From: Engelhardtia mirabilis
GTDB taxonomy: Bacteria; Planctomycetota; UBA1135; GCA-002686595
Length of the DNA: 45,168 bases
Assembly (NCBI GenBank): GCA_007751255.1
Contig: CP036297.1
Span: forward strand, 1 to 45,168
Reading direction: 5' to 3'
The notes beneath the pieces were generated by a model. The model had not been told where the DNA came from and made no database searches. It saw nothing but the letters and a program-made list of their open reading frames with translations. Made by a program: the position numbers and the translations under genes. Each line of letters begins with the position of its first letter. Position 1 is the first letter of the stretch. Shown here one piece after another: positions 1 to 45,168 of this stretch.

Positions 1-2060
1 ATGCATGGACTTACGATAGATAAACGGACAGCCGTTAAGAGTGGGGCATTATTACTAACCCTGCTGGCGCTTTTAGCTGTGGCGTTTCTGATTGTCACGA
101 GGCAACGCGGTGCGACGCAGTCCCCCAATCAGGTCAACCGTGAATCCGCCCAGCAGGGTCATGAATCGGCTGAAGGCGAAACTTTGGCTGAAGCTGAGAG
201 CAATGCGGAGTCCCGCACCCCAGCCTCAATCCCCCCGGCGACACGAGGGGCAGAGTCTCCCGCAAGACCCCCCGGCATTCTGGTCGAGGTCGCTCCATGC
301 GGATCCATCGGCTACGGGGGTCACGAGGTCGAGATCTCGATCGAGAACATCTCATCCGTAGGAGGCTGGGCGCTGAAACGATCTGCTCGAACCGAGAACC
401 TCGCGTCGTTTTTTGAGGGCGTTACCCCCGGACGGTGGTCTGTCAAATCAGCGCTCGGCCATGATGAAGTCGTTGCCGTCGCTGCAGGCGACTTCGTGCG
501 GGTCGAGCTAGCTGTAGAGGGCCTCACCGAGCACTGTGTCGTCGCGGTCGTTGATCCCGCCGGATCAGCGGTAGCTGAGGCAACAGTCTTTGCCGACGGC
601 TTCGATCGAGGCAAGACGGGCGAAGACGGCACCATAGCCATTGGCTGTATCAAAAGGGGCTCACTACTGTCAGCCTCCTCAGCCGAGTATGCAAGCCCAG
701 CGCCCATTCAGTTCTCAAACTGGAGGCCACAACCCGTTGAGATTCAACTGAGAGAAAAAGGCGCGTCGCTAAACGTGGAGCTCTCCCAGATTGCGGGAGT
801 CGAGACCATCCGAGTAAGCGTTGGCATCATACACACCACATTAATGGCCTTTGAAGAGATTGGCTCGGATTGGTACACGTCGAATCCTCTTTTGGAGGCC
901 GAGATGCTTCCGGGCTCAGTCCGAAAGTTTGAGGGCGTGCCCGCCGGGCGCTGGGTGGGCATTACGGCATCGGGCGCGAACGTGGCAACAGCCCAGGAAG
1001 CCATTTGGCTCCGTGAGGGTGAATCACGAACTGTTCGCCTCGATCTTCAGAAGGGGGTAACCGTACACGGAAGAGTAATCGGGGAGAACTTACTCCCGCT
1101 CGCCCAGGCATGGGTGGGGGAGGCTCCACTCGGACTGTACGGAAAGCGATCAGTCGAGACAGACGCTGACGGCTGGTACGAGCTCCACCAGATCTGCCCT
1201 GGAGAGCGGAAACTGGAGGCCATCGGCCCACCCGGATGCAGCGTTGTTGAAGTTGTCAGCATCAAGGAAAACTCGACGAGCGAGTGGAACCCCGTCCTTG
1301 CATGTGGATTTCAGATCTCTGGCCAAGTAGCAACAACCGAGGGCGAGCCCGTGCAAGGCGTGCTAGCCGCGCTCCTCGACCCGGCTCGACCGAACCTCTG
1401 GCTCTCCACGGTGAGGACCGGCGAGAAGGTCATTTCGACCTCTGGGGGGCGCTGCCTGAGGGCAACATCATCTCCGTCGTGCGTTCAGGCGAGGGGCTAG
1501 GATACCTAGAGGGTGCCCGGATGGAGGGCCTGGTTGGGGGGACAACAGGTCTCGTGCTCGAGTGGCAGGAACCAGCCACTGGGGTTCAGGTGCGCGTGAC
1601 CGACCCCGTCGGCCGCCGACTTGAGAATGTAGTGCTCGAGTTTACCCCCCTGCCCAAAGCTGACGACAGCGTCATCTGGAGACGGCTTGACGGCGAGGGG
1701 GGTGCACTCACGCCGTCCGGTCGATTCAGCCTATCCCTAAGACACGAGGAATTCGGTGTAGCGGATTTAGGAGAACACAACCTAGAGGCGAATGCTTTAA
1801 AGGATCTCGGTGAGGTCAACTTCAAGGCCCCAGCTTGGATGTCTATGCGGCTCTCTATTCAGCAGGCTAGATGGTCTATCGAGATAAGGCTGGCCGAATC
1901 AGGGCATCTCGTTTTTAAGGAAGTTGACGCAACTGGTCGGAGTTTATACGGGCCCTTTCAGCCGGGCTCCTACAGAATAGTCGCGTCGCCTCCGCATGGG
2001 AATGATTTCAGCACAACGGTCGTCCTTGAGGATGGGGAAACGTCGGTGATCGGGTGGTAG
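1..2060 (+). pseudogene. Membrane-anchored carboxypeptidase-regulatory-like protein, one frameshift
   Basis: Frame 1 opens with a charged N-terminus and one hydrophobic segment (about residues 15-33, rich in Leu/Ala/Val) followed by a Glu/Ala/Pro-rich linker, which suggests a membrane anchor with the rest outside the cytoplasm. Downstream there are several repeats typical of carboxypeptidase-regulatory-like beta-sandwich domains (phrases such as VTPGRW, TDADGWYEL, ICPGERKL). Frame 1 stops at 1500, but the homologous reading continues in frame 3 from about 1430 (GHFDLWGALPEG) to the stop at 2060. Adding one base near 1430 gives one protein of 686 residues, and 2060+1 divides exactly by three. 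So this is either a recent pseudogene or an assembly error. Base 1 is the A of the ATG, so the true start could lie before the window. If the replicon is circular, the preceding gene would be the exported protein at 44074-45162. The substrate or partner is unknown. Confidence 0.7.
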
Positions 2061-2080
2061 CTCGGGTTGGTCAGTAAGGA

Positions 2081-2248
2081 CTAGGACAGCAGGTTCACCC
2101 CAGACTCGCACGCCACCAGGCTGTGCTCCTCCAGGAGCGCACGGGCCTCGTCGGCTCGAGACCGAGCTAGGCAAAGAAATAGAGTTGGGCTCACCGGGGC
2201 GTCCGCCTTCGTTTTCGGGCCCTCAGCCGGCTCCGAAGACCTGACCAC
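2081..2248 (-). CDS. Possible 55-residue ORF or gene remnant
   Basis: A GTG-started minus-strand frame encodes 55 residues with protein-like composition toward its end (phrases LARSRADEARALLEEHSL and ACESGVNLLS). It lies between the broken first gene and the decayed integrase, where debris is common. The second half could be the C-terminus of an older gene, because an in-frame stop lies just upstream of the GTG. I do not recognise a family. Confidence 0.3.
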   Translation of the reverse strand: MVRSSEPAEGPKTKADAPVSPTLFLCLARSRADEARALLEEHSLVACESGVNLLS

Positions 2249-2278
2249 CTCTTACTTGCGAAGCATCGGAGGCAGTCG

Positions 2279-3241
2279 CTAGTACCGGACCTTGAAGGTG
2301 GGGGAATCCTCCGGCCGCGACCGTCGGCGATCGTAGAGCCGGGTGGTGCTGATACTGGTGTGCCCGAGCCACTCCTGGACGTAGGCGATGTCCGCTCGTG
2401 CTCGAGCGCGTTGGTGGCCGCGGTCGCCCGCAGTGCATGCAGGCACAGCCCGTCGACGTGGACGCCGGCCTTGGCGGCGTATGTCTTGGCCATCTTGTAG
2501 ACCCCGTCCCCGGTGATCGCCCCGTCGAGCTTGCCGGTGCGGTTGTTGCGCACGGGGCGGAAGAGGGCGCCCTTGCGGTCCTCGCGGTGCCCGGCGAGCT
2601 CGAGGTAGTCGTCGATTGCCGCAAGCGCTGCAGGAGGAAAGCGAGTCTTGGAGCCCTTGAGACGGTCAGATGCATGACGCCCGTCGCTCGGCCATGCTCT
2701 CGACCCGCAAGCCGGCGAGCTCGGATCTGCGCAGGGCGTGGAAGAGGTAGGTGCCCAGAATCGCCCGGTCTCGCACCGCCTTCAGGCTGTCGCCGCGGGG
2801 CGCCTGCAGGAGCTTGCGCGCCTGCTCATCAGACAGGGCTGGGGTTTTGCCCTCATTGGCGCCGTCCCCAGGGCGCTTGACGCCGGCGACGGGGTTGCTC
2901 TCGACCGCGTTCTCGTTGCACAGGTGGTCGAACAGAGACGAGACGGCCGAGAGCTTGCGCCGGATGGTCGCCGCAGCGAGCCCGTCAGCCTCGAGGACGC
3001 CACGCCAAGCGAGCAGATGGGCCCGCGTGACGAGGCGGAGCTCTGCAGGGGTCTCGACGCCGCAGAAGCTCACGAAGGCTTCTACGTCGCCCTGGTAGGC
3101 CCGCCTGGTGTTGGGGTTGTCGATGTTGGCCAGCCAGACCGCGGCGGCCGGCACGTCGGAGAGGTGCTGGAACTGGGCCGCTGAGAGCCGCCTCTCGCCC
3201 TGCCGCGCCGGTAGATGGGCTCGACGATCTTGCTCGCTCAT
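2279..3241 (-). pseudogene. Tyrosine recombinase/integrase, multiply frameshifted
   Basis: Reading the minus strand from the ATG at 3241 gives an N-terminal SAM-like core-binding domain (AVWLANIDNPNTRRAYQGD, then an RRKLSAVSSLFDHL helix) and the start of the catalytic domain with the first Arg (FHALRRSELAGLRVE). The frame then breaks near 2680 (about one base lost), again near 2660 (about four bases lost, in the VSxKGSKTRF hairpin), and near 2400 (one base lost). Reading through the breaks recovers the other catalytic motifs: LHALRAT (HxxR), WLGHTS (GH) and the nucleophile in RLYDRR, then a stop at 2279. The repaired length is exactly 322 codons. The start overlaps the vapC stop as ATGA, so the gene was co-translated with the toxin-antitoxin pair. 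It cannot make a full recombinase as it stands. Fragments of the same family lie at 9242-9373 and 43323-43365. Confidence 0.85.
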
Positions 3242-3637
3242 GCGTCCACCCAGGGGTTGATGAGAAGGGCGCCCGTGCCCTCGAAGTCCTTCACGTTCCG
3301 CGTCATCACGTGGAAACCGTGACGCAGAGCGGTCGCGGCGATCAGCGTGTCGATCGGTGGGGTGGTCCTGGCCACCCGCGCCCTGACTTCGCCCCAGATC
3401 CGCGCTGTTTCGGCGTCGACGTCGACGATCCGGTCGTCGTGCTGCTCCATCTCTAGGACGAGCCTCTCCAGTGTGTCCTTGCGAGGGCTCGGGTCGAGTC
3501 GCGCGATGCCGTGGACAAGCTCTCCGAGCGTCAAAGGTGTCGCGGCTGGTGAGGCCGCGGACGCGGTCCTTGACCCGCTGGGCGCCCTTGGGACGCAGCG
3601 TCTCCGAGATCACGCAGGTGTCGAGCAGGACCCTCAT
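3238..3637 (-). pseudogene. vapC: VapC-type PIN-domain toxin, frameshifted
   Basis: The N-terminus MRVLLDTCVISETLRPKG carries the first PIN-domain Asp. The C-terminal half is in another frame: TLGELVHGI with the PIN Glu, then IDTLIAATALRHGFHVMTRN with the later acidic residues, ending NPWVDA. Removing one base near 3545 joins them into a 132-residue FitB/VapC-like protein (400 nt is 133 codons plus one base). VapC toxins are Mg-dependent RNases that usually cut tRNA or rRNA. The gene overlaps its antitoxin upstream and the integrase downstream. The break should inactivate the RNase. Confidence 0.8.
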
Positions 3638-3913
3638 GAGCGGCGCTCCTGATCGTCGAGTCCTAGCGCCTCGAGCGGATCGGTTGCCCGACCTGGGCCG
3701 GAGTGGCGCGACAGATCGAGGTCGCTGATGTCCGGCCAGCTCATGAGGAACTCAACGAAGTCTGGGCGGGCGCCGGTGAGTCGGTCGAACTCGGCGGCCG
3801 AGAGGACGACAACGGCGTCGTCCCGGCGCTCGATGCGTTGGGGCTCACCAGCAAGGGCGCGGCGCACCACCTCGCTCAACTTGTTTCTTGGCTTCCGCCA
3901 GCTTCCAGATCAT
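3634..3913 (-). pseudogene. Phd/VapB-type antitoxin, frameshifted near the N-terminus
   Basis: The ATG at 3913 follows a good GAGGAG ribosome site and begins MIWKLAEAKK, the usual opening of Phd/YefM-fold antitoxins. One extra A in an AAA run near 3888 then shifts the frame. The rest continues as LSEVVRRALAGEPQRI and DAVVVLSAAEFDRLTG, the classic Phd core. The corrected length is 92 residues. A downstream TTG at 3879 could still start an N-terminally short product. The antitoxin would neutralise the PIN toxin at 3238-3637 and repress the operon through the inverted repeat just upstream. Confidence 0.78.
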
Positions 3914-3927
3914 GTGCAGGTCTCCTC

Positions 3928-3949
3928 GTCTAGGTTAGATCATCTAGAC
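3928..3949 (-). promoter_or_regulatory. Inverted repeat upstream of the Phd-type antitoxin
   Basis: GTCTAG at 3928-3933 and CTAGAC at 3944-3949 are perfect inverted arms around a 10-bp AT-rich spacer, 15 bp before the antitoxin start. Position and symmetry fit an autoregulatory operator. Binding is inferred. Confidence 0.45.
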
Positions 3950-3999
3950 ATGATCGCACACCCTGACCCCGCTGTCAAGTGTCCCCAGGGACGCCGCCC

Positions 4000-4401
4000 A
4001 CCTGCCCGCCATTCCGCGCCCAGACGCGCGGTTCCAAGCCACCGGCGCTGTTCTTCGACCTGACCTCGAAGGACGGGACCGCGTTCATCGCCATCGCCGA
4101 TGAGGAGGCCGACCGAAGTCAGCTCAGAGAACATCGCGATGGAGCTACTCGGCGTAGCCGCGATGGGGGGAGGGGCAGCTTCGCCGGCACCAATCCTTGC
4201 CAGCCCACTGAAGTGGAGCGCATCGTCGAGAAGTGCATTCGCGTCGCCAAACAGCACCGCGGCTTGGAGCCGTTCACGGTCGCCCGCAAGGTCAAGCACT
4301 GGACCCTTCAGCAGTGGCAGGACGCTCACTTGCGTCACCGATCCACTCAGATGCGGCAGTGGCAGGCTGCCGAGGTTGACGACGAGCTCGGAGCCTTTTG
4401 A
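4000..4401 (+). pseudogene. C-terminal remnant of a second replication-initiator-like gene
   Basis: The frame ending at the TGA of 4399-4401 matches the last ~140 residues of the large protein at 40216-41904. Here IVEKCIRVAKQHR, EPFTVARKVKHWT and QMRQWQAAEVDDEL correspond to IVERCIRLAKNHR, DPFTIARRAEGWT and QARQWYREDDLGDE there. An earlier block (ADEEADRSQLREHRDG versus ADEDAAATRLREFRDG) also aligns. Nothing N-terminal to this survives, so the gene is truncated on its 5' side against the Phd operator. The next gene starts at ATG 4401, overlapping this stop, as a gene starts overlapping the intact copy's stop at 41901. Confidence 0.7.
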
Positions 4402-5098
4402 TGGCCGATTCAGAAAACTCGGAATCCGATGTCCGCGAGTCCGCCGGGGCACGGCAAAGGGGAGCAGAGGAGGGTCTCGACTCTATGACAGCATCGCAAC
4501 CACAGCCCGCCACGTCCCCCGAGGACGACCGCGCAAGCCCCGAAGAAGCGGCCCTGGCCATCGCCGGGCTCTCCGAGAAGGGTAAGGCGACCCTTCGGTG
4601 GTGGCCCGATCCTATTGGAACCAAAGGATGAGCGGCCCCAACGCCGGGTCTGACCCCGACGATCTCCTCCAAGAAGCCATCGTCCGAACGCTGCAGGGTT
4701 CAAGGCGGTGGCGAAGGTCAGTCACCATTGTCAAACACCTGATCCGATCTATGCAGAGCATTTCTTGGGAGGCTCTGAGGGTCAGGAGGGCGCAGCCGCA
4801 TGCCTGGGCCGAGGATTCTGTGGACGAGCTCGATCCCGGCGATCGCCCGGACGAGGCGGAGGGTTCCATCGTGGTGGATGTCGTCCTTGCTCGGGAAGAG
4901 CTCGCGCAGCTGGAGGGACTCTTCGAGCACGACGAGGAAGCGCTTGAGGTGCTTCGCTGTCGCTCGCTCGAACTTTCTCCGTCCGAGACCTGTGCTCATC
5001 TCGGCATAGAGAGACCCCGGTACGACACGGTGAACAAGCGCATCTGGCGGAAGCTCACTGAGTCAGCCAAGAACAACCAAAGCGAGGAAGGGCAATGA
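4401..5098 (+). CDS. Sigma-70-like factor, apparently frameshifted once
   Basis: The main block (from 4598) contains a sigma region-2-like segment (DPDDLLQEAIVRTLQGSRRW, then a long helix) and a C-terminal region-4-like helix-turn-helix (LSPSETCAHLGIERPRYDTVNKRIWRKL). The N-terminal part is in another frame from ATG 4401: a Glu/Ser-rich leader, then EEAALAIAGLSEKGKATLRW, which should join VARSYWNQRMSG. One base missing near 4597 explains this, and 698+1 nt is 233 codons (232 residues). A GTG at 4598 could start a shorter product. It would redirect RNA polymerase or act as a DNA-binding regulator of the genes behind it. Its stop overlaps the next start (ATGA at 5095-5098), so it heads the operon that runs through the ubiquitin-like genes. 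I recall similar sigma-like/HTH/ImmA trios on other mobile elements, but I could not check this. Confidence 0.65.
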
Positions 5099-5664
5099 AG
5101 AAGAACAACGCGGAGCTCGTGGCCAAGGCCCGAGCGATGTCCGTAGCGTTCCGGGAGTCCATCCTGGAGGCGTCCGAAGGAGAGCTGAGACAGGCTCTTC
5201 AAAACGAAGGTCTCGATCTCGACGAGGAAGCTGCGCGTGCGCAGGACGTCATCGAGAAGGCCTTCGAGAAAGCCGGAGTTCATCTCCCGGCGCCGGCGAA
5301 CGAGGGGCCGGAGCACCTCGGAGAGCTGCTGCTTCTCTTGCGACGCAAGAAGAAGCTGACTGAAGCAAAGCTCGCCCTACAGGCTGGCGTGCCGGTGGAG
5401 GACGTCCTCCGGACAGAATCCGACCCGACGTTCGTGCCATCACTTCGAACGCTCGCGCGCCTGGAGGACTTCTTCAAGCTGAAGGACCGAACCCTTTCGA
5501 TCCTCGCTGGAGCCGTGCGTGTTCAGAAGGATGCCGCGGAGTTCCGTGAAGGCGTCGAACAGTTCAAGTGGGCAGCCTTCTCCCGTGGCATGGGGAAGCT
5601 CAGCCGGGAAGAGAAGAAGCAGCTGGACCAGATCATTCGCTTCTTGGGGGACTACACGGAATGA
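5095..5664 (+). CDS. XRE-like helix-turn-helix protein
   Basis: This 189-residue protein has an acidic, helical N-terminus and a central segment (about 68-125) that fits a Cro/C1-type HTH: HLGELLLLLRRKKKLTEAKL, AGVPVEDVLRTESDP and SLRTLARLEDFF. The C-terminal ~50 residues are charged and helical. It overlaps the sigma-like gene by 4 bp and is followed 4 bp later by the metalloprotease start. HTH repressors next to ImmA/IrrE proteases are often the protease's substrate, cut to relieve repression under stress, which suggests that role here. It is longer than a minimal XRE protein. Confidence 0.65.
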   Translation: MKKNNAELVAKARAMSVAFRESILEASEGELRQALQNEGLDLDEEAARAQDVIEKAFEKAGVHLPAPANEGPEHLGELLLLLRRKKKLTEAKLALQAGVPVEDVLRTESDPTFVPSLRTLARLEDFFKLKDRTLSILAGAVRVQKDAAEFREGVEQFKWAAFSRGMGKLSREEKKQLDQIIRFLGDYTE

Positions 5665-5668
5665 GGGG

Positions 5669-6628
5669 ATGAAAAACACTCCGATTGATCCATTCGCCGC
5701 GGAGGAGATCCAGGGGATCGTCTCACGTGTGCTGCGTGAGGTGGGCGCTGAGCCGCCGTTGAATACCGACGAAGTCCTCGAACGGCTGAAGCTGGATCTT
5801 CGTTACTTCAGCCTGACCGACCCGAGCTTGCGCCAGGAAATGGTGCACCGGGCGAAGGTTGGCACCATCGGTCTTGCCAAGAAGGCTGTAGAGAGTCTGT
5901 TTGCGATCGCAGAGCGAGCACAGGTTTGGGGTTTGTGGCTTCCCTGGCAAGAGGGGTCGGGAGAGTCCACTCGCGGCCGAGTTCTCATCAGCGATGAGGC
6001 TCCGAAGCTGAAGCATCGGTGGATCAAGGCGCACGAGATCGGTCACAGCCTCATTCCTCACCATAAGCGGTATTTGTTCGGCGACCCCGAGGCACTGCTG
6101 AGCCCGGCGTGTCAGGAAGAGCTCGAAGGCGAAGCGAACTACGCCGCCGGTCAGCTCAATTTCATGCAGGGGCGCTTCGTCGAAGAGGCGAGCGATCACG
6201 CGATGGACATCAAGTCCATCCAAGCCCTCGCCAAGACGTTCGGGAACTCGTACCCGTCGACCCTCTGGCGCTTTATTGAGGAGGCGCACAGGGGAGAGCC
6301 GCTCGTCGGTCTCGTGACGGCCTTGCCACACGACCACACAGCGGCGGAACCCTGCCGCTACTGCATCGAGTCTCCCGCTTTCCGGGAGCGGTTCGGTTGC
6401 GTCACCGAAGCTGAACTCGTGGACGCTCTGCGAAGCTACTGCCGGTACGACCGCCGCAGAGGCCCGCTTGGCACCGGAGAAGTCTGCCTAGAGGACGCGA
6501 ACGGCCAGCAGCACGTCTTCCACTTCGAGACGTGGGCCAACAAGTACGACGTCCTCTCCATCGGGGTCTACGACGGCCCTGTGAGGTCGTCGGTCGTCGT
6601 GCCGCCGGGGTCTCTCAGGGCGACGTGA
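5669..6628 (+). CDS. ImmA/IrrE-family (M78) metallopeptidase
   Basis: The start at ATG 5669 is preferred because GAGGGG lies immediately upstream and the previous gene stops at 5664; a longer in-frame opening would run through that gene. The 319-residue product has a zinc protease motif HEIGH at residues 122-126 and a downstream Glu/Asn helix (EGEANYAAGQL, about 153-163), as in ImmA/IrrE peptidases that cleave HTH regulators. The C-terminal ~120 residues (with CRYC near 224-227) are extra to the minimal peptidase. Context suggests it controls the adjacent HTH protein and so the whole operon. It could also act as a protease in the ubiquitin-like pathway, which the sequence cannot distinguish. 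Confidence 0.85.
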   Translation: MKNTPIDPFAAEEIQGIVSRVLREVGAEPPLNTDEVLERLKLDLRYFSLTDPSLRQEMVHRAKVGTIGLAKKAVESLFAIAERAQVWGLWLPWQEGSGESTRGRVLISDEAPKLKHRWIKAHEIGHSLIPHHKRYLFGDPEALLSPACQEELEGEANYAAGQLNFMQGRFVEEASDHAMDIKSIQALAKTFGNSYPSTLWRFIEEAHRGEPLVGLVTALPHDHTAAEPCRYCIESPAFRERFGCVTEAELVDALRSYCRYDRRRGPLGTGEVCLEDANGQQHVFHFETWANKYDVLSIGVYDGPVRSSVVVPPGSLRAT

Positions 6629-6748
6629 TTTCGTCGAGATCAATGTCCGCGACGGGGGCCCAGCACGGCACAGGAGGGTGAGCAGGCAGGCCTGGTGCCA
6701 CGGTGGTCCAGAAGTAGCCGGCACGGCACCAATACGAGGTAGAGAACC

Positions 6749-7081
6749 ATGACACAGAATGATCCCGAGCAAGAGCTTCAGGACGAGCTCGACGTAGAGC
6801 AGTTCACCAAGGAACACCCGGCGGACTGCGGTAAGCCCCACGCGAAGGTCTACATCATCCGCGTAGACCGCAAAACCATCCGCGTTCCGCACCCGGAGCT
6901 CACCGGACAGCAGATCCTGCGGCTGGTCGAGAAGACCCCGGAGACCCACAAGCTCTTTCAGAAGTTCAAGGGTGGCGAGACCAAGGAGGTCGCTCCTGGC
7001 GAGACCGTGAGTTTCGTGCGGCCGGGCGTCGAGCGGTTTATGACGATCCCCTGCGACACCACGGAGGGGTCCTGTGGCTGA
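6749..7081 (+). CDS. Ubiquitin-like protein of the multiubiquitin family, single domain
   Basis: This 110-residue acidic protein has a disordered N-terminus (1-30) and one beta-grasp-type domain (about 32-105): KVYIIRVDRKTIRV, LTGQQILRLVEKTPETHKLF, VAPGETVSFVRPGVERF, then TIPCDTTEG. These are the recognisable phrases of the bacterial multiubiquitin domain, which usually ends in TEG rather than GG. Only one domain is present, whereas related proteins often have two or more in tandem. The C-terminus here is TTEGSCG, so conjugation would use this end or need trimming. The start follows GAGGTAGAGA. The gene lies 120 bp after the metalloprotease and its end overlaps the E2-like start (GTG 7074). 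It is the candidate modifier of the operon. Confidence 0.82.
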   Translation: MTQNDPEQELQDELDVEQFTKEHPADCGKPHAKVYIIRVDRKTIRVPHPELTGQQILRLVEKTPETHKLFQKFKGGETKEVAPGETVSFVRPGVERFMTIPCDTTEGSCG

Positions 7082-7484
7082 CCTTCGGCGGGAGTTCACG
7101 CTCCCGCCCGAGGACGTCGCGTTCTTGGAGGAGATGGGGTGGCCCTGGGAGGCCATCCGGGACGGCAACACGATGTGGCTCGTCATCCACGAGTACGCCA
7201 TCCCGGGCGGCTACCAGACCAACTCGACGTCGGTCGCCCTGCAGCTTGCTGCGACCTACCCGGAGGCCCAGATCGACATGGCCTACTTCCACCCGGCCCT
7301 CTCCAGGATCGACGGTGCCGCCATCCGGCAGCTCACCGATCACCGGCTGGACGGCAAGGTCTGGCAGCGTTGGTCCCGCCACAGGACGGCCCAGAACCCG
7401 TGGCTGCCTGGAACCGACGGCCTTGATACGCACATGCTCCTCGTGGGTGAGTGGCTTGTGCGCGAGCTCCGGGTCGCCGCATGA
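7074..7484 (+). CDS. E2/UBC-like protein (prokaryotic E2 family E type), cysteine-free
   Basis: The 136-residue product starts at GTG 7074 inside the Ubl gene and ends in ATGA shared with the E1 gene. Features matching the bacterial E2-like family found beside multiubiquitin genes are LPPEDVAFLEEMG, VIHEYAIPGGYQTNSTSVAL, TYPEAQIDMAYFHPAL, WQRWSRHR and DTHMLLVGEWL. There is no cysteine anywhere in the protein, so it cannot form a classic E2 thioester. The conserved WSRH histidine is present. It may act as a non-catalytic adaptor, or the family may use other chemistry. Gene order and tight overlaps argue that it works with the Ubl and E1. Confidence 0.8.
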   Translation: MADLRREFTLPPEDVAFLEEMGWPWEAIRDGNTMWLVIHEYAIPGGYQTNSTSVALQLAATYPEAQIDMAYFHPALSRIDGAAIRQLTDHRLDGKVWQRWSRHRTAQNPWLPGTDGLDTHMLLVGEWLVRELRVAA

Positions 7485-8857
7485 AGCTTCGCATGACCGG
7501 CGGCCAGCACTCCCTGCTGGCCGCCCACCTGTTTCCAGGGGACGGCAAGGAGGCCGTGGCGATCGCCCTGTGTGGTCGCCGAGGCACCGATGCCCTGATG
7601 CTGCACGAGATCGAGGCGGTGCCATACGAGCTCTGCGACCGCAGCTCTGGCTACGTGACCTGGCCACCGACCTTCCTGGAGCCGCTCTTGTCGAGGGCGA
7701 ACGACGAGGGGCTGGCCCTGGTCAAGTTCCACTCACACCCGTGCGGGTACCCGCACTTCTCCGAAACCGACGACCAGTCCGACGGACAGTTCTTCGAGTC
7801 CGTGTTCGGCTGGGTCGATGGTGATCGCCCACACGTAAGTGCCATCCTGCTCCCCGGTGGATCGGTCATCGCTCGCGCGGTTCATCCCGATGGCTCCTTC
7901 GAGGCGATCTCGAAGATCAGCGTCATCGGTGACGACATCCGAATCTGGACAGAGGACAGCGGCGGGGCGGTGCCGGAGTTCGCCGTACGACACGCACAGC
8001 TTTTCGGAGCGGGGACAACGAACCTTCTATGCCAACTCACCGTGGGTGTCGCCGGATGCTCAGGTACAGGGAGCCCTCTGGTCGAACAGCTGGCGCGTCT
8101 GGGGGTGGGGGAGCTAGTCCTCGTCGACCCCGACCACGTCGAGGAGAAGAACCTGAACCGCATCGTCGGCTCGACCATGGAGGATGCCGTGCAACGCCGG
8201 CCGAAGGTTCAGGTCCTGGCACGATCCGTGGAGGCTATGGGCCTCGGAACTACCGTCAGCACCTTCCACGCTCCGCTCCAGGATGACCAGGCCCGGAAAG
8301 CCCTCGCGTCCTGCGACGTCGTCTTCGGTTGCATGGACAGCCTCGGGGGGCGGAGTATCCTCAACCGCCTGGCGCGCTACTACACGCTGGCCTACATCGA
8401 CCTCGGCGTGAAGCTGGAGGGCGACGGCCACGGTGACGTCGATCAGGTGGCAGGGGCTGTGCACTATCTACGCCCCGATGGAGCAGGCCTAGTTCAACGC
8501 GGCGTCTTCACCGCCAAAGCGCTCGAAGCGGAGAGCTTGCGCGACACCGATCCCGAAGGGTACGTCGACAGGCTGAAGCGCGGTTACATCGAGGGCGTCC
8601 AGGAAGACCGTCCAGCCGTGGTGAGCGTGAACAGTTACTTCGCCAGCCTTGCGGTCATCGAGCTTCTCTCGCGGTTGCACCCCTTCCGGTCTGGCGAGAA
8701 CGCCGCCTACGCGGTCCAACGCGTGAGCTTGACCAACACGCTTTGGGTGCTCGAAGAGGACCCAGGAGCTGGCCCTCACGAAGAGCGGATAGTGGGCAGG
8801 GGAGATGCGACGCCCTTCTTGGGCATGCCGGGCCTTGGTGAGGGCGACGAGACATGA
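7481..8857 (+). CDS. JAB deubiquitinase-like domain fused to E1/ThiF adenylyltransferase
   Basis: The 458-residue protein begins at ATG 7481, overlapping the E2-like stop. Residues ~1-150 form a JAB/JAMM metalloprotease domain with FHSHP at 83-87 and S94xxD97 (HxHP...SxxD), expected to trim or remove the Ubl. Residues ~175-430 form an E1/ThiF domain with nucleotide loop GVAGCSGTGS (189-198), LVLVDPDHVEEKNLNR (212-227) and GCMDSLGGR (283-291). The later RGYIEGVQEDRPAVVSVNS block is typical of E1s in multiubiquitin operons. Where I expect a C-x2-C near the active loop, this protein has RPDGAGLVQRG (331-341), and there is no Cys after residue 284. It may therefore adenylate without forming a thioester. 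The fusion lets one polypeptide both process and activate the modifier. Confidence 0.85.
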   Translation: MKLRMTGGQHSLLAAHLFPGDGKEAVAIALCGRRGTDALMLHEIEAVPYELCDRSSGYVTWPPTFLEPLLSRANDEGLALVKFHSHPCGYPHFSETDDQSDGQFFESVFGWVDGDRPHVSAILLPGGSVIARAVHPDGSFEAISKISVIGDDIRIWTEDSGGAVPEFAVRHAQLFGAGTTNLLCQLTVGVAGCSGTGSPLVEQLARLGVGELVLVDPDHVEEKNLNRIVGSTMEDAVQRRPKVQVLARSVEAMGLGTTVSTFHAPLQDDQARKALASCDVVFGCMDSLGGRSILNRLARYYTLAYIDLGVKLEGDGHGDVDQVAGAVHYLRPDGAGLVQRGVFTAKALEAESLRDTDPEGYVDRLKRGYIEGVQEDRPAVVSVNSYFASLAVIELLSRLHPFRSGENAAYAVQRVSLTNTLWVLEEDPGAGPHEERIVGRGDATPFLGMPGLGEGDET

Positions 8858-9204
8858 GTTGGATTGACCGCCTCTGGTCGTGGGCGAAGGGCTTCTTCGT
8901 CCGGCGGCCGGCTGCGCTCAAGACCATCCGGGTAGAAGAGCCTCCCGAGGTCTTGCGCCCTCGAACCGTCTATCTGCTTGGCGAGGGCGAGCACGTCTGG
9001 AGCGTTGTGATGCTCTGTCCTTGTGGTTGTGGAGAGGAGATCCAGCTCAACACTGTCGGTGGGCACCCAAGGTGGTCCGTGGAGGTCGAGATCGATGGAA
9101 CAGTGACGCTAGCGCCCTCCGTTTGGAGGAAGGCGGGCTGTGAAAGCCACTTCTTCCTCCGTAGTGGCGCTATCCAATGGTGTTCGAGCCGATTGGAGGG
9201 TTAG
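8854..9204 (+). CDS. DUF6527-family protein of the ubiquitin-like operon
   Basis: This 116-residue protein starts in the ATGA overlap with the E1 gene. It has CPCGCGEEIQLN (about 51-62), which suggests a small metal site, and the block LAPSVWRKAGCESHFF then IQW near the end. These match the DUF6527 signature (CPCGCG, PSIWR, GC.SHFF), a family I recall beside E1/E2/multiubiquitin genes. The basic N-terminus (SWAKGFFVRRP) is unremarkable. Its role is not known to me; candidates are a zinc-dependent E3-like adaptor or a target-recognition subunit. It is the last gene of the operon, and recombinase debris begins 38 bp downstream. Confidence 0.8.
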   Translation: MSWIDRLWSWAKGFFVRRPAALKTIRVEEPPEVLRPRTVYLLGEGEHVWSVVMLCPCGCGEEIQLNTVGGHPRWSVEVEIDGTVTLAPSVWRKAGCESHFFLRSGAIQWCSSRLEG

Positions 9205-9241
9205 GCGCTCACGCGCTTCCAGACCCAACCCGGCAGCTTGC

Positions 9242-9373
9242 CTTGTCGACGTTGGCCAGCCAGACCGCGGGCGCCGGGACGTCTGCCAGCTGGTGGAACT
9301 GCTCGGCCGACAGCAGCCGTCTGCTGTGGCCGCTCGAGGTGGTCAGGGCGCGCGTGCTGGGTGTCTCAGTCAT
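9242..9373 (-). pseudogene. 5' remnant of a second tyrosine integrase
   Basis: From ATG 9373 the minus strand encodes MTETPSTRALTTSS, then RRLLSAEQFHQLADVP and AVWLANVDK. This parallels the start of the decayed integrase at 3241 (RRLSAAQFQHLSDVP, AVWLANID). Similarity ends at about 9242, and the frame stops shortly after, next to the DUF6527 gene. The rest of the recombinase is missing. Confidence 0.7.
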
Positions 9374-9605
9374 CTCATCTTCGCGCCTGTCTCTCGAATG
9401 GGTCCGCGGCCGCCGAGGCTAGATCACCCGGGATCTCTGTCACGGATGGCGTCTCTGCTGACAGGAACCATGTGTCCCGGCAATCGTGCCGCGGCCAGCA
9501 GCAACAAAGAGCGCCATGAAGATCGAGCCAACCCAGTCGAGCGTGGAGGAGCTTCTGCGAGCGACTACCCCGAGCCAGTCTCGTCAGCGATCGTTGAAGA
9601 CGATG

Positions 9606-9680
9606 CCCTACACGTTCCGGGTCATCACATGAAGGCCGTGACGCAGGGCTGTCGCCGCGGTCAGCGCGTCGATCACGGTT
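9606..9680 (-). pseudogene. C-terminal remnant of a VapC-type PIN toxin
   Basis: The minus strand encodes TVIDALTAATALRHGLHVMTRNV followed at once by a stop, closely matching the IDTLIAATALRHGFHVMTRNV part of the VapC at 3238-3637. It keeps the same order relative to the integrase remnant as in the first module, so a second module once stood here and lost most of its length. The 230 bp between the two remnants hold no recognisable gene. Confidence 0.65.
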
Positions 9681-9687
9681 AGGGTCT

Positions 9688-10074
9688 TCAACGCGCACCG
9701 GTTCTGGCTAGCAACTTCGCCTGACGATGAAGTCGAAGGGCCCTTGAGCTACTGGCCAGTAGAGACGTAACAGCTGAGCTTTCATAGAATTCCCTAGCCT
9801 GCTCGGGGGTGCCCATGAATCCGTCGCAAAGCCTCTCGAAGATATCGGAAAGAGAGTCTCGAAAAGCGCCGATCCAGTCCAGTATCTCGGATGGGCTAGA
9901 GTCTCGGCCCAGTTCTGTGTTCGGACCGTACGGCCAGTTCAAAGGCGGGCCGACGTACTCGAGTTCCGCATTGGCCTCCGCGATCACACACTCGCGCGCA
10001 CTTTCCAGGTCGTGACTGTCAAGGAGCCCGTGCGATCTTCTTCCGCGAGCGCCTCTCTTGCGTCTGCGCGCCAT
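9688..10074 (-). CDS. Hypothetical 128-residue protein
   Basis: The gene begins at ATG 10074, overlapping the stop of the RHH gene, so it is translated with it. The N-terminus is very basic (MARRRKRGARGRRSHG). The middle is acidic (SARECVIAEANAELEYVGPP) and predicted helical, and the end is basic again. No domain is recognised. It is the last gene of a three-gene minus-strand unit running from 10605 and may be a partner or substrate of the RHH protein. Confidence 0.55.
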   Translation of the reverse strand: MARRRKRGARGRRSHGLLDSHDLESARECVIAEANAELEYVGPPLNWPYGPNTELGRDSSPSEILDWIGAFRDSLSDIFERLCDGFMGTPEQAREFYESSAVTSLLASSSRALRLHRQAKLLARTGAR

Positions 10075-10319
10075 CAGAACACCCTCAACACCTCGCGGCG
10101 GCCGTCCTCATGCTCGAGGACGACCTGGCCGCCGTCGCGCCGAACCTTCAATAGGTCCTCGTAGACCGTAAAGGCCCGGCGCAGGACTTCGGTGAGGGAC
10201 TCAGCTTCACAGTCCTCTTGTAGGCGCCCGAGCTGTTCCCGAACCCTCGAAGTAACGTTGAAGCTGAGCCTCACGCGATCATGCTTGGAGCCTCGGGGAC
10301 TCCCTTCCTTGGTTGACAT
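10074..10319 (-). CDS. Ribbon-helix-helix (CopG/MetJ-like) DNA-binding protein
   Basis: The 81-residue product has a basic leader and then VRLSFNVTSRVREQLGRLQE and SLTEVLRRAFTVYEDLLKV, a beta strand plus two helices as in RHH repressors. A short acidic tail (EHEDGRREVLRVF) could contact a partner. The reading frame overlaps the end of the upstream membrane gene and the start of the downstream one, so the three genes form a unit. It may be an autorepressor or an antitoxin-like factor for the basic protein that follows. Confidence 0.65.
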   Translation of the reverse strand: MSTKEGSPRGSKHDRVRLSFNVTSRVREQLGRLQEDCEAESLTEVLRRAFTVYEDLLKVRRDGGQVVLEHEDGRREVLRVF

Positions 10320-10605
10320 GGATGTAGATGCTTAGGAGGGCTATCAGCTGTCCACCGAACGCTGCCTGATAGGCGTACCAAGGCGTGTTCTGCCAGGCGG
10401 CGACAGCGATGGCCAACAGGGCCAACAGGCTGACCGCTGCCGAAGCAACGGCAGGGGACCTGGACAGCTTGATGACAAGCCACTTGCCGATGCGTGCCTC
10501 GATGGCGGAGGGCTCGACGGTCGCATCCGTGAGGCCCTCCCAGATCGTGGTGTCTAAGTCTCGTTCGGTGGTGTTGCTGGTGTCAGTGCTTGTGTCGTTC
10601 GTCAA
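10279..10605 (-). CDS. Small membrane protein with two transmembrane helices
   Basis: This 108-residue protein has a polar Thr/Asp-rich N-terminus, an amphipathic region and two hydrophobic segments, VASAAVSLLALLAIAVAAW (about 53-71) and GQLIALLSIYIHV (about 85-97). It overlaps the RHH gene by 41 bp. The family is unknown. It is the first gene of the minus-strand unit; nothing certain marks its promoter in the next 300 bp. Confidence 0.55.
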   Translation of the reverse strand: MTNDTSTDTSNTTERDLDTTIWEGLTDATVEPSAIEARIGKWLVIKLSRSPAVASAAVSLLALLAIAVAAWQNTPWYAYQAAFGGQLIALLSIYIHVNQGRESPRLQA

Positions 10606-10866
10606 CGCTGGCCTTGGAGTCGATCTGGCGCTCGAAGGCCAGCGGAGGGAACGACCACTGTTTCCTACTCATGTGAGGTTCGGATCAGGGGTCGACTCGT
10701 CCGCTGCGCGAGGTCGCCGGTCTCCGGGGCTTCTGCGTCATCGCGAGGGGGTCGAAAGAGAGATGGTGAGAGCGTTGGTCGCGACCTCTAGGAGTCCCAT
10801 GAAGAAGCACGAACGGTGACGACCGGGCAGCGGAGCCAGCTAGGGCTCGGCGTATAACGTGAGTAT

Positions 10867-10887
10867 TGTACACGCACGATGTGTGCA
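10867..10887. repeat. Imperfect palindrome in the 10606-11083 intergenic region
   Basis: GTACACGCA and TGTGTGCAC flank a 3-bp centre. The arms pair with mismatches. The 480-bp region 10606-11083 otherwise holds this palindrome, the AT-rich inverted repeat at 10942-10965 and the promoter at 11027-11055; no gene was recognised. Confidence 0.35.
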
Positions 10888-10928
10888 CTTCAAGCCAAGA
10901 CTCTCACGACCCTTTCGGGCTCGCTCCA

Positions 10929-10965
10929 TTGGACGCGTGATTCGTGATAATATATTTTATCACGA
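10929..10965 (+). promoter_or_regulatory. AT-rich promoter-like site with a perfect inverted repeat
   Basis: TCGTGATAA (10942-10950) and TTATCACGA (10957-10965) are perfect 9-bp inverted arms around TATATT, an island of A/T in a GC-rich region. TTGGAC at 10929-10934 lies 16 bp before TATATT, so the site can be read as a promoter whose -10 box sits inside an operator. Its symmetry allows either direction, toward 11084 or toward the membrane gene at 10605. Confidence 0.45.
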
Positions 10966-11026
10966 CCAAAACCAGCGCGGTGGGGGGGCCCAATCGACCT
11001 TCCAGACCCCGCCAGCAATGACAGTC

Positions 11027-11059
11027 TTGCAGCAATGCAGAATTACTGCTATACTGCAT
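11027..11059 (+). promoter_or_regulatory. Sigma-70-type promoter with overlapping inverted repeat
   Basis: TTGCAG (11027-11032) and TATACT (11050-11055) are separated by 17 bp. ATGCAG (11035-11040) and CTGCAT (11054-11059) form an inverted repeat that covers the -10 box. This suits an AbrB-type antitoxin repressing its own promoter 25 bp upstream of its start. Confidence 0.6.
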
Positions 11060-11083
11060 GTGGACCTGGAAGGGAGGCCCAAC

Positions 11084-11314
11084 ATGCCCGAACGCATCAT
11101 CATCAACAGCCGAGGGGTCGTGACGATCCCCGCAGCGCTTCGCAAGGCCTTCGGCCTGGAGGCCGGCGAAGAACTCTTCGCCGAGGAGACGCCCGAGGGC
11201 ATCCTCCTGAGGCCTGCAGTCAGCGTCCCGATCGAGATCTACACCGAAGAGCGGATCGCGGAGTTCGCCCAGGATGAGCCCGAGATCGAGGCGCTCCTGC
11301 CCGAGCTCGAGTGA
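11084..11314 (+). CDS. AbrB/MazE-type (SpoVT-AbrB fold) antitoxin
   Basis: The start at ATG 11084 follows GGGAGG and lies just after a promoter. The 76-residue protein opens IIINSRGVVTIPAALRKAFG, then LEAGEELFAEETPEGILLRP, the swapped-hairpin DNA-binding domain of AbrB/VapB antitoxins. The acidic tail (about 55-76) would embrace the toxin. The stop overlaps the region where the PIN gene begins, so the two are coupled. It likely blocks the PIN toxin and represses the operon at the inverted repeat at 11035-11059. Confidence 0.85.
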   Translation: MPERIIINSRGVVTIPAALRKAFGLEAGEELFAEETPEGILLRPAVSVPIEIYTEERIAEFAQDEPEIEALLPELE

Positions 11315-11319
11315 GCTCG

Positions 11320-11715
11320 ATGCGGGTCTTTCTTGACGCCAACGTCCTCTTCTCGGCAAGCAACGCCGGCAGCGCGACCCAGAGACTGATCGCGTTGGGC
11401 ACCGCCCGCGCTCAGCTGATCACCAGCGAGCTCGCGATCCTCGAGGCGCGCAAGAACCTCCGCCTCAAGCGTCCGTCCTGGCTTGAGGCCTTCGAGACGC
11501 TGCGGGAGTCCATCGACATCGTTCCGACCGTCGTCTTCGGTCTGCAGGTCAAGCTGGCCTCGAAGGACGTGCCGCTGCTCTGCGCGGCCATCCGGGCGGA
11601 GGCCGATCTCTTCGTCACCGGGGACCGCCTCGACTTCGGGCACCTGCTCGATGAGGTCGTGCACGGGGTGCGCATCATCTCCCCTCTCGGCCTCGCCGAG
11701 CGCTTGCTCGAGTAG
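11320..11715 (+). CDS. PIN-domain toxin (VapC-like ribonuclease)
   Basis: From ATG 11320 the protein starts MRVFLDANVLFSA, with the first PIN Asp. It continues TSELAILEARKNL with the conserved Glu, and LFVTGDRLDFGHLL with the late acidic pair, giving 131 residues and a complete set of PIN acidic positions. A GTG at 11311, overlapping the antitoxin stop, would add three residues. PIN toxins cut structured RNA. Paired with the AbrB-type antitoxin it looks intact, unlike the VapC at 3238-3637, so it may be the active stability module. Confidence 0.82.
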   Translation: MRVFLDANVLFSASNAGSATQRLIALGTARAQLITSELAILEARKNLRLKRPSWLEAFETLRESIDIVPTVVFGLQVKLASKDVPLLCAAIRAEADLFVTGDRLDFGHLLDEVVHGVRIISPLGLAERLLE

Positions 11716-11886
11716 GAAGCCGCGGATGTGCTGGACCAGGCTCCGCTCTATCGGCCGCCCTTGCGCGTCCTCTGCGGTGGCCAGATCAGCTCGTCACTCC
11801 AACCGGGTGAGCCTCCTGCGTTGCGGCCCACTCGCTGCCGTGGCTGCCTGAGGGGCCTTGAACCCCATCAAGCTGGCCGCCACAGC

Positions 11887-11926
11887 GTGACGATACTTGA
11901 CAATATTCGTCACACAGTGCTATCTT
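11887..11926 (+). promoter_or_regulatory. Promoter and inverted-repeat operator of the ParD/ParE operon
   Basis: TTGACA at 11897-11902 and TATCTT at 11921-11926 are 18 bp apart. GTGACGA (11887-11893) and TCGTCAC (11907-11913) are perfect inverted arms straddling the -35 box. The antitoxin starts at 11957. Repression by the ParD-like protein is the expected regulation. Confidence 0.6.
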
Positions 11927-11956
11927 GAGGAAGAGACCAACCACGGAGGCAAGCCA

Positions 11957-12220
11957 ATGGCCCGATCCATCAACCTGTCCCTCACCGACGAGCTGCGCGC
12001 CTTCTTGGACGAGAACTCGGGCGACGGGACCCTCTTCTCGACCCCCAGTGAGTTCGTTCGTGCGCTGATCCGCGAGCGGAAGGAGCGCACGGACGCCGCA
12101 GCGCTTCGCCAGGCCGTTCTCGAGGGCTACGGCGACGTCCTGCACGGCCGCACGCGGCCCTTCACAGGCGACCTCCGCGGGATGCTGGACGAGTACCGCA
12201 CGGAGCGCCGCGGCGGATGA
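11957..12220 (+). CDS. ParD-like RHH antitoxin
   Basis: This 87-residue protein begins MARSINLSLTDELRAFLDE, then TPSEFVRALIRERKER, the ribbon and two helices of ParD/CopG antitoxins. The C-terminal half is charged and would wrap the toxin. The ATG at 11957 is placed 31 bp after the -10 box. The stop overlaps the ParE-like start (ATGA). Confidence 0.8.
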   Translation: MARSINLSLTDELRAFLDENSGDGTLFSTPSEFVRALIRERKERTDAAALRQAVLEGYGDVLHGRTRPFTGDLRGMLDEYRTERRGG

Positions 12221-12573
12221 GCGAACTGCGCCTCACAGACAGGGCCCTGGCCGATCTGGACGAGATCGCTCGGCGTTCGGTCCGGGAGTGGAGTTCGAGG
12301 GTCGCCGGCGAGTACCTAGACGACCTGAACGCAGCGCTTGGGCGCCTCGAGGAGAACCCGGGGCTGCTCCGAGGGCACTCGGACTACTCCGGGCGGCTGC
12401 AGTTCTACGGCGTCCGTGAGCACGTTCTGGTGTGCGATGTCTTCGACGGGCGGATCTTCATCCTGACTGTCTGGCACGGTGCGATGGACATCGTTGGGCG
12501 CCTAGAGAAGCTCGAGCCTCAGCTTGTTCAAGAGGCAGAGCTCATGGCACGCAAGCTTGAGAAGCCGCTCTGA
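12217..12573 (+). CDS. ParE/RelE-superfamily toxin
   Basis: The 118-residue product opens LRLTDRALADLDEIARRSVREWSSRVAGEYL, an alpha hairpin typical of ParE. It continues LRGHSDYSGRLQFYGVREHVLVCDVFDGRIFILTVWHG, where the usual motif is R...h.vfy...d..i.il.v.HG. ParE toxins poison DNA gyrase and RelE toxins cut mRNA on the ribosome; sequence alone does not separate these. It is coupled to the antitoxin by a 4-bp overlap and appears intact. Confidence 0.82.
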   Translation: MSELRLTDRALADLDEIARRSVREWSSRVAGEYLDDLNAALGRLEENPGLLRGHSDYSGRLQFYGVREHVLVCDVFDGRIFILTVWHGAMDIVGRLEKLEPQLVQEAELMARKLEKPL

Positions 12574-12690
12574 GTTCCTTCTTCGCGTTGCGATGTTCGT
12601 GGCCCAGGCCTTGAGGTCCCCCGCTTCTCGGTAGCCTGTTTCGCCTTGCCGCGGGGTTTGGGCTACGTAATCCTGAGAGCGGCAGCCCTG

Positions 12691-12756
12691 GCGTGGCTGC
12701 CGAATTGGCGGGCGGGGCCGTTTTGAAAGGCCTTTCTGTCGAATTGGCAGCCACGC
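12691..12756. repeat. Imperfect inverted repeat between the ParE and TIR genes
   Basis: GCGTGGCTGCCGAATT (12691-12706) pairs with GAATTGGCAGCCACGC (12741-12756) with one bulge, around a 34-bp spacer. It lies in a 288-bp gap (12574-12861) with no recognised gene. It could terminate the ParD/ParE transcript or mark a recombination junction, but no U-tract follows. Confidence 0.4.
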
Positions 12757-12861
12757 TCTGGGCCCAACCAATATTTACGGGAACTGGGTCGTTGGCACAG
12801 CTTTTGATTTGGCCGCTCATGAATGATTATGAATCGGACCTGGGGAAGGGAATCTAAGGGC

Positions 12862-13587
12862 ATGGCCAGATGCACAGCACCTGTACGGGGACACAGTTCA
12901 CCGAACGCAGCTGCGGACTGCCCTGCATGCGGCGGCCGCTATGGGCGATACGCCAGCTACGGGAGCTCGCCGCGGTCGTCCTATTCCTATTCAGGCGATA
13001 GAGGCGGCGGCAGTTCGAGTGGCGGTGGCGGCAGAGTCCGAGCCACTACGAAGCCGCACTGGTCGCCGCCCGGCTCATCTGTGTCCTACACGCCTACCGA
13101 GGTTCGTGCACTGACATCGGTGAGGAGCAGCGTCGAGAGCCTCGCGAAGGTCCCCGACCTCCGGGATGTTTTCCTGTGCCATGCGTGGGACGACCGGATG
13201 GGGGCTGCGCAGGAGCTTCACGGTCTGTTGGAGTCAGCCGGTGTCCGCGTCTGGTTCAGTGAGAAGGATGTCGGCCTCGGTGTTCCATTGCTCCGCGCGA
13301 TTGACAAGGGGTTGGCAAATTCACGAGTTGGAGTCGTGCTGGTAACCCCGGCTCTGCTGGACCGTATCTCCGCGGAGGGCATTGCTGAGAGGGAGCTTTC
13401 GGCGCTCCTCGCCCGTGAACGGCTCATCCCGGTTGTACACAAAACAACGTATGAGGCTCTCCGCGACGTCAGCCCCCTGCTGGCCTCGAGGGGCGGGCTG
13501 AACACAGCGGAGGAGACGATGGAAGGTGTTGCGACCAAGCTCTCTGAGCTGATTACCGTTGAACGTAGCCTCACAGGTCGTTCGTAA
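12862..13587 (+). CDS. TIR-domain protein with N-terminal Cys/His motif and Gly/Ser linker
   Basis: ATG 12862 follows CTAAGGG and gives MARCTAPVRG, a start I recall from a family of bacterial TIR proteins; an ATG 39 bp upstream is less likely. Residues 4, 11, 20 and 23 (C, H, C, C) could bind zinc. A Ser/Gly/Tyr-rich linker (26-60) follows. The TIR domain (about 100-235) begins RDVFLCHAWDDRMGAAQELH and continues GVRVWFSEKDVGLGVPLLRAIDKGL, then RVGVVLVTPALL. Many bacterial TIR domains consume NAD+ in antiphage defence; whether this one does is untested. Two further genes follow in the same direction with short gaps, suggesting a three-gene system. Confidence 0.8.
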   Translation: MARCTAPVRGHSSPNAAADCPACGGRYGRYASYGSSPRSSYSYSGDRGGGSSSGGGGRVRATTKPHWSPPGSSVSYTPTEVRALTSVRSSVESLAKVPDLRDVFLCHAWDDRMGAAQELHGLLESAGVRVWFSEKDVGLGVPLLRAIDKGLANSRVGVVLVTPALLDRISAEGIAERELSALLARERLIPVVHKTTYEALRDVSPLLASRGGLNTAEETMEGVATKLSELITVERSLTGRS

Positions 13588-13598
13588 GTCGAGGAGCC

Positions 13599-13919
13599 AT
13601 GAGAGAGTTCGCTGAGTTCGAGTCGGATGCCGACGTTCGAGAGATCCTGAAAGGCAACGGCATCTTCGAGGCCCATCGCCTGATCGCCGAGTACAGATGC
13701 TACCGGACCCGGAAAGACGGCGGAACGCAGGACGTGCTTGTGCGGATCTTCGATGTGGGAGCGGGCAACCCCCGAGCGAGATACTCGTGGAATGTCTCCG
13801 TACCGGACGCGAATGAATCGGGCTCGGTGCCGGCGAACCCCGCGGACTCCATCATGGCCGCCGGGCACGAACCGCACTGGACCCTGCTGGAAACGGACGC
13901 AAGGAAGGGGAAGGGATGA
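13599..13919 (+). CDS. Hypothetical second gene of the TIR operon
   Basis: This 106-residue protein starts 11 bp after the TIR stop and ends in an ATGA overlap with the next gene. It is mixed alpha/beta: EFAEFESDADVREILKGNGI, then YRCYRTRKDGGTQDVLVRIFD and YSWNVSVPDANE. No domain is recognised. Fixed spacing to the TIR gene argues that it is a partner, perhaps an inhibitor or sensor. Confidence 0.6.
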   Translation: MREFAEFESDADVREILKGNGIFEAHRLIAEYRCYRTRKDGGTQDVLVRIFDVGAGNPRARYSWNVSVPDANESGSVPANPADSIMAAGHEPHWTLLETDARKGKG

Positions 13920-14419
13920 GACTGCATACTGACACAGACAAAATCGCGCGACATCTCTGCGAGATTTCGCAAGACGGCTGCCCCGGCTCCGAACAGTTCC
14001 CTGTCGCCGGCATCCGATCCTTTCTCGGGATCAAGGACGGTGATCTAGAGATGGCCTTAGACGAATTGGAAGAGCGTGGGCTTGTGACTCTGCCGCGAGA
14101 ACTTGGCGGTCAGCCCCAAGTCGTCCAAGTAGAGTGGGAGCTGTTCTTCTCGATGGACGAGTCCGTGATGGGCTGGAGCCTCGAAGGAGACGCCCTCGCT
14201 GTAGCTGAAGCGATGGCTGGCAGGTCGTCCGGATCCGCCAATAGCGCTGACCTTGCAACCGACCTGGGGTGGGGCCACCGACGTCTGAACCCGCCAACTC
14301 ACTATCTCGTTGCCCGTCGTGCTCTCGACGCGCGCAAGCCAATGACCAAGCGGGGCTTCTACTATCCGAACGTCTCAAGGACGATTGGGACGGACAGGTT
14401 CATCCGCGACAACTCTTAG
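13916..14419 (+). CDS. Winged-helix-like third gene of the TIR operon
   Basis: The 167-residue protein has a winged-helix-like N-terminal half: IARHLCEISQDGCPGSEQFP, IRSFLGIKDGDLEMALDELE and ERGLVTLPRELG. A second helical part follows (ALAVAEAMAG, LATDLGWGHRRLNPPTHYLV), possibly another HTH that distinguishes targets. It starts in the overlap with the previous gene. A regulatory or nucleic-acid-sensing role for the TIR protein is inferred. Confidence 0.6.
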   Translation: MRLHTDTDKIARHLCEISQDGCPGSEQFPVAGIRSFLGIKDGDLEMALDELEERGLVTLPRELGGQPQVVQVEWELFFSMDESVMGWSLEGDALAVAEAMAGRSSGSANSADLATDLGWGHRRLNPPTHYLVARRALDARKPMTKRGFYYPNVSRTIGTDRFIRDNS

Positions 14420-14654
14420 CGGTCCTCAAACCGCACGGTGTCAGAGTAGTTGCCGCTCGCACCCACGCTGATCGTCGGCCTTCTGCACGGGTGGATTCGC
14501 GGCCTCGAGCTCGCTGGTCGAATAGTACCCTCTCGAGTGTCGAGGAGCGTGCATTCTCAGAGGGCCCGTGGTGGCGACCCGAAGAAGGTCGTGGAGCTCC
14601 GAGGGCGGCTAGGCGTTCATACGAATTTGGCTCCAGCGTCCTCGCTGAATACAC

Positions 14655-14690
14655 CAGCCAGCCGGCGAATCTGATTCGCCGGCTTGGCTG
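14655..14690 (+). terminator. Strong hairpin downstream of the TIR operon
   Basis: GCCGGCGAATC (14661-14671) and GATTCGCCGGC (14673-14683) pair perfectly around one base, and the flanks CAGCCA and TGGCTG extend the stem. There is no clear U-tract, so it may be a Rho-independent-like stop or a cruciform. It is the only clear structure in the 420-bp region 14420-14840, where no gene is recognised. Confidence 0.45.
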
Positions 14691-14840
14691 TACTCGTTGC
14701 ACGCGGCCGTTCGGAACGGCGCGGCTCGCGCGTCCCCGAATGGGCCCCACGGATTCAGGCGCTGTGAGATTGAGATTGTGAGCCTCAAGGCAGCGTTCCA
14801 GAGGTTCAGCCGCCGGCTGAACGTGCTTCCGCTAAGACTG

Positions 14841-15683
14841 TCATTGCGGCGCTATCGCCGGTCGTTCGCATCGACTTCGGAGTTCCCGTAAGTTCTCTTT
14901 CAGGCCCCTCTCTTGGGAGTAACGGAGACGCTGATAGAAGCGCTCCACGGCCAGCGGCAGCTGGCGATGCAGGTGGCTTGCGTGCCTTCTGAACTTGGCG
15001 ACAAGCATCCTGGCATGCATGAGGTGTGCTTCTGCGTCCATTTCGTCGACGGTCAGCGCTTCGTAGCCTGAGATGTCCGCCAATAGCTGCGCCTTGGTCG
15101 TTTTCAATGTTGGCTCGATGATCGCCAGGGTTGCCTCACTCACTCCGACGTCACGCCAGAGGTCGATCTGGGTCTGGCATCTTGCAATGCATCCCGAAAT
15201 CAGTGTTTCCAATGTCCTCGATGCACTTTCGAGTTCGACGGGGTCGTCAAGTGAAGCGGGCGCCACAGACTTCGTCGTCTCCAGAATCTCGGACGGTGCG
15301 CCTAGGAGTTCGGCGCACTGGAGCATCTCGCCTCGCGTCTGCTCAAGTTGATCGATGGTTCGCGAGACCGCGCCCTCTAAACTGACCGTCTGCTCTTCGG
15401 CCTCGTCGACGCAGACAAGGTAGGCCATAAATGTAGCAGTCCTTTGGTCCCGCTCCTGCGCGGCTAAATCTCGCTCGAGCTGCGTTTCTGCCAGCTTTGA
15501 GCGAACACCGGACTCCATGAATACGTCGATGACGGTGAGTGCGAGCATTGCGAGGAGGATCGCCATCCCGATGCCGGTGATCGAGCGTCGCGGCCCTCGT
15601 GAGCCAGGCCGTGATTCAACGAGCACAATTGTGGCAAGTGCGAAGATAAGGAGTGTCTGAAGGGTGGGGATGACGTATTGCAT
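14841..15683 (-). CDS. Membrane protein with a long helical cytoplasmic domain
   Basis: This 280-residue protein has two hydrophobic helices, IPTLQTLLIFALATIVLV (5-22) and GIGMAILLAMLALTVIDVF (about 37-55). Long helices then run from about 58, with likely coiled coil (SKLAETQLERDLAAQERDQR, SLEGAVSRTIDQLEQTRGEM), ending in a basic tail. No enzyme motif is seen. It is a single minus-strand gene; the 266 bp before it (15684-15949) hold nothing recognisable. It may be an envelope sensor or scaffold. Confidence 0.6.
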   Translation of the reverse strand: MQYVIPTLQTLLIFALATIVLVESRPGSRGPRRSITGIGMAILLAMLALTVIDVFMESGVRSKLAETQLERDLAAQERDQRTATFMAYLVCVDEAEEQTVSLEGAVSRTIDQLEQTRGEMLQCAELLGAPSEILETTKSVAPASLDDPVELESASRTLETLISGCIARCQTQIDLWRDVGVSEATLAIIEPTLKTTKAQLLADISGYEALTVDEMDAEAHLMHARMLVAKFRRHASHLHRQLPLAVERFYQRLRYSQERGLKENLRELRSRCERPAIAPQ

Positions 15684-15949
15684 TGGGATCTTACAGTGAG
15701 TTGCTCTTGCCCGGATTGCTTCCGCCCCTGTGGTCGCACAGCGGCGCCCGGTCGTACGAAGTTCAGACTCTCGAACCGGGCCCCTTGGCGAGAAGTGCCT
15801 GTCCCCGCTTCGCTGCGGGTTGCGTTAGTCTCTGCGGCCGTCGTCTCTCCCCCATCAGTTTCAGCGACCTCGAGCGCCTGCAGATCGCTCGTTGCCCGCC
15901 CTGCTGCGCGAGAGGGCCCAGCAGGGCGAGCTTCGGCGGAGCGGGCTCC

Positions 15950-18328
15950 CTAGAGCCCCAGTGTCACCGGCACCGCGTTGCTCGCGAGAGCAAGGGTGCC
16001 ACCGGTCCCAAGGAGGACGTAGGCGTGATGCAGTGTCGCGCCGGCCAGACTGCCACTGAGGCCGGGCGGCACGGCGAAGGTTACGAGTGCCTGTCCGAAG
16101 CCGTCGAGAACGCCTGCCCCTGTGCTTAGGACCAGCGAGGGACTTGAGAGCACGATGTCGAAGTATGCGTCAGGCTGTAGGGGGACCACGAGGCCGTCCA
16201 CCTGGATTCCAGGAGAGGTGCCCGTGATAGAGCCCAGCATGATGAAGGTGGAGCCGCCGAACTCAATGCCCGGGTCGAGGACGAGCGACTGCGTTCCTTG
16301 TCCGCTGATCGACGCCGTCTCCACCCCGAAGGCGGGCGTCAGCGGGTCGACGGCGACGCGTGCGAGGTAGGTGCCATTGCCTCCGTTGGGCGACGGATCC
16401 CAACCGGGGGCAGCAGCTGGAGCGCTCCCTGCGGTGCCTAGGTAGATCACAGCCGTCCGCTCCCCCTGGAGGTCTAGTGCGCCGGCGACCTCGGATCCAT
16501 TGGAGGCGCCGAGGTACGAACTGTAAAGGAGGCTCAAGCCGCTATCGAGGCGAACGAAGAAGGCATCCAAGCCACCACCCGCGAATGCAAGCTGGTCCGC
16601 ATGGATCGTGAGCGGGAAGTCCGGCGAGTTTGTGTAGCCGGTGACGAAGATCTCGCCCGAACTGTTGACGTCGACCGCACCGGCTGAGTTGTTGCTGCCC
16701 GATCCCGTCAGTTGGACCGCGGACGCGAGGACCAGGTTGGGGATGTTGATCGTTGCCACCAGTCCGGCGCTCTGCCCATCGAATGCTCCCGAAACAACGA
16801 GTTGTCCCGTTGCCGGGTTGAGCGCGACATTGCCGAACTCGTCTACGCCGCTGTTGAGAGCGCCGAAGTCCAGAAGGATGTCGACCTGCGGTTGAGACAA
16901 GAAGGCGTCGTAGCGGGCTACACAGGCATCCTGGTTCACGACGCCGACCGCGTAGACCCGGCCATCTACGACGGCGAGATCGCTGAACACCTCGGTGTTG
17001 GGGTCGGTCGTGTTGATGGATTTCTCGGAGAAGACCGACAGCCCGGAAGTCAGGAGGGCCACATAGGCAGCCCTCCCCACGCCATGCTTCGCTGGGTCTT
17101 CGATCCAGCCGGCGACGTAGCTACCTGTGACGGCGAACAGAGAGTCATCACCAGTACCGACGATGCGGTTGGCCGCAATGATCGTGTCGAGCGCGCCATT
17201 GAACCGAGCCACCAGCCCATCTGTGTTTCCCGCGACCGGCCCCGACGCTCCGGGGAAGTCGCTAGACCAGGTGGCCCCCGCGATAGTTACTTCCCCGTTC
17301 GCGGCGACGTCGAGCGCAAAGGGCGCGTCGATATCGCTACCACCGAAGAGGGTGATCGCGATCGGCGCGGTGAGCGCCGCATCCATGTGCGCAATGAAGC
17401 CGTCGGTCGAGGCTGTCGCGCCGATCGGACCGACTGTCAAGGGGAAGTTGGGCGAGAGGGTGGAGCCGCACGCGAAGATTGTCTCGTCACTCGCGACCGC
17501 CACGTCGGTGGGCGAGTCGTTGGCACTGCCTCCGATGAAGGTGGCTGAGAGGATGGGATCGATCGTCAGCGGACGGCTACGGTCGTACGGGCCGACATCG
17601 AACCCGTAGCCGCCAGGCCGAAGGACGTAGTGAACCGACGACTGGGAGGCGTCGGAGCTGAAGGCCTCGGGAGCGCTGAGCTGGAACCCGCCATCGCTCA
17701 CTTCCGACCGGAGCGCGCCGGAGGCGTCCAGCGACCAGCCCTCGAGACCGTCCACGGCGACATCGATCGCCTCGGGGTCGGCTCCCGGAGGGACGTGAAA
17801 GAGCATCTCGACGGCGCGTCCGGTGTGCCGGAGCTCGACTGCGACCCCCTCCCCCGTGGCGCCTAGGCTCAGGGCGTGGCGTCCAGTTTGATGTGGCGCT
17901 GTCAATAGCGAGCCCGGTCCGAACATCGTGACCTGGGTTCCCACCGCATGCGGGCTGCCGTGCCCCTCGATTGCGGGCACGAGTCCCTCGACACGTTGCC
18001 GGATGACCCAGCTCCGCTCTGCGCCGGGAACGGGGTAGGCCTGATCCACGGACCCATCCTCGAGGATGCGCACGACGCCGCCGTCGATCCAGGCGACGTA
18101 GGCCACCGAGGGTGGGAAGGCGCCCTCGTTGCGCAGGAAGCCCAGGCTTTGGAAGAGCCCTTGCGCAGGCACCTCAAGGCGCGGCGCGGCTGCACCAGCG
18201 GGTGCCCAAGTTCCCGGCGATGGCAGCGCGAGTGTGACTGAGGGGACATCCGGGACGTGGATAGGTTCGGGCAGCAGCCGCGGTATACCGCCCTGCAAGA
18301 CGGCCGCCGCGAAGAAGCAGTTCAGCAT
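15950..18328 (-). CDS. Large exported beta-propeller (SBBP-repeat-like) protein
   Basis: The start at ATG 18328 follows a strong TAAGGAGGA site; a longer open frame upstream is rejected. The 792-residue protein has a short hydrophobic N-terminus (MLNCFFAAAVLQGG) acting as a signal. An N-terminal beta domain holds phrases such as GGVVRILEDGSVD and ELRHTGRAVEMLFHVPPGA. Repeated blades follow: ATFIGGSANDSPTDVAVASD, DGFIAHMD, IFVTGYTNSPDFPLT and DAFFVRLDSGLSLLYSSYLG, as in SBBP beta-propellers. The last ~85 residues (VDGLVVPLQPDAYFDIVLSS, then LAGATLHHAYVLLG) form an all-beta domain I associate with marine planctomycetes. It is probably surface-exposed or secreted; its ligand is unknown. Confidence 0.75.
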   Translation of the reverse strand: MLNCFFAAAVLQGGIPRLLPEPIHVPDVPSVTLALPSPGTWAPAGAAAPRLEVPAQGLFQSLGFLRNEGAFPPSVAYVAWIDGGVVRILEDGSVDQAYPVPGAERSWVIRQRVEGLVPAIEGHGSPHAVGTQVTMFGPGSLLTAPHQTGRHALSLGATGEGVAVELRHTGRAVEMLFHVPPGADPEAIDVAVDGLEGWSLDASGALRSEVSDGGFQLSAPEAFSSDASQSSVHYVLRPGGYGFDVGPYDRSRPLTIDPILSATFIGGSANDSPTDVAVASDETIFACGSTLSPNFPLTVGPIGATASTDGFIAHMDAALTAPIAITLFGGSDIDAPFALDVAANGEVTIAGATWSSDFPGASGPVAGNTDGLVARFNGALDTIIAANRIVGTGDDSLFAVTGSYVAGWIEDPAKHGVGRAAYVALLTSGLSVFSEKSINTTDPNTEVFSDLAVVDGRVYAVGVVNQDACVARYDAFLSQPQVDILLDFGALNSGVDEFGNVALNPATGQLVVSGAFDGQSAGLVATINIPNLVLASAVQLTGSGSNNSAGAVDVNSSGEIFVTGYTNSPDFPLTIHADQLAFAGGGLDAFFVRLDSGLSLLYSSYLGASNGSEVAGALDLQGERTAVIYLGTAGSAPAAAPGWDPSPNGGNGTYLARVAVDPLTPAFGVETASISGQGTQSLVLDPGIEFGGSTFIMLGSITGTSPGIQVDGLVVPLQPDAYFDIVLSSPSLVLSTGAGVLDGFGQALVTFAVPPGLSGSLAGATLHHAYVLLGTGGTLALASNAVPVTLGL

Positions 18329-18422
18329 GTGTTCCTCCTTAGTGCGTTCTGTTGAGTAGCGCCGCGCGCTCGTTGCGCCCGACGATGACCCTACGCAGGC
18401 GAACGGCAGAGGATTCGAGGCT

Positions 18423-18447
18423 GACGGATCAATACTCCTGATCCGTC
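18423..18447. repeat. Perfect inverted repeat upstream of the propeller gene
   Basis: GACGGATCA (18423-18431) and TGATCCGTC (18439-18447) are perfect 9-bp arms around 7 bp, about 100 bp upstream of the propeller gene. It may be an operator for that gene or part of a terminator. Confidence 0.45.
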
Positions 18448-18497
18448 GGTTCCTCGGCCTGTGTGCAACCCGGAACATGGGTAACAGATCGTCCCGC

Positions 18498-18540
18498 CAC
18501 GCTCGGGGGTGGCTGGCTGAGCGCCACGGCCCCGAGCGTG
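18498..18540. terminator. GC-rich hairpin between the propeller and sigma-like genes
   Basis: CACGCTCGGGG (18498-18508) and CCCCGAGCGTG (18530-18540) pair perfectly over 11 bp around a 21-nt loop. The sigma-like gene ends on the minus strand at 18709, so this hairpin would end its transcript before the propeller gene. No long U-tract follows. The rest of 18329-18708 holds no recognised gene. Confidence 0.45.
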
Positions 18541-18708
18541 ACATGTCGGGCTCTCCCGGACCTTTAGTGGAAGCCGCGTGAGGCGGAACGGGCGCGACGC
18601 GCAGTGGTGCTCGAGTCCGCGTACGTGCGCCACCCGGAACGCTTCGCCCGGCGGCCTCCTCTCCCAGAGGTCCTGTGGATCAACAAGCCGGCGCTCGCCA
18701 CATCTAGG

Positions 18709-19332
18709 TCAGCCCAAGCCGGGCTCATCGAGGAGCCCGCGCTCCTTGATCAGCGCGACCAACCCATCAAGTGCCCGTCGCACGGTCTTGTCGGGGACTC
18801 CGGTCTTATGTGCGACCTCTTTCCAGGTCCGCCCGCGGAGACGCAAGATCAGGACCCGAAGCCCGAGTCGCGTCTTCGCCGAGCGAAGCACACGCAGTGG
18901 GCGCGGCAGCTCGAAGTAGCCCCCTTCAGCCGCTACAGCCGGACCGTCCTGCTGGCAGACCAACTGATCCGCCCCTCCAAGCCCCTCTTCATCGAGGGAT
19001 GCCTCGCGGTTCTTCCGCAGCGCGTCGCGAGCCGTGTTCGCGGCGATCGTGCGGCCCCATGCCGCAAGTCGCCCAGGCCTAGCAAGCGACTTCAGCTTCT
19101 CGAGGGGGGTCGCCGTGTTGAGGTCCGCGAGGATCTTGGCCCATGCGTCCTGGGTCAAGTCGTCGCGGAGCCTCAGAGGTGCCTGATTCAATCCCGCGCG
19201 GATCGCTGGGTCGAGCAGCCGAGCGAGCTCGTCCATCGACGCTGAGTCTCGGAACATCGAGCTCGGAGCATCGCTCTCCAATCCGCACTGGACCTTGAGG
19301 AGCTGCAGGATGCCTGGATCGTACTTCGACAT
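18709..19332 (-). CDS. ECF-type sigma-like factor
   Basis: The 207-residue protein contains a region-2-like segment (LRLRDDLTQDAWAKILADLN, then GRLAAWGRTIAANTARDALR) and a C-terminal region-4-like HTH (LRLRGRTWKEVAHKTGVPDKTVRRALDGL). The linker between is acidic and variable. The start at ATG 19332 follows a GGAG. It is the third gene after a TPR gene and a tiny exported protein, with a 9-bp gap from the latter. ECF factors commonly sit beside their membrane regulators; the 59-residue exported protein could be part of such a switch. Targets are unknown. Confidence 0.72.
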   Translation of the reverse strand: MSKYDPGILQLLKVQCGLESDAPSSMFRDSASMDELARLLDPAIRAGLNQAPLRLRDDLTQDAWAKILADLNTATPLEKLKSLARPGRLAAWGRTIAANTARDALRKNREASLDEEGLGGADQLVCQQDGPAVAAEGGYFELPRPLRVLRSAKTRLGLRVLILRLRGRTWKEVAHKTGVPDKTVRRALDGLVALIKERGLLDEPGLG

Positions 19333-19341
19333 GGCGTCTCC

Positions 19342-19521
19342 TCAGGAGTTGGCGTCGGAGGCGAGCTCGATCGGGTGATCGGTGTTTATGACGTCGAGGG
19401 CGGCCTGCTCCAGGACGTAGGCGGTCCGCAAGATGAGTCCGTGCGACGGAGCGCTGAGGCTCTGCTCAGCGAGGCCCACGAGGGCGGCGGCAGTGATCAG
19501 CCAGAGTCGAAGATAGTTCAT
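19342..19521 (-). CDS. Small exported protein (59 residues)
   Basis: ATG 19521 overlaps the stop of the TPR gene. The product is MNYLRLWLITAAALVGLAE, a signal-like hydrophobic stretch, then a short helical part ending ELASDANS. Longer in-frame openings run into the TPR gene and are less likely. It sits between a TPR protein and a sigma-like factor, a place where an anti-sigma or sensing peptide might be found, but nothing in the sequence proves that. Confidence 0.5.
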   Translation of the reverse strand: MNYLRLWLITAAALVGLAEQSLSAPSHGLILRTAYVLEQAALDVINTDHPIELASDANS

Positions 19522-20147
19522 CGCGAGACCTCCAGGTGCTGCCCTACGCGAGTCCCCCATGAGGGACACTGACGGGCGAATGCCAGGTCGGTGTTCGTTG
19601 CGAATGCCTCGATGAGACGCGTGCACTGCTTCCACATTGGGAGATCGCTCTCCAACCTTTCGAGCGCGCTCTCCACGGCGACCTCGTCCCGTCCAAAGCT
19701 CGCGATGAGGAGCTCCAACTCAAGGACGCTCGGCCGTGAGGGCTCGAGGGAGATGGCTCGGTACAGGAGCTCCTGAGCCCCACCACGATCTCCCAGCATC
19801 AGCTTGACCTCACCGAGGTTCACAAGAGAGGCCGCTTCGAAGTCCGTCCCGCGACGAGCTGCGGCAACGAACTCCAGCAGCGGCTCGGCTTCCTGATGCC
19901 GGCAGAGGGCGTGTAGGGCGATCCCGATGAGGAAGTGCGCAACGAGATCTCCTTCGTCCTTCCAGTCGGGTCGCTCGGCCTCAACCAGGGCGATGACCTG
20001 GTCCGGCTGGTCATGCAGGAGTGGCGCAACTCGATCGAGGAACGCTTGATCCTCTGGCGAGTACCTTCGGTCATGCGCCTTGAAGTGGGTCGTATGGCGG
20101 AGGCGGACGTGCGCCGCCATGGCCGGGTGCAGGATTGAGGTCGTCAT
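19518..20147 (-). CDS. TPR-like helical repeat protein
   Basis: From ATG 20147 the 209-residue protein has helical pairs typical of TPR or similar repeats: VAPLLHDQPDQVIALVEAER, HFLIGIALHALCRHQEAEPL, ASLVNLGEVKLMLGDRGGAQ and LLYRAISLEPSRPSVLELEL. There is no signal peptide. It is the first gene of a three-gene unit with the small exported protein and the sigma-like factor. The 436 bp upstream (20148-20583) have an open frame with unlikely composition and hold nothing I can support. Confidence 0.65.
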   Translation of the reverse strand: MTTSILHPAMAAHVRLRHTTHFKAHDRRYSPEDQAFLDRVAPLLHDQPDQVIALVEAERPDWKDEGDLVAHFLIGIALHALCRHQEAEPLLEFVAAARRGTDFEAASLVNLGEVKLMLGDRGGAQELLYRAISLEPSRPSVLELELLIASFGRDEVAVESALERLESDLPMWKQCTRLIEAFATNTDLAFARQCPSWGTRVGQHLEVSR

Positions 20148-20583
20148 GGCCAGGCGAACGATTGGGGGCTTGGAGGTTGGCCAACATTTCTCGCCCTTTC
20201 TCTGGAGGACGGTCTTGCGGTTCAGCTCGAGCGGGTCCGCCCGAAGATTCCGACCAGAACACGAGAGCTCACTCGTTGACTGGGGCACGCCCCCTCCAGC
20301 CACCACCACCCCCGCTTCTCCATGTTCAGATCCCCGCAGCCGCCCTCCTGGAAGGCCCGCCACCGCAGCCCCAGCCGCGACTCCAGTGGTCGCATCCGTC
20401 AGCGGTTGGGCCTCCTCTCCTGGCTCCGCATCCAGATACCGAGACTCGCTGACCGCCTTCTCTTCCTTGGGGACATCCGCTCCCCCTCGGTTCTCCGACC
20501 CCGCCTCACCTAGACCCCAGCTCATCGGGGACCAGGATGGTCCTGAACGCTCTCGCTCGCTCTACACGAAAGGACGACCCGCA

Positions 20584-20967
20584 ATGACCTCAGGCACGAT
20601 GAAGTACACGATCCTGACCGACAGTGGCAACGACGGAGACAATCCGGCCGCGCTCCGAGTCGAACTCGACCAGAACGCCGTCGTGTTCGTGCAAGCGACG
20701 GCCATTCGCAAGCCCGGCAAGGCCTGGTTCAATATGGCCATCTACAAGGATGGCTCGGAGGTAGCCAGCGTCGCGACCACCGTGAACCACAAGCACGACG
20801 AGGGGAAGTACACCCTGCTCCACGTCGAGGAGCTCGGCGCTGGCAGCCACGAGTTCCAGACCCGTCGGTCTGCGCGCAAGAGCGCTGGCCTCGAGCTCGG
20901 CGGCAACCAGGGCTTCAACGAATCCTCGCTCAAGATCTGGTACCTGCCGGGGGCCTGCCTGGACTGA
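20584..20967 (+). CDS. Hypothetical 127-residue beta-rich protein
   Basis: The start at ATG 20584 follows AAAGGACG. The sequence is beta-like (KYTILTDSGNDGDNPAALRV, NAVVFVQATAIRKPG, WFNMAIYKDGSEVASVATTV), and ends in GNQGFNESSLKIWYLPG. There is no signal peptide or known motif. It is a single plus-strand gene between minus-strand units, followed by its own terminator. Confidence 0.6.
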   Translation: MTSGTMKYTILTDSGNDGDNPAALRVELDQNAVVFVQATAIRKPGKAWFNMAIYKDGSEVASVATTVNHKHDEGKYTLLHVEELGAGSHEFQTRRSARKSAGLELGGNQGFNESSLKIWYLPGACLD

Positions 20968-21026
20968 GCGTTGAGTCCGTCGCTGTTCTGGCGACTCTCG
21001 CACCGTCTCGCACAACTAGCCCTGCA

Positions 21027-21057
21027 CCGCCCGGCGAGGCCCGTCCTCGTCGGGCGG
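21027..21057 (+). terminator. Terminator hairpin after the 127-residue protein gene
   Basis: CCGCCCGGCGAGG (21027-21039) pairs with CCTCGTCGGGCGG (21045-21057) with one mismatch around a 5-nt loop, 60 bp past the stop at 20967. It also lies 30 bp beyond the end of the convergent lectin-like gene, so it may serve both. Confidence 0.6.
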
Positions 21058-21086
21058 CTGCGTTCGTGCCCTACAGGCGCGCGCGC

Positions 21087-22529
21087 CTACACCTCCAACC
21101 GAGATACACCGCTGTAGAGGAGCGCCGCCGCCGGCGTGTACGCCACCGCGCGAAACTCGAGCATCAGGCCCGGCGGCAAGAGGCCCGCCGGGAAGCTCAC
21201 TGGTCCCGTCTCATACGGGTTCGACGTCGCGGGGAAGTGCACCGGCGAGAAGGCCTGGAGCGAGAACCCGAGGCTGGCTTGGAAGAGACTGTCTGCGACG
21301 AGGCCATAGCTTGAGAGCGGGCCCGAGCCTGGGCCCCCAGGCGCCGGTGATAGTGACACCAGAACGATCACGCCGAGCGTGCTCGAGGGCAGAAGCGGAT
21401 CGCCCGTCGGCTGCGGCACCATCTCGAGCGTCAGGTCGCCCACCCCCCCCCCACTCGTTCGCGCGACGAAGGGAATCGGGTACTCGGCGATCCAGGCCAG
21501 CGGAGGTCCTTCGTTGCATCCGTCCGGCGGCAAGTCGTTCCAGGCCGGCGCTTCCTCGAAGAGGTAGTGCATTCGGTTCTCATTGTCGCTCGGACACGCG
21601 TTGTTGGGCTGCTGCTGGAAGTGCTTCGGCAAAGACGGATTCCCCCACTCACCGGGGTACGGATCTCCAGGCAGAGCAACCTGGGACCCGTCCGGCCACA
21701 GCCACGTCCCCTGCGGCTCGCCGGAGCCTGGCACCTGGGCCCCGCCGAGCCAGGGGCCGATGATCCCAGAGAAGTCCGCCGGCGCAAGGAGCCCGCGAAT
21801 GAAGGCGTCGCTCTGCGAGTCCTTCGGGCTGCCCAGGATCGCCCCGCGCGTGGCTGCGTTTGCCTCGGCCTGGCCCCAGGTTAGCGTCGCGGCCTCTCGG
21901 ACGATCTCATAGCCGCGGCCGTTGTGCTCGAGGATCGCAACCGGGCCCTCGGGCGCCTGCACACCGAACTCGATGATGTAGGAGCGATTGGGGTAGTCGC
22001 TCGGTCCCGCATCATTCCAGGTGCCGCAGCCCATGGCGAACGCGTTCTTGCAGAAGTAGGCGAGCCAGTCCTGACCACCGCTCGTGTTGCCAGGCTGTCC
22101 GGCGGCCCAGTTGGTAAAGCCCCACGTCTCCCACGGAATCTGCACCAGGGGATCCGCCGTCAACCACATCCAGGATCCACCCGGCTCGGCGCCCGCTGGA
22201 TCCTGGATGCCGCCCAGCCAGGGTCCGCGCACTCCCTGCGACTGGCCTCCGCTGTCCATCTGCCAGAACGAGAGATCGTCGGCGACGAGCCCGACGATGA
22301 AGTCGTTCTCAGCAACGCTCTCCGGCGTGGCCAAGTAGCCGCCTGCCTGCTCTGCGAGAACGCGCGCCTCCGGCCAGGTTACGCTGGCTTTGACCGGAAG
22401 ATAGGTATGTCCATTGCCGCCGGCCTGGACGCTCCACATCACAGCACCCGGAGGACTACTCTGCGCGGCCGCCATCGGGAGGCCTGCGATCGTGAGAAGT
22501 CCCGCTCCAACCATTGCTTGGTTCTTCAT
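21087..22529 (-). CDS. Exported protein with two C-type-lectin-like domains
   Basis: The 480-residue protein has a signal peptide (MKNQAMVGAGLLTIAGLPMA, cleaved near AAAQS). Two C-type-lectin-like domains follow: one at about 40-190 (VTWPEARVLAEQAGGYLATP, GPWLGGIQDPAG, WAAGQPGN, CGTWND) and one at about 205-350 (LTWGQAEANAATRGAILGSP, GPWLGGAQVPGS, APAWNDLPPDGCNEG). The C-terminal ~120 residues form an all-beta domain like the one at the end of the propeller protein. Such domains bind carbohydrate or protein surfaces; here they probably act in adhesion or substrate capture. It is a single gene. Confidence 0.8.
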   Translation of the reverse strand: MKNQAMVGAGLLTIAGLPMAAAQSSPPGAVMWSVQAGGNGHTYLPVKASVTWPEARVLAEQAGGYLATPESVAENDFIVGLVADDLSFWQMDSGGQSQGVRGPWLGGIQDPAGAEPGGSWMWLTADPLVQIPWETWGFTNWAAGQPGNTSGGQDWLAYFCKNAFAMGCGTWNDAGPSDYPNRSYIIEFGVQAPEGPVAILEHNGRGYEIVREAATLTWGQAEANAATRGAILGSPKDSQSDAFIRGLLAPADFSGIIGPWLGGAQVPGSGEPQGTWLWPDGSQVALPGDPYPGEWGNPSLPKHFQQQPNNACPSDNENRMHYLFEEAPAWNDLPPDGCNEGPPLAWIAEYPIPFVARTSGGGVGDLTLEMVPQPTGDPLLPSSTLGVIVLVSLSPAPGGPGSGPLSSYGLVADSLFQASLGFSLQAFSPVHFPATSNPYETGPVSFPAGLLPPGLMLEFRAVAYTPAAALLYSGVSRLEV

Positions 22530-22639
22530 GACCTCATGAACGCACGAGAAGCGAGAACTATTCAGGTCACGGCTCGAATCCAGGAGACGGTTGACCAGCT
22601 TGCAGCCCGACCAAAGAGAACACCAGGCTTCTTCAGGGA

Positions 22640-23770
22640 TCAGCCGCCCTTGATCTTCTCAGCGATCTCGAACACTCGATCAGCATCGTCGTTGCGCCCG
22701 AGGTATCTCAGGGCCCAACCCTTCATCCTGTGCAGGCCCTCCCGGCCCGGCATCAATTCGAGAGCGGCATTGATGTGACCAAGCGCCAGCTCCCAGGCAT
22801 CTGTTGCGGCGGCGTCCTCCCCCGACGATGAGAGTGCAATCGCCTCGTTGAAGGTCGCAACTGCGATCGAGCGCTGCAACGCGGCGCTTTCAGGGAACTG
22901 CTCAAGGCCTGCCTCGGCGGCCTCTCGAGCCTCAGCGTGGAAGTTCCGGCCATCGTCGCTCTCGGACACTTTGGCGAGGTCTCCAAGACAGTTGACGAGA
23001 AGGGCGTAGGCATCCTCGGAAGGCGCGATGTCGAGGGACTGCCGCAAAGGCTGCTCGGCGGCACCGTACTGACCCGCGTCCTTCAGGCTGCTCCCGAGAG
23101 CCGTGTACGGCTCCGCGAGGTGCGGCGCCTCTTCGATCGCCTGTTCGGCGTAGTCGATGGCGCGCTCCAACATGCCGAAGTCTCGCGCGGCGCCAGATAG
23201 GTTCGCCAGCGCTGCAGCTCGGGTCCGCCGGTCGTCCAACGGAATGCGCGCGAGAGCCTCTTCATAGCTGCCTAGTGCTTCCTTAGCGTTGCCGAGGAAG
23301 TGCTGAGCAACCGCTCGGAGGTTGTGGCCGTCTGCTCGAGACGGCTCCCTGAGAATGAACTCTTCGGCGTTCGCGAGGGCCGACTTGTACTGCTGTGCGA
23401 GCAGGCACCATTGACCCCGAAGAAAGAATGTGCGCGCGTACCCTGGCAGCAGCCGTTCCGCGTCTCGCAGGAGGGCGTACACGGCCTCAAGATCAATGTC
23501 TGACAGCGTTGCGCTGGCTTCCATGGTCCGGGTGACGTTCGAGCCCATTCGCGCCGTCGCCTCGTCGAGCTTCTTGTCCACCTCAAGCAGCGTTGCCAGC
23601 TGGACATCCTCTTGATCTTTGACAGTGTTGAAGACCCCAAGAGTGAGGCCAGCTAGGGCGGCAATGGTGACCACCCATTCGCGCAGTTCCTTGAAACCAA
23701 ACCCGCCCTCTACGCGTTCCGTGGTTTGGGTGGCACTGCTTTTCTCGCGGTCTCGGCTGATGTCGTGCAT
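22640..23770 (-). CDS. Membrane-anchored TPR protein
   Basis: The 376-residue protein has a polar N-terminus, one transmembrane helix (about 31-47, WVVTIAALAGLTLGVF), and then at least six TPR-like units, such as ALANAEEFILREPSRADGHN, AKEALGSYEEALARIPLDDR, ERAIDYAEQAIEEAPHLAEP and GAAEQPLRQSLDIAPSEDAY, ending GWALRYLGRNDDADRVFEIA. TPR arrays bind partner proteins. It stands alone on the minus strand, 110 bp upstream (in its reading direction) of the lectin-like gene. Confidence 0.75.
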   Translation of the reverse strand: MHDISRDREKSSATQTTERVEGGFGFKELREWVVTIAALAGLTLGVFNTVKDQEDVQLATLLEVDKKLDEATARMGSNVTRTMEASATLSDIDLEAVYALLRDAERLLPGYARTFFLRGQWCLLAQQYKSALANAEEFILREPSRADGHNLRAVAQHFLGNAKEALGSYEEALARIPLDDRRTRAAALANLSGAARDFGMLERAIDYAEQAIEEAPHLAEPYTALGSSLKDAGQYGAAEQPLRQSLDIAPSEDAYALLVNCLGDLAKVSESDDGRNFHAEAREAAEAGLEQFPESAALQRSIAVATFNEAIALSSSGEDAAATDAWELALGHINAALELMPGREGLHRMKGWALRYLGRNDDADRVFEIAEKIKGG

Positions 23771-24117
23771 GGTCAGGTCGGTGGTAGGCGTGCTGGGGTA
23801 TAGGCGTGCACCACCGGGACTGCTACGGTTCCGGACGCTCGGTATTCGTGGCGGCCGTGCCCTTTGCTAGCGGAAGACCCGTCGTCCACCGCCGGCGGCC
23901 TCCCCTGTCGCACACAGGTTCACGTGCGCCCCTTGCCCCGCCTTGCCTTCGGGCGGATTGAGCGTGCGCTGATCCTGGCGGGGTCCCTCGCCCTGCAAGG
24001 GCCCGTGTCCTCGCTCCGCTTCGCTGCGCCGAGGGCCGCGCCAAACCCTTGCACGCCTTCGCTTTTCCCCCACCGGTCGGACAGGCACATCAACCGCCAA
24101 CGACAAGGAGAAGCATC
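23771..24117. other. 347-bp noncoding leader with several small hairpins
   Basis: No gene is recognised. The stretch is C-rich and contains short inverted repeats, for example CCTGT with ACAGG near 23908-23922, CCGCC with GGCGG near 23940-23956, and CTCG with CGAG near 24011-24034. These resemble, less regularly, the hairpin run at 26675-26941. It precedes the small plasmid gene at 24118 and may be its leader. Confidence 0.35.
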
Positions 24118-24396
24118 ATGGCGAACAACAAACCACACGACACCATCCGGGACGGCAACCTCAAGGCCACGATCTGGGCCAACCAGGGCAAGAACGGAAC
24201 CTTCCACACGCTCGATCTGACCCGCAGCTACCGTACCCAAGACGGGTGGCGCGACACCACCGCCGGGTTCAGCAGCTCCGAGCTCCTGCGCATCGCTCGC
24301 CTGGCCTACATCGCCTACGACGAGATCGCCCTCCTCCGGGCTGCTGGCAGCGGATCCGAAGAGGTTGCGACCCCAGACGATGGGAGGCGAGGATGA
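24118..24396 (+). CDS. Small plasmid protein (92 residues)
   Basis: ATG 24118 follows AAGGAGAAG. The protein has a beta-rich core: DTIRDGNLKATIWANQG, KNGTFHTLDLTRSYRTQDGW and DTTAGFSSSELLRIARLAYI. I recall similar short proteins with unknown function on conjugative plasmids, so it likely belongs to a plasmid-borne family. It overlaps the methyltransferase-like gene by 4 bp (ATGA), making a two-gene unit. Confidence 0.65.
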   Translation: MANNKPHDTIRDGNLKATIWANQGKNGTFHTLDLTRSYRTQDGWRDTTAGFSSSELLRIARLAYIAYDEIALLRAAGSGSEEVATPDDGRRG

Positions 24397-25076
24397 GCCA
24401 GGGCCCATCCTCTAGCCGTCGGCAGATCACTCTGCCGGCGGCGACGCGGACCGGAAGCCCGGTGCCCTGGCTGACGAGCATCCACTCGACGATCAACCGT
24501 GGCCACTGGGGCGCCTCGTCCTACCGAGGGAACTGCGGTGGGTACCTCATCAAGGACCTGCTGGCCTTCTACGAGCCGACCCACGTCCTCGACCCGATGA
24601 CGGGCAGCGGCACCTGCCAGGACCTCTGCAAGAGCCTGAAGGTCCCCTGCACCAGCTTCGACCTACGTGCCGGCCGGTGCGCCGGCGAGGCTGGCTCCTA
24701 CGCCGACCTGGAGCCCTACGACTTCCCCCCCTACTGGCGGATGATCCGCTACGGCGACGACCCACGGTGCTTCTCGAGGGCTCCCACACTCGAGGAGTTT
24801 ATGGGACGCCTTGGCGGGATCCTGAAGTGCTGCCAGAGCGGCCTGGCGCCCGGCGGCAAGATCGCCGTGCTGATCGGGGACTACCACGATCCGGGGCTTG
24901 GTCGGCAGGTGCCCCTGAGCACCCTTACGACGAGCCTAGCCATCGACCGGGGCCTGTGGCCCGCCTGCACGCCGATCATCCGGTTGCAGCACGGGAACGC
25001 GTCTTCCAGGCGCTCGCACAGCTCAGCCTTCATCCCGGGCGTCCACGACACCTGCCTGGTGTTCGAGCGCGCCTAG
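24393..25076 (+). CDS. DNA-methyltransferase-like protein with altered catalytic motif
   Basis: This 227-residue protein starts at ATG 24393 after a GGAGGCGAGG site. It has a clear AdoMet-binding motif I (VLDPMTGSGTCQDL, about 65-78) and an acidic second strand (SFDLRAG). The region expected to hold the catalytic DPPY/SPPY reads YDFPPYWRMI (about 109-118), so the Asp/Ser is Phe. GKIAVLIGDYHDPG follows. It resembles the small N-4/N-6 DNA-methylase-like proteins of mobile plasmids. The changed motif leaves activity uncertain; it may be a DNA-binding or anti-restriction relative. No restriction enzyme is nearby. Confidence 0.7.
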   Translation: MSQGPSSSRRQITLPAATRTGSPVPWLTSIHSTINRGHWGASSYRGNCGGYLIKDLLAFYEPTHVLDPMTGSGTCQDLCKSLKVPCTSFDLRAGRCAGEAGSYADLEPYDFPPYWRMIRYGDDPRCFSRAPTLEEFMGRLGGILKCCQSGLAPGGKIAVLIGDYHDPGLGRQVPLSTLTTSLAIDRGLWPACTPIIRLQHGNASSRRSHSSAFIPGVHDTCLVFERA

Positions 25077-25241
25077 GAGCCGCCCAGAGGGGGGGCTGGC
25101 TCCGCGTCCTCCCCTCTCTCCCTACTCCCCACGACGGACGCAGCCCCTTGCAGCGTCGTCGAGTAGGACGGCCACATTTGCTCGTTGCAGGCGGGCTCAC
25201 GGAGCGGAACATGCCCTTGCGAAGGATCGGAGCGGGCCGTT

Positions 25242-26348
25242 CTAGCTGGGTTCAGGGCCGTCGTCGTGGTCGACCGCATCGGGAAGCGGTCGATAAGGAC
25301 TCCGCCCGATCAGCCTCTCAGCCTCGCTTCGGTGGTAGGTGCCGGAGGTGACTGTCTCGTCCCACCACTCTTCACCGGCGCGCTCGACGACCTCGTCGAT
25401 GTCCTGCAGGAGACTGCTGCATGCGGCTTCAAGCTCGTGCGCACGATGGGTTGGCGCTGAAGTGACCGCCGGTCGTGATGGAAGATCGGAAGGCAGGGTC
25501 AACACCGTGCCGGCGCTCTCGCAGTAGAAGCGCGTAGTCGAACCAACGATCAGCGCGTCGAGAAGCGGGATGCCCAGCACCTCGCCCGCGGTCTTGAGTC
25601 TCTCTGCGACCCGCTTGTCCTCGATTGACGGCGCCACGTCACCGGATGGATGGTTGTGGCCCACGATGACGGCCGCGGCGTTCGCCAGTACACCGGCCTT
25701 GAACACCTCGCGAGGGTGCACCAGCGTGTTACTGGCCGTTCCGATCGAGACGATGTGGGCGTGCGTGAGCTGGTGACGGCCGTTCAGATAGAGAGCGGCG
25801 AACTGCTCGCGGTCTGACCGCCCGATCAGTCCTTGGAGCAGTTGCGCGGCATCTGCTGGCCGCAAGACCTTCCCGCCGCAGGCCTGCGCCCAGGCGTCGG
25901 AGAGTAGCGTCTCGATCATCCGGATGGCGGGCCGGGCGGCGGGGCTCGCGATCGTTGTTGTCGGCGGGCGCCCCTTCGACGGCGCTGCGTAGGTCGGCGG
26001 ATCCTCTTCGCGCGCATCCCCCGGAGTCTCGCGGACCTCATCCAGCTCTCGGCGCACCTGGCTCAGCGGTCTCGAGGCGAAGTGCAGGTCACGTTCGACC
26101 CGCAAACCGCCGGGGCCTTCCAGGGCCTCGAGCTCGGCCAGGCTGATGTAGCCCAGCTCCACCTCGTGACCACTGACCAGGCCGAAGAGGGTGTCGTCGC
26201 CGTCGAACTCGGTGATGAACCACGTCCATCCCGCCCATGGCGTGAAGAGCTTCGCGTGCACTATGGGGTCCGCCGTGTGCTCGGTGGCATAGAGCCGCGG
26301 CAGAGCGGCCCGGAGTTCATCTGGCAGCAATGGCGGCGAATCGGACAT
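25242..26348 (-). CDS. DUF2958-RadC (JAB/MPN) fusion protein
   Basis: Residues ~5-78 match DUF2958 (LLPDELRAALPRLY, KLFTPWAGWTWFITEFDGDD, FGLVSGHEVELGYISLAELE). A Pro/Thr-rich linker follows (about 105-140). Residues ~165-290 are a RadC-type JAB domain: the Glu in DREQFAALYLNG (E181), HPREVF, and HNHPSGDVAPSIED (H231, H233, D244). All metal ligands are present. The C-terminal ~75 residues are helical and acidic. Both domains are common on plasmids and integrative elements, usually as separate genes; their fusion here suggests they work on the same substrate. The role of RadC-type proteins in mobile elements is not settled. It converges on the methyltransferase-like gene. Confidence 0.82.
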   Translation of the reverse strand: MSDSPPLLPDELRAALPRLYATEHTADPIVHAKLFTPWAGWTWFITEFDGDDTLFGLVSGHEVELGYISLAELEALEGPGGLRVERDLHFASRPLSQVRRELDEVRETPGDAREEDPPTYAAPSKGRPPTTTIASPAARPAIRMIETLLSDAWAQACGGKVLRPADAAQLLQGLIGRSDREQFAALYLNGRHQLTHAHIVSIGTASNTLVHPREVFKAGVLANAAAVIVGHNHPSGDVAPSIEDKRVAERLKTAGEVLGIPLLDALIVGSTTRFYCESAGTVLTLPSDLPSRPAVTSAPTHRAHELEAACSSLLQDIDEVVERAGEEWWDETVTSGTYHRSEAERLIGRSPYRPLPDAVDHDDGPEPS

Positions 26349-26533
26349 CGATCAGCGATGCCACGATTCGGGCTCCAACGTCAACCGCCGCGACGCGACC
26401 TCTCCACCTGCTGCCCGGCATGGCGGACAGGGGGCCGCATACAAGCCATGCGTACGTAGGCACCCGGCCCCGTTCCTTGACGTCGGGAAGGGAGTCGGGA
26501 TAGAGTGTGCAGGTAATCGGGTAGCCAGATGTG

Positions 26534-26550
26534 TTTTTGTCGGACAAAAA
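26534..26550. repeat. Perfect T/A-rich hairpin (candidate terminator or oriT arm)
   Basis: TTTTTGTC (26534-26541) and GACAAAAA (26543-26550) are perfect inverted arms around one G. The symmetrical T/A tails would terminate transcripts from either side. It lies between the minus-strand RadC fusion and the hairpin run before mobC, a usual place for an oriT. GGGGAT/ATCCCC arms (26550-26574) follow. Confidence 0.5.
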
Positions 26551-26674
26551 TCCCCTTCGGGCCCCTCCGGGGATCTGGTCGGGGCTTCCCCCCCGAACGA
26601 GGACTCGATGCCCATGACTGAGTGCTGCGCATCAGGCCCCCGTGGGCATCGCCCGCAAGCGCATCCGGCAGGCG

Positions 26675-26941
26675 GCCGCTCCTTGCGGCAGGGGCTCGCC
26701 CCTGGAGGCGACCAACCCTCCGGATTGGATGGGGCCAACGGTTCGCCGTTGGATCGCGACCGCGGGGGACTTCGCTCCCCCATCGGACACCCCGCGACCA
26801 GGATCAGGGGAGCCTCCGAGCTCCCCTCCTGGACCAGTCCCCATGGCCAACCCTGCGCGGGTTGGATGCGCGCCACCGGATCGACGGTGGACCCCGACCA
26901 AGGGCTCGCTCCTTGGATAGCGACCAATTCTCGGTCCTAGG
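26675..26941 (+). repeat. Run of short hairpins with variable stems, upstream of mobC
   Basis: At least nine inverted repeats follow one another. Stems: GCCGC/GCGGC (26675-26689), CAGGGGC/GCCCCTG (26689-26704), CCAACCC/GGATTGG with one C-A mismatch (26712-26728), CCAACGG/CCGTTGG with a TTCG loop (26735-26752), GGGGGA/TCCCCC (26764-26781), GGGGAGC/GCTCCCC inside CCAGGA/TCCTGG (26798-26832), CCAACCC/GGGTTGG (26847-26865), CCACCG/CGGTGG (26873-26890), CCAAGG/CCTTGG (26898-26916). Five stems open with CC and close with GG, and the inner pairs change together on both sides. Short spacers such as ATCGCGA, ATGCGCG, ACCCCGA and ATAGCGA separate several. The last units start 25-26 bp apart. It ends 26 bp before mobC. 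It may be an oriT, a structured leader RNA or a recombination site. Confidence 0.6.
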
Positions 26942-26967
26942 CCCGAGCGAAGGAAAGGAGAACGGCG

Positions 26968-27345
26968 ATGGCCAGACCGGCGAAGCAACCTGAAGAGCGG
27001 CGCTCAGCGCGTGCAGAGACGCGCCTGACCGTTGCCGAACACGAGTACGTTCGCCAACAGGCCAGGATCGCCGGGCTCGAGGTTTCTGAGTACATCCGCC
27101 GCCGAATCCTCGGGTACGAAGTGCCCTTCGGCGCGACTCGTCGCACCGACCCCGCCCTCATCACCGAACTCAACCGCCTGGGCCTTGAGCTCAGTGCGAT
27201 TGGCAACAACGCGAACCAGCTCGCCCGCTCGAGCAACGCGGGCCGGCAAGCTCGATCTTCCTGGACGGCTACCGCGAGCCGGATCAACGCGCTCGGGGAC
27301 CAGGTCTCCGCTGCCCTCGAGGCGCTGGTTCTCCGTGATTCCTAA
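26968..27345 (+). CDS. mobC: MobC-like relaxosome accessory protein
   Basis: ATG 26968 follows AAGGAAAGGAG. The 125-residue protein begins with a basic tail, then ETRLTVAEHEYVRQQARIAG and LEVSEYIRRRILGYEV, an RHH-type DNA-binding unit. The MobC-like helix follows (LITELNRLGLELSAIGNNAN, QLARSSN). It would bind oriT and help the relaxase nick. Its end overlaps the relaxase start by 11 bp, so the two are translated together. The nearby hairpin run is the best candidate for its site. Confidence 0.82.
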   Translation: MARPAKQPEERRSARAETRLTVAEHEYVRQQARIAGLEVSEYIRRRILGYEVPFGATRRTDPALITELNRLGLELSAIGNNANQLARSSNAGRQARSSWTATASRINALGDQVSAALEALVLRDS

Positions 27346-28786
27346 GCTGCACAAGAAGGGACGTAGTTTCGCCGGGGCAGCGGCCTATCTCCTGCACGAC
27401 AAAGACCATGCCGAAACCAGCGAACGAGTCGCCTGGACCGCGACGCGCAACCTAGCGACGCACAACCCGGAAGCCGCGTGGCGCGTCATGGCCGCCACAG
27501 CCATGGATCAGGCACGGCTCAAGGAGGAAGCCGGGATCAAGGCTACTGGCCGCAAGTCCAAGGAGAGCGTGCTCCACATCACACTCTCCTGGCACCCGGA
27601 TGAAGCCGACAAACTCACGCGCGAGGAGATGATGGCGGCGGCTGACGGTGCCCTGATGACTCTCAAAGCCGACCGGCACCAGGCCCTGATCGTCTGCCAT
27701 TCAGATGAGCCACAGCCGCACGTACACATCCTGCTCAACAGGGTCTCCCCCGAGGACGGGCGGCTCCTCTCCTCCTCGAAAGAGAAGCTCGCCCTCTCGC
27801 GTTGGGCGGAGCGCTACGAGCGTGACCGCGGGCAGGTCCTGTGCGAGGAACGCGTCCTGAACAACGCCGCTCGCGACCGTGGCACGTACGTGCGCGGCCG
27901 CGCCGACAGGCCTCGGCACATTGTCGAGCTCGAAGCGGGCGCGCCGGGCACTCTATGGGCGACGCGCCTGCGCGAACAACAGCGCGAGAAGGACCTCAAG
28001 CTCAGCCGCAAGTCGAGAGAACTGCGTGAGCGCCATGCCCAGGCGTGGAGAGATCTCGATCTCAAGCACGACACGGACAAGGTCGCCCTGAAGGTGTCTA
28101 CGAGGCGTCAGGTCACGGTCGCCAGGCAGGAGGCCGGCGCCAGGTTTCTGGACCGCTTTGCAGCGCTCGCCGTCGAGCAGGAAGCGGAACGAGAGGCTTT
28201 CGCGGCGCGAGAGGCGACCCTCTTCGGCAAGGGCCTCAACACGCTGCGCGCGATCGATTGGTCCGGACTTCTTCGCCAGGAGCGGCGAAGCGCAGCGATC
28301 CGGGAAGCGTTTGGGCTCCTCGCTGGCCGTGTCGGTCCGCGCAGCGAGACGCTCCGCCGGAAGCAGCAGCGCGAGACTTTGGCGCTCGAGCGGGAAGAGC
28401 ACGCAGCGAAGCACCAAGCGGCCGCCGGCGTGCGAGGCGAGGCGGGGCAACGCCTACAGTCCCTACGGGATCGCTACCTCCTCGACCGGGCGGGGCTCCA
28501 GGTCGAACACGCGGTCGATCGTGCCGAGCTCGCGCAGGACTGGCGTACGCGGCGCCAGGAGCGCGCTCAGGCGTGGGAGAAGGCGCGAGAGTACGAAGCC
28601 ACGCACACGTTCGAGCGCGTTGCGACACCGGATGATGAGCGTCGGCGGGCCGCAGCGGCCTTCATGACGCGGATGCGCAAGGCACGGTCTGAACGGCAGC
28701 GCTCTGAGCCCCTCTCGCCCGGCGAGGCCTTCCGCAAGCAAGCTCGGCGCGCCGAGCGTGATCGCGAGGGCGGGATAGAGCGCTAG
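27335..28786 (+). CDS. MobA/VirD2-type relaxase (MOBP-like)
   Basis: The start GTG 27335 lies inside the end of mobC and gives MIPKLHKKGRSFAGAAAYLL, where Y18 is a candidate nicking tyrosine. The metal-binding motif is CHSDEPQPHVHILLNRV, with H122, H129, H131 and N135, the three-histidine signature of MOBP relaxases. From about residue 190 the protein is a long, highly charged helical or coiled-coil domain rich in Arg, Glu and Ala, ending RDREGGIER. The total is 483 residues. It would cut one strand at oriT and pilot it to the coupling protein. The stop overlaps the convergent minus-strand gene at 28783. Confidence 0.85.
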   Translation: MIPKLHKKGRSFAGAAAYLLHDKDHAETSERVAWTATRNLATHNPEAAWRVMAATAMDQARLKEEAGIKATGRKSKESVLHITLSWHPDEADKLTREEMMAAADGALMTLKADRHQALIVCHSDEPQPHVHILLNRVSPEDGRLLSSSKEKLALSRWAERYERDRGQVLCEERVLNNAARDRGTYVRGRADRPRHIVELEAGAPGTLWATRLREQQREKDLKLSRKSRELRERHAQAWRDLDLKHDTDKVALKVSTRRQVTVARQEAGARFLDRFAALAVEQEAEREAFAAREATLFGKGLNTLRAIDWSGLLRQERRSAAIREAFGLLAGRVGPRSETLRRKQQRETLALEREEHAAKHQAAAGVRGEAGQRLQSLRDRYLLDRAGLQVEHAVDRAELAQDWRTRRQERAQAWEKAREYEATHTFERVATPDDERRRAAAAFMTRMRKARSERQRSEPLSPGEAFRKQARRAERDREGGIER

Positions 28787-29097
28787 GTCGACTCCCCACC
28801 ACTCTTCGCACGCTCCTCATTCTCACGAACCATCTCTGCAATCCGGTAGACGACGCGTGGGTAGACCAGTTCAAGCGGGAGGCCGTTCAAGGCGGCTTCC
28901 CGAAGCGCCGTATCGCTGATTGACCTGGAACACACCCCGCGCTCCGAGGCGTAGTCGTGGGCCCTCCAGACCACATCAGGCATCCAGAGCATGCGCCGCC
29001 TCCCCTTTTCAGGAAGGGGGATAAATGAAGGTTCGAATCGGAGCATCTGCTCGATCTCCTCCTCCGACTCAGGCTTCTCTACAAGAAAGACACGCAT
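28783..29097 (-). CDS. Hypothetical protein at the end of the mobilization block
   Basis: ATG 29097 gives MRVFLVEKPESEEEIEQM and a 104-residue product; a GTG at 29112 would add five residues. It continues LRFEPSFIPLPEKGRRRMLW, then SISDTALREAALNGLPLELV. No family is recognised. It is the last gene of the minus-strand block that includes the coupling protein, separated from the gene before by 38 bp. Confidence 0.55.
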   Translation of the reverse strand: MRVFLVEKPESEEEIEQMLRFEPSFIPLPEKGRRRMLWMPDVVWRAHDYASERGVCSRSISDTALREAALNGLPLELVYPRVVYRIAEMVRENEERAKSGGEST

Positions 29098-29134
29098 GTC
29101 TATGCGTAGCACAGGTCTGGCCTACAACGCAAAC

Positions 29135-29494
29135 TTAGAGGCCCGCTCCACGATCTAGCTCTGGCTGAGCAGCCTGGTTGAACCGCGCGCGCAGCGAAGC
29201 CTCCCGATTGAATCTCGCTGATAGAAGAGAGCCCTTCTCCCTCTCCTTCGCCTCTCCAACCCTGGATGCAACCTCGTTGAAACGCTCGTGGAGCCGGAAC
29301 CGCAGGTCAGGCGGGCCGCCCGCGGCCACGGGCTCCCAGACAACTCCCTGATAGCCGCCTCCAGGAACGGGAGCCGGACCAACCGGAGGCCTGTACTCGA
29401 GAGTAAGACCCCCAGGATCTTTCGGAGGGGCCCCGCGGGCCGCTTCGTTGAAGTCTTTGGTCAGGTCGCCATCGACCTTGATCTCGTCGCTCAT
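29135..29494 (-). CDS. Hypothetical Pro/Gly-rich protein of the mobilization block
   Basis: The 119-residue protein begins MSDEIKVDGDLTKDFNEAAR. A Pro/Gly-rich middle (PPVGPAPVPGGGYQGVVWEP) and a repeated motif follow: RLHERFNEVASRV, SARFNREASLRARFNQAAQP and DFNEAARGAP each contain FN(E/R/Q)(V/A). It may be an extended adaptor with short helical repeats. The start overlaps the upstream gene's stop (ATGA). Confidence 0.5.
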   Translation of the reverse strand: MSDEIKVDGDLTKDFNEAARGAPPKDPGGLTLEYRPPVGPAPVPGGGYQGVVWEPVAAGGPPDLRFRLHERFNEVASRVGEAKEREKGSLLSARFNREASLRARFNQAAQPELDRGAGL

Positions 29495-29841
29495 GGCTGG
29501 TTCCTCACGATGTTGAGTCGGTCCGCGGCTAGTTCCAGCCCGCGATGCAGGACCATCGCGCTGTACTCGCTTGGCTTCGGGTCCATAGGGATCAGGAGAA
29601 GAAGGGGGCGGTTGCCCGCGTGAGGTGAGCGCGGCTCCCGTGCAACGCCCGTGACACTCCAGTAGATGGTCTCCGCCGCACGGCCGCGTCTCGGCTCTTC
29701 AGTCCAACGCGCGTGCGGGAGACCAACATGTTCAGCGAAGAACAATGCCGCAACGAACATAGCAGCGCGGCGGCGGAAGGCCCGCCACCGCAGAGATCGC
29801 TGAAGCCCGAGAGCAAGATCTACATGCTCGTTGGATTTCAT
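29491..29841 (-). CDS. Hypothetical basic protein next to the coupling protein
   Basis: ATG 29841 overlaps the coupling-protein stop (ATGA) and gives 116 residues: MKSNEHVDLALGLQRSLRWR, a hydrophobic stretch (AAMFVAALFFAEHVGL, about 28-43), then a beta-rich end (RPLLLLIPMDPKPSEYSAMV). The hydrophobic stretch could be a weak membrane segment. There is no known family; the tight overlap argues that it works with the coupling protein. Confidence 0.55.
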   Translation of the reverse strand: MKSNEHVDLALGLQRSLRWRAFRRRAAMFVAALFFAEHVGLPHARWTEEPRRGRAAETIYWSVTGVAREPRSPHAGNRPLLLLIPMDPKPSEYSAMVLHRGLELAADRLNIVRNQP

Positions 29842-31535
29842 AGGAAGACCTTGAGCAAGCGTTCCCACACGCCGCGGCGCCGGTAGTACGGATTGTGTCG
29901 CGCGCGCACCCTAAGCCTCGGGTTGTCCAGGTAGCTCTGGCGGTGGGATCTAACCGGAGGAAGGTTCGAGATCAGGGAGACCTGCTCTCGATCACCGAGC
30001 GTCCGCAACTCCCCTACCGACAGGAGCGGTCGCCTGCCTTGATTCATGTTCGTCGTGAAGCCCGTGCTTAGATCGGTAACCAGCGTAGGGTCGCTGTTCA
30101 CGGAGTGCTGGTTGAAGGTCGCCTCGCCGCTGAGCTTGCTGAAGGTCTCCAGCGTCTCAACGTCGCTCGTCGACCCAAAGAGCGTCACAACATCGACGCC
30201 GAGGAACTCCCTGTAGGAGTCACCGTAGAGACGCTTGAGCGCAGCCAAGAACTGGACGAGCATCACGATGCGTAGGTGCTGCCGATAGAGGGCCAGCGAG
30301 CGGAGCAAGGTCGACATCCTCGAGATGTTCTGCAGCTCATCGACTAGAAGTGTCACCCTCCTGTGCGCCTTGTCGCGCGCGATCAGCTCGGCCGCAAGGG
30401 AGATCACAAGCGCGATGTAGCCACTGAGGTTTTGAATCCGCTCGGGGGGGACCCCGAAGTACACGGCGACAGGTTTCTCCCCACTCTTCAGCGTCGAAAG
30501 ATCTACACCTCTCATGCTTGTACTCCGCGCCAGCGCACCATCAGCATGGAACGGCTGCAGGGCATCGCACGCCGTCCCAAAGACCCCGCTCCACTCCTTC
30601 GGGCTCCGGGTGTAGGTCGCCCCGATGCGGTTCCCGAACCGCGCCAGCTCGCCGTGGAAGGCTGTCGAGTCCATCATCTCTGCGACGGCCGCCTCGAACG
30701 TCTCGGGATCAGAGAGGAGAAGAGCGCGCAGACCCGTGAGGGTGACATCGCCGTCCCGGTGCCACAGGAGAAGAGCAAGCCCGGTCAAGAGCTCGCGACC
30801 AGCAGACAGAAAGAAGTCGTTGTCGGAGTTCTGCCCCTCCCTCTCCGGTACGAGGAGCTGACACACCATCCACATGTCGTCCACGGTGTTGCGATCTGTG
30901 ATGAAGCCGAACGGGTTGAACCCCGCATCGACGATCGGATCAGCACCCGGAAACCTGGCATTGTAGTCATCGGCGTAGGGGCAGATGCAAAGCACCTCGT
31001 GCCCCATGGCGCGATGCGCTGACGCCGTGACGTAGAAGAGCTCCATCTTCACGTCAACGGCGAACACACTCTCCGCCTGAGCTCCATCCAGTGCCGAGCG
31101 CAGCAAGATCTGCGCAGCGCAGCTCGTACTCTTTCCAGCCCCGGGACCGGCCAGAATGAGCTCTGAGACGAAGTCGTAGCTGATCTCTCTTCGGCTCTCC
31201 GGCTCGATGCCAAGGAACACCCCCTTCCCACTCAAGAGCCCCTTGGCCTTGAGCTCCTTCCGCGTCGCAAACTTCGAGGAGGGCTGTCCTGCGTTGGAAC
31301 GCGTCGCCCGCCCTCGCGCTTGCCGCACAGCGGCGGCCACGTCCCACCTCTCCCATCCAGCGGCGAACCGTGTGACGGCGACAATCCACCCGATCGCAGC
31401 CGCGACCGCAGCCACATCGTCCCCAGCCATCGCCTGCGGCCAGAACCACCACCCTATGCAAAGTCCACAAGCGGACAGGAACCACGAACCAAGCCAGCCT
31501 ATCGGTTCCGCGCGCGTTACTGCTCGGCCAGACAT
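29838..31535 (-). CDS. VirD4/TraG-type type IV coupling protein
   Basis: ATG 31535, after GGTGAG, gives 565 residues; a GTG 15 bp upstream is an alternative. Two membrane helices (about 12-35 and 40-57) are followed by the ATPase: Walker A ELILAGPGAGKSTSCAAQ (near 125-142), Walker B VTLLVDELQNISRMSTLLRS, and the TraG-type block LRIVMLVQFLAALKRLYGDS. The C-terminal region ends in a basic tail (RARHNPYYRRRG). It would recruit the relaxosome and feed DNA to a mating channel. No VirB4 or other channel gene is present, so that must come from another element. Confidence 0.88.
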   Translation of the reverse strand: MSGRAVTRAEPIGWLGSWFLSACGLCIGWWFWPQAMAGDDVAAVAAAIGWIVAVTRFAAGWERWDVAAAVRQARGRATRSNAGQPSSKFATRKELKAKGLLSGKGVFLGIEPESRREISYDFVSELILAGPGAGKSTSCAAQILLRSALDGAQAESVFAVDVKMELFYVTASAHRAMGHEVLCICPYADDYNARFPGADPIVDAGFNPFGFITDRNTVDDMWMVCQLLVPEREGQNSDNDFFLSAGRELLTGLALLLWHRDGDVTLTGLRALLLSDPETFEAAVAEMMDSTAFHGELARFGNRIGATYTRSPKEWSGVFGTACDALQPFHADGALARSTSMRGVDLSTLKSGEKPVAVYFGVPPERIQNLSGYIALVISLAAELIARDKAHRRVTLLVDELQNISRMSTLLRSLALYRQHLRIVMLVQFLAALKRLYGDSYREFLGVDVVTLFGSTSDVETLETFSKLSGEATFNQHSVNSDPTLVTDLSTGFTTNMNQGRRPLLSVGELRTLGDREQVSLISNLPPVRSHRQSYLDNPRLRVRARHNPYYRRRGVWERLLKVFL

Positions 31536-31659
31536 CTCACCACTTCTCACGACGACCTCGTCTCAACACGAACGAGTCTGCCGGACTCAGCGCTCAGAGC
31601 CAGCGCACACAGCGCTGCGTGCGCCGGCCAGAAGGCGCTCTGTTTGTTGCGCCGGGTGA

Positions 31660-33108
31660 TCACCGTGTGCCACCGGCGGCCTGGTGCGCGGCCCGAGCCT
31701 CGTCGAACGCGGCTCCCACCCACGGCTTCAGAAGGCCCACGCTGTTCGCGATCGTCTCGCCGCTGGCAACAGCCCGGAAGAAGTCCGCCTGACTTTGCGG
31801 CCCGGCGTCGAGGCCCTCGAGCCCGGGCGTGAAGATCGACAGGATGCGCGTCGCAGGGTTGGCGCTCCGAAACGACTGGACTCGCTGCAGGGCCCGCTGT
31901 CGGTCAACGTCCGTCACGCCGCTGTGCAGGCTGCCATCGTCGCCGATGATCACGAGGATGGGGAGCGCACTTGCATCGCCGCGTTCGAGCTGGTTCACAG
32001 CGACCCGGACACCGTGTGACATGTCGACCGTCGCGCTGATCGTCGAGAGCTCCGGTTGAGCGCGCGTTCCATCGGGATTCTCTCGGCCTTCGACCAGATC
32101 TCGCAGCGCCTCAAACCCAACGTTCCTGCCGCCACCCCCCATCGAGCGTAGCGGGAAGACCTTGGTATCAGTCGGACCGGCACACATCACGATGCCGAGC
32201 TCGACCAGGTGCCCCTCGCCGACCATGCTTTCCACAAGGCTCAGCGCCGCTGCGCCAGTCTGCTTGATCTCCGCCGCTTGTGAACCGCTGCAGTCCTGCA
32301 CGACCACAACCCGGACTGATAGAGGCGCCACGACGGGCTTCGGCTTGTAGATCTTGACGCCGATGCCTTCGCTCGGATTGAGTGGTGGGTCGACCGGGAA
32401 CGTCGCGACGCGACCTTCTCGTGCGGCGCTCATGACGGCGGTTGCGTCGCTCCCCCACCCTGCAAGCGCGCCGCCCTGAGCACCCAACCACGCCGACCAG
32501 AAGCGTTGCACGCCTCGCTCGTACGTACCGGGAAGGGTCTCCGTATCCACCATGTGGAACCGCATCCCCTCCAACTGCGTGGCGCGTTGTCGGGTCCCGA
32601 GTGGTGTCTCGAGCGCAGATGCGCCGATGTGGCCATCTGTCCCAAGCATGTCTGGGCCCCAGATCCAGTCAGCCTCACGCGGGACTCGATAGAGAGGGCT
32701 TCCGACGAGCACAACGTCGCCGCGTGCCTCGGACTGCGCGATCAGGTCGACCACCCTCGGAAGGTCGATCACGTTGAGGTGCTGCGCCCGCTCTGGATCG
32801 AGGGCGATGCGCTGCACGATTGCAGCCTTCATCGCCTTGATCTTCGGCGCGGCGAGCCGCAGGCGACGTTGCTCGTTTCCCTCCGGCACCTCGAGCGTGG
32901 CTAGCCCTGACGGCGCCAGCCCGTCGAACAGCTTCAGTTCCCGTCCGGGCTCCTCTTCGAGCACAATTGCGACGACTGCGATGAGCACGGCTTCAGCCGT
33001 CTCAACGCGCATCTCGGACGGCACCACTACGGAGAGGGACTGCGCATGCGAGACGGCCATGAAAGGCGTCAGTAGCAAGGACGCGATGGTTGTGAGGGTC
33101 TTACGCAT
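31660..33108 (-). CDS. Exported von Willebrand A-domain protein
   Basis: A signal peptide (MRKTLTTIASLLLTPFMAVS, cleaved near SHAQS) leads a 482-residue protein. The N-terminal half (about 25-255) has no known motif. From about 262 it is a VWA-like domain with VRVVVVQDCSGSQAAEI (DxSxS at 272-276, the MIDAS metal site), a hydrophobic strand (LPILVIIGDDGSLHSGV) and IANSVGLLKPWV near the end. It overlaps the membrane protein gene by 8 bp. VWA domains mediate metal-dependent adhesion. In this cluster it could contact the recipient surface or the transfer apparatus, an inference from position only. Confidence 0.75.
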   Translation of the reverse strand: MRKTLTTIASLLLTPFMAVSHAQSLSVVVPSEMRVETAEAVLIAVVAIVLEEEPGRELKLFDGLAPSGLATLEVPEGNEQRRLRLAAPKIKAMKAAIVQRIALDPERAQHLNVIDLPRVVDLIAQSEARGDVVLVGSPLYRVPREADWIWGPDMLGTDGHIGASALETPLGTRQRATQLEGMRFHMVDTETLPGTYERGVQRFWSAWLGAQGGALAGWGSDATAVMSAAREGRVATFPVDPPLNPSEGIGVKIYKPKPVVAPLSVRVVVVQDCSGSQAAEIKQTGAAALSLVESMVGEGHLVELGIVMCAGPTDTKVFPLRSMGGGGRNVGFEALRDLVEGRENPDGTRAQPELSTISATVDMSHGVRVAVNQLERGDASALPILVIIGDDGSLHSGVTDVDRQRALQRVQSFRSANPATRILSIFTPGLEGLDAGPQSQADFFRAVASGETIANSVGLLKPWVGAAFDEARAAHQAAGGTR

Positions 33109-34423
33109 GGGTTCGGGTACCTCTCAAGAAGGGGTTGTCGTCTTCGTCCGTGTCAAGGTCTTGGATCGCGTGGGTCTCGTCTTCCGAGACGGCGCTTCTA
33201 GGGCTGATCTGGAGTTCTCTGTCCTGCAGTCGGTCCGCGTCTCGGGCGATCTCCAGCTTCGCGCGCCGCGTGCGGTAGACGACCACGGCGTCTTCCGCCA
33301 CGTTCCGGCGCCCGATCTCGATCCGATCCATTCGCCCTTGGAAACCCGCGAGCAGCTTGCCTGTCGCGATGCGCTCTTCAGCCGCAGCCTTCGACTCGCG
33401 CTCGAGCGTGCGCACGATCTTCGGTTTGCCGAGGGTCCAGCTTCCGTGCTGGTGGAACTCGCGCGAGATGCACAATCCGAGCGCTGCCGCACCGCAGATC
33501 TCGCCGAGGACGGCAAAAAGCAGCACAAGAGGTGGTCCCGACCGCGAGCCTGGGGCTTCTTCCTCTTCGGGAGGCGAATCGCCCCTCTGCTGATCAAGCA
33601 GGTCGCCCAGGTCGATCGAAGCGAGGCTCTCGATGTCGATCTGCGCCTCCGCTGTCATCGTTGCGCCGTACTCCGTCAAGAACGCGTAGGCCCACATACC
33701 AATGAGCGACACGCCGATGACACACAGCGCGGTCAGGAGCCGAGTCTTCGCTTGCTCACTCTGCAGAACCTTGTCCCCCAGGACCTCCAGGAGGATCGCG
33801 GCTACGAGAGGGAGAAAGCCGAACCGAAGGCCCACATGGAGGTCATCAACGAACCCGCCCTCGACGAGAAGCTGGCCGAGCTGCACAACCGACATCGCCA
33901 TCAAGATCAACGCCCCGAGGATTGCAGCCAGGACCCACAATCGCTCGAAGGCGCTCCACGGTATGCGCCCATCTCGCGGCACCGGCTCGTAGCGCCAGAA
34001 GCGCTTCAGGTCGCGCTGCCGCGCTTCATCTTGATTCTCGTTTACCGCGATCTGGCGCCCGAGGGCCTCGATCGCGAAGACGGCCTGGGACCGCACTTCG
34101 GCAACATCCTCGTCGTAGCGCCGCTCATGCACGTCGCGTAGGAACGCCTCTGGATCTTCGGTCTCGGGCGAGAACGCGATGGAGATCGCGTCCGGCGAGA
34201 CTCCTCGAAAAGGAAGAAGTGGGCGCGCGAGCTCGGCAGCAAGTGCGGCCCAATCAGGGGCTTCGATCACGCCCCCGAGAAGTTCATCTGTGGCACGTTC
34301 CGGAGGACTCTTGGGCCTGTCTTCATCGTCTCGATCAGGTTCTTGGGGCAAATCTTCCACCTCGAACGCTTGCGCGCTCCACTTCTCCCGCCACCACACG
34401 GGCGGCGCCTTCCATGCCGGCAC
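33101..34423 (-). CDS. Polytopic membrane protein of the mobilization block
   Basis: Starting at GTG 34423, the 440-residue protein has an acidic soluble N-terminus (about 1-160) and four hydrophobic segments: LWVLAAILGALILMAMSVVQ, FGFLPLVAAILLEVLG, LLTALCVIGVSLIGMWAYAF and LVLLFAVLGEICGAAALGLC. A charged helical C-terminus follows (LERESKAAAEERIATGKLLA). It is between the VWA gene and two small upstream genes and could be the membrane platform of this cluster. No known family is evident to me. Confidence 0.7.
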   Translation of the reverse strand: MPAWKAPPVWWREKWSAQAFEVEDLPQEPDRDDEDRPKSPPERATDELLGGVIEAPDWAALAAELARPLLPFRGVSPDAISIAFSPETEDPEAFLRDVHERRYDEDVAEVRSQAVFAIEALGRQIAVNENQDEARQRDLKRFWRYEPVPRDGRIPWSAFERLWVLAAILGALILMAMSVVQLGQLLVEGGFVDDLHVGLRFGFLPLVAAILLEVLGDKVLQSEQAKTRLLTALCVIGVSLIGMWAYAFLTEYGATMTAEAQIDIESLASIDLGDLLDQQRGDSPPEEEEAPGSRSGPPLVLLFAVLGEICGAAALGLCISREFHQHGSWTLGKPKIVRTLERESKAAAEERIATGKLLAGFQGRMDRIEIGRRNVAEDAVVVYRTRRAKLEIARDADRLQDRELQISPRSAVSEDETHAIQDLDTDEDDNPFLRGTRTHA

Positions 34424-34472
34424 GCAACAACGCGCGCCGGTCGTTCCTCCTCCGCCGTCTGAGCCAGTCAGC

Positions 34473-34746
34473 TCATCGCGTGGCCTCGATGCCTAACGCC
34501 GCGTCCACGGCTGCCTTGGCCAGCGATTGCGTCACGGCGGCAAATGTCAGTCCAGCCGACCTGCCCGCCGTCATGCCGCCCGCATGCCTCGATCACCGCA
34601 GCATGGACCAGGCGCCTCGCCGTTGGCTCGGCCGATTCACCGCGCAGAAGTCGCGTGCTGGCCTCGGGTGGCATCGGGGCCAACGCGTAGCCCATCCACT
34701 CCAGCGTGACGATTGCGAACCGCTCCTCTATCCCGCGACGGTTCAC
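34473..34746 (-). pseudogene. Small gene of the mobilization block, probable frameshift
   Basis: From GTG 34746 (overlapping the upstream stop) the frame reads NRRGIEERFAIVTLEWMGYA and RRLVHAAVIEACG. It then becomes implausible (Arg/Gly-rich, low GC at third positions) up to a stop at 34468. One base away, the frame GLTFAAVTQSLAKAAVDAAL runs to a stop at 34473 with high third-position GC. Removing one base near 34575 joins them to 90 residues. So either a frameshift or an assembly error is present. Function unknown. Confidence 0.45.
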
Positions 34747-35177
34747 CCCTTGGTCTCCGTCGTTGAGGCAGCTTCTGCCGCTGGGCTCTGCGCAACGTGC
34801 TGCGGGTCACCGCTGTCCCCCTCCGGCCGCGCCCCCTCCCCCATGGGGCTGCGTGACCGCCGGGGCTTGCGCAGCCGCGGTCGGATCTCGACCCGAAGGC
34901 CTATCCCTGCCAGCGAACGGGCGAGGCTGTCACCCAGCTCACGCAGCACGAGCCGCCGCCGGTCTTCTTCGGCGATCTCAAGCGGCCGGATTGCCGCCCG
35001 CTTGGCGCGGGCAGAGAGCGGGGCTGCCTGGATCTGCTCGATTAGCGCCCGTGATGAAGGATCGGCCGCCTGACGCGCTGTGACACGCCCCTCAGCAGCA
35101 CGGGCGAACTCGTCGGTGAAGGACTGGAAAGGCGGCGACGTGGGAGAGCTGGGCTGCGAGCTGCGCATAGCACCCAT
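34743..35177 (-). CDS. Hypothetical helical basic protein of the mobilization block
   Basis: The 144-residue protein has a Ser/Pro-rich start, a helical middle (DEFARAAEGRVTARQAADPS, RALIEQIQAAPLSARAKRAA, RRRLVLRELGDSLARSLAGI) and a disordered Arg/Pro/Glu-rich end. A start at ATG 35168 is also possible. It overlaps the next gene and lies 57 bp downstream of the gene at 35235. No domain was recognised. Confidence 0.55.
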   Translation of the reverse strand: MGAMRSSQPSSPTSPPFQSFTDEFARAAEGRVTARQAADPSSRALIEQIQAAPLSARAKRAAIRPLEIAEEDRRRLVLRELGDSLARSLAGIGLRVEIRPRLRKPRRSRSPMGEGARPEGDSGDPQHVAQSPAAEAASTTETKG

Positions 35178-35234
35178 TGTAACCCACGGGGTGACTTTGG
35201 TCCGCCAAGAACGGCACCGCGCGGGTGCCTTGCT

Positions 35235-35852
35235 CTAAGGTGCTACTGATTCGTCGCTTACGCCGCCTAGCTGCCGCCGGGCCTGAGACGGGCGCTTCCG
35301 AAATGATGGCGCCGCCTTCCTTCTCACCACCAGCTCGACCTCGTCGAGGCCAAGCGTAGTGCCACCGCCCGACAGGCAAACGCGATCATTCTTGATGGTT
35401 AACGAAACGACTCTCTTGCTGGCCCCCTCCACGAGCTCCAGACGACGGGACTCCAAGATCAGGCGAACATTGACGACAAAGTCGACCCGTTGGGGCATTG
35501 GGATCCCATCAGTGACGCCACCTGCACGCGCAATGAGGTCAGCAAGCTCCTCTATTTCCTCGTCAGCCGTCTCAGTGACCATCCGAACACGGAGATGTTT
35601 AGCCGCTGCAGCGAAATCATCCCGCAGCCCGGCATCTAGAGGCCGCTTCTCTCCACTTGGAATCGCCCCGACTCCCTCATCTGCACATCCCTCTCCTGCG
35701 CGGGGATACCTAGCGCTACCAGACTGCTCAATAGTGCCAGAGTCCCGAGCCGATGTCAAACTTGAATGGGCCTTCAGACTTTCCCGCAGCGCGCGCGCAC
35801 TTTCTTTGTCGGGAAGGAACCACTTCCCGTTCTTGCTTGAGGTGGACTTCAT
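35235..35852 (-). CDS. Hypothetical 205-residue protein
   Basis: ATG 35852 overlaps the stop of the preceding gene (ATGA). The N-terminal ~75 residues are polar and variable. A middle segment is helical (DDFAAAAKHLRVRMVTETAD, EIEELADLIARAGGV). A beta-rich part follows (RVDFVVNVRLILESRRLELV, KRVVSLTIKNDRVCLSGGGT), then a basic tail. No family was recognised. It is linked to the 35849-37183 gene by overlap. Confidence 0.55.
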   Translation of the reverse strand: MKSTSSKNGKWFLPDKESARALRESLKAHSSLTSARDSGTIEQSGSARYPRAGEGCADEGVGAIPSGEKRPLDAGLRDDFAAAAKHLRVRMVTETADEEIEELADLIARAGGVTDGIPMPQRVDFVVNVRLILESRRLELVEGASKRVVSLTIKNDRVCLSGGGTTLGLDEVELVVRRKAAPSFRKRPSQARRQLGGVSDESVAP

Positions 35853-37183
35853 GCGGGATCGATCACATTGAGTAGGTCAATAAACCCACGCTCGTTGACG
35901 ACGTAACGGTCTTGATGGTCATCGTTATAGTGCACACCTCCACCGCCAAGGCTTCCGGTGTCCAGCAGCCCACCGTACCACATCTTGTCGAACGCCGTGC
36001 CCACCACTCTCGGTCGTCCGGTGGTGACAGCTATGTCGAGGATCGAACGGAATGCCACCTCAGAGAGAGCCGCCGCAGCGCAGCGCTTCTCAGGCCCGTC
36101 GAGCATTACGACGTAGCTTAGCGCATGCGCGATGTTCGAGATTGTCCGTGCCCACCGGAATGAGACCTGTACCGGTTGATTCAGAAGTCCAAGATACACG
36201 CGCCATACGCGATACGAGGTGCGCTCCGCATCGAGTGCGAGCTCGACGCTCTTGTCTTCGAGCGAAAGCGTAGGGGTGGATGCGCCTGAATGTGGAAAGC
36301 CGCGCCGGAGTACCTCAGAGGTCGGTGCTAGCTGCCCTGGATTGAAGTTCAGGTCACTCCGGAGTAGGCGCGCCGTCTGAGCTTGAGCCATCGCCAGGCT
36401 GCTCTGGCTGGCCGCCCATTCCGCGAGCATCATGGGGTCCCCAGACCAGCGATAGAGCCGTGCAAATTCCTCGGAGGCAAACGTCAAATGCCGGATGCCG
36501 GCGCCGTCAATTTGCATTGGCCGTGAACCGTCTAGATAGGGAAGCTCGTCGGACGCCTTCGACCAATGAAGCGTTCCGACATGCACATCGCCCGCGTCCC
36601 GCTCCCAGGCCGCGATCATCGCTCCGGGCACCGATTGGTCGCTGCGCAACTCCTCGATCTTTCCGCGCTGCCCCTCCAGCTGCTCAAACGCAGCGGCTAG
36701 CTCGGCGTGTTCCCGCGTGTGATAGGCCAATCGGGCCATCGCATTCCCCAGGAAGGCGTGAGCCCGGATGCGCGTAATACCCCCCCCCGGCAACTCCCTC
36801 CATTGTGCTCCGTCCTCTAGCCAGTCCACAAATCCCCGGATGAGGTCGACGCCCTCGTGGAGAATGCCTCTACCGTCCCCCAGGGTGCCCTGCGTATCTC
36901 CCATCCATCGCCCACGAATTGACAGACATTCACCCCGCGCTGCGCCAAGGGCAGCGTGGCGATCAACCTCCTCGCGCGACTGCAGCCCACCCCTCTGGTG
37001 CAGGGCAGTTTCGGTGAGCTCCTGGACAGTATCGAGGAGCGCCTTTGACCCTGTTAGCCGGGCCTCATTGATCATCAAGAAGACATTCCGGAGGACCGGA
37101 GAACTCTTCTCGAGATCGGTGGTCGAGATCGGGCACTGCAGCGGCGCGAGATGCCTACCATCGAATAGACCAACCCCGAACAC
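35849..37183 (-). CDS. Hypothetical helical 444-residue protein
   Basis: GTG 37183 is preferred because GAGGCGGAG lies about 10 bp upstream and the residues before it (from a TTG at 37348) are Arg-rich and unlike the rest. The protein is mostly helical (TGSKALLDTVQELTETALHQ, AMARLAYHTREHAELAAAFE, QLEGQRGKIEELRSD, MMLAEWAASQSSLAMAQAQT), ending in a short beta/Gly segment (NDDHQDRYVVNERGFIDLLN). There is no signal peptide and no known motif. It is the first gene of the block that runs to the coupling protein. Confidence 0.6.
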   Translation of the reverse strand: MFGVGLFDGRHLAPLQCPISTTDLEKSSPVLRNVFLMINEARLTGSKALLDTVQELTETALHQRGGLQSREEVDRHAALGAARGECLSIRGRWMGDTQGTLGDGRGILHEGVDLIRGFVDWLEDGAQWRELPGGGITRIRAHAFLGNAMARLAYHTREHAELAAAFEQLEGQRGKIEELRSDQSVPGAMIAAWERDAGDVHVGTLHWSKASDELPYLDGSRPMQIDGAGIRHLTFASEEFARLYRWSGDPMMLAEWAASQSSLAMAQAQTARLLRSDLNFNPGQLAPTSEVLRRGFPHSGASTPTLSLEDKSVELALDAERTSYRVWRVYLGLLNQPVQVSFRWARTISNIAHALSYVVMLDGPEKRCAAAALSEVAFRSILDIAVTTGRPRVVGTAFDKMWYGGLLDTGSLGGGGVHYNDDHQDRYVVNERGFIDLLNVIDPA

Positions 37184-37502
37184 GCCTACACTCCGCCTCG
37201 CTGCAATTTCTTCCCTTCCGCGTGGCGTACACGTCTCCGTCGAGCCCACACCGCCGCGACGCGATCGGCGCAACGGGTGACCATTCGTCGATGTGTGGAT
37301 GCGGAGTAGCCTCCCGACTCTGGGGACGGCGAATTCCTTACGGACCAAGGTGACCCAGGGAGGGACTGCCCACGATCCGAGCCACGGCCAGGGCGTACCA
37401 CTGGCCTATCGTAGCATCGGGAGTCTAAACGAACCGACACGCTTCGCGCCCCCCTCCCCCACCGTCGCGCAAGCGCGCAAGCAGAGGTGGTCGGGGAGGG
37501 AC
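37184..37502. other. Intergenic region between the partition genes and the mobilization block
   Basis: About 320 bp with no gene I can support. Part of it is open in the frame of the following gene but with unlikely composition (Arg-rich). No clear terminator or promoter was seen. Confidence 0.4.
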
Positions 37503-38042
37503 TCACCCCCCCTCCTGCCGCTCGAGCTCTGCGATCGCCTTCTTGATGCTCTCCGCGATGCTCACGGGGAAGTTCTTGTGGGCGACCGATCCGTACTTCC
37601 CGCGCCTGCGGACGTTGTTCAGGTCCAAGTAGTCTCGCGCGTCGTAGAGGGCCATGATCGCCGCCTCGAGGACCTCTCCCCCATGGAGGTTCGGCTCAGG
37701 GCCCAGGTGGACCATCTGGTCGACGATGATCGCGAGTCTCTTCTGCCCCTCTGGGCTGATGTTCGGTCGCGCACGGCCACCGATCGAACTCGTTTTATGT
37801 CGCCCTTTGCGGCGGGGCGCAGCTTCAGTCTTGTGAGCGCCTTCTAGTGTGGTCTCAGTCTCGGGCTTGGGGGAGGGGACGACTGTGGTCTCAGTCTGGG
37901 GCCGAGGCGGCACGACAGGTTTGGGCCTCCCCTCCCCCATCATCTCGTCCAGGTAGTCGCCGCTGCGGATCGGCTTGTCTCGCACGGGCTTCTCGATCCC
38001 GTCCAAGAGTGTCAGCCCCTTGGGTATGCCGCGGCGCGCCAT
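37503..38042 (-). CDS. Candidate partition partner (ParB-like, centromere-binding)
   Basis: The 179-residue gene starts 3 bp after the parA stop. The N-terminus (MARRGIPKGLTLLDGIEKPV) and a Thr/Glu-rich linker (about 45-75, with TETTVVP and TETTLEG) lead to a basic helical C-terminus (SPEGQKRLAIIVDQMVHLGP, HGGEVLEAAIMALYDARDYL, FPVSIAESIKKAIAELERQE). There is no classic ParB or RHH signature, but a small basic protein behind ParA is usually the adaptor that binds the centromere. Two half-copies of the nearby palindrome lie inside the linker at 37852 and 37888, so it may bind its own gene. Confidence 0.6.
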   Translation of the reverse strand: MARRGIPKGLTLLDGIEKPVRDKPIRSGDYLDEMMGEGRPKPVVPPRPQTETTVVPSPKPETETTLEGAHKTEAAPRRKGRHKTSSIGGRARPNISPEGQKRLAIIVDQMVHLGPEPNLHGGEVLEAAIMALYDARDYLDLNNVRRRGKYGSVAHKNFPVSIAESIKKAIAELERQEGG

Positions 38043-38045
38043 CTA

Positions 38046-39002
38046 TCAGGCCTCCACAGACGCGTCAGCGGTGCGTGACGGGGCGACCGGCTGCACGTCG
38101 ACCACGGGCTCAGAGTCGCCGAGCGCCTCCTCCCCCTCTGGGCTCTGGTCGATCGGCTTCGGGTTGCCCAGCTTGGCGAGCACCTCGTCCGCCAGCATCA
38201 TGAACTGTTCCGAGGCCGGCTCTCCAGGTGCGTGCTCGTGGATTGATTGTCCGTAGAGCGTCGCCTCTCGATGTCGAACACTGTCAGCGATCTCGACATT
38301 GAAGAGGTCTTGTGGATCGAAGACCCCCTCGAGGTAGTCGCGGATCTCCTTGTCGAGGTTCGTTCGCTTGACTTTTGACAGGAGAACTCCGAGTAGCGTG
38401 AGGTCCGGGCGATACCGATTGCGAATCTGAGAGACCGCCTTGAGCAGCATCTTCAACCCCTTCAAGTCATAGCCGGACGGGATGACCGGAATGATGAAGT
38501 AGTCCGCGGCAATGAGGGCCGTTGTCATAACCAGACCGAGCTCGGGGCCTGTGTCAACGAGGACGAAGTCCCGCTTGCCTCGCAAGGTGTCGAGCGAGTT
38601 CTTCAGGCGGCGACGCTGGTCATCCTTCAGCCCATCCGCATCGAGATCCGTGATCTCTTGGGTGGCGAGGCGCTCTTGAACATGGGCATCGAACCTGAAC
38701 TGCACCGTCGAGATTCCCCGGCTCCCCGGGACCAGGAAGAGCCGCCCGCCAAGCCGGTCCGGGAACGACATCTCGATCTGATCCGCCCCCTTCCCCGAGA
38801 GGTAGGCGTCCACGACGGTGTACTGATCCTCGTGGAGCTCCTCAGCCTCCTCGCCGAAGGCTTGGGTGGCGTTCGCTTGCGGGTCGCAGTCCACCACCGT
38901 TGCGGTGTAGCCCCGCATCGCGAGGGCCGAGGCCAGGCTGATGACCGAGGTCGTCTTGCCGCAGCCACCCTTCTGGTTGGAGATCGTTATCACTGTCGTC
39001 AT
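38046..39002 (-). CDS. parA: ParA-type partition ATPase
   Basis: ATG 39002 gives a 318-residue protein beginning MTTVITISNQKGGCGKTTSV with the deviant Walker A (residues 11-18). It continues ATVVDCDPQANATQAF, FVLVDTGPELGLVMTTALIA and FIIPVIPSGYDLKGLKMLLK, standard ParA/Soj motifs. The C-terminal ~45 residues are acidic and extended. It lacks the N-terminal HTH of type Ia ParA, so it is of the short (Ib-like) type and probably relies on the following gene for DNA binding. It lies between the palindromes and its partner, and would segregate the plasmid. Confidence 0.9.
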   Translation of the reverse strand: MTTVITISNQKGGCGKTTSVISLASALAMRGYTATVVDCDPQANATQAFGEEAEELHEDQYTVVDAYLSGKGADQIEMSFPDRLGGRLFLVPGSRGISTVQFRFDAHVQERLATQEITDLDADGLKDDQRRRLKNSLDTLRGKRDFVLVDTGPELGLVMTTALIAADYFIIPVIPSGYDLKGLKMLLKAVSQIRNRYRPDLTLLGVLLSKVKRTNLDKEIRDYLEGVFDPQDLFNVEIADSVRHREATLYGQSIHEHAPGEPASEQFMMLADEVLAKLGNPKPIDQSPEGEEALGDSEPVVDVQPVAPSRTADASVEA

Positions 39003-39070
39003 CGGGGCCCCGCTGGTTGTTTCCGTTGTTCGACCTGAGTGTGCGCCTCCAGAGACCCTCGAGTCAACGG

Positions 39071-39869
39071 TCTGAGACCATAGTCTCAGACTTGTCCACA
39101 GGGACTGTGAGACTCTGGTCTCAGACTGGCTTGCCTGGTGCTGGTGGGGACGTCGGGGCCCTCGCCCTGGCTCTGTGGGCTGCTTCCCGTTTGGTGGGCC
39201 CCACGGGTGAGCTCCCGGGTGACTGACTCGGGCGCCTCCTGAGATCCGCCGGCCAGCCCTAGGGCTCGTGCTGTTCGGAGAGCCAAGCCCCCCCTCCCCC
39301 ACGATCCGGTTCCTGGGGGGGTCTGGCCGATGTGCAGTGTGAGACCAGTCTTAAGGGGCCGCGCAGAGTCTGAGACTACAGTCGTTGCCCCACTCGCTGC
39401 GATGACGGAATTGTGGTCTCAGACTCACATCTCGGGCGCAAGGACTGCAGAGGTGGAGCTCTGAGCACATCTGTGCCTAGGCGGCTCCCGGCGGCCGCCG
39501 GGCCTCTGGAAGACGCTGCCGGGTCCGACGGTTTCACCGAGAGTGTGTGGCAGGCTAGGAGCCTCCGGGGGGATCTAGCCTTAGTCGGGTTGGAGGGGAG
39601 GGGGCTGGCGCCTGTTCATCCACAGGTTTTTCTGGGCACCCGCTTCTGAGTGTGTGACCGCAACAACTGAAGGCGCTTGGACTGAGACTATAGTCTCAGT
39701 CTAGTTTTTAACTGAGACTATAGTCTCAGTCATGTGCCCCGCTGCTGGTCGCTAACTCAACCTGCGTAAGCACTTCGACTTTGAGACCATAGTCTCAGTC
39801 TCGATTCTGACTGAGACCGCTCTACATTCTGACTGAGACTACGGTCTCAGTCTACCTCGACTCTGAGAC
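39071..39869. repeat. Array of TGAGAC-N4-GTCTCA palindromes (candidate centromere or iterons)
   Basis: Six full copies of TGAGAC-N4-GTCTCA start at 39073, 39108, 39683, 39713, 39782 and 39834. The copies at 39681-39700 and 39711-39730 are perfect 20-bp palindromes ACTGAGACTATAGTCTCAGT, 30 bp apart centre to centre. Half-sites with one arm lie near 39340, 39372, 39416, 39812 and 39864. The spacer is usually TATA, CATA, TACG or TCTG. The region is between parA and the replication gene, with no other gene in 39003-39900. It fits a parS centromere or replication iterons. The clusters around 39073-39123 and 39683-39869 may be two functional parts. Confidence 0.75.
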
Positions 39870-39912
39870 CACTGCCGAGGCTAAACCCGGGCCTCTTCAT
39901 GGGTTGCAGTCG

Positions 39913-39942
39913 TTGACGGCTCCCTCGCGAATCACCTACATC
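39913..39942 (+). promoter_or_regulatory. Possible promoter for the replication gene
   Basis: TTGACG (39913-39918) and TACATC (39937-39942) are separated by 18 bp, just after the palindrome array and 270 bp before the replication gene start. This spacing leaves a long leader with three hairpins. The match is moderate. Confidence 0.35.
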
Positions 39943-39960
39943 TGGTGTGTAGAGATCCGA

Positions 39961-39982
39961 GCGCCCCCACGGGTGGGGGTGC
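39961..39982. repeat. GC-rich hairpin in the replication-gene leader
   Basis: GCGCCCCCAC (39961-39970) and GTGGGGGTGC (39973-39982) pair with one G-U around a 2-nt loop. It is the first of three hairpins in the leader. Confidence 0.4.
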
Positions 39983-40035
39983 GATCAACGACCAAGAGGA
40001 GGCGCGGAGCCGCTCAAGGACCCCAGATACGAAAA

Positions 40036-40055
40036 GACCACCCCTGCGGGTGGTC
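40036..40055 (-). terminator. Hairpin with T-tract on the minus strand in the replication leader
   Basis: GACCACCC (40036-40043) and GGGTGGTC (40048-40055) pair perfectly around CTGC. Read on the minus strand the hairpin is followed by TTTTC, as in a Rho-independent terminator. It could end an antisense RNA made against the replication leader; no antisense promoter was identified. Confidence 0.45.
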
Positions 40056-40152
40056 CTTCAGAGCCTGTTCCGCTCCAGGGAAAGAGCGACGCCAGTCAGG
40101 CGGGCGGGAGATCAGATACCCGAACCTAGCCCAGATTGTGCGTCGTCGTCAA

Positions 40153-40178
40153 CCCCTGGAGTAGACCAGCTCCAGGGG
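40153..40178 (+). repeat. Perfect hairpin just upstream of the replication gene start
   Basis: CCCCTGGAG (40153-40161) and CTCCAGGGG (40170-40178) are perfect 9-bp arms around an 8-nt loop. It ends 25 bp before the AAGGAGG site of the replication gene, where it could attenuate transcription or be a regulator target. Confidence 0.5.
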
Positions 40179-40215
40179 AACTGTGTGCCTTCCGTGCCTC
40201 GCCAAGGAGGCGCAC

Positions 40216-41904
40216 ATGCCCACGACGACCACCCTAACGGCCCCAAGAAGGCCGAAAACCCCCTCAGCCTTCCAGCCAGGACGACACACCGTCCCGGCAA
40301 TCGAGGGCCGCTACCGCAGCATCAAGGCCTGCGAGCTCGCGCTCGCCTGGTGGCTCCTGCGAGAGGGCCATCTGAGCTTCAGGCAGCTGCGCTGCTACTT
40401 CGCGATCCACGAGATGGCAGAGCGGCGCAACTACGGCCGCACCAAGTCCACCACCGAGAGGCCAGTCTTCCAGCTTCGAGAGCTCCGGGCCCTGGTCGGT
40501 GGCGCAAAATCCGACACCGCCATGCGCGCCCTCGCCGGCGATGTCCGCCAGCTGGCACAGATTGGCCTGGTGAGCCTCGAGGACCACGCCGTGCGCTTCG
40601 CGCGGAGTTTTGAGGACATCCACCTCGGCGGTGGGGGAGGGGAGGGGCAGCCCTGCAGCGCTTCTCAGAGCTGGTGGGCCATGTTCCAGGCCACCCCGAA
40701 CCGCCAACGCCGGGTGCCGGTCCCACGCCGGCTCCTGCGGGCCTTGGCTGGAGGCTTCCGACGCGCCGAGACCGGCTACGCCCTGGCCGCCCTCATCTGC
40801 TCGGTCTTCTGGGACCGCCGTACGGGCCTCTACGCGACCGATGGGCGCATGAAGGGCTCTTGGGTCTCTGAGACCTTCGGGCTCAGCCGGCGCGCTGTGA
40901 CGGATGCCAGGGGGCGTCTGATCACCTTGGGGTGGCTGACGCCCCTCGAGGTTCCGCAGTGGGCGGCCAACCGCTACGGCGTCCACGACGTCGTCAACGT
41001 GCACTGGAAGCCGGCAGACGCTGAGGGGCAGGCCAGCTCGGAAGTGCCTGCAGAAGCATCCACAGGTGCTGTGGACCGAGCTGGGGGCAGGTCTGTGGAC
41101 AACCCCGAAGACCCGGTTTGCCCTGCAGGTGAATCTGCTAGCCCTCAGCCTCAGATTGCAGGTGAATCTGCTAGCCCATGGCTAAACAGGTTCTCTTCCT
41201 CTACGAGGAATCTAGAAACCAGAAGGCTTGGGGCAAGACCCCCAGGCCCCCCTGTTGTTTCAAGAACGTCGAAGGGGAAGGGGGCCCCGAAGGCACCGCC
41301 TCGACCAGCACGATTGCAGGATGTGCAGGTAGCTGATCTCACCAGAACCGATCGGTTGATGGAGCTCTACGCTCAAGCTTGCAACGCTGGCTTGGCCCAG
41401 GGCGGAGAAGCTGGACAACTTGAGTTCTTCTCCCTGACCAATCGCGCTTTGTGTAGAGGCAACCGCCCTGGCGCTCTGTTGACGTGGTTGCTGCGCGAGA
41501 AGCGCGCCGACTGGATTACCCAGGCTGATGAGGATGCCGCAGCGACCCGGCTGCGTGAGTTTCGCGATGGCCCGGCAGTTCGCTCGTCAGCACTTGCCGA
41601 CCTGACAGCAGGGGTCGCCGGACGTGGTGGGGGAGATGAGGGGCGCCGCCGCTTGAGCCCCGAGGAGGCCATCGTTGAGCGCTGCATCCGCCTCGCCAAG
41701 AACCACCGGATCGCAGACCCTTTCACTATCGCCCGTCGCGCAGAAGGCTGGACCCGCGACCAGTGGGATCTGGCCTCTCTCAGCTACGAAACCACCCAGG
41801 CCCGGCAGTGGTACCGCGAGGACGACCTCGGCGATGAGATCGACCGAGACTTCGCGGCGGTGGCCGCGGTAACCAGCACCTGGAAGGAGGAGTACGACCG
41901 ATGA
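40216..41904 (+). CDS. Putative plasmid replication initiator (winged-helix protein)
   Basis: ATG 40216 follows AAGGAGG. The 562-residue protein has a first winged-helix-like part (ALAWWLLREGHLSFRQLRCY, ELRALVGGAKSDTAMRALAG, GDVRQLAQIGLVSLEDHAVR) and a second near 185-245 (LIC-SVFWDRRTGLYATDG, SWVSETFGLSRRAVTDARGR, LITLGWLTPLEVPQWAANRY), like two-wing initiators. A variable linker (260-350) follows, and a C-terminal helical part (AIVERCIRLAKNHR, DPFTIARRAEGWTRDQW) that is repeated as the fragment at 4000-4401. Location beside palindromes and parA supports a Rep role; a direct family match could not be tested. Confidence 0.65.
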   Translation: MPTTTTLTAPRRPKTPSAFQPGRHTVPAIEGRYRSIKACELALAWWLLREGHLSFRQLRCYFAIHEMAERRNYGRTKSTTERPVFQLRELRALVGGAKSDTAMRALAGDVRQLAQIGLVSLEDHAVRFARSFEDIHLGGGGGEGQPCSASQSWWAMFQATPNRQRRVPVPRRLLRALAGGFRRAETGYALAALICSVFWDRRTGLYATDGRMKGSWVSETFGLSRRAVTDARGRLITLGWLTPLEVPQWAANRYGVHDVVNVHWKPADAEGQASSEVPAEASTGAVDRAGGRSVDNPEDPVCPAGESASPQPQIAGESASPWLNRFSSSTRNLETRRLGARPPGPPVVSRTSKGKGAPKAPPRPARLQDVQVADLTRTDRLMELYAQACNAGLAQGGEAGQLEFFSLTNRALCRGNRPGALLTWLLREKRADWITQADEDAAATRLREFRDGPAVRSSALADLTAGVAGRGGGDEGRRRLSPEEAIVERCIRLAKNHRIADPFTIARRAEGWTRDQWDLASLSYETTQARQWYREDDLGDEIDRDFAAVAAVTSTWKEEYDR

Positions 41905-42554
41905 CCTTCTACTTCGGGTTTGCGACAGACGACCGTTTCTACTTGGCCGCCGATCGGCGGCGGATCTGGAAGGACCCCGTTGAGAAGGTCGAGGACGACA
42001 ATCCGAAGCTCCACGAGGTCAACACCTGGACCTACCTCGTGGGAGCAGGCTTCATGTACTTCGTCGACGATGTGGTGGCTCCACAGTCACCCGAGGCCTT
42101 TGGCTCGCGCCGAATCGACACCACCCGTCTCGCGGAGGCGATGCCGCTGATGAACGAGCAGTTGGCGGGGCAACACGCTGACGTCGCTCGACAGACGACG
42201 GTTGGAGACCCTGAGAAGCTGTTCTCTCAGTTCACGGTTGCCGGGATCAACGCCAGCGGCATGCCGTTCAGCTGCGATTGGCTCTCCACGGGTGGTTTCC
42301 AGCCTCCTCGGGTGGGAGGAAGGCACTCTCTGTTCCTTCCACGTGGAGATGCCAAGGAGAACACAGCGCTGCGGGCGATGATCAACGAGCTCCAGCGCCT
42401 GGCATTCCAGAAGCGATCGCTCGAGGACCTTGCGGCCGGGGCGCAGCAAGTCCTCGCGTGGGTCGCGCTGCGCGACGAGTCCGTGAGCGCGGCTGGGGAC
42501 TTGGTCTCGATCGGACCCGACGGAAGCAAGGAATTGGAGCTACCCCCAACGTGA
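41901..42554 (+). CDS. Ntn-hydrolase (proteasome/HslV)-like protein
   Basis: ATG 41901 overlaps the replication gene stop (ATGA). The 217-residue product begins MTFYFGFATDDRFYLAADRR, leaving Thr2 at the N-terminus after Met removal. D18 lies in AADRR and K36 in NPKLHEVNTWTYLVGAGFMY, so Thr, Asp and Lys occupy proteasome-like positions and the GAG turn follows. The rest is mixed and ends in a Leu-rich helix (ALRAMINELQRLAFQKRSLE). This resembles the Ntn-hydrolase fold; activity is inferred only. It is translationally coupled to replication and could affect Rep stability, or work with the ubiquitin-like operon. Confidence 0.5.
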   Translation: MTFYFGFATDDRFYLAADRRRIWKDPVEKVEDDNPKLHEVNTWTYLVGAGFMYFVDDVVAPQSPEAFGSRRIDTTRLAEAMPLMNEQLAGQHADVARQTTVGDPEKLFSQFTVAGINASGMPFSCDWLSTGGFQPPRVGGRHSLFLPRGDAKENTALRAMINELQRLAFQKRSLEDLAAGAQQVLAWVALRDESVSAAGDLVSIGPDGSKELELPPT

Positions 42555-42623
42555 GGGTCTCAGAGAGGGTGGATTCTCACGATTTGTTGTGGGCCAGAGA
42601 ATTCGTCGTGTCATGCTCCCGGA

Positions 42624-43109
42624 ATGCAAACGCCGCGAGGACGAGGGCGCCCGAAGCTGTCCGCCGGGGAAGGTCGCGAAGTCGTGATCAAGGTGCGGGT
42701 GCGTGCTCATGAGCACACCCAGATCCAGAAGGCAGCGGCGAGGGAAGGGGTCTCGGTTTCGGGGTTCGTCCGCGAGGCAGCCCTCGGCAGCGGTTCCCAA
42801 ACGAAAACACCCCGGTGGGCGGTGGTACGCCAACCGGGGCTTGTGCATGCCTGGGGGGATTTCCGGGGAAGACCCCAGGCTGTCTGCAGGGGGCAGACGC
42901 AGCAGTTGTGTACGCGTCATTCTGGTCCCCTTGTTGATTCTCAACAACCCCCCGGGAAAGGCCATTCCATGGCCAAGAACGAGAAGACCTCTAAGAAGGT
43001 CGCTTCCAAGGCTTCGAAAATCCTGAGAAACCCCAAGTCGACGAAGGCTCAGAAGGCCGTCGCTGCTTCGGCTCTGACCCAAGCTCCGGACAAGAAGAAG
43101 CGGAAGTAG
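42624..43109 (+). CDS. RHH-like ORF reading into a small basic protein
   Basis: One open frame of 161 residues. The N-terminal ~58 residues resemble an RHH protein (RGRGRPKLSAGEGREVVIKV, HEHTQIQKAAAREGVSVSGF, VREAALG). Residues ~60-115 look non-natural, and a CCCCGGT/ACCGGGG inverted repeat (42812-42841) lies inside. The last 46 residues, from ATG 42969, are a separate small protein described on its own. I think two genes share one frame and the stop of the first is lost or read through; a fusion protein cannot be excluded. Confidence 0.4.
   Translation: MQTPRGRGRPKLSAGEGREVVIKVRVRAHEHTQIQKAAAREGVSVSGFVREAALGSGSQTKTPRWAVVRQPGLVHAWGDFRGRPQAVCRGQTQQLCTRHSGPLVDSQQPPGKGHSMAKNEKTSKKVASKASKILRNPKSTKAQKAVAASALTQAPDKKKRK
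42969..43109 (+). CDS. Small lysine-rich protein (46 residues)
   Basis: ATG 42969, preceded by GGGAAAGG, encodes MAKNEKTSKKVASKASKILR and a Lys/Ala-rich remainder ending APDKKKRK. I recall short proteins of this type beside plasmid and integrative-element genes; no function is known to me. A terminator begins at the stop codon. Confidence 0.6.
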   Translation: MAKNEKTSKKVASKASKILRNPKSTKAQKAVAASALTQAPDKKKRK

Positions 43110-43130
43110 ACCCGATATTCGGGTCTTGTT
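43109..43130 (+). terminator. Rho-independent terminator
   Basis: GACCCGA (43109-43115) and TCGGGTC (43119-43125) pair around TAT and are followed by TTGTT. It starts right at the stop of the small Lys-rich protein and ends the plus-strand replication operon. Confidence 0.65.
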
Positions 43131-43226
43131 AGGCGGGGGCGGGGAGGAGACTCTCCGCCCCTCAGCTTCGAGGTCGACTAGACGAAGCCTTGTGCACAGC
43201 CAGTCGATCGGCGTCGGTTGTCAAAT

Positions 43227-43365
43227 TCAGACGTGCCGAAGAGGGTCCATGCTGCCGTGCAGCACGCGTTGGATCAGGACTTCGTCATCGGCGAAGGTGT
43301 AGAAGGCGGTGTGGGTGGGTCGGTACCGCACCTTGAAGGTGGGGGAGTCCTCTGGGCGCTCGCGC
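43227..43365 (-). pseudogene. ParE-type toxin C-terminus joined to an integrase 3' fragment
   Basis: Minus-strand residues [20 protein letters not shown] run from integrase-like sequence ([11 protein letters not shown], the same as the end of the integrase at 2279) straight into ParE-like sequence (RYRPTHTAFYT, then LIQRVLHGSMDPLRHV). The integrase part (about 43323-43365) shares about 28 bp with 2282-2315. It is a chimeric remnant, not a gene. The remaining bases of 43131-43599 hold no other gene. Confidence 0.6.
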
Positions 43366-43599
43366 CCAGGCGCGGAAGACCGCCATGTCGGGTCCTGACG
43401 GGTGCATGGGAGGAGAATCTCTCCCGGTGTTGCGAAAATCACCGACCGCCTCTTCGAATAGGTCCCGATGGCGAGATTGCCTTTCGGCTCACCCGGCCGG
43501 ATCGAAATCGAGTAGCGTCCTGTTCAGAAGAGGTTGACCTGTCAGCCTGACCCCCGGTCAGTGGCAGCCTCTTCACGACTGCTACAACCCCATTAACTC

Positions 43600-44007
43600 A
43601 TGAAATACACCCTAACGACCCTGATTGCCGTCGCCGCCCTCTTCTCACCACTCACAATAGCTAGCACGGCAACACCTTCTCCTAGCGAGACGAACGGAAA
43701 GTGCTGTCGACCCTCATATGTAGGGCCCCCTCCGGGCTGCTCCTTCGTGGATTGCCTCGACGCCGCAACCCTCACATGCCAAGGCAGTGAATTCGAGGTT
43801 GCCCACGCGGGCGTTTGTGAGGTTCAGCGTCCAGCAGACAACTGCCAACCCTCTGGAACGACGCCGCACACAACTAAAGAGGTTCAATGTGAAGTGTACA
43901 CCGGAGGCTGCGAGCCGGGCGAGGCGCGGTGCATTTGGACTCTCTACCCCAACGCAGATGAAGAGACTGAAACTGTCGCCGAGTGTAGCGGCAACACGTG
44001 TTCCTAG
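43600..44007 (+). CDS. Exported cysteine-rich protein
   Basis: The 135-residue protein has a signal peptide (MKYTLTTLIAVAALFSPLTI, cleaved near IAS). Twelve cysteines follow in the mature part (first in KCCRPSYVG, later CSFVDC, TCQGSEF and CSGNTCS at the end). The even number and spacing suggest up to six disulfides in an extracellular protein. No family was recognised. It lies 66 bp upstream of another exported protein gene in the same direction and shares lower GC with it. Confidence 0.65.
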   Translation: MKYTLTTLIAVAALFSPLTIASTATPSPSETNGKCCRPSYVGPPPGCSFVDCLDAATLTCQGSEFEVAHAGVCEVQRPADNCQPSGTTPHTTKEVQCEVYTGGCEPGEARCIWTLYPNADEETETVAECSGNTCS

Positions 44008-44073
44008 CCGGCTATAGATAGACCACCAACCGCGGCCACAGTCGAAGAATCAGGACCTCACAAGCCCCTAGGC

Positions 44074-45162
44074 ATGTACATCATCGCTCTACTCGTAGCG
44101 CTTGCCCAAGGCCCCGCTCAATCGACCGAAGCCGCGGACCACAGCCTTGGGCAAGCGCTGGCCCAAGCTGTGGTCTCGCCGCTTCAAGCTCTTCCTCGGG
44201 AATACCAACTGATAGAGTCGGTGAGGTCGCTCGCCCTTCCAGCGAACGCCGGAGGAAGGCCACTCCCCTTCGACCCCACCCATGCTATCGGGGCGATGTC
44301 AGTCTCCACGGATAGCAGCGCCTTGATAGAAGCATACTTCGAAGAGCAGCTCGGCAGGCCGAACTCAAGGGCGATCTCGAATCACACGACACAACTCCTT
44401 GTATGCGGCTCTGGAGTATCCCTTCAGCTTGGATTCGCCGAAGGTGAAGTGGTTCAAGAGCTCGCCGTCCGGCCACCATTTGCCCTAGTGACTGCAGATT
44501 CAGGCCGGCAGGTCAGCCTTCTTCCCAGCCCAGCTATCACTGCGGCGTCACTCAGCCGCACGATTCAGCCGCTAAACCTTCAATCAGACTTCCTGCTATG
44601 GCTTGGCAGCCTACCGTGGGACGTGACGGCGACAGACGAACCCCGAAGCCATTATAGAATTGAAGCCAAGACCAACAAAGGGCTCTCCCATTGGATCATC
44701 GATCTCGCGCTAGAGCCCCCTCGGATCCTTGCCGTTGAAGCCCGCGCCGAGAGTGGCTTAACTCTAGGTAGCATCTGGCATTACGGTGATCACCAAGGCA
44801 ATTCAACTGAACAGGCCAAACCTGTTACCGCATCTATTCTTCCAAATTCAATTCTAAACTACTCATTTGTTCCCAATGCGGAGAACGTCGTTCACCTTCG
44901 GGACATCGAAGAATTCGTCGCAGCAGCGGACCTCTATTCTGAACCCTACATTGCCGCCCTGCCAGTCTTAGCCCTCTACCCAGAGACAGTTGTCGCTGAC
45001 TTGCGACATCAGTCACCTTCCGTGTATCGCCCGGGAGGCGATCCGAGTGTCTTGCCCGATGCACTCCACGAGTTCTTTTGCCATCGAGAGAGCACCCAGC
45101 ATACCCCTTGGTCTCGGGCAAGCTTCCTTCGAGTACCACGGGAGCCTAGCCTCGGCGACTAG
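44074..45162 (+). CDS. Exported hypothetical protein (362 residues)
   Basis: The start MYIIALLVALAQGPAQSTEA looks like a short signal peptide cleaved near AQG-PAQS. The mature protein is mixed beta (SLQLGFAEGEVVQELAVRPP, QVSLLPSPAITAASLSRTIQ, WIIDLALEPPRILAVEARAE) with a helical end. No family was recognised. GC is lower than in the plasmid core, suggesting different origin. It ends 6 bp before the window's end; if the replicon is circular, the membrane protein at base 1 follows it directly. Confidence 0.6.
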   Translation: MYIIALLVALAQGPAQSTEAADHSLGQALAQAVVSPLQALPREYQLIESVRSLALPANAGGRPLPFDPTHAIGAMSVSTDSSALIEAYFEEQLGRPNSRAISNHTTQLLVCGSGVSLQLGFAEGEVVQELAVRPPFALVTADSGRQVSLLPSPAITAASLSRTIQPLNLQSDFLLWLGSLPWDVTATDEPRSHYRIEAKTNKGLSHWIIDLALEPPRILAVEARAESGLTLGSIWHYGDHQGNSTEQAKPVTASILPNSILNYSFVPNAENVVHLRDIEEFVAAADLYSEPYIAALPVLALYPETVVADLRHQSPSVYRPGGDPSVLPDALHEFFCHRESTQHTPWSRASFLRVPREPSLGD

Positions 45163-45168
45163 GCGAAA

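Follow-up and report, generated by a model that had tools for sequence, protein, structure and literature searches.

The question of how immune operons are held off and then triggered is not settled, and the controllers named for them in the available portion of PMC13373217 are repressor systems. The locus described here lies near the start of a 45,168-nt stretch of Engelhardtia mirabilis DNA (contig CP036297.1; hereafter the window). It raises the question in a particular form, as its ubiquitin-like operon is preceded by genes for a sigma-like factor, an HTH protein and an ImmA-type protease. Which of these, if any, turns the operon on?

All seven genes of the original prediction are present on the plus strand and in the order given there (Table 1). 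The overlaps that it described hold at four of the six junctions (4, 8, 4 and 4 bp), but the HTH and ImmA genes are 4 bp apart and the ImmA and Ubl genes 120 bp apart, so the seven do not form one unbroken run. A single transcript from 4401 is not required either, because the 120-bp gap holds a separate promoter-like element for the Ubl genes. A plasmid location had also been proposed, and the near-identical plasmid pPla133_1 is indeed circular and typed as mobilizable, with a MOBP relaxase. The two plasmids are 99.9% identical, the window being 30 bases shorter; all differences fall within its first 4.6 kb and, near the contig start, look like assembly error.

Table 1. Genes and predicted promoter elements of the locus (window coordinates).
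Feature	Position	Strand	Evidence
Predicted sigma-dependent promoter element 1, TGTCCG-N18-GCAAA	4430..4458	+	Ahead of likely sigma start 4485
ECF-type sigma-like factor	4485..5098	+	Intact-copy comparison, fold of homologue L017
Second protein, N-terminal motif and C-terminal CapH-like HTH	5095..5664	+	Motif profile, PADLOC
ImmA/IrrE (M78) metallopeptidase, CapP-like	5669..6628	+	Pfam, PADLOC, HEIGH
Predicted sigma-dependent promoter element 2, TGTCCG-N18-GCACA	6644..6672	+	Gap before bubA
BubA, single multiubiquitin-type Ubl	6749..7081	+	Pfam, PDB match
BubB, E2-like (Prok-E2_E)	7074..7484	+	Pfam, Citrobacter BubB match
BubCD, JAB peptidase fused to E1-like ThiF domain	7481..8857	+	Pfam, Citrobacter BubCD match
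DUF6527 protein, Bub operon gene 4	8854..9204	+	Pfam

The four-gene core (6749-9204) is, judged by its sequence, a Bub operon and of an already known kind. Its Ubl, E2, E1 and JAB assignments are borne out by Pfam families above their curated cut-offs: Multi_ubiq (PF14452, 1.7e-12) in BubA, Prok-E2_E (6e-34) in BubB, Prok-JAB (8e-7) and ThiF (5e-27) in BubCD, and DUF6527 (4e-22) in the fourth gene. Matches to solved structures agree, BubA with a multi-ubiquitin protein (2e-7), BubB with Citrobacter BubB (9eae/9eav, 3e-25) and residues 3-454 of BubCD with Citrobacter BubCD (9ea4, 7e-84). BubA ends in a conserved TEG and three additional residues, SCG, and BubB has no cysteine. The PDB search with the DUF6527 protein gave no match; by our own matching it is probably the predicted Zn-finger protein of operon class 6e of Iyer et al.

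In the window, a one-base difference from pPla133_1 splits the sigma-like gene into a frame at 4401-4631 and a second, overlapping one that begins at 4598 or 4628 and ends at 5098; in pPla133_1 the gene is a single 232-aa frame. Given the promoter element, a ribosome-binding-like sequence and the length of homologues, translation probably begins at the ATG at 4485 and not at 4401, giving a protein of 204 aa in the intact copy. Sigma70_r2 matches the window and Pla133 proteins below the Pfam curated cut-off (0.013-0.018, ~15 bits vs 24), and an Abditibacteriota homologue (L006) exceeds the sigma-70 cut-off with 39 bits. An AlphaFold model of the homologue at L017, which is 39% identical to the aligned part of the window protein, had a pLDDT of 81.8, and its top Foldseek matches listed were almost all sigma factors (best 2.2e-3, none at E ≤ 0.001). 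Both a region 2 and a region 4 domain are found in this model, which indicates that the gene product is a diverged two-domain ECF-type sigma factor.

Residues 75-186 of the second protein match PADLOC capH (1.7e-6); the Pfam match to an HTH is below cut-off (0.04). The protease contains Peptidase_M78 above the curated cut-off (1.8e-5), a partial match to PADLOC capP (residues 105-204 of 319, 9e-10) and an HExxH motif, HEIGH, at residues 122-126. CapH and CapP adjoining Bub operons are already published, and CapP, once activated by ssDNA, cleaves CapH (available portion of PMC13373217). In addition, the second protein has an N-terminal motif that recurs in the small proteins encoded second in other sigma cassettes. 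Searched against a set of 14 sequences, a profile of this motif matched the HTH proteins from all three of the sigma loci included (E from 2e-8 to 1e-7) and none of 11 from loci without the sigma gene (best 0.35). The motif occurs in 7/10 sigma and 0/69 non-sigma BubCD loci, five of the seven positives belonging to the training set. The distribution of this sequence marks the N-terminal part as a candidate anti-sigma part; scans of ten second proteins for known anti-sigma families found none.

The original prediction would have been refuted had homologues of the Ubl-E1 genes never carried the regulators. A Rhodothermales locus (L017) has all seven genes in the same order and on one strand, and of 79 BubCD loci sampled, 10 carry the sigma gene. 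An ImmA-type protease lies within 4.5 kb in 48 of the 75 BubCD loci having at least 2.5 kb upstream; the sigma-HTH-protease trio is one among several interchangeable controllers. The sigma gene also occurs in plasmid Bub loci (L004, L006, L008, L009, L011, L142, L146). Together with the small protein and ImmA, it adjoins CBASS cyclase operons (L139, L143, L147), an E1-E2-JAB operon (L145) and JAB and ThiF genes (L161). A reading of the L145 neighbour as CBASS was rejected, as PADLOC assigns an LmuA/MBL-like protein and an E1-E2-JAB protein there. The three genes are consecutive in 11 of 13 later plasmid loci. Of five larger regions, L161 among them, L158 has sigma gene, motif protein and ImmA, L159 and L160 have a sigma gene and motif-type protein with no ImmA match, and L162 has a weak sigma match only. 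A survey of the phylum gave matches in 28/392 genomes at E ≤ 1e-5, most of them weak and possibly ordinary sigma factors; in the class of genome G392 there were matches in 4/385 genomes at E ≤ 1e-8, G392 included. No relatives were found in viral contigs. At L004, L023 and L036 a 450-aa gene occupies the protease position, and its N-terminus is reminiscent of proteasome-type hydrolases. Its identification as a protease was unsupported by Pfam, PDB profile search, hhalign against HslV, PADLOC (L036) and AlphaFold (pLDDT 41).

At many sigma loci, though not at all of them, a promoter-like element of two blocks, TGTCCG-N17/18-GCATA, is oriented towards the sigma gene and towards the operon next to it. 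In the window, near-identical copies precede the sigma gene and bubA, and the strict form occurs twice in the 6.95-Mb genome, both times at this locus. The pair scores 19/20, a value equalled by none of 2000 shuffles and none of 2000 random window pairs. When scored with a matrix built from 16 other loci, the two sites rank 2nd and 3rd of 90,276 positions, the best being 4980, within the sigma gene. A looser motif, whose -10 block was widened after the gap site had been seen, occurs twice against 0.89 expected, a count that is not significant. A regular expression decided on before any locus of the second set had been inspected matched 7/11 of that set and 0/16 control regions without sigma (Fisher p 3.7e-4, which overstates independence, near relatives being present in both sets: L140/L141 and controls L007/L049 and L031/L033/L043).

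Similarity between the two sites within a locus is less informative. With set boundaries, this twin statistic gave p<0.05 in 5/16 non-sigma controls (combined p 2.5e-5) through repressor-like palindromes, and we rejected it as proof; since it is not specific, it is the motif common to the loci that carries the argument. When bubA starts were called automatically, the statistic reached p ≤ 0.05 in 7/16 sigma loci vs 7/68 others, and a crude count of the motif, partly derived from those same loci, gave 7/15 vs 1/67. The mutual similarity of the L017 pair is not significant (reached by 247/2000 shuffles), the best pair found at L023 has p 0.48, and the best-scoring pair at L085 is in the wrong order for a promoter. 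TGTCCG was not seen at sigma loci L006, L008, L030, L037, L062, L076, L085, L136, L142, L145, L158, L160 and L161.

We favour, with a probability of about 0.6, a model in which a dedicated sigma-factor switch controls the Bub operon. In the resting state, the N-terminal domain of the second protein would hold the sigma factor, and its HTH half may additionally occupy DNA. Stress would activate the protease, the signal by analogy with CapP most probably being ssDNA that arises when DNA is damaged or a phage attacks, and the protease would cut the second protein. Once free, the sigma factor would take RNA polymerase to the two matched promoters, producing positive feedback at its own and a burst of Ubl-conjugation genes, with a putative role in defence, at that of bubA. 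The protease-triggered switch first proposed, in which cleavage of the HTH protein turns conjugation on, is consistent with the CapH/CapP-like pair and the published cleavage, but activation would probably fall to the sigma-like protein.

A simpler arrangement would be a plain CapH/CapP switch, with the HTH protein repressing at both TGTCCG elements until cut and the sigma-like gene an accessory passenger. The PADLOC matches and the published CapH/CapP control of Bub operons agree with it, and proteases at Bub or CBASS loci without an annotated sigma gene share 42-45% identity with the one in the window. We nevertheless find it unlikely. The element is absent from the control regions lacking sigma, and it is directional, two blocks with a 17-18-nt spacer and not a palindrome. 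Moreover, it is present where the second protein has no Pfam family over cut-off (L009, L010, L023, L036, L047, L138, L139, L143, L147; L036 has a below-cut-off repressor-type match, 0.016).

Alternatively, the sigma factor could act as we propose, with the second protein assisting it or repressing in parallel as CapH does, and not serving as an anti-sigma factor, and with the protease targeting sigma or another protein. What ties the second protein to sigma is only gene order and the shared N-terminal motif, yet that motif keeps to sigma loci and the three genes keep together in the later plasmid loci, and we regard this arrangement as quite unlikely. The split frame could also mean that the sigma gene is dead and that the trio merely adjoins Bub. 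This is extremely improbable: the Pla133 copy is whole, L017 has the trio ahead of Bub in the same order, and the clustered differences between window and Pla133 follow the pattern of sequencing error.

If the sigma-switch model is true, the release of a dedicated sigma factor through a stress protease would constitute an activator-type switch with positive feedback. Its promoter-like signature points to cassette targets, and genes of unknown kind at L137, L138, L140 and L144 are candidate defence genes. The Bub core and CapH/CapP were already known; we did not find a sigma gene beside Bub described, and among the literature titles listed none connected the control of Bub or CBASS with a sigma factor, although a mention within the Bub or CapH/CapP papers (Ye, Gong, Lau, Chambers) is possible. 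As in Bub operons and class 6e of Iyer et al. 2006, the core encodes, in the same order, a Ubl, a cysteine-less E2-like protein, a JAB-E1 fusion and a small fourth protein. It shows no basic difference from them; its BubA has a single Ubl domain and extends three residues past the TEG. CapH and CapP likewise pair an HTH protein with an ImmA-type protease adjoining the operon, to which the window adds the leading sigma gene, the sigma-tracking N-terminal motif and elements before both transcription units. CapK with CapS, and CapW, are small DNA-damage-responsive cassettes adjoining Bub and CBASS operons (available portion of PMC13373217). They differ in being repressor systems; CapK resembles anti-sigma kinases, but that portion describes no sigma factor alongside.

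A further comparison is with ECF sigma factors that proteolysis frees from an anti-sigma partner, as in the pair RpoE-RseA. The window shares with such pairs the two-domain sigma fold, the predicted autoregulation and an adjacent putative inhibitor and protease; it differs from them in having no recognised anti-sigma family, in its M78 protease and in its target, an immune-type operon.

The last four genes of the cluster match Multi_ubiq, Prok-E2_E, Prok-JAB plus ThiF, and DUF6527 above the Pfam cut-offs, bearing out the original prediction of a Ubl, an E2-like protein, a JAB-E1 fusion and a DUF6527 protein. Citrobacter BubB and BubCD, both of solved structure, match the E2-like (3e-25) and JAB-E1 (7e-84) proteins and identify the core operon, by homology, as Bub. 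Window BubB contains no cysteine. Among 48 BubA frames listed, 37 (three of these being copies of the window's own) have TEG close to the C-terminus, many at the very end; in window BubA it is followed by SCG, a tail beyond the glycine that would require trimming, perhaps by the JAB domain.

An HTH protein and an ImmA protease had also been predicted ahead of this core, and PADLOC agrees, matching the second protein, encoded directly after the sigma gene, to capH (1.7e-6) and the third to capP (9e-10). In three sigma cassettes tested among the loci that we fetched (L numbers), capP matches were almost full-length (L009 1e-59, L145 1e-64, L047 5e-58). In Nitrobacter and Methylobacterium, near plasmid relatives of the window protease (42-45%) adjoin CBASS, and in Methylomagnum they adjoin Bub; these loci have an HTH gene and none annotated as sigma. 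According to PMC13373217, CapW or CapH plus CapP accompany 219 of 544 Bub operons, and CapP, activated by ssDNA, cleaves CapH; control of a Bub operon by a protease switch is therefore already known. At four Bub loci an ImmA-like N-terminus is joined to a UvrD-like helicase, the former giving weak profile matches with HExxH present and the latter confirmed by PADLOC in L006 and L019; in L006 the fusion gene follows the sigma and second genes. These fusions would suit, without showing, DNA damage as the trigger. At three CBASS or Bub loci, upstream of the CapH/CapP-like pair stand a small regulator and a GNAT or hypothetical gene, a possible additional type of controller.

The window, contig C2 of a two-contig, 6.95 Mb genome, is 99.9% identical to pPla133_1 of Planctomycetes bacterium Pla133, a circular plasmid typed as mobilizable with a MOBP relaxase. 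Every difference (30 bases net) falls within window positions 1-4600, hitting or disrupting three genes (xerD, one of FitB type and the sigma-like one) that the Pla133 annotation gives as single frames; the first 4.6 kb is likely to be poor sequence or an assembly error by the contig start. The sigma frame is 232 aa in pPla133_1 and most of the homologues found have 180-210 aa; the start is likely at 4485 (4514 in L003), giving 204 aa. The window also encodes a TIR-domain protein matching ThsB of Thoeris (PADLOC, 7e-114); no ThsA partner was seen, the two genes after it and six other plasmid proteins giving no PADLOC match.

Pfam recognizes the window sigma protein weakly. The L017 homologue, modelled with AlphaFold from ten aligned sequences (pLDDT 81.8), retrieved with Foldseek almost exclusively sigma factors among the best PDB matches listed (top 2.2e-3, none with E<=0.001), with low TM-scores, as a flexible linker joining two domains would produce. 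Scanning genome contigs with BubCD, we took the best 79 of 158 relatives among the matches listed, a sample biased to the query alignment, of which the sigma loci were part; ten carry the sigma gene (L017, L023, L025, L030, L036, L037, L047, L062, L076, L085). Among the 75 loci with at least 2.5 kb upstream, sigma is found in 9, an ImmA-type protease no more than 4.5 kb away in 48, and the two together in 6. All seven genes, whose joint conservation in homologous operons had been proposed as a check, are found in L017 in the window's order and direction (protease motif HEITH). A conserved protein of ~450 aa, of unassigned fold, fills the protease position in three loci.

Both window copies of the promoter-like element, before sigma and before bubA, are on the + strand and are therefore direct copies, not two arms of one palindrome. 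Of the 20 positions scored, 19 agree; the highest count was 17 among 2000 shuffles and likewise 17 among 2000 random window pairs. The strict pattern TGTCCGN{16,19}CGGCAMAGG occurs only at these two sites in the whole genome (reversed control pattern, 1), and a looser one twice in the window (0.89 expected). With a matrix from 16 other loci they rank second and third among 90,276 positions; the top rank, 4980-5010 (+), lies within the sigma gene, ~115 bp ahead of the HTH gene. In L017 the same matrix places the pre-bubA site first and the pre-sigma site fourth among 16,538 positions, the second again lying within sigma, at 3730. These internal sites could reflect coding conservation or an internal promoter. 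The L017 pair was not significant in the mutual-similarity test.

Reading the divergent intergenic regions revealed one shared two-block element, directed both ways at several loci. Against order-1 shuffles, matched pairs reached p<0.05 in 11 of 17 sigma loci gathered earlier and 7 of 11 gathered later (combined p 8e-9; 11 of 13 fetched, the other two being without annotation). Because 5 of 16 control regions without sigma also pass (combined p 2.5e-5), this statistic by itself is no proof regarding sigma; the passing controls owe this to palindromes resembling repressor operators. What discriminates sigma loci from controls is the TGTCCG-N17/18-GCATA motif, found in 7 of 11 later loci versus 0 of 16 controls (Fisher p 3.7e-4, both groups including some near relatives). 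Cassettes L062, L145 and L161 lack this motif and have a different matched pair, that of L161 being judged by eye. In L085 a divergent pair is repeated in tandem several times in the sigma-Bub gap (by eye).

The small second proteins encoded in sigma cassettes have an N-terminal motif in common; a Pfam scan of ten of these proteins gave no family over cut-off. Run against 14 sequences, a profile from 19 second proteins matches the HTH proteins of the window (4e-8), L017 (2e-8) and L006 (1e-7), but not one of the 11 HTH proteins of sigma-less loci (best 0.35). In the 79-locus sample the motif occurs at 7 of 10 sigma loci, five of the seven having been in the training set, versus 0 of 69 others. 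Most simply read, this N-terminal part would bind sigma, and in the window it would be joined to a CapH-like HTH domain. Sigma, motif-protein and ImmA genes are also consecutive in L158, on an 884 kb contig of genome G196, which belongs to the window host's order; the TGTCCG motif was not found ahead of its sigma gene.

The cassette extends beyond Bub. Among 13 further plasmid sigma matches (L135-L147), 11 have an ImmA-type gene directly downstream by annotation or profile, L135 and L136 having none. Across the divergent region, L139 (beyond a 92-aa gene), L143 and L147 have a CBASS cyclase operon, L142 and L146 have Bub genes, and the rest have other or uncharacterized genes, save that L145 sigma neighbours an LmuA/MBL-like gene and an E1-E2-JAB protein. 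A Beta-protein gene (Azospirillum L010) and JAB and ThiF genes (L161) likewise oppose the cassette. Genes for ~92-aa proteins in L137, L138 and L140, facing it across matched promoter-like elements, are candidate new defence genes; Pfam gave no match for the L137 and L140 proteins.

Coordinates of the features discussed
Feature	Locus	Position	Remark
Predicted promoter-like element	window	4430	+
Predicted promoter-like element	window	6644	+
TIR-domain protein	window	12823-13584	+
~450-aa third-position protein	L004	2682-4118	
~450-aa third-position protein	L023	4793-6142	
~450-aa third-position protein	L036	4844-6199	
ImmA-UvrD-like fusion	L006	93-3530	adjoins Bub
ImmA-UvrD-like fusion	L019	3698-7129	adjoins Bub
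ImmA-UvrD-like fusion	L020	1761-5369	adjoins Bub
ImmA-UvrD-like fusion	L091	1994-5392	adjoins Bub
Small regulator + GNAT/hypothetical gene	L013	4673-5499	
Small regulator + GNAT/hypothetical gene	L014	4647-5497	CopG-type
Small regulator + GNAT/hypothetical gene	L015	4669-5498	CopG-type
~92-aa protein gene	L137	4073-4351	faces sigma cassette
~92-aa protein gene	L138	4056-4334	faces sigma cassette
~92-aa protein gene	L140	3824-4102	faces sigma cassette
Tandem divergent pairs	L085	6621-7000	sigma-Bub gap
Sigma, motif protein, ImmA genes	L158	6549-8446	

In the literature searched, which was incomplete for key papers, we found no description of a sigma-factor cassette with twin promoter-like elements common to Bub, CBASS and other operons, and this is the part not found described; the CapH/CapP-like pair and the Bub core are of known kinds. 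The core corresponds, in our reading, to operon class 6e of Iyer et al. 2006 (PMC1779556), which comprises Ub-like domains (tandem in some), a cysteine-less E2/RWD-like protein, a JAB-E1 fusion and a protein predicted to carry a Zn finger.
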